From positions 1 through 27,357 of the IMG/VR virus record IMGVR_UViG_3300031758_000460: 27,357 nt of DNA. The stretch is one strand, 5' to 3'. This DNA is from a virus. The notes under the pieces are model-generated. The model was given only the letters and a program-made list of their open reading frames with translations, ran no database searches and was not told the DNA's origin. A program made the position numbers and the translations under genes. Below, one piece after another: positions 1-27,357 of the stretch; within the stretch, counting starts at the first letter, position 1; the number at the start of each line of letters is the position of its first letter.

Positions 1-11
1 ACTACAATTTA

Positions 12-2798
12 ATGGAAAACGTTCGCACATCAAACCTGGTATCTTCACAGTTACCAGATTTCGTAAGAAGTGACTATCCAAAATTTGTCACATTCTTAGA
101 GAAATACTATGAATGGCTGGAAACTACAGATAGCGTTTCCTATGAAATTGATGCATTACGCAACGCAAATGATATTGACAATGCGGATGACTATTACATT
201 GAGCAATTAAAGAAAGACTTAACTCCTTATTTTCCACAAGATGTTGTTGCCGACAAGAGACTTTTCTTAAAGTTAGTCACACAGTTCTATAGATCCAGTG
301 GAACACAAGAATCTGTCAAGTTTCTTTTCAGAGCATTATACAATGAAAATATTGATATCTACTATCCAAAAGAAGACATTCTAAAAGCATCGGATGGTAA
401 GTGGGTATTGCCTCTAGCACTTAGAATTGATACCAATGACAATAACATTTTCAACATTGCAAAAACACTAATCACTGGTCAAACATCAAAGGCCACCGCT
501 CTTGTTGAGAAAGTAATCCAATCAGTTGACCGCCAGCTTGGTATTACATACACAGAAATTTATGTATCAAATGTACAAAGATTGTTTACGACAGGCGAAC
601 AAGTATCAGCAACATACATTGATGAAGATACTGGACTAAATGTTACTGTTACGGGTCGTTTGATTGGTGCTCTATCTGAAATAAAAATTAATCCATTAAA
701 TAGAGGTCTTTTTTATAATGCATATGATACTGAAACTGGATATGATGGTGATCCAGTTAGTATTGTTGGTGGCTTGAACCCTGTAGCAAATACTCCAGTT
801 GGTGCTGTTGCATATGTTGGCGCAGTAACAAAAGGCGGTATTACGGATATTATTGTAGAGAGAGGTGGATTTGGATTTAGAGATCCGGCAATTAACGCAA
901 ACACTTCAATCATTGATTTCAAAGGTGGATTTGATGATGTGACTTTTGGCACAGAAGCTAAAGCGTCTATCAATTTATTGGATACTACAGTATCAAGACT
1001 AATCAATGTATCTAACATGTCTGTTGCAACACTCAATGGACTACACGCAAATATTTCTACCATAGAATCAAATACAATTAATAGTGTATCAACATTTTCT
1101 CCATTTTCCGTATTTCCAATTTCTTTTGTTATGGTTGATGGTTCAGGTGGTGGATATCGCCAAAAGCCATCCGTAGAAACTTATAGTTTTTATAATGAAG
1201 AATATGATGATATCTTAGTGTGTACAGCACGTACCATCGTAAAAGGAACTTCATTAATAAATGATACAACACAAGACTTAACAGTTTCTTTTGAGCCTGG
1301 TGATTATGTTAGATTGTTTATCAATAACAAATTTGAAGCAGTTCGTGAAGTTGCTTATGTTGATACCAACAATTTATATTTTAATGAATCATTTAAGAAT
1401 GACATAACGAATGTATCAGTCTACAAAATTTTAAGAAATGATTTGTACAGAATCGGTTCACTTGGAAGAATAACTGTCAACAGTGGTGGTACTGGATATG
1501 CTAATGGCGACATTTTAATTTTTACTGGTGGTTCAGGATATGGCGCAAATGCATATGTAAATGTTTCATCTGGAGTAATTACTTCGGTAACAATGAACAA
1601 TCATTCATCAAATGCATATGTTATTGGCGGAGAAGGATATACAAGAGATTCATTGCCAAGTATTACTGTGCAATCAGCATCAGGTACAAGTGCCAACTTA
1701 ACTGTTGCACAAATAACTGGTGACGGTGAACAATACGGATTGACAACATCAAGAATTGGCGCAATTTCTTCATTGAGAGTTATAAGTTATGGATATGATT
1801 ATGTTGAAGCTCCAACGGTCTCTTTAAGAAATGCAGACTTAGTATTAGCGAATGTTACAGCTGGTCAACTATTCGTTTCAAATACATCTGTGTATCAAGG
1901 TGTGTCAAACACAACTTCAACATTTAGTGCAAGAGTTGATTCGTATGATCCAGACACCGCCGCTTTGAGAATTTTTAATTATCGTGGTGTTTTTGATGCC
2001 ACTAAAACTATTAAGTCTGATGATGGAGTAGTTTCTGGAAATGTTGTATCTTACATTTTCTATGGTGATGGTAACGCTAAAGCTACAGCTAACTTTGAGA
2101 ATGGACTGATTCGTTATCCCGGAATTTATCTGAATACTGATGGACAAATTAGTGCTGATAAGAAATTACAAGATGGTGAGAAATATCACAACTTCTCATA
2201 CATCATCAAGTCACAAACAGACTACGCAAGATTTAAGAAGCCATTGAATGACATTGTTCATCCAGTCGGCACAAAAACATTCATTACCAAGATTGACGAT
2301 AACGAAGAAATGTTGACTCAGGTTAACACTTCATCTTTTATAACAATCACATCTCTTGCGGACACTTATAACATTGCCAATGGTTCTAATAAAATTATCA
2401 CCACAAATACGAGCGCAAATCTTCAAGCTACAGTCAATGTTGGTGATGTGATTACACTTGCAAATGTCCATAGAAGATTGCAAAATACAGTCAATGTGGT
2501 TTCTGGTTCAAATATCTTGTTTGGCGCAGCCAATAGCGTCAATTTCATAAACGATTTGCAAGATGGAGATACCATCTACTTGTCAACCGGCAATACAGTA
2601 TCAATTAAAGAAGTTACAAATTCTTCTTTTGCTATACTGGATACTATAATTAATGTAACATCAACTTCAGCGACTGTTAATTTGGTTTATACGGCTACAG
2701 TTAGAGCGAATTCTAGAAATGCAAATACTATTTTTGCAAGTAGCATATTTACATCAAACGGCAGCAATTTGAGCGCAACCATTCAAAAAGTTAGATAA
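12..2798 (+). CDS. Baseplate wedge-type structural protein, positional counterpart of T4 gp7
   Basis: A 928-residue protein, probably a virion baseplate component. Residues 14-33 (LPDFVRSDYPKFVTFLEKYY) and the SSGTQESVKFLFR segment at 95-107 match the N-terminal style of large baseplate/tail proteins in aquatic T4-like phages. The rest is beta-rich and repetitive: a GxGY module lies around 480-610, and related 'GSN...GDxIxL' units sit near 407-465, 791-828 and 829-895. It lies directly upstream of gp8, where T4 has gene 7, so gp7 is the positional guess; I cannot show sequence homology to T4 gp7. The start is the first ATG of the frame and agrees with my recollection of the N-terminus in relatives, but the 11 visible upstream bases hold no Shine-Dalgarno. 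Structural role fairly sure, exact identity unsure. Confidence 0.75.
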   Translation: MENVRTSNLVSSQLPDFVRSDYPKFVTFLEKYYEWLETTDSVSYEIDALRNANDIDNADDYYIEQLKKDLTPYFPQDVVADKRLFLKLVTQFYRSSGTQESVKFLFRALYNENIDIYYPKEDILKASDGKWVLPLALRIDTNDNNIFNIAKTLITGQTSKATALVEKVIQSVDRQLGITYTEIYVSNVQRLFTTGEQVSATYIDEDTGLNVTVTGRLIGALSEIKINPLNRGLFYNAYDTETGYDGDPVSIVGGLNPVANTPVGAVAYVGAVTKGGITDIIVERGGFGFRDPAINANTSIIDFKGGFDDVTFGTEAKASINLLDTTVSRLINVSNMSVATLNGLHANISTIESNTINSVSTFSPFSVFPISFVMVDGSGGGYRQKPSVETYSFYNEEYDDILVCTARTIVKGTSLINDTTQDLTVSFEPGDYVRLFINNKFEAVREVAYVDTNNLYFNESFKNDITNVSVYKILRNDLYRIGSLGRITVNSGGTGYANGDILIFTGGSGYGANAYVNVSSGVITSVTMNNHSSNAYVIGGEGYTRDSLPSITVQSASGTSANLTVAQITGDGEQYGLTTSRIGAISSLRVISYGYDYVEAPTVSLRNADLVLANVTAGQLFVSNTSVYQGVSNTTSTFSARVDSYDPDTAALRIFNYRGVFDATKTIKSDDGVVSGNVVSYIFYGDGNAKATANFENGLIRYPGIYLNTDGQISADKKLQDGEKYHNFSYIIKSQTDYARFKKPLNDIVHPVGTKTFITKIDDNEEMLTQVNTSSFITITSLADTYNIANGSNKIITTNTSANLQATVNVGDVITLANVHRRLQNTVNVVSGSNILFGAANSVNFINDLQDGDTIYLSTGNTVSIKEVTNSSFAILDTIINVTSTSATVNLVYTATVRANSRNANTIFASSIFTSNGSNLSATIQKVR

Positions 2799-2806
2799 AT
2801 AAAAAC

Positions 2807-4135
2807 ATGTCAGCACTCTTAACTAAAAACTTCAAAATATTGATGGCACAGCAAGTTTATAACTTGTTGGACTTGGGCTCCAACTCATACTTGCCAGCTG
2901 AAAGAAAGTCATATTTGTATGCGTTTTTTGGTAGACACTTGCCATGGAATGCTGGAACAGAAGTTGCTGGCACTCCATCAGAATCGGATAATGATATAAA
3001 TGATTACTATAAACGCGGTGTCTTAGCTAAACAACTATCGTTTGAAAATGCATCTCTTGTTGTTCCAAGAAATAATTGGACTTCAAATACAATATACAAT
3101 ACGTATGAAGCAAATACAAATTTCTATGTGTTAAACACAAAAGACCAGGTCTTTAAGTGTCTTTCAAATGTATCAACAGGAACAGCATCCACTGTAGAAC
3201 CGGAGTTGACACTTTCCACAACATCTTTGGAAGAACCATATGTGGAAACTGCCGATGATTACAAGTGGAAATATATGTACACACTAACATCTTTACAAAA
3301 ACAAAAGTTTTTGACTGATGATTGGATGCCAGTTTCTACCAATAAATTTGTCCGAGGTGCCGCTGAAGCAGGTTCAATTGATATCGTTACAGTCACAAAT
3401 TCTGGTAATAATTATACAGATGGCACTGTACAGAGTATTATTACGATTGACGGCGACGGAACTGGTGCAGTATTGAAAGCGAACGTTTCTGGTGGACAAG
3501 TAAAAAATATAATCATACAGAATCGCGGTAATTATTACACTTATGCAAACTTAACTTTTACTGATGTTACTGGCGGAGTTGGCTCACTTGCATCCGCAAC
3601 AGTCTCAATTGCTCCACACGATGGTCATGGATATGATCCAACTTATGAATTAGGTGGATCCACTATTATGTTTAACGTAGAGTTTGCACAAGATGAAAGC
3701 GGTGTATTACCGGTTGACAATGATTTTCGTGAGGTTGTATTGTTAAGAAATCCATATAGATATGATACAACAATATTAGCCACAGCACAAACATATTCTT
3801 TATACACTCTTGTTAAAGTTTCACCTGGTGTTGGCGACTTCAACAATGATGAAGTTGTATATCAGGGAACAACATACGCCGACGCAACGTTTACGGCTGA
3901 TGTTATTTCTTTTAGTGAAACGCCCAACTTATTATACCTAAACAATGTTCGTGGAACATTACAAACAAATCAAGCGATTAGAGGCTTACAAACAGGCGCT
4001 ATTCGTATTGTAAATACAGTTACAAATCCTACTCTTGATTTGTACTCTGGAAAGATATTATACATATCAGATAAATTGCCAATTACAAGAGACCCTGCCC
4101 AAACCGAACGAATTCGTTTCATATTGAGTTTCTAA
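2807..4135 (+). CDS. 8: Baseplate wedge protein gp8
   Basis: This is the T4 gp8-type wedge subunit, which in T4 forms a dimer in the baseplate wedge with gp6, gp7 and gp10. Landmarks in order fit T4 gp8: FFGRHLPW at 40-47 (T4 has TFGRSEPW), VVPRNNW at 85-91 (T4 VIPRRDW), a DxYxWxY segment at 151-156, and a C-terminus with QTE followed by IRFILSF (T4 QTEEINILFTF). At 442 aa it is longer than T4 gp8 (334 aa). The excess is largely explained by a beta-rich insertion at about 188-262 (NSGNNY...RGNYY), related to the GxGY module in both neighbours. It starts 8 bases after the upstream stop, with no clear Shine-Dalgarno, so translational coupling is likely. Identity is inferred from remembered T4 sequence. 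Confidence 0.88.
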   Translation: MSALLTKNFKILMAQQVYNLLDLGSNSYLPAERKSYLYAFFGRHLPWNAGTEVAGTPSESDNDINDYYKRGVLAKQLSFENASLVVPRNNWTSNTIYNTYEANTNFYVLNTKDQVFKCLSNVSTGTASTVEPELTLSTTSLEEPYVETADDYKWKYMYTLTSLQKQKFLTDDWMPVSTNKFVRGAAEAGSIDIVTVTNSGNNYTDGTVQSIITIDGDGTGAVLKANVSGGQVKNIIIQNRGNYYTYANLTFTDVTGGVGSLASATVSIAPHDGHGYDPTYELGGSTIMFNVEFAQDESGVLPVDNDFREVVLLRNPYRYDTTILATAQTYSLYTLVKVSPGVGDFNNDEVVYQGTTYADATFTADVISFSETPNLLYLNNVRGTLQTNQAIRGLQTGAIRIVNTVTNPTLDLYSGKILYISDKLPITRDPAQTERIRFILSF

Positions 4136-4146
4136 ACGAGGAATAA

Positions 4147-7100
4147 ATGACTGCTACTTTTAACTACGATCCATACTATGACGATTTTGATGAAGATAAA
4201 AACTTCATGCGTGTCTTGTTTCGTCCAGGTTATTCGGTTCAAGCCCGTGAATTAACGCAATTACAAACCATACTAGCCAATCAAATTGAGAAATTTGGTA
4301 ACCACATTTTTAAGAGTGGTAGTCCAATTGTTGGTGGTAAAGTTTCTTTAGATAACAAAGCTAATTATGTGGTGCTGGCTGCTCAATATAATAACTTAGA
4401 TGTTGATGCTACACAATTTCTAAACAAGACTGTCGTTTCATATAACTCAACCAAAATAATTAGAGCAAAAGTTATTGCAATTGACACATCAACTGCAAAT
4501 CCAATTTTAATTTTGAAATATCTAAGCGGCGAAAGATTTGCGGAGTCGGATGAAATTCGTGTTTATGGGCAAGAAATTTATGCACAATTGAGATCCACTG
4601 CGGCTGTTGGTGGTTCTTTCATAGCTAAACTTCAAGAAGGTATTTACTACTTCAAAGGACAATTTGTAAAAGTAGTTCCTCAATACCTCGTTCTTGAAAT
4701 TTTCTATCGTGTAGGATATAACACAACCACAATCAATTTAAATCCATCATACAAAATTGGTATTGAATTTACTGAAACTATTGTTGATGAAATTGATGAT
4801 ACATCACTATTGGATCCAGCACAGGGTGCCTTTAACTACCAAGCACCAGGAGCCGAGCGTTTTGCAATTCAAACTTCTCTATCAAAGAGAACATTAGATT
4901 CTGCTGATATTTCAACATTCTTTGAAATTGTTCGTCTTGTTAATGGTGTAAAAACAAAAGAGATTGATTATCCAATCTATAGTGAAATTGAAAAAACATT
5001 AGCCCGCCGTACACATGATGAATCTGGAAACTATACGGTGGATCCATTTGTCATTTCTCTTGAAGAAGGCGATAGTGCTAATGGTAAATTCAACGTTATT
5101 TTAGATCCGGGCAAAGCCTACGTGAGTGGTTATGAATTTGAAACTATTGCTCCAACAATTATTGAAGTTGACAGAGCAAGAGAAGTTTCAAATGTTTCAA
5201 GTTTTGATTTACCAACAAACTATGAAAGTAGTTTAGTTCTTGCAAATGTTCGTGGTACGCTTGATATTACAACATTCCCATCTTTGGACATTCATTCTGT
5301 TCCACATACAAACATTAGTCTATCAACAGGTCCAGCGTACAATTCTACCAAAATTGGTACAATTTATGCAAATATGATTCGCTACAATGATGCATCCAAT
5401 ACGGAGATTGGTACCACGCATACATTTACTGTAAACACATTTGGCGCTAATACTGTTCCAATTACAGGAACATTAGCCGCAACTGGATCATCTGCTACTA
5501 CAATTGCAATTCCTGCCGCATTCAATAATGCTTTGCCATTGAATGCTTATGCAAACATGTATTTTCAAATTACAAATGGAACTGGTGCCACATTATCTCC
5601 AATTTTAATTACAAGTTCAAATGCGGCTACATTTAATTTAGCATCATCATTGACTTTTGTTCCAGGATCAAATACATTCACAATTCAATCTGAGATTAAA
5701 AATACTGAGTCACTTGTTGCTAATGGTGGTTTGTTTATAGCATTTGCGGGTAATATTGACACAGACTCAAAAAATCCAACTACAGGATTTGTTTCTATTA
5801 GTGAACCAGTTAGAACCAGTTTAGTTTTTGAAACGCCATATGAAGCAATCAAAGCTAATACAATTAGCAATATGGATTTTCAGGTAAGAAAGAAATATAC
5901 AGGAACAACATCTGGTGGTAAATTTACCGTGACTGCTTCAGGCACAGATACTTTCCCATTTTTACCCGCATCAGGAACAGTTTCAGATTCATTGATTCTG
6001 AATAATATAATTTGTTTTGTCCGGTCAGATAGTGCAAGTAATACTCAATATGGTATTGCTCCTAATACAGCAATTAGCTTATCAAATAATAACTTTACAA
6101 TTACCACAGTTTCAACATCATCATTTGAAGTTGATTTGAAAACTTTAACTGATGTTATCAAAGTTGATTTGCTTGTAACTACAAAAATCAATAATGCTGA
6201 GGTTGGAGCAACTGGTGTTACTAAGCGTAAACAATTAGTACCAATTACTGGTGGAACAGATTTACATTCTCTGATTCCATATGAAATGGATACTGGCGGA
6301 ACTGAAGGAACTACTGTTCTTTATTCCGCAAATACAACCGGAGAAGTAACATATTTTTCGGGTGGTGCAGTATTCAAGAGTATCGGCGCAACCAACTTTG
6401 ATAACGGCACAGTATTAACAGATTTAAGAACGCCAGGCAAAGCGGTTAGTTTGCAAGTCCCGGATGTGTATGAACTCATTGGTATCTATGATTCTAGAAA
6501 TACTGGAGCAAATGTCACATCGGCTATGTTGACAACCGTATCTAATGATATTACATCTCACTATGAATTTGACAATGGTCAACGCAAGACACATTACGAC
6601 CATGCAACGATTACATTAAAACGTGGATATTCTGCACCTGTTGGAAAAGTATTTGTGCAGTATAGATATTTTAAAAACTTGTCTGTATTTGCAGGATTAT
6701 TTGATGTGGATTCATATGCACAAGGCTCAAATATTTCTTACTCAGATATTTCCAAGTTTGATAATAAAGAAGATAAAAAACTTATTCCTCTAAGAGGCGC
6801 ATTTGACTTTAGGCCATATAAAGATGTGGGCGGAACATCGTTGTCTGGAGCATTGAATCCAGAACCTCTAGAAAATATTACAATGAATTATGATTATTTC
6901 TTGCCAAGAATTGACCAAGTTGTAGTTAAATCTTCTAGAGAAATTGGAGTATTAAGAGGTCAATCTGCGGTTGTTCCAGTACCGCCTCCAGTAGATACAA
7001 AAGATATGTTGATTTATACTCTGTATATTCCAGCATATACTGAGAGTGTAAAAGATATCCGTGCAGATTTTAAAAATCACCGTAGATATACGATGAGCGA

Positions 7101-10100
7101 CATTCAAGCGTTTGAGGATAGAATTCGTGGACTTGAGTATTATGTTGCATTAACAACATTAGAGAAAGATGCAGCCTCAACAAAGATTCTGGATAACAAT
7201 GGACTTGAGCGTTCAAAGTATGGTATTCTTGTTGATAACTTTACATCAAAAGATTCGCAAGCTACTTTTTCAGATGTGGATTTAGATAATAGAAACTTGA
7301 TTGATGCAGGAAGATTGTATCCAGCTTCTCTAATGAGAACTGTTGAACTGGAGCTTAATACTTCATTGAGCGCCGGCGCAACAAAAGTTGTTGGTGCTGG
7401 TACCAAAAAAGCATTGATGCTTTCATATACTACTTCTGAATTTGCAAAACAACCTTATGCAACAAAATCAATGGCAGTTGCCGATGCAACTTTTGCCAAC
7501 TTCAAAGGTAAAACAAAATTATTCCCAGAATTTACTGGAGATGTTGATACCGATTCTACAGCAAGAGTTACATTAAATTCTGTTCAAGGTATTGATAATG
7601 CCTTCAATTTTATCAATAGTACACTTAAGTATGTTGCTGATAATAATAAACAATGGGCCGATGATAAAGATAGTCCTTTCGCACAAATTGCCGATAATAA
7701 ATGGTATAAAACTTTAAAAGAAACTGATTATACTAAACAATCAACCGTGCATTTGGGCGGTCGCACTTTTGGTGTCGTTGCGGCCGTTAATGACAACACA
7801 TATTTGACCAAGGGCGCGGAACTAAATCAGAAACAAATTACTACTTCAACTTCACAGGTAGATGTAGGAACTTTTGTTACAGACTTAGCTATTCAACCAT
7901 ACATGAAGTCAAAGCAAATTCTTTTTGCTACCGATGGAATGAGGCCTTCAACAGTCATGTATTCTTTCTTTGATAATACTGATGTTAACAAATACATTGT
8001 AGTACCAAACAAAGTTACATTGAGTGCTAATACAACTTTGATTTCTGGAGAATCTGTTCTTATAGCAAATACTGTTGGTGATTTGGCTGCTAACTTGGCA
8101 AGTTTATTGGCTGGCGGTACATCTTATTCTGCGGCGTTTGTTGTAGTAAGTGAGCCTGGTTCAGCTAATGTTTCTATTATTAACGAAACTGGTAAACCAC
8201 TTTCTAGTAAATATGTCTACGCTTTAGATAGTGGAAATACATACACAATTTCTTCCGTAACTGACCATCGTTCTGGTGTAACAAGAGGAATTACTGCTAC
8301 AACAATTACTCTTGCGTCCGATGCGCCATCATATAACATAGTTGGAAATACAATTACACTTATTCACTCAACATCTTCATTTGAAGGAGTTGGTGCACAA
8401 TTTGCAGTAACCGCATATGATACTAGCACAAAAGTTGCTACAGTAAGTGGAGCAACTACGTATGTTGGTGGAACATATGTTTATAGTTTTGGCACAAATA
8501 TGTCTAACAAACTTGGACAAGTTGGTGGTGCATTCTATATGCCAAAAGCAACATTCCGTTCTGGCGAAAGAAACTTCCGCGTTACCGAATCTTTTAATAA
8601 CACATATGATGCAGATTCAATTTCATTCTCCGACAAAACATACAATGCGACTGGACTAACAGTAAGCAAAACAACACTCGTTGATACTGTATTGAATGTT
8701 GATGTTGAAAGAAAAATTGTTGGTATACAAACTTCCGATAGACTAGTCGGTTCAGTAGCCGCTGGACAAGAATTATTATCAACATATCAAGTAGGAGGAA
8801 CTGATCCTCTTGCCCAAACATTCTTTGTTGATCCTGTTGTGTATCCACAAGGTTTGTACTTAAGTAGTGTTGATTTATTCTTCAAAGCTAAAGATGATGG
8901 CAATTTGCCAGTGACGCTACAAATTCGTCCCACTGTAAATGGATTTCCATCTTCAGATTACTGGTATCCAGAATCCGTTGTCACCAAGTATCCTTCTCAA
9001 ATCAACGTTTCAGAAACTCCGAGTGTTACTGATTCAACCACATCTACTAATTTTGAATTTAGTTTCCCAGTATATTTAAAACCTGGTCAATATGCGTTAA
9101 TTGTTTTAGCTGATACTCAGGAATATATTGTTTGGGAAGCTGAAAAGGGTGGAACAACTACCAATAATGAATATGTGGATAAACAACCATATATGGGAAC
9201 TTTGTATAAATCACAAAATACCGCAGAATGGACTCCGTTTATTAATGAAGACTTGATGTTTAAATTAAATCGTTGTGTTTTCGCAACGAATAGTACTGCG
9301 ACATATTTCTTGAGAAATCAAGCATTATCAACTAGCACAAACTATGACAAATTAAGATTGATTACGAAACCAATTATACCAGATGCAAAAGTTACATCTT
9401 TGACACATAGCATCGCAACAACTACAATTTCGGGAACAAAAGAAACTTCATATAGAACATTGTCTTCAGGACAAACATATAGCTTCTCTAGTGATGATTT
9501 GTATCAAGTTGGATATCGCAGAAAGAAAATGTTTAATGCGAATGATTTTACATTGAAATTGGAAATGACTACAACAAGTGATGCAGTTTCACCAATATTT
9601 TCAATGGAAGCCGCTTCTGTAAATATATGGGAAAATTATATTGATAATGCAGAAATCAATTCCGAAGATTTTACAATTACTGCAACGGGCAGAGGATATA
9701 GCAACGCAAACGTAATTACAATTACAAGTTCATCTGGCACTGGAGCAAACGCTAATGTGCGGGTTGATGGTAATGGTAATGTTATTGGAATTTACGTAAC
9801 ATCATCAGGATCTGGATACCTAGATAATTTTACTATTTCATATCCAGATACTGGCAATTCATCTACAGTTACATCTAACGCAACTATTGAATTGAATAGT
9901 GAATATGATTCTTCTGGTGGTCCTTGTCTTGCTCGTTATATCACTAAGCCAGTTAAATTGGCTGATGGATATGACGCTGGTGATTTGCGAGTATTCCTTG
10001 GTGCGAACAAACCAGGGTCTTCAGAAGTTTCCGTATTCTATAAGATATTGTCGGATAGTGATGCAACACGATTTAAAGACAGACCTTATGAAAAAATGGT

Positions 10101-10323
10101 TTGTATTAATCCAACGGTGACAGCATCGCCAGATCCAGATACTTTCCGTGAATATGAATATCGCCCATCTGCTATAACAAATGCAGTCACTTATACTGGA
10201 ACAAATGGTGTAACATACGATTCATTTAAGACTTTTGCTATCAAGATTGTCCTAACTTCAAGCGATCCAGCAATTGTTCCAAGCGTTAAAGACTTGCGTA
10301 TTATCGCAACTCCAGCCGAGTAA
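4147..10323 (+). CDS. Very large DUF4815-type baseplate/tail structural protein
   Basis: A 2058-residue virion protein, the largest in the window. The N-terminus (FRPGYSVQARELTQLQ at 25-40) is the hallmark of DUF4815 phage tail proteins. A helical segment at about 968-1058 contains YTMSDIQAFEDRIRGLEYY and DNNGLERSKYGILVDNF, both typical of the family. Residues about 1552-1712 form a beta domain (DPLAQTFFV ... QPYMGTLYKSQN ... WTPF), and a GxGY module sits at about 1841-1916 before a final beta domain. A GAGGA Shine-Dalgarno lies 4 bases before the ATG, 3 bases after the gp8 stop. In T4 this interval holds genes 9-12. The protein probably joins baseplate to fibres, but its partners are not visible here. 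Family call is firm, precise role inferred. Confidence 0.85.
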   Translation: MTATFNYDPYYDDFDEDKNFMRVLFRPGYSVQARELTQLQTILANQIEKFGNHIFKSGSPIVGGKVSLDNKANYVVLAAQYNNLDVDATQFLNKTVVSYNSTKIIRAKVIAIDTSTANPILILKYLSGERFAESDEIRVYGQEIYAQLRSTAAVGGSFIAKLQEGIYYFKGQFVKVVPQYLVLEIFYRVGYNTTTINLNPSYKIGIEFTETIVDEIDDTSLLDPAQGAFNYQAPGAERFAIQTSLSKRTLDSADISTFFEIVRLVNGVKTKEIDYPIYSEIEKTLARRTHDESGNYTVDPFVISLEEGDSANGKFNVILDPGKAYVSGYEFETIAPTIIEVDRAREVSNVSSFDLPTNYESSLVLANVRGTLDITTFPSLDIHSVPHTNISLSTGPAYNSTKIGTIYANMIRYNDASNTEIGTTHTFTVNTFGANTVPITGTLAATGSSATTIAIPAAFNNALPLNAYANMYFQITNGTGATLSPILITSSNAATFNLASSLTFVPGSNTFTIQSEIKNTESLVANGGLFIAFAGNIDTDSKNPTTGFVSISEPVRTSLVFETPYEAIKANTISNMDFQVRKKYTGTTSGGKFTVTASGTDTFPFLPASGTVSDSLILNNIICFVRSDSASNTQYGIAPNTAISLSNNNFTITTVSTSSFEVDLKTLTDVIKVDLLVTTKINNAEVGATGVTKRKQLVPITGGTDLHSLIPYEMDTGGTEGTTVLYSANTTGEVTYFSGGAVFKSIGATNFDNGTVLTDLRTPGKAVSLQVPDVYELIGIYDSRNTGANVTSAMLTTVSNDITSHYEFDNGQRKTHYDHATITLKRGYSAPVGKVFVQYRYFKNLSVFAGLFDVDSYAQGSNISYSDISKFDNKEDKKLIPLRGAFDFRPYKDVGGTSLSGALNPEPLENITMNYDYFLPRIDQVVVKSSREIGVLRGQSAVVPVPPPVDTKDMLIYTLYIPAYTESVKDIRADFKNHRRYTMSDIQAFEDRIRGLEYYVALTTLEKDAASTKILDNNGLERSKYGILVDNFTSKDSQATFSDVDLDNRNLIDAGRLYPASLMRTVELELNTSLSAGATKVVGAGTKKALMLSYTTSEFAKQPYATKSMAVADATFANFKGKTKLFPEFTGDVDTDSTARVTLNSVQGIDNAFNFINSTLKYVADNNKQWADDKDSPFAQIADNKWYKTLKETDYTKQSTVHLGGRTFGVVAAVNDNTYLTKGAELNQKQITTSTSQVDVGTFVTDLAIQPYMKSKQILFATDGMRPSTVMYSFFDNTDVNKYIVVPNKVTLSANTTLISGESVLIANTVGDLAANLASLLAGGTSYSAAFVVVSEPGSANVSIINETGKPLSSKYVYALDSGNTYTISSVTDHRSGVTRGITATTITLASDAPSYNIVGNTITLIHSTSSFEGVGAQFAVTAYDTSTKVATVSGATTYVGGTYVYSFGTNMSNKLGQVGGAFYMPKATFRSGERNFRVTESFNNTYDADSISFSDKTYNATGLTVSKTTLVDTVLNVDVERKIVGIQTSDRLVGSVAAGQELLSTYQVGGTDPLAQTFFVDPVVYPQGLYLSSVDLFFKAKDDGNLPVTLQIRPTVNGFPSSDYWYPESVVTKYPSQINVSETPSVTDSTTSTNFEFSFPVYLKPGQYALIVLADTQEYIVWEAEKGGTTTNNEYVDKQPYMGTLYKSQNTAEWTPFINEDLMFKLNRCVFATNSTATYFLRNQALSTSTNYDKLRLITKPIIPDAKVTSLTHSIATTTISGTKETSYRTLSSGQTYSFSSDDLYQVGYRRKKMFNANDFTLKLEMTTTSDAVSPIFSMEAASVNIWENYIDNAEINSEDFTITATGRGYSNANVITITSSSGTGANANVRVDGNGNVIGIYVTSSGSGYLDNFTISYPDTGNSSTVTSNATIELNSEYDSSGGPCLARYITKPVKLADGYDAGDLRVFLGANKPGSSEVSVFYKILSDSDATRFKDRPYEKMVCINPTVTASPDPDTFREYEYRPSAITNAVTYTGTNGVTYDSFKTFAIKIVLTSSDPAIVPSVKDLRIIATPAE

Positions 10324-10325
10324 TC

Positions 10326-10559
10326 ATGTTTGTGAAAGTTGAAGGTACCAATTTCATTAAAGATACTGGCACAAGCGCCCTGTTGATGACGGGGCGTAAC
10401 GCTTTGATTGAAAATGAAGCAAGAAAAAAACTTGCTGATAGGATGAATGGTAAAAATACTGAGATAAATAACTTGAAGAATCAGGTAGAAGAATTATCTT
10501 CGGATATGAAGGAAATCAAGTCCCTACTAAACGCATTGCTGAAACAGAGTAAAGAATAA
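10326..10559 (+). CDS. Small coiled-coil virion-associated protein (hypothetical)
   Basis: A 77-residue protein with a short N-terminal stretch (MFVKVEGTNFIKDTGTSALL) followed by a charged helix with heptad-like leucines from about residue 30 to the end (INNLKNQVEELSSDMKEIK). It starts 2 bases after the DUF4815 gene, and its TAA overlaps the ATG of the 1240-aa fibre (TAATG), so the three are probably translated in a coupled way. Small proteins of this form occur at the same place in marine T4-like phages as I remember them. An adaptor or trimerisation factor for the following fibre is a guess from position and helix. Confidence 0.7.
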   Translation: MFVKVEGTNFIKDTGTSALLMTGRNALIENEARKKLADRMNGKNTEINNLKNQVEELSSDMKEIKSLLNALLKQSKE

Positions 10560-13500
10560 TGGCACTCAATAATATTACAAGAACAAATACGATTGATGAA
10601 TGGCGCATCCAGACCAATTTGGCAGCGAATGCACTTAATCAAATTGAGACCGGTAATTACAATAAAACCAGCGGAACATTTACCATTTCGTCAACTGGTG
10701 TATTGTCTATTACTTCACCAGGCACTTCACTATCAGTTGTAAACGGCGCTCTGTTTCAGAGTAATATTGCTGTTGGTAAAGATATTGTTTTAGGCTCCGA
10801 AGTTTCGGGTACAGGTAATCTTTCTATCGGTAATACTGTTTTCATTTATGGAGGTGGTGGTTCTGGTGTTGGCGAATCTCACACGGGTCTTTATGTTGCT
10901 AATAACATAATTGGTAACGGTAGTCTTGTTATTAAAAATAAGATTGTAACAAACAATATAACAGCAAACTCAAACGTAGTAGTTGTTGGTACAGCAAACG
11001 CAGGATTTCTAGGAGTAGTCAATAGTGGTTATGTAGGAACAACTTTAACTGTCGTTGGAAATACTGCTGTTGGTAACTTGACAACTGCTAATTCGGTTGT
11101 TGCTGATAATGGTAGATTCGCAAGTAATGTAACAGCATCACATTTCGTATCTATTGCTGGTTCTATTGTTGCTGATTCCGCTAGAATTACTGCGAATGCG
11201 ACTGTCGCCCATGTGGAGGCTTCTGGATCCATTGTTGCAGACAACGCCAGAATTACTGCGAATATTACGGCTGCTCATTTAACCGCTAACGGTGGTGGTT
11301 CTGTTGTTGCTGATACAGCCAGATTTAATGCTAATACTTCTGTTGGTGAAGAACTAACAACAATTACTGTCAACGCAACAAACGCTAGATTCACCGCAAA
11401 CGCAAACGCCGCTCATTTTACAGCAAATAATGGTGGTTCTGTTGTTGCTGATACAGCCAGATTTAATGCTAATACTTCTGTTGGTGAAGAACTAACAACG
11501 ATTACAGTTAATGCCACAAACTCAAGAGTTTCTGGAAATGCAAATGCAGCCCATTTTACTACAACTTCAGGTTCAGTTGTTGCAGATAGTCTAAGAATAA
11601 CAAGTGCAACGGCCTCTGCTAATATCAGTGGTAATGTTATTGCTGGAAACGTAAACACTCAAGGTATGGTGTATGCTGGTTCTCTAGTATCTGGTAAGAC
11701 AGATGTGGGCGCATTAACGGTAACATCTTTAAGCACGGGTGGAGAGGCAACTGTTGGTGATTTAAATGTAACTGGTGATTTTGTATTATCTGGTAGCATT
11801 GTTTATGATGCTGACGTATTAACAATTAGCACTGCTTCACCAATAACAACCACTGGTGAAGCATACTTTGGTGTATTCAGAGGAAATGACAAGGGCGGTG
11901 TTTCTGGTGGCTCTGGTGGCGCATCAGCAAATGCTAATGCATATATTCGCTGGAGTTCATCCGCTAATAACTGGCAAATTCGTGATGTATTCAATTCAGA
12001 TGCTACTTCAACATATTCTAAAATACTTACCGCAAATCTAATTACTACAAGTACTGCATCGGTAAGTAATGCAGACTTTGCATCTTCATGGTTAATGAAA
12101 AACTATGTTGACAATGCAAATACAAATCTAAAGAGTTATGTAGACACAAGTGCTATTCAAACAGCGGCTGCAAATGCTGGATTACTTGGTATCAATCTAA
12201 GCGCAAACATTGGTGCGGCTAGAATTGCTGATACAGCAAATTCTGGTTTAGGTGATATCATTGTAATGGGTCGTGCTAATGGTGCATTTGGCGTTGCTAA
12301 TCTAGCATCAAATACATTTAATGGAACAAGTGGCTCAGCGGCACCAAGTAATGGTGTAATTTCATTTACAAGTACAAATGGTGTAACGCTAGTTGGTGGC
12401 GCAAATACAATTACGGTTAATACACCACAAGATGTAAGAACAACTGCAAGTCCAACATTTAGCGCATTGACATTAACCAACGCCCTTCCAGTTTCACAAG
12501 GAGGCACTGGCGCAACATCTCCGGGTGGTGCTTTAACAAATCTATTACCAGCCGGCGGTACATCAGGTTACGTTTTAGCAACAAGCGGTTCAGGAACTTA
12601 TTATTGGGCTGCAGGCGGTACTGGCGGTGGAGGTAGTGCAACTCCCGGTACAACGATTACATCAACCAGAACAACACCAACAGTTAATGCATCACAAAGA
12701 ATATTTGCAACACCCATCTATCAAACTGGTACTGGTCAACTAAGAGTTTTCATTAACGGAGTTAGACAGTTTGCTTCCGAGTATACTGAAGGCGCAAATA
12801 ACTTGACGGGCGTGGCATCAGTATCATCAAATGGTTATTTCTCAACTTCATCCGCATCTTCAACCCTTGTCGTTAATGCGCCTCTAGCAATTACAGGAAC
12901 ACTAACAGGAACTGCAACAATTACAGGTTATGTTCCAGGCAAAATTTATTATATTAAAACAATTAATGTTAACTATTTCTCATTATCAGAAACTGTTGGC
13001 GGTGCGGCAATCACAACAACATCAGGCACAACAACTGGTCTTTCATTTACGACAGGTCACAATGTAACATTAACAACAGGTACAAGTTCTGGCGATGCAA
13101 TTTTACTTGAAGTTGATGCGTATACGGTAAATCCATATTATGCAAATAACATAGCGTATACAGTAACTGGTGCAATTGATTCATCGGCAAATACTATTCA
13201 GTTGGCTATTGATAGTTTGGAATCAAGAAAGATTACAACAACGGCGGCCGAAGCAAACACAGGTTTAGGATTAATTATTGTTGGTTCAAGAGCCAATTCA
13301 GCGTTTGCTCAAGCTAATCTAGCATACGGTCAAGCAAATAATTCTTTCGGCTCATTTGGTCAAGCCAATCTAGCATTTGCTAAAGCCAATTCAGCCAGTG
13401 GTATAGCAGCCTCAGCATTTGGTCAAGCCAACTTAGCTTTTACTACAGCCAATTCAGCTAGTGGTGTTGCCGCATCTGCATTTGGTCAAGCCAATATAGC

Positions 13501-14281
13501 TTTTGCTACAGCCAATACTGCCAATAGTACATTGAATGCTAGTAATTTAACATCGGGTACTATACCAGCAGGAAGATTTCCCGCATTTACTGGCGATATA
13601 ACAACTGTCGCAGGAGGTGTAGCGTCAACTCTAGCAACTGTAAATTCAACTACAGGTTCTATGGGTAGTGCCACTCATGTATCCAGATTTACTGTAAATG
13701 GAAAAGGATTAATCACATCGGCTAATAGCGTTGCAATTGCAATTTCTTCAAGTGCTGTTTCAGGATTAGCATCATCAGCAACAACTGATACAACTAATGC
13801 ATCAAATATTAGTTCCGGCACATTAAATTCTGATAGATTGGCATACACATTCAATCAGGGTGTTGGAACAGGCTCCGCGACTAGATTCGCATCAGTGGCT
13901 GTTGGCTTACCGGCAACAACTGTTGGCTGGAGTATGGGCACAGGCGAAATTCGTGCGACTGGTGATATCACAGCTGGTTACTCAGATGATAAGCTAAAAA
14001 CAAGATTGGGTAATATTGAAAATGCTCTTGATAAAGTTTCTGCTATTTCTGGATTCTTCTATGAACCAAATAAAACGGCACAAGATTTGGGATATGAAGT
14101 AAAAAGGGAAGTTGGTGTATCCGCACAAGAAGTTCAAGCAATTCTTCCTGAAGTTGTTGTTCCCGCACCGGTAGATAATCAATATCTGACTGTGCATTAT
14201 GAGAAACTTATTCCTCTATTGATTGAAGCTATTAAAGAATTGAGAGTAGAAGTTGAAGAAATAAAAGGACAAATTAAATGA
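10559..14281 (+). CDS. Long tail fibre with C-terminal S74 intramolecular chaperone
   Basis: A 1240-residue trimeric-fibre-type protein. The N-terminus (MALNNITRTNTIDEWRIQTN) is typical of fibres from aquatic T4-like phages and presumably docks to the baseplate. The stalk has repeated VADxARxxAN units (about 180-350) that include an exact internal duplication, a domain around 717-746 (YQTGTGQLRVFINGVRQF), and 21-residue QANLA repeats at about 915-985. The C-terminal 99 residues are a peptidase S74 chaperone: Ser1142 and Lys1147 in SDDKLK have the Ser(+5)Lys spacing of the known catalytic dyad, then AQEVQAILPEV and a terminal helix. In this family the chaperone trimerises the fibre and cuts itself off before the Ser. 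Its last four bases (ATGA) overlap the next start. Confidence 0.88.
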   Translation: MALNNITRTNTIDEWRIQTNLAANALNQIETGNYNKTSGTFTISSTGVLSITSPGTSLSVVNGALFQSNIAVGKDIVLGSEVSGTGNLSIGNTVFIYGGGGSGVGESHTGLYVANNIIGNGSLVIKNKIVTNNITANSNVVVVGTANAGFLGVVNSGYVGTTLTVVGNTAVGNLTTANSVVADNGRFASNVTASHFVSIAGSIVADSARITANATVAHVEASGSIVADNARITANITAAHLTANGGGSVVADTARFNANTSVGEELTTITVNATNARFTANANAAHFTANNGGSVVADTARFNANTSVGEELTTITVNATNSRVSGNANAAHFTTTSGSVVADSLRITSATASANISGNVIAGNVNTQGMVYAGSLVSGKTDVGALTVTSLSTGGEATVGDLNVTGDFVLSGSIVYDADVLTISTASPITTTGEAYFGVFRGNDKGGVSGGSGGASANANAYIRWSSSANNWQIRDVFNSDATSTYSKILTANLITTSTASVSNADFASSWLMKNYVDNANTNLKSYVDTSAIQTAAANAGLLGINLSANIGAARIADTANSGLGDIIVMGRANGAFGVANLASNTFNGTSGSAAPSNGVISFTSTNGVTLVGGANTITVNTPQDVRTTASPTFSALTLTNALPVSQGGTGATSPGGALTNLLPAGGTSGYVLATSGSGTYYWAAGGTGGGGSATPGTTITSTRTTPTVNASQRIFATPIYQTGTGQLRVFINGVRQFASEYTEGANNLTGVASVSSNGYFSTSSASSTLVVNAPLAITGTLTGTATITGYVPGKIYYIKTINVNYFSLSETVGGAAITTTSGTTTGLSFTTGHNVTLTTGTSSGDAILLEVDAYTVNPYYANNIAYTVTGAIDSSANTIQLAIDSLESRKITTTAAEANTGLGLIIVGSRANSAFAQANLAYGQANNSFGSFGQANLAFAKANSASGIAASAFGQANLAFTTANSASGVAASAFGQANIAFATANTANSTLNASNLTSGTIPAGRFPAFTGDITTVAGGVASTLATVNSTTGSMGSATHVSRFTVNGKGLITSANSVAIAISSSAVSGLASSATTDTTNASNISSGTLNSDRLAYTFNQGVGTGSATRFASVAVGLPATTVGWSMGTGEIRATGDITAGYSDDKLKTRLGNIENALDKVSAISGFFYEPNKTAQDLGYEVKREVGVSAQEVQAILPEVVVPAPVDNQYLTVHYEKLIPLLIEAIKELRVEVEEIKGQIK
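11294..11499 (+). repeat. Exact 68-bp direct repeat, 138-bp period (46-aa tandem duplication)
   Basis: The 68 bases at 11294-11361 recur without a mismatch at 11432-11499. The 138-bp offset equals 46 codons, so the duplication is in frame and encodes two GGSVVADTARFNANTSVGEE units within the 1240-aa fibre stalk. Less perfect relatives of the VADxAR motif lie upstream from about 11095. Confidence 0.9.
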
Positions 14282-14750
14282 CAACAAAAGTCACAGGCTC
14301 AGTTTTAGCGGATACCGCAGTAACTGCAGGAAATTATGGTGGAGCAACAACACTCCAAACCGTTAGTGTTGATGCACAGGGTAGAATTACATATGCCGCA
14401 AACTTAACTTCTGGTGTTATTACTGCTGGAACAATTGGACAAGCCGCAGATATTATTGTACCAACAATTCGGTACAACGCATTAGGTCAAATTGTAGCCG
14501 CAACAAACAATACAATTCGTATAGCCAATACCGTAGTTACTGGTGTTGTTCAATTAGCGGATTCTGTTTCTAATACAAGTACTACCGCAGCCGCTACAGC
14601 AAGCGCAGTAAAAGCCGCTTATGATGCCGCAGGAACAAATGCGGCATCAGCATTAACATCCGCACAAGCAAATACTGGCTCTGGATTAATTATTGTTGGT
14701 TCAAGAGCCAATTCAGCGTTTGCTCAAGCTAATCTAGCATACGGTCAAGC
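13268..14750 (+). repeat. Exact 68-bp direct repeat shared by two adjacent fibre genes
   Basis: The 68 bases at 13268-13335 (1240-aa fibre) and at 14683-14750 (346-aa fibre) are identical; the span given covers both copies and what lies between. Both encode GLIIVGSRANSAFAQANLAY in frame (Ser for the residue just before in the second copy). Recombination between them would delete or duplicate 1415 bases, including the S74 domain. Similar but less exact QANLA repeats follow each copy. Confidence 0.9.
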
Positions 14751-15318
14751 CAATACATCTTATGGTTCTTTTGATAAAGCCAATTCAGCTAGTGGTGTTG
14801 CCGCTTCCGCATTCGGTCAAGCTAACTTAGCATTTAATACGGCTAATTCAGCAAGTGGTGTTGCGGCTTCTTCATTCGGTCAAGCGAATCTAGCCTTCTC
14901 TACCGCAAATAGTGCATTTAATGCATCTAATCTATCATCTGGTACTTTGCCTTCCGCTAGATTATCGGGTTCATATACTGGAATAACTGCTGTTGGTGGA
15001 ATAAACACTTCCCAAACAGGATCAGCTCCAATTTATGGTGTTAGGGCATGGGGAGCCTTTACTGCTTTAGGTGCTACTTTAGGTGCAGGAAATTTATCGT
15101 GTAGTCGCACAGGAGCAGGAGTTTATGTAATGACTTTTACAACTCCTATGCCTAATGCAAATTATGCGGTGTCTGCAATGGTTGATGGTACACCGGGAAA
15201 TTTGCTTGGCATTGGTATATATACGACTGTAGCAAAAACTACTAGTGGATTTAGTCTTTGGGCAGTCACTGGTTCAACGGCATATGATTTGCCATTTAAT
15301 GTAATTGTTGTTGGTTAA
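14278..15318 (+). CDS. Tail fibre protein, shortened relative of the preceding fibre's distal half
   Basis: A 346-residue fibre-like protein. Residues 1-60 hold two fibre repeats of the TAGNYGxATxLxxxxVDxxGRIT type. The centre (about 135-220) contains the QANLA repeats with the same IIVGSRANSAFAQANLAY and SASGVAAS units, then NASNLSSGTLPSARL, as in the 1240-aa fibre. The C-terminal ~110 residues begin near IYGVRAWGAF and form a predicted beta-rich tip, with no S74 chaperone. Its ATG overlaps the TGA of the preceding gene (ATGA), with an AAAGGA upstream, so the two are co-translated. Likely a fibre or fibre tip; receptor binding is inferred. Confidence 0.8.
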   Translation: MTTKVTGSVLADTAVTAGNYGGATTLQTVSVDAQGRITYAANLTSGVITAGTIGQAADIIVPTIRYNALGQIVAATNNTIRIANTVVTGVVQLADSVSNTSTTAAATASAVKAAYDAAGTNAASALTSAQANTGSGLIIVGSRANSAFAQANLAYGQANTSYGSFDKANSASGVAASAFGQANLAFNTANSASGVAASSFGQANLAFSTANSAFNASNLSSGTLPSARLSGSYTGITAVGGINTSQTGSAPIYGVRAWGAFTALGATLGAGNLSCSRTGAGVYVMTFTTPMPNANYAVSAMVDGTPGNLLGIGIYTTVAKTTSGFSLWAVTGSTAYDLPFNVIVVG

Positions 15319-15328
15319 AAGGTAAAAG

Positions 15329-15661
15329 ATGGCCGCATTTTCAGAAATCGTTATAGAGCAAGGCGCAACATTCAACACTACAATTAATGTTGAAGATACG
15401 GCTGGAGCCGCAATTAATCTTTACGGTTATACTGCAAACTCCATGATGCGTAAATCATACTATTCATCAAGTGCAACAACAATTACTTCCACAGTAACCG
15501 GCACAGCAAATGGTGAAGTAACTCTTTCCGTTTCTGCGACTAATACTGCAAGTTTGACACCAGGAAGATATGTGTATGATGTTATTATTACATCTCCAAC
15601 ATCCGTGGTAACAAGAGTTGTTGAAGGAATTGTGACGGTTCTACCTTCAGTTACGAGGTAA
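15329..15661 (+). CDS. Small beta-sandwich virion protein (hypothetical)
   Basis: A 110-residue protein that looks like a single beta-sandwich domain: FSEIVIEQGATFNTTI near the start, INLYGYTANSMMRKSYY in the middle, then LTPGRYVYDVIIT and RVVEGIVTVLPSVTR at the end. Small phage proteins with this 'EQGxxF ... LxGYTAxxxxR ... GxYxYDxxI ... VxRxxEGxVTVxPxVTR' pattern are common next to fibre genes, and resemble the N-terminal domains of phage baseplate upper proteins. An AAAAGG Shine-Dalgarno precedes the ATG, and its stop lies 2 bases before the next start. Role as a minor baseplate or fibre-associated protein is inferred. Confidence 0.72.
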   Translation: MAAFSEIVIEQGATFNTTINVEDTAGAAINLYGYTANSMMRKSYYSSSATTITSTVTGTANGEVTLSVSATNTASLTPGRYVYDVIITSPTSVVTRVVEGIVTVLPSVTR

Positions 15662-15663
15662 TT

Positions 15664-15918
15664 ATGGTTACAGCTAGAATCAATACTCCAGGAGTGATTG
15701 GTAAAGTTGCTGTTCGGCCAAATCAAAGAACAACAATTGCAGATCCAAAATTTACACCTAAGCCAAATGTCGGTTTAGTTGAATTATTTGATACTGCTAT
15801 TGACCAAGCAGAAGAAGGCGACATTATTACATATGTCTCCAGTACAGGAAAATTTGAAAATCAGCAACTTGGAAATGTAAGTGTTCAAGTTCCTAGAATA
15901 AACGGTGGGTTTTTTTAA
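15664..15918 (+). CDS. Small conserved phage protein ending in GGFF (hypothetical)
   Basis: An 84-residue protein. It opens with VTARINTPGVIGKVAVRPN, continues with VGLVELFDTAIDQAEEGDIITY, and ends in VPRINGGFF. The C-terminus resembles the ends of the next two proteins (LNGGSF and KSGGTF). GAGG lies 5 bases before the ATG, and the gene starts 2 bases after the preceding stop. I recall similar short proteins in marine T4-like phages but cannot assign a function. The T-run at its 3' end is coding (Gly-Phe-Phe-stop) with no hairpin in front, so it is not a terminator. Confidence 0.68.
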   Translation: MVTARINTPGVIGKVAVRPNQRTTIADPKFTPKPNVGLVELFDTAIDQAEEGDIITYVSSTGKFENQQLGNVSVQVPRINGGFF

Positions 15919-15929
15919 CTTACCAAATT

Positions 15930-15937
15930 CATAAATA
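15930..15937 (+). promoter_or_regulatory. Putative T4-type late promoter box (CATAAATA)
   Basis: CATAAATAGA lies in the 54-base gap before the 553-aa fibre gene. It matches the NATAAATA late-promoter motif described for T4-like cyanophages (T4: TATAAATA). The same decamer occurs before the 706-aa fibre gene. The box ends 35 bases before the ATG, leaving room for a leader with the TAAGGA Shine-Dalgarno at 15961-15966. Confidence 0.5.
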
Positions 15938-15972
15938 GAATAATAAGAAGATTCCACAACTAAGGAACAGTA

Positions 15973-17634
15973 ATGGCAAATACAGTAATTCAACTAAAAT
16001 ATTCCAGCATAACCAATAAGCCTCCTACACTTAATGTAGCCGAACCAGCTTATTCTAATGTATCCAGTACCCTTTGGATTGATGATGGAACCGGTGTTGT
16101 AGCCATTGGTGGTAAAGCATACACCGATAAAATTGATGCCGCAGCCTCAGCCGCGACTGCTAACGTTCTTGTTAAGAGAGATACCACAGGTAATGCATCT
16201 TTCAATTACATTACAGCTAACATTGTCGGTAGTATTTTTGGTAATGCTACAAGTGCAGATAAGTGGTTTACTCCCAGAAATCTTGGTGTTGATGGTGACG
16301 CAACAGGTATTATTTCTGTTGATGGTACAGCAAACGCTAATATTCCATTAGTTCTTTCTAATTCTGGTGTGGCAGCCGGTAATTACGGTTCCGTAACACA
16401 AATTCCTACTTTTGCTGTAGATTCAAAAGGTCGTATCACATCAGCATCCAATGTATCAATTTCCACAACATTAAATATTGCTGGCGATTCAGGAACAGAT
16501 GCTGTAGCACTTGCTACAGATACCATCACTTTTAAAGGTGGTGATGGTATTACTTCTGGTGTTGTAGCGGGAAATACAACAGTTATTCTTGATGTTGACA
16601 CCACAGTTCTTCGTTCAAACACAGCCATTCTAAATCAGACAATTGATGGCAACATCACCATTACTGGTAACTTGATTGTTACTGGTAATACAACTACAGT
16701 TGATGTTACTACATTGAGTGTTGAAGACTCATTGATTGCTCTTGCTAGAAATAATATTACCGATGCAGTTGATATTGGTTTCTATGGTCACTACAATGAT
16801 ACTGCTAACAGACATGCTGGTATTATGCGTCATGCAGGTGATAAGCAATTCTACGTTTTTGATAATTATGACCAAGAGCCTACAGCAAACACAATTAATC
16901 CAGCAGATGCAAGTTTCCGTCTAGCAACATTAAATACCAATTTAACGGCTAATATTGCAAATGCTACAGTAGCTACAATTGGCACTCTAACATTAACAAA
17001 TGATTTGACTGTACCTAATGGTGGTACAGGCGCCAGCTCATTTACGATTGGTAGCATTCTAGTTGGCGATGGAACAGACTCACTAAAAGTTCTGGCTAAC
17101 ACAGGTACAGCAGGAACTTATGGTTCAGCATCTAATACATTAATTGTTACTACAGATACATATGGTCGTGTATCAGCTATTACAAATAGCGCAATTCAAA
17201 TTGATGCATCAAACATCGTATCCGGTAAACTAGCAATTGCAAGAGGCGGCACAAACAACGATACATATACAACTGGTGCCGCAGTATTCTATGATGGTAC
17301 TGCAATCAAGACATTAGCAAATACTGGCACAGCAGGAACTTATGGTTCAGCATCTTATGTTCCAGTTGTTACAACTGATGACTTTGGTCGTGTTTCTGGT
17401 GTAAGCAATACAGCTATCAACATTGATACAAGCGCAGTTGTTTCTGGCACATTAGGTATTGCAAGAGGCGGCACAGGAGCTTCTTCGTTTACTGTTAAGG
17501 GTGTTATCATATCTGATGCATCTTCAACAACTGGAGCATTAGCTTCATTGACTTCACCAACCGAAGGTCATCTATTACAAATTAACTCTTCTGGAGCACC
17601 AACTTTTGCACACCTAAATGGTGGATCATTCTAA
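15973..17634 (+). CDS. Tail fibre protein with repeated GTAGTYGSA modules
   Basis: A 553-residue fibre-like protein. The N-terminal anchor (MANTVIQLKYSS ... NVAEPAYSNVSSTLWIDDG) is the same type as in the 383-aa fibre. A module at about 238-327 (TGNTTTVDV ... DIGFYGHYNDT ... FYVFDNY) is shared with the 706-aa fibre. At about 370-535, two near copies of LANTGTAGTYGSAS ... VTTDxxGRVS ... GxLxIARGGT follow, a repeat common in phage side fibres. It ends HLNGGSF, like two neighbours. TAAGGA sits 6 bases before the ATG and a late-promoter-like box lies upstream. No S74 domain is present. A structural fibre role is well supported; the ligand is unknown. Confidence 0.8.
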   Translation: MANTVIQLKYSSITNKPPTLNVAEPAYSNVSSTLWIDDGTGVVAIGGKAYTDKIDAAASAATANVLVKRDTTGNASFNYITANIVGSIFGNATSADKWFTPRNLGVDGDATGIISVDGTANANIPLVLSNSGVAAGNYGSVTQIPTFAVDSKGRITSASNVSISTTLNIAGDSGTDAVALATDTITFKGGDGITSGVVAGNTTVILDVDTTVLRSNTAILNQTIDGNITITGNLIVTGNTTTVDVTTLSVEDSLIALARNNITDAVDIGFYGHYNDTANRHAGIMRHAGDKQFYVFDNYDQEPTANTINPADASFRLATLNTNLTANIANATVATIGTLTLTNDLTVPNGGTGASSFTIGSILVGDGTDSLKVLANTGTAGTYGSASNTLIVTTDTYGRVSAITNSAIQIDASNIVSGKLAIARGGTNNDTYTTGAAVFYDGTAIKTLANTGTAGTYGSASYVPVVTTDDFGRVSGVSNTAINIDTSAVVSGTLGIARGGTGASSFTVKGVIISDASSTTGALASLTSPTEGHLLQINSSGAPTFAHLNGGSF

Positions 17635-17656
17635 ATTATAATGAAAGGATTTTATT

Positions 17657-18220
17657 ATGGATGTGAGATTACAAAATGCTTATGTAGAAGTTTTGCTTGG
17701 CAATTTTATGGAAGTTGTCAAGCAGAATCTAATGTTTCAAGCGCAAATTGAAGTAAACAAAAGTAGTTTACAAGAAGCAGAAGATTCAGTAAGAAGATTA
17801 AAAGAAGTTTCTGATTCAAATACCCAACATCAAAATCAACTTGTTGAAAAAGATAGGCTGATAAATCAACTGACAACCGAAAGGGACAATTTAAAAAGTT
17901 CCTCAGGATCAAACGATTCTTTGAAGCAAGAAAAAGATAGATTGCAGAGTGCAGTCAACGACTACATGAGGCAACTAAAAGAAACACAGCAAGAGGTGTT
18001 AAAGGTCAAGAGTGAATCACAAAATGTTTTATTACAAAATAATAATCGGATTGAAGAACTCACTAAATATGTGACAAGATTGGAAGCAGTAGTTCCAGCA
18101 AACAAACTCAAAAGAGTTAAACTTGGTGAAGTGATTCAATCTGATACACCGGAGATTACAGTTGAAGAACCCGTTCTTCCAATAGGTGATGATATTGTAA
18201 AATCTGGCGGAACATTCTAA
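17657..18220 (+). CDS. Coiled-coil phage protein ending in GGTF (hypothetical)
   Basis: A 187-residue mostly helical protein. Residues about 1-30 look like a compact helical head (LQNAYVEVLLGNFMEVVKQN), and about 32-150 form a long charged coiled coil (VRRLKEVSD, KDRLINQLTTERDNL, RIEELTKYVTRLEAVV). A short acidic tail follows, ending VKSGGTF, a C-terminal motif shared with the two upstream proteins. AAAGGA precedes the ATG. It lies between two fibre genes, so it may be a virion rod, a spacer or an assembly factor. I do not recognise a named family. The heptad pattern is visible by eye only. Confidence 0.7.
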   Translation: MDVRLQNAYVEVLLGNFMEVVKQNLMFQAQIEVNKSSLQEAEDSVRRLKEVSDSNTQHQNQLVEKDRLINQLTTERDNLKSSSGSNDSLKQEKDRLQSAVNDYMRQLKETQQEVLKVKSESQNVLLQNNNRIEELTKYVTRLEAVVPANKLKRVKLGEVIQSDTPEITVEEPVLPIGDDIVKSGGTF

Positions 18221-18230
18221 GATTCGGTAA

Positions 18231-19382
18231 ATGGCAAACACACTAATTCAGTTAAAAAATTCAGGCGCTTCAGGTAATACACCAGGTTCATTAGCTCCTG
18301 GTGAATTGGCTATTAACTATGCTGATGGTAAACTGTATTATGGAAACGCATTAAATAATCCAATTTTATTTGATGTAATAACTGAACCAGCTGGATTAAA
18401 TCAAGAAATTCAATTTAATGATGCTGGTGTATTTGGTTCCTCAGCAAACCTAAAATTCGATTCTTCTACAAAAACTTTAACTACCGATAAAATTGTTTCG
18501 GCTAATGTTGAAGTTACATCAAACTTAGTTGCAGAAAATGTAATCGCACATACCGCATTGTATGTTGGCATTGCAGACATTTCTCACACGCCTCTTGCAA
18601 ACTCATTAGGATATTTTACAGGAAATTCTTCTTCATACATTCAAGTAAACGTTGAGAATATTGATCCTGCCGGTTCTGCTGATTGGGTTGCTACTGCTGA
18701 CGTTGGTAGTGATGCAACTTTTTATACCGATTTGGGTATCCAAAATTCAGGCAGTTCAGACGGAACAATTAAAGCATTAGATGGATATTTGTTAGTACAA
18801 GGTAACACCGGTCAGATTGGTGGTAATCTTGTAATTGGTACAATATCAGGAACACCGGGTCAAGAAATTCGTGTAGTTGTTGATGGTAATGAAGATGCTA
18901 ATGTAGTCTTAAAAATTAATTCATCTGGTTTGCAGATGCTTAGGGGTGATATCACAAGTAATATCACCACCAGAATTAGCAACGTTTCAAACTCAGCATT
19001 CGCACAAGCAAATCTAGCATACAATGCGGCCAACTCAGCAGTAACAACAGGACAAGCCAACGTTGGCGCTGGATTAATTGTTGTTACAGAAAGAACAAAT
19101 TCAGCATTTGGTCAAGCCAACTTAGCATATGATGCCGCCAACGCCGCAAATAGTTTAGCCCAAGCCGCATACAATTATGCTAATACAATCATCACAGGTG
19201 GTTCTTCTGGAGACTATTTTCCAACCGCATCCTATGGTTTTGTTTCCCAAAGCATGATTGCTCTAGTTTCGGATGATACATTCATACAGGGAGAATTGAT
19301 TGGACCAATTTATGATTGTTCAGATAATCCAATAACACCCGAAGGCTTTTATTTAGAAAAAGACCTTGGCTATTTAACCTAA
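18231..19382 (+). CDS. Tail fibre-like structural protein
   Basis: A 383-residue protein. The N-terminus (MANTLIQLKNSG ... PGSLAPGELAINYADGKLYYG) is the common phage-fibre anchor in which a GELA motif precedes an LYxG strand. A beta module at about 124-224 (YIQVNVENID ... DWVATADVGSDATFY ... DLGIQNSGSSDG) is one I recall from fibres of aquatic phages. QANLAY repeats at about 255-315 link to an unusual C-terminus (YFPTASYGFVSQSMIALVSDDTF ... YLEKDLGYLT, with residues between). No S74 chaperone is visible. It starts 10 bases after the 187-aa gene with a weak Shine-Dalgarno. Fibre role likely. Confidence 0.76.
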   Translation: MANTLIQLKNSGASGNTPGSLAPGELAINYADGKLYYGNALNNPILFDVITEPAGLNQEIQFNDAGVFGSSANLKFDSSTKTLTTDKIVSANVEVTSNLVAENVIAHTALYVGIADISHTPLANSLGYFTGNSSSYIQVNVENIDPAGSADWVATADVGSDATFYTDLGIQNSGSSDGTIKALDGYLLVQGNTGQIGGNLVIGTISGTPGQEIRVVVDGNEDANVVLKINSSGLQMLRGDITSNITTRISNVSNSAFAQANLAYNAANSAVTTGQANVGAGLIVVTERTNSAFGQANLAYDAANAANSLAQAAYNYANTIITGGSSGDYFPTASYGFVSQSMIALVSDDTFIQGELIGPIYDCSDNPITPEGFYLEKDLGYLT

Positions 19383-19390
19383 CATAAATA
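19383..19390 (+). promoter_or_regulatory. Putative T4-type late promoter box (CATAAATA)
   Basis: CATAAATAGA starts at the base after the stop of the 383-aa gene and ends 23 bases before the 706-aa start. It is the same decamer as at 15930 and fits NATAAATA. A Shine-Dalgarno (AAGGAT, 19403-19408) follows at a suitable distance. Confidence 0.5.
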
Positions 19391-19413
19391 GATTGATAAT
19401 TTAAGGATATTAA

Positions 19414-21534
19414 ATGCCAACGCAATTACAGTTAAGAAGAGGAAATACAGCCCAAACTGCGACATTTACAGGAGCAGTGGCTGAGATTACCGTTGACACA
19501 GATAAGAAAACAGTTGTTGTTCACGATGGAACAACCGCTGGTGGTTTTGCTCTTGCTTTAGAATCAGCACAGTTAGACCAATTTGCATTCACAAAAGCAA
19601 ACTTAGCGTTTGATAGAGCAAACTCATCGTTTGCACAAGCTAACTTAGCCTATGATTTAGCAAATACAAAATTCAATTCTGCTGGTGGTACAATTTCTGG
19701 TAATGTAATTGTAACTGGTAATATAACTCCAACAACAGATAATGTTTACAGTTTAGGTTCAGCGGGAAATCGTTGGAAAGATTTGTATGTTGGACCAGGT
19801 TCAATTAACATTGATGGTATTGTTATTGGAAATAATGGCGGTCAGATTGTAATCTCTGGTGCATCTGATTTTGTTTTCCAATCTACAACAGGTGCACCTT
19901 CTGTATCATCATCGGCTACTGCTAACATTGCACTTAACGCATTCAATCAGGCTAACTTAGCATTCAATCAAGCAAACACTTCTTACGGTTCTTTTGCACA
20001 AGCCAACTTAGCATATGACCAAGCCAATTCTAGTTTTGGTGTTGCTGTGTCCGCATTCGCTCAAGCAAACTTAGCATTTACAGCCGCTAATAATGCAGTT
20101 GATACATGGGTTAGAAATCAAGCTAATGCCGCATATGATGCCGCAAATAGCGCAGTAACAACAGGGCAAGCAAACGTAGGTGCTGGACTTATCACAGTCA
20201 CATCGGCATATCAAGCTAACGTTGGTGCTGGTAGAATTGCAGATGTTGCATCTGGTCAAGCTAATGTTGGCGCAAGTGTAATTACATTAACAAATAATAT
20301 TGGTAACGCATTTAATCAGGCTAATCTTGCTTTTAATGCCGCCAACAATGCCGTAGATACTTGGGTCAGAAATCAAGCCAACTCTGCATATGATAGAGCA
20401 AACTCATCGTTTGCACAAGCTAACTTAGCATACAATACAGCCAATGCCGCACTACCAAAACTTGGCGGCACAATTACTGGCGACTTGACAGTTTCTGGTA
20501 ACTTATTGATTACTGGCAATACAACAACACTTAATGTATCATCCATAAAAGTTACTGACACAATAATTCAGTTGGGTACAGATAACCAAACTGATTTATT
20601 GGATATCGGTTTCATTGGTCATTACGCAAATACACCAAATAATCATACGGGTTTGATTCGTAAGTTTACTGATGGTAAATATTATTTGTTTGATAGTTAC
20701 ACACCAGGTGTTGAACCAACAAATATTATTGATATTGCAAACACAAGAGTTGCAACACTAAGCGCAAATCTAGTTACGAATGTAATTACATTGCGTGGTC
20801 TTGATCCATTAAATTACTCAAATACAATTTACACTAATGCACAAGCGAATACTGGTGCAGGATTATTATCTTATCAAACAACATCACAAGCTAACGTTGG
20901 TGCAGGATTAATTACTGTAACATCAGCATATCAAGCAAACGTAGGTGTTGAAGTAGCCGCAAGACAAGCTAACGTAGGTGCTGGATTAATTAGTACAAAG
21001 GCTGCATATGAAGCAAACGTTGGTGTAGCGATTGCAACTGGTCAAGCTAACGTTGGGGCAGGATTAATTACTGTAACATCAGCATATCAAGCAAACGTTG
21101 GTGCAGGATTAATTACTAAAGTTGCAAAATCTGGCGATGTAATGACTGGTGCTTTGTCTACCAGCGGTGCATTGATTGGCGCAAGTTTAACATCAAATAC
21201 AATAGCAACAATTAATACGAATGCTATTTACGAATCTACTGCTGTAACAACCGCAGCCGCTACCCAATTTACATTAGATTCATTCTCAACAACTGCATAT
21301 CGTTCAGCTAAATATCTCGTTCAGATTTCTAGTGGTTCATCATATGAGTTACTAGAAATGACTTTGATCCATGATGGAACAACTGTGTATTTGTCCCAGT
21401 ACGGTAACATTAAAACTGGTGCGACATTGGGCGTATTTGATGCTACAATTTCAACTGGCACTTTAAGTTTGTTAGCTACACCAAACAATGCAGTAACTAC
21501 ATTTAAGACAGCAATAACTCTGATACCGGTATAA
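19414..21534 (+). CDS. Tail fibre with Mtd-like N-terminal domain and QAN repeats
   Basis: A 706-residue fibre. Residues 1-50 (MPTQLQLRRGNTAQTATFTG then EITVDTDKKTVVVHDGTTAG) closely match the N-terminal domain of the Bordetella phage BPP-1 major tropism determinant, as I remember it. The stalk contains many QANLA[FY] units, two AVDTWVRNQAN units, and, at about 470-570, QANVGAGL units. The TGNTTT ... DIGFIGHY module (about 366-457) is shared with the 553-aa fibre. The C-terminal 100 residues (YRSAKYLVQISSGSSYE ... LIHDGTTVYLSQYG) form a beta tip seen in many aquatic phage fibres. Exact 39-bp (19611/20391) and 41-bp (20902/21058) repeats lie inside. No C-type lectin end is present, unlike Mtd. 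Confidence 0.82.
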   Translation: MPTQLQLRRGNTAQTATFTGAVAEITVDTDKKTVVVHDGTTAGGFALALESAQLDQFAFTKANLAFDRANSSFAQANLAYDLANTKFNSAGGTISGNVIVTGNITPTTDNVYSLGSAGNRWKDLYVGPGSINIDGIVIGNNGGQIVISGASDFVFQSTTGAPSVSSSATANIALNAFNQANLAFNQANTSYGSFAQANLAYDQANSSFGVAVSAFAQANLAFTAANNAVDTWVRNQANAAYDAANSAVTTGQANVGAGLITVTSAYQANVGAGRIADVASGQANVGASVITLTNNIGNAFNQANLAFNAANNAVDTWVRNQANSAYDRANSSFAQANLAYNTANAALPKLGGTITGDLTVSGNLLITGNTTTLNVSSIKVTDTIIQLGTDNQTDLLDIGFIGHYANTPNNHTGLIRKFTDGKYYLFDSYTPGVEPTNIIDIANTRVATLSANLVTNVITLRGLDPLNYSNTIYTNAQANTGAGLLSYQTTSQANVGAGLITVTSAYQANVGVEVAARQANVGAGLISTKAAYEANVGVAIATGQANVGAGLITVTSAYQANVGAGLITKVAKSGDVMTGALSTSGALIGASLTSNTIATINTNAIYESTAVTTAAATQFTLDSFSTTAYRSAKYLVQISSGSSYELLEMTLIHDGTTVYLSQYGNIKTGATLGVFDATISTGTLSLLATPNNAVTTFKTAITLIPV
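19611..20429 (+). repeat. Exact 39-bp direct repeat inside the 706-aa fibre gene
   Basis: Bases 19611-19649 and 20391-20429 are identical and encode the same DRANSSFAQANLA stalk unit. The 780-bp offset is a multiple of three, so deletion between the copies would keep the frame and shorten the stalk by 260 residues. Confidence 0.88.
20902..21098 (+). repeat. Exact 41-bp direct repeat, 156-bp period
   Basis: Bases 20902-20942 recur exactly at 21058-21098. They encode AGLITVTSAYQANV within the QANVGAG region of the 706-aa fibre. The 156-bp offset equals 52 codons, so length change by slippage or recombination would be in frame. Confidence 0.88.
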
Positions 21535-21561
21535 AATTTATCAACAAAGGGATAGTGAACT

Positions 21562-22875
21562 TTGGCATCTAATCAAGACTTCATTGTAAAGAATGGTTTA
21601 ACCATTGGATCATCGCAAGTGATTGCGGCTAATGGTCGTTGGGTTGGAGCCAATACAGGATTATTTGGTCCTCAAGGACCACAGGGCGCCCAAGGCGCAC
21701 AGGGAACACAAGGCGCACAAGGACCAGCCGGTCCCACTGGACCTCAAGGAGCACAAGGCGCACAAGGAAGTGCTGGACCCACAGGACCGCAGGGTGCTCA
21801 AGGCGCTCAAGGTGTTACTGGAGGAACAGGACCAACGGGACCTCAAGGAGCACAAGGTCCAACTGGAGCAACAGGACCACAAGGCGCACAGGGAACACAA
21901 GGACCCACTGGACCACCAGGAGGAACTGGTGCTCAAGGTCCTACTGGCGCAACAGGACCAACTGGACCGCAAGGAGCAACAGGAACTGCCGCATCAATAT
22001 CTTTAGGTCCAACAACTACTGGGCCAGCGGGTGGAACTTCTGCGGTCACTAATAGCGGAACTAGTGCGGCGGCAGTTTTTAATTTTACTATTCCTAGAGG
22101 TCCACAAGGACCCACTGGCGCAACAGGACCGACTGGACCGCAAGGAGCACAGGGTGCTCAAGGCGCACAGGGCGCCCAAGGAGCAACAGGTCTATTAGCA
22201 AGTAATTCAGTAACATATGGCGGTTATGGCGCTTCAGCGATTAAAAATTCTTACTATGGTATTTTGATGGGAACAACAACATCCCATCTAAATTATATGG
22301 CTGACGGATCTGGTAATGGTGGAATTTATCGTGAAAGTAGTGGTGTTTGGCCGATTTATTATAATGTAACAAATAATTCTGTTGGTATTGGTGGTTCAAC
22401 TACACTATCGGGTTATGCGGAATATGTTAATGGTATAGGAATTGCAAGTAGTAGTTACCGAGCACCTCTTTTTTACGACTCAGACAACACCGGATATTAC
22501 ACAGATCCAGCTAGCACTTCTAATATTAACAATCTTACAATTAATGGTACAGTAAGTGGCGTTCCCAGAAGGGCTGCTACATATTGCAGATGGAATACAA
22601 GCACAGCTACAGTATCGGCTGGCAGTTTTAATGTAACTTCAGTAAGTGTTCCTAGCACAGGTCAACAAACAATAAATTTTTCATCTAGTTTAGGAACTAC
22701 TAATTATTCATATTCATTATCTACAGTTGTATCTGGAAGCGGTTTTAATTCATTTGTTATTGGTGTTGAAAATGTTGCAGATATTACCGCAACATCAATT
22801 TATTGTAGAACATTACTTCATTATTCTTTTACTTGGGGAAATCCAACAAACAATACCTTTGTAGCATTTTTGTGA
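21562..22875 (+). CDS. Collagen-like tail fibre 1 (no S74 chaperone, TTG start)
   Basis: A 437-residue fibre, first of three paralogues. Residues 1-29 are identical in all three ([11 protein letters not shown]...). Two Gly-X-Y tracts follow: 36 triplets at 36-143 and 10 at 180-209, split by a beta linker that ends [11 protein letters not shown]. Next comes a module shared with fibre 2 (GNGGIYRES ... STTLSGY), then [13 protein letters not shown] ... [12 protein letters not shown], usually found ahead of an S74 domain. Here the C-terminus is instead a beta domain (about 340-437) ending NNTFVAFL, with no S74 dyad. The start is TTG: the paralogue alignment puts the initiator exactly there, and AAAGGG lies 10 bases upstream. 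Two small putative assembly genes follow directly. Confidence 0.85.
21667..22188 (+). repeat. Collagen-like Gly-X-Y tracts of fibre 1
   Basis: Codons 36-143 give 36 uninterrupted triplets and codons 180-209 give 10 more. X is mostly Pro or Ala and Y mostly Gln, Thr or Ala; Pro is in Y only once (GPP). The interruption at 144-179 is a short linker typical of phage collagen-like fibres. The low-complexity DNA produces long spurious reading frames on both strands. Confidence 0.92.
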
Positions 22876-22884
22876 GATATTAAT

Positions 22885-23187
22885 ATGATTGAAAATAAAT
22901 TAATTTTACATCCAAATCCAGAAACTGGTAATATTGTTATTTGTATACCTGTTCCCGATTGTGGTTTAACGATAGAACAAATTGCCGCTAAAGATGTTCC
23001 TTATGGGCAACCATATTTAATCATTGATAGAGAAGATTTACCAATTAGAGATACTACTTTTATGGCAGCTTTAGAGGGAGATTTTTCACAACCTCATGGT
23101 GAAGGTCAAAATTGGGGAACAGGATCAATGTATGATGTTGTTGGTTGGAATAATGATGGCACTCCTAAGATTCAATCTAAAGGATAA
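22885..23187 (+). CDS. Putative tail fibre assembly protein
   Basis: A 100-residue protein. It begins MIENKLILHPNPETGNIVI and contains DVPYGQPYLIIDREDLP at 37-53. The 'VPxGxPYxIxDxxDLP, followed by F and A' pattern is one I recall from small proteins encoded next to phage tail-fibre genes and from tail-fibre-assembly families. It starts 9 bases after fibre 1, the collagen fibre that lacks a built-in S74 chaperone, and is followed 5 bases later by the 79-aa gene. A chaperone for fibre 1 is inferred from position. The C-terminus (FSQPHGEGQNWGTGSMYDVV) departs from that pattern and may be a separate small domain. Confidence 0.62.
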   Translation: MIENKLILHPNPETGNIVICIPVPDCGLTIEQIAAKDVPYGQPYLIIDREDLPIRDTTFMAALEGDFSQPHGEGQNWGTGSMYDVVGWNNDGTPKIQSKG

Positions 23188-23192
23188 AATAT

Positions 23193-23432
23193 ATGATTAC
23201 ACTTAATATGAATAAAGTAAAAGATATCTCTCACGAAATAAGAAGAAAAGCAAGAGAGATAGAATTTGAGCCTCTTGATGCAATTATAGCAAAACAAATT
23301 CCTGGACAGAACATTTCTAAAATTGAAGAATCACGCCAGGCTATTAGAGATAAGTATTCACAAATACAAAATGATATTGATTCTGCAAATAATATCAATC
23401 AAATATACAGTATCATTGATAATTTAAAATAA
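23193..23432 (+). CDS. Small helical protein, possible fibre-assembly partner
   Basis: A 79-residue, largely helical protein (ISHEIRRKAREIEFEPLDAI ... SRQAIRDKYSQIQNDID, with residues between). The pattern of an RRxAR helix, EFxPLDxxIA, then an RQAIRDKY helix is one I recall from short proteins downstream of phage tail genes, and it resembles the helical C-terminal parts of some fibre-assembly proteins. It starts 5 bases after the 100-aa gene with AAGGAT in front, so the pair may act as one split assembly factor for fibre 1. An alternative start at 23208 is possible. Function inferred from context only. Confidence 0.62.
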   Translation: MITLNMNKVKDISHEIRRKAREIEFEPLDAIIAKQIPGQNISKIEESRQAIRDKYSQIQNDIDSANNINQIYSIIDNLK

Positions 23433-23439
23433 AAACTAA

Positions 23440-24783
23440 ATGGCATCTAATCAAGACTTTATTGTAAAAAATGGATTGACTATTGGTTCTAGTCAAGTGA
23501 TTGCGGCCAATGGTCGTTGGGTAGGTGCTAACACAGGACTTATTGGTCCTCAAGGAACACAAGGCGCACAGGGTGCTCAAGGCGCAACAGGTCCCCAAGG
23601 AGCACAGGGAGCGACAGGCGGCACTGGTCCCACTGGTCCCCAAGGTGCTCAAGGTGCAACTGGTGGAACTGGTCCCACTGGACCACAAGGAGCACAAGGA
23701 GCACAAGGGCCAGCAGGACCAACTGGTCCGCAAGGCGCACAAGGAACACAGGGCGCACAAGGAAGTGCTGGACCTCCTGGTCCTACTGGAGCACAGGGAC
23801 CAACTGGTGCTCAAGGTCCTACTGGCGCAACAGGACCAACTGGCGCTCAAGGCGCACAAGGCGCACAAGGACCTGCAGGACCAACAGGACCATCTGGAGC
23901 AACAGTTGATGGCACAAACCGAACACTAAACACATTGGGGTTCAGTGGTGTAAGTGGAAATTCTGGGAATGCACCATCAAGTTATCCATACTCATTACAT
24001 CAAAAAGCTGGCGCTTGGACTTCTCCATATCCAGATTTGTCCATTAATTATCATGTGGGCATTTCTATGGGAGCTAATCCAACTTATGAGGGTGTTTCTT
24101 TTTGGGATGATTACTCACACAACACATTAGTTTTTAGAATTAATGGCTCCAGCAATTATTCATACAAATACTATTGGCAATATACAAATGCAAGTGGTTA
24201 TTATTCAGATACGAATAACTGGCATATTCAACCAAATGATTTAAGTACATATGGTGGTACTGCACTACGCGGAACAAGAAATGGTTGGCGCGGTATTCAT
24301 TTTTATGATGGTGGTAATACACCTCATTTAATGTTTGATGGTTCTGCAAATGGCGGAATTTATTATGAAAGTGGTGGTAGATGGGCTTCTTATTACAGCT
24401 ACTCAAATAATTGTTGGGGATTTGGAACTTCAACAACAGCATCAGGGTATTCAGTATATGCAAATGCATCAATTTATGCAACAGGAAATGTTGTTGCAGC
24501 CTCAGACGCAAGACTAAAAGAAAATATTTTACCTATAAAAAATGCATTAGAAAAAACATACAATCTTCGCGGCGTTTACTATAACATGATTGCAGATGAA
24601 AAGAAGAATCAAAAAGTTGGACTAATTGCTCAAGAAGCTATAGAACATTTACCTCAAGTTGTTATGTATGATGATGAAAATGACCAATACGGAATTGATT
24701 ATGGAAATATTACTGCACTTTTGATTGAAGCAATCAAAGAGCTAAAAGATGAAATTGAAGAATTAAAAAAGGAGAAAGCATAA
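23440..24783 (+). CDS. Collagen-like tail fibre 2 with S74 chaperone
   Basis: A 447-residue fibre. The anchor (1-35) equals that of fibre 1 apart from Ile35. One uninterrupted tract of 40 Gly-X-Y triplets spans 36-155. A beta region with many Tyr, Ser, Asn and Trp residues follows (about 156-290), probably the receptor-facing part. Then come the GNGGIYYES ... STTASGY type module shared with fibre 1 and a full S74 domain: Ser355 and Lys360 in [18 protein letters not shown] and a terminal helix. Ser-Lys spacing is intact, so self-cleavage before Ser355 is expected. No clear Shine-Dalgarno precedes the ATG. Its TAA overlaps the next ATG (TAATG). Confidence 0.87.
23545..23904 (+). repeat. Collagen-like Gly-X-Y tract of fibre 2
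   Basis: Codons 36-155 form 40 consecutive Gly-X-Y triplets, mainly GAQ, GPQ, GPT and GAT. Pro occupies Y only once (GPP). Unlike fibres 1 and 3 there is no interruption. Confidence 0.93.
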
Positions 24784-25214
24784 TGGCTTTAATCAGAGAT
24801 TATGAATTACCAGGAACTGGTGTAACTGTTGCTAATGCATACCATGTAGTGACAAAGGTTGATGTGGAAAAAAGAACACAAGATATTCCTGCGCCTCCAG
24901 ATCCAACAAGACCCGGTGGTTTTACTGTTGGGCATCAAGAAGTTGGTAAAGAACTTTTTTGGAAAGCAGGATATGTTGGAACTATTTCCATTACAATATG
25001 GAAAGACGCACAATCAAGAAATGACGGATTACAACCATTAGGATTTTTAGGTATGCATCCCTCTGATAATAAGTATGGTGCAAAATTATCGCAAGATGTA
25101 AAAAACCATCAACCTAGATTTTTCATTGATGTGGAATCGGAAGATAATTATGTCACGCAAGCGTATGCGTATCTAAAAACAACAGAGTACTATTCAAACT
25201 CAACAGAAGTTTAA
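24783..25214 (+). CDS. Conserved phage hypothetical between two collagen fibres
   Basis: A 143-residue protein with no signal peptide or membrane segment. It starts [20 protein letters not shown], has a central VGTISITIWKDAQSR strand pair, and ends AYLKTTEYYSNSTEV. I recall similar hypotheticals among structural genes of aquatic T4-like phages, but no function is known to me. A strong AAGGAG Shine-Dalgarno lies inside the end of fibre 2, and the ATG overlaps that gene's TAA. It is therefore tightly coupled to fibre 2 and may be an accessory capsid, tail or fibre protein. Other options, such as an assembly factor, cannot be excluded. Confidence 0.68.
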   Translation: MALIRDYELPGTGVTVANAYHVVTKVDVEKRTQDIPAPPDPTRPGGFTVGHQEVGKELFWKAGYVGTISITIWKDAQSRNDGLQPLGFLGMHPSDNKYGAKLSQDVKNHQPRFFIDVESEDNYVTQAYAYLKTTEYYSNSTEV

Positions 25215-25220
25215 TCCTAA

Positions 25221-26468
25221 ATGGCATCTAATCAAGACTTCATCGTAAAGAATGGCCTAACAATAGGTAGTTCTCAAGTAATTGCGGCTAATGGTCGGTG
25301 GGTTGGTGTCAGCACAGGATTAATTGGTCCCACTGGTCCTGCTGGTCCCGCTGGTCCACAAGGCGCACAGGGACCGACTGGTGCTCAAGGGCCCGCTGGA
25401 CCAACTGGCGCACAGGGACCAACTGGCGGTACTGGTCCCACTGGTCCACAGGGCGCTCAAGGACCAGCGGGCGGTACTGGTCCCACTGGACCACAAGGAG
25501 CACAGGGGGCACAAGGAAGTGCTGGACCAACAGGACTTGGTTATTCAGGACTAACATCAACAACTTCTCTTGCAATTGGTACTGGAGCAAAAACATTTAC
25601 TGTTAATCAATCTCAAGGCACCAATGCGTTTGTTGTTGGAGAGTATGTTCGTGCTTTTGGCGCAACTACGACCAATTTTATGGCTGGAAGAATCACAACT
25701 TATACAACAACATCACTTACGATTACTGTTGATTATGTTGGTGGAAGCGGCACATTTGCTAGTTGGACAATTACTGCTACTGGATCAATAGGTCCACAGG
25801 GAGCACAAGGCGCTACAGGACCGCAAGGCGCACAAGGCGCTCAGGGACCAACTGGTGCTCAAGGTGCTACGGGACCGACCGGACCAACAGGACCGTCTGG
25901 TGCAACAATCTTAGGATCAAGCAATACATGGACTGGACAAAACTATTTTCAATCAAATCTAGGAGGAACTTCTGGAAGTATAACTAGTCCACCTTTACAA
26001 GCATACTCAACTGGTAATAACTCTGCTTTTATGTCTTTTCACAAAAGTGCAGTATATGCTGTCAACTTTGGATTAGACTCCGACAACGTATTGCGTATCG
26101 GTGGTTGGTCAGCGTCAGCTAATCGTTGGCAACTTGATATGTCTGGCAACATGACTGTTGCTGGTAACGTAACAGCATCTTCTGATATCAAGTTGAAAGA
26201 GAATATAAAAGTTATTACCGATGCATTGAATAAAATTAAACAAATTCGCGGTGTTACATTTACTAGAAACGACCATGATGATAAAATTAAACTTCATGCG
26301 GGTGTAATTGCACAAGAAGTAGAGGCTGTTTTGCCGGAAGTTGTCTCGGAAGATAATTCAGGAACAAAAAATGTAGCATACGGAAATATGGTTGCTTTAC
26401 TAATTGAAGCAATCAAAGAACAACAAATACAAATTGAAGAATTAAGAGAGATTATTAATGGCCAGTAA
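25221..26468 (+). CDS. Collagen-like tail fibre 3 with S74 chaperone
   Basis: A 415-residue fibre, third paralogue. Residues 1-29 are identical to fibres 1 and 2. Gly-X-Y tracts lie at 36-104 (23 triplets) and 191-229 (13 triplets). Between them is a ~85-residue beta linker ([19 protein letters not shown] ... [17 protein letters not shown]) that I recall as a common insert between collagen tracts in phage fibres. After about 90 residues comes an S74 domain: Ser321 and Lys326 in [18 protein letters not shown] and a terminal helix. The distal part before S74 is short and unlike fibres 1 and 2. The stop falls inside the remnant of a fourth anchor sequence. The Shine-Dalgarno is weak. Confidence 0.87.
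25326..25907 (+). repeat. Collagen-like Gly-X-Y tracts of fibre 3
   Basis: Codons 36-104 (23 triplets, 25326-25532) and 191-229 (13 triplets, 25791-25907) are Gly-X-Y. No triplet has Pro in the Y position. The intervening ~85 codons encode a beta-type linker. Confidence 0.92.
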
Positions 26469-26511
26469 TCAAGACTTCATCGTAAAGAATGTTCTAATAA
26501 AAACTAAATAA
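26458..26511 (+). pseudogene. Remnant of a fourth collagen-fibre N-terminal anchor
   Basis: A 17-codon reading frame encodes [11 protein letters not shown], identical to the first 11 residues of fibres 1-3, then VLIKTK and a stop. A 26-base block at 26466-26491 is identical to the corresponding part of fibre 3's start. The ATG lies inside the end of fibre 3 in another frame, and fibre 3's TAA (26466-26468) falls in its fourth codon. Everything after the anchor (stalk, tip, chaperone) is missing. It is most simply a truncated cassette; translation of a 17-aa peptide by coupling is possible but unproven. Confidence 0.8.
26503..26510 (+). promoter_or_regulatory. Weak late-promoter-like box (ACTAAATA)
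   Basis: ACTAAATA has one mismatch to NATAAATA and lies 34 bases before the 120-aa gene, a spacing like that of the better box at 15930. It overlaps the end of the fibre remnant, so the match may be accidental. Confidence 0.25.
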
Positions 26512-26544
26512 ATCATTGACCTGCCAACATTTTAGGAGAAAATA

Positions 26545-26907
26545 ATGGCTATTACATATACCTGGAAAGTCACCAGTCTAAAAACTAAGAATGAAGGTTC
26601 CAATCAAAATGCGGTTGTGCAAACATACTGGCAAAAGATTGGTACTGATGAAAATGGAAACATAGGAACATTTTCTGGCGCAACACCATTCACATCAACA
26701 ACTATGCCAGAAGGAAATGCGTTTGTACCATTTGAAGAACTAACTGAAGAAGTTGTGCTTGAATGGATTAAAGACATTGTTGTTGGGTCTTATGAGCAAC
26801 ACGTTAATGGAAAAATTCAACAGCAAATTGACGAACATGTTAATCCTGTTTCCGAAGCACAAATGCCATGGGCACCAGCATCTAATACAGCACCAACAAT
26901 GCCGTGA
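26545..26907 (+). CDS. Conserved small phage protein, MAITYTW family (hypothetical)
   Basis: A 120-residue protein. It starts MAITYTWKVTSLKTKNEG and has a central TYWQKIGTDENGNIGTFSGA and then PFEELTEEVVLEWIKDIV. I recall this family as a widespread, functionally uncharacterised protein of marine T4-like phages, often near fibre genes and 2OG oxygenases. The C-terminus is Pro/Ala/Met-rich (MPWAPASNTAPTMP). A strong TAGGAGA Shine-Dalgarno lies 8 bases before the ATG. It is cytosolic or virion-associated, with no signal or membrane segment. Function unknown. Confidence 0.75.
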   Translation: MAITYTWKVTSLKTKNEGSNQNAVVQTYWQKIGTDENGNIGTFSGATPFTSTTMPEGNAFVPFEELTEEVVLEWIKDIVVGSYEQHVNGKIQQQIDEHVNPVSEAQMPWAPASNTAPTMP

Positions 26908-26949
26908 TATATATTAGATAGTTTATTAATTCATTATAAGGAGTTTGAC

Positions 26950-27156
26950 ATGAATGATATGATGCAACAGCCACAACAAGAAGAACAACAAGTTACACTA
27001 ACTGTTAAAACAAGTTGGTTAAACATAATTATAGCTGGACTGGAAGAAATTCCACACAAGTTTAGTAGACCAGTTATTGATTCTGTTTCTCAACAAGCAA
27101 GAACGCAGTTGGAAAATAGACCACAAGGACCATTGTCAACTAAAGTAATTAATTAA
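26950..27156 (+). CDS. Small conserved phage protein (hypothetical)
   Basis: A 68-residue protein. After a Gln-rich start (residues 5-15) comes a short conserved core: VTLTVKTSWLNIIIAGLEEI, then ISxPVIDSVSQQAxxQLE-like sequence (read here as RPVIDSVSQQARTQLE). Proteins with a 'LTxKxxxxNxIxxxLxELP' core are familiar from marine T4-like phages, usually without a function. A strong AAGGAG Shine-Dalgarno lies 7 bases before the ATG, and its stop is 2 bases before the next start, so it is co-expressed with the oxygenase-like gene. Confidence 0.72.
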   Translation: MNDMMQQPQQEEQQVTLTVKTSWLNIIIAGLEEIPHKFSRPVIDSVSQQARTQLENRPQGPLSTKVIN

Positions 27157-27158
27157 TT

Positions 27159-27357
27159 ATGAACGGCGAATGGGCCTACTTTAAAAGTAGATTTACTAAA
27201 GAGCAATGTGATTTCATTTTGGAAGAAGGACTAAAGTTACCTTCCAAAAAAGCATCTATGGGTGTTTCAGATGAAATATTTGATGATGATTACCGAAGAA
27301 GTGAGATTCGGTTTATTCATCAAGAACCCAAATTCCAATTTCTCTTTGATGAGATTT
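27159..27357 (+). CDS. Probable 2OG-Fe(II) oxygenase / prolyl 4-hydroxylase-like protein, N-terminal part
   Basis: The first 66 residues of a gene cut by the window end. The start, MNGEWAYFKSRFTKEQCDFI, followed by GLKLPSKKASMG and YRRSEIRFI, is the N-terminal pattern I associate with 2OG-Fe(II) oxygenases of T4-like cyanophages, which are annotated as prolyl 4-hydroxylase-type. These enzymes use 2-oxoglutarate, O2 and Fe(II) to hydroxylate a substrate. The catalytic HxD...H and the 2-oxoglutarate-binding Arg lie beyond the window and cannot be checked. The ATG is 2 bases after the preceding stop, without a clear Shine-Dalgarno, which suggests coupling. Substrate unknown. Confidence 0.68.
   Translation, partial: MNGEWAYFKSRFTKEQCDFILEEGLKLPSKKASMGVSDEIFDDDYRRSEIRFIHQEPKFQFLFDEI

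Follow-up and report, generated by a model that had tools for sequence, protein, structure and literature searches.

The stub of a fourth collagen-like fibre gene, probably left by deletion, in the tail-fibre array of a freshwater T4-like phage

In this article, I will discuss a short frame at the end of a phage fibre array, at positions 26458-26511 on the plus strand of a 27,357-nucleotide viral sequence (IMG/VR record IMGVR_UViG_3300031758_000460, positions 1 to 27,357, here called the window), which is a genuine gene remnant, or pseudogene, of a collagen-like fibre, ordinary in kind, and which was probably left behind when a fourth fibre gene was deleted. The frame holds 17 codons, ATGGCCAGTAATCAAGACTTCATCGTAAAGAATGTTCTAATAAAAACTAAATAA, its first 34 nt come from a fibre start, and direct reading of the sequence bears out the initial annotation in that the first 11 residues are the N-termini of fibres 1 (21562, with a TTG start), 2 (23440) and 3 (25221). 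The same annotation pointed to a 26-base identity with fibre 3, and the run TAATCAAGACTTCATCGTAAAGAATG at 26466-26491 is indeed an exact copy of 25229-25254 in the fibre 3 start; a 25-mer taken out of the run has matches in the window at the four fibre starts only, with 0-3 mismatches, where shuffles expect 0.00. Likewise, the ATG does lie among fibre 3's last codons in another frame, since it falls inside the last 11 bases of that gene (fibre 3's TAA is 26466-26468), so that 26458-26468 is double-coding and provides both the start of the stub and the C-terminus and stop of fibre 3. The 23 nt beyond the fibre 3 stop (26469-26491) belong to the relic only and are identical at 22 of 23 positions to the fibre-4 start of two relatives, contigs L024 and L011, and they are followed by the 3' breakpoint zone at 26492-26503, TTCTAATAAAAA, which has no match among relatives that would identify a donor for this flank.

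The window is part of a freshwater T4-like phage, with a baseplate-wedge-like PHROG at 12-2798 whose baseplate protein has distant relatives only, among T4-like phages (cyanophage, Sinorhizobium and Stenotrophomonas phage genes). All genes of its tandem fibre array are on the plus strand, beginning with fibre 1 (21562-22875, 437 aa), which combines the anchor and collagen repeats (Pfam Collagen, 2e-20) with a non-S74 tip, and continuing with fibre 2 (23440-24783, 447 aa) and fibre 3 (25221-26468, 415 aa), in both of which the anchor and the collagen repeats are joined to a Peptidase_S74 chaperone, the Pfam Collagen (PF01391) and Peptidase_S74 (PF13884) domains both scoring above cut-off; these are thus collagen-like fibres with a C-terminal Peptidase_S74 chaperone. 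The array is bordered by a 120-aa DUF7936 gene (26545-26907, Pfam). Three small accessory genes stand between the fibres, one of 100 aa (22885-23187) with no match in Pfam or PHROGs and with similar genes after fibres in L021, L005 and L014, one of 79 aa (23193-23432) assigned to PHROG 20196 of unknown function and with similar 82-87-aa genes before fibres in L021, L028 and L014, and one of 143 aa (24783-25214) that is also found beside fibres in L029, L031 and L014. These accessory genes (22885-25214) occur between fibres in differing combinations across the relatives and are possibly fibre chaperones or adaptors. Similarly, only a few types of leader precede the anchors (e.g., TTTTTTAACAAGACTATATAAAAT, CTCAACAGAAGTTTAATTCTAA and the 11-nt overlap), and each has different fibres behind it (L001-L031; in the window at 21562, 23440 and 25221). 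Searches of bacterial genomes found no anchor, and searches of isolated phages found no close relative of the fibres.

Relatives were gathered by scanning IMG/VR viral contigs for the anchor pattern, the fibre-3 ending, the DUF7936 protein and the DNA immediately upstream of its gene. In all eight contigs found with the fibre-3 C-terminal ending, an anchor start overlaps that ending by 11 nt (ATGGCCAGTAA), and in six of the eight the overlapping ATG opens a long fibre of 320-597 aa (L001/L026, L003/L022, L004/L027, L008/L023, L009/L031 and L012/L024, among which the pairs L001/L004 and L003/L008 look like near-copies, with identical fibre lengths and junctions), while the other two belong to the window's own phage and carry the stub. 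The more distant cousins L011 and L018 show the same overlap after the ending EEMRNLINGK, the second fibre of L011 being complete at 731 aa and the frame of L018 reading open for 414 aa up to the point where the contig stops. An intact fibre gene at the equivalent of 26458, the check proposed with the initial annotation, was thus found in the six other contigs with the fibre-3 ending and in L011 and L018 (the latter open-ended). The junction itself is closely shared, for the window and L024, which has a fibre 4 of 597 aa, are identical at 57 of 60 nt before the ATG and at 33 of 34 nt after it.

What the stub has lost can be read against 28 distinct fibres, whose anchors are conserved over about the first 29 residues, with an invariant Gly12. 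The phrase "anchor kept, stalk and tip gone" is right for the stalk and the tip; the anchor, however, is kept only in part, as about 11 of some 29 conserved residues, roughly the first third, remain, and Gly12 and residues 13-29 are gone. With the anchor cut after residue 11 and no stalk or tip, the functional domains are lost, and neither the collagen repeats nor the S74-like LIEAIKEQ C-terminus of the relatives' fibre 4 is present. Lacking all of these, the stub should do nothing, even if it is translated at a low level. RNA folding at the stub is not unusual (z +1.5), and scans for sigma-70 promoters and terminators gave nothing above shuffles. It is highly improbable, to my mind, that the 17 residues are a functional peptide or coupling element kept by selection, for example as a decoy of the fibre anchor. 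The frame does have a start and a stop, translation from the overlap is plausible and the stub is unchanged in three contigs, but it is known from one near-clonal population only, and the identity of three copies that are 99.9% alike says nothing about selection, the more so as the flanking 6.7 kb in L020 is equally unchanged outside one short tract. The peptide is also without anchor residues 12 (the invariant Gly) to 29, and among the 34 distinct anchor starts fetched it is the sole short one, the other complete ones being 235-754 aa long, so that no conserved short anchor frame was seen in diverged relatives outside the window's population. As for the short tract, the window and L020 differ over 6.8 kb by seven substitutions and one indel, all within 26833-26938 (105 bp); this stretch, at the end of the DUF7936 gene, has the look of a short recombination tract.

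The same contigs bear on whether the stub could have arisen in the computer, by the collapse of repeated fibre starts during assembly, an explanation that I consider scarcely credible. Repeated anchors and collagen repeats are difficult to assemble, and contigs do break nearby, L013 and L016 at 24883-24896 and L017/L019 by beginning at 25352. However, the identical junction is found in three contigs of different IMG/VR records, the stub recurring letter for letter in 3300031951_001892 and 3300008114_000525 (L007/L020 and L017/L019), which match the window at 99.9%, and this recurrence within the same phage, in contigs besides the window, makes an assembly error unlikely. A collapse between anchors would also be expected to give a clean anchor, whereas here the anchor breaks off in the middle and unique sequence follows. 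That L013 and L016, both from the same phage, end at 24883-24896 inside the 143-aa gene suggests an assembly branching point and possibly allelic variation downstream.

How the fibre gene was lost is judged here from the 3' end of the stub. Its stop codon lies in frame 33 nt before the DUF7936 ATG, just where fibre 4 stops in L024, L026 and L027, and its last 15 nt agree with the fibre-4 tail of L026 at 12 of 15 positions, a level reached by 0.4% of the ORF tails in the set. The stop overlaps a late-promoter-like element, ACTAAATAAA at 26502-26511 on the plus strand, which in most relatives is conserved closely ahead of the next gene and for which a promoter role is presumed; the T4 late promoter consensus is TATAAATA. 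L021 carries TATAAATA at this spot, though no fibre ends there. The shared stop position counts for less than it first seems to, because the TAAATAAA element itself supplies the TAA, which would be in frame by chance one time in three, and because TAAATAAA is present also where no fibre ends, as in L021. Its resemblance to a T4 late promoter would, in turn, explain why a deletion stopped short of the element. Elsewhere in the window, T4-late-promoter-like [AC]TAAATA motifs are found at 2794, 15930 and 19383, as well as at 26503 here, 13-43 bases before gene starts, and over the whole window such motifs number seven on the plus strand and one on the minus strand. Two candidate sources for the stub's tail were set aside: an exact 20-mer, CTAATAAAAACTAAATAAAT, matches only the same phage and contigs L125 and L126, both of which are without the downstream block (the genes of L125 look unrelated), and these were taken as chance AT-rich matches; and a tail derived from a gene of the 79-aa accessory type was suggested by a 14-base match, AATAAAAACTAAAT, to the fibre 2 leader and found no further support.

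The route that I favour is an in-frame internal deletion. The ancestral fibre 4 would have started within fibre 3's last codons, which it overlapped by 11 nt (ATGGCCAGTAA); its stop was probably the TAA that lies 33 nt ahead of the DUF7936 gene, as in L024 and L026. A deletion of about 300-590 codons would then have removed everything from anchor codon 12 to the last few codons of the gene, so that 11 codons remained at the N-terminal end and about 3-6 at the C-terminal end, together with the stop. No long repeat marks the deletion, which is why illegitimate joining is the probable mechanism, and a deletion in place implies that the 3' end of the ancestral fibre 4 would have read GTTCTAATAAAAACTAAATAAATC. 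Since the C-terminus and stop of fibre 3 and the late-promoter-like element survived, the neighbouring genes should be unaffected.

The alternative route is that fibre 3, or its 3' end, was acquired from a relative with the right-hand crossover falling 34 nt inside the next fibre gene, so that only the start of that gene was imported; I regard this as unlikely, while taking it more seriously than either selection or misassembly. The number, order and tips of the fibres vary between the relatives' arrays, and a block of about 100 nt that runs from fibre 3's 3' end into the fibre-4 start matches L024 at about 97%, while the S74 domain upstream aligns poorly and the downstream genes stand at about 90%, a pattern that fits exchange. 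The sister lineage L021 is, moreover, without any fibre that has the fibre-3 ending: a careful tree of 3.5 kb downstream places the stub lineage beside L021, within a group that holds both states (a basal position of the stub lineage, obtained with FastTree, was dropped because the careful tree places it next to L021), and because even close relatives have strongly differing arrays, the tree does not fix the state of the direct ancestor. However, the high identity of the block may be no more than the result of constraint on the two frames that overlap there, import requires a crossover at a non-homologous point, and an in-frame stop at the fibre-4 stop position is not something that import predicts; it is because of this stop position that deletion is favoured. 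Accordingly, the earlier proposal that a lost fibre gene left its 5' end here is supported by the relatives' fibres at the same site, and its choice of deletion is less secure, because a scar of import is not distinguishable from one of deletion with the donor of the 3' flank not found. A rather doubtful extension is that the block of about 100 bp (about 26395-26491), made up of the fibre C-terminal coiled coil and the next start, serves as a conserved homology island for one-sided exchange or loss of cassettes, in which case the array would be a plug-in system and the stub an empty socket able to accept a new fibre by homologous recombination.

The gain and loss of fibre genes as a general process is well known, and phages of the T4, P2 and Mu types have modular tail-fibre genes with a conserved N-terminus and exchanged tips, broken fibre genes included. 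The array described here resembles them in its conserved virion-binding start, variable tip and recombination-driven gain and loss, but differs in having several whole fibre genes in a row and a stub that represents the deletion of almost the whole gene interior. A second, different loss of the array's end is seen in L014 (reverse strand), where at 7720-7860 almost nothing separates the 143-aa gene from a 68-aa gene, and the DUF7936 gene and any following fibre are missing. A limited literature search found no report of such a stub. Another parallel comes from T4-like pelagimyophages and cyanomyophages, which are described as having a hypervariable host recognition cluster (HRC) with several tail-fibre genes in the structural region, and as carrying collagen repeats in putative receptor-binding proteins of the structural operon (PMC7029224). 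The window's variable fibre array also sits in the structural region of a T4-like phage, as judged from the baseplate-wedge-like PHROG and from arrays that vary among relatives, whereas the islands in the part of that paper drawn on here lie between VrlC and gp14, do not form a tandem array built on a common anchor and include no reported gene stub (PMC7029224). The remnant adds nothing new in principle and is ordinary within this known kind of hypervariable host-recognition region. What it provides is the trace of a fibre lost in a natural phage, set beside the fibre genes that relatives have at that site, and this favours the idea that freshwater T4-like phages gain and lose their host-binding fibres as whole cassettes.
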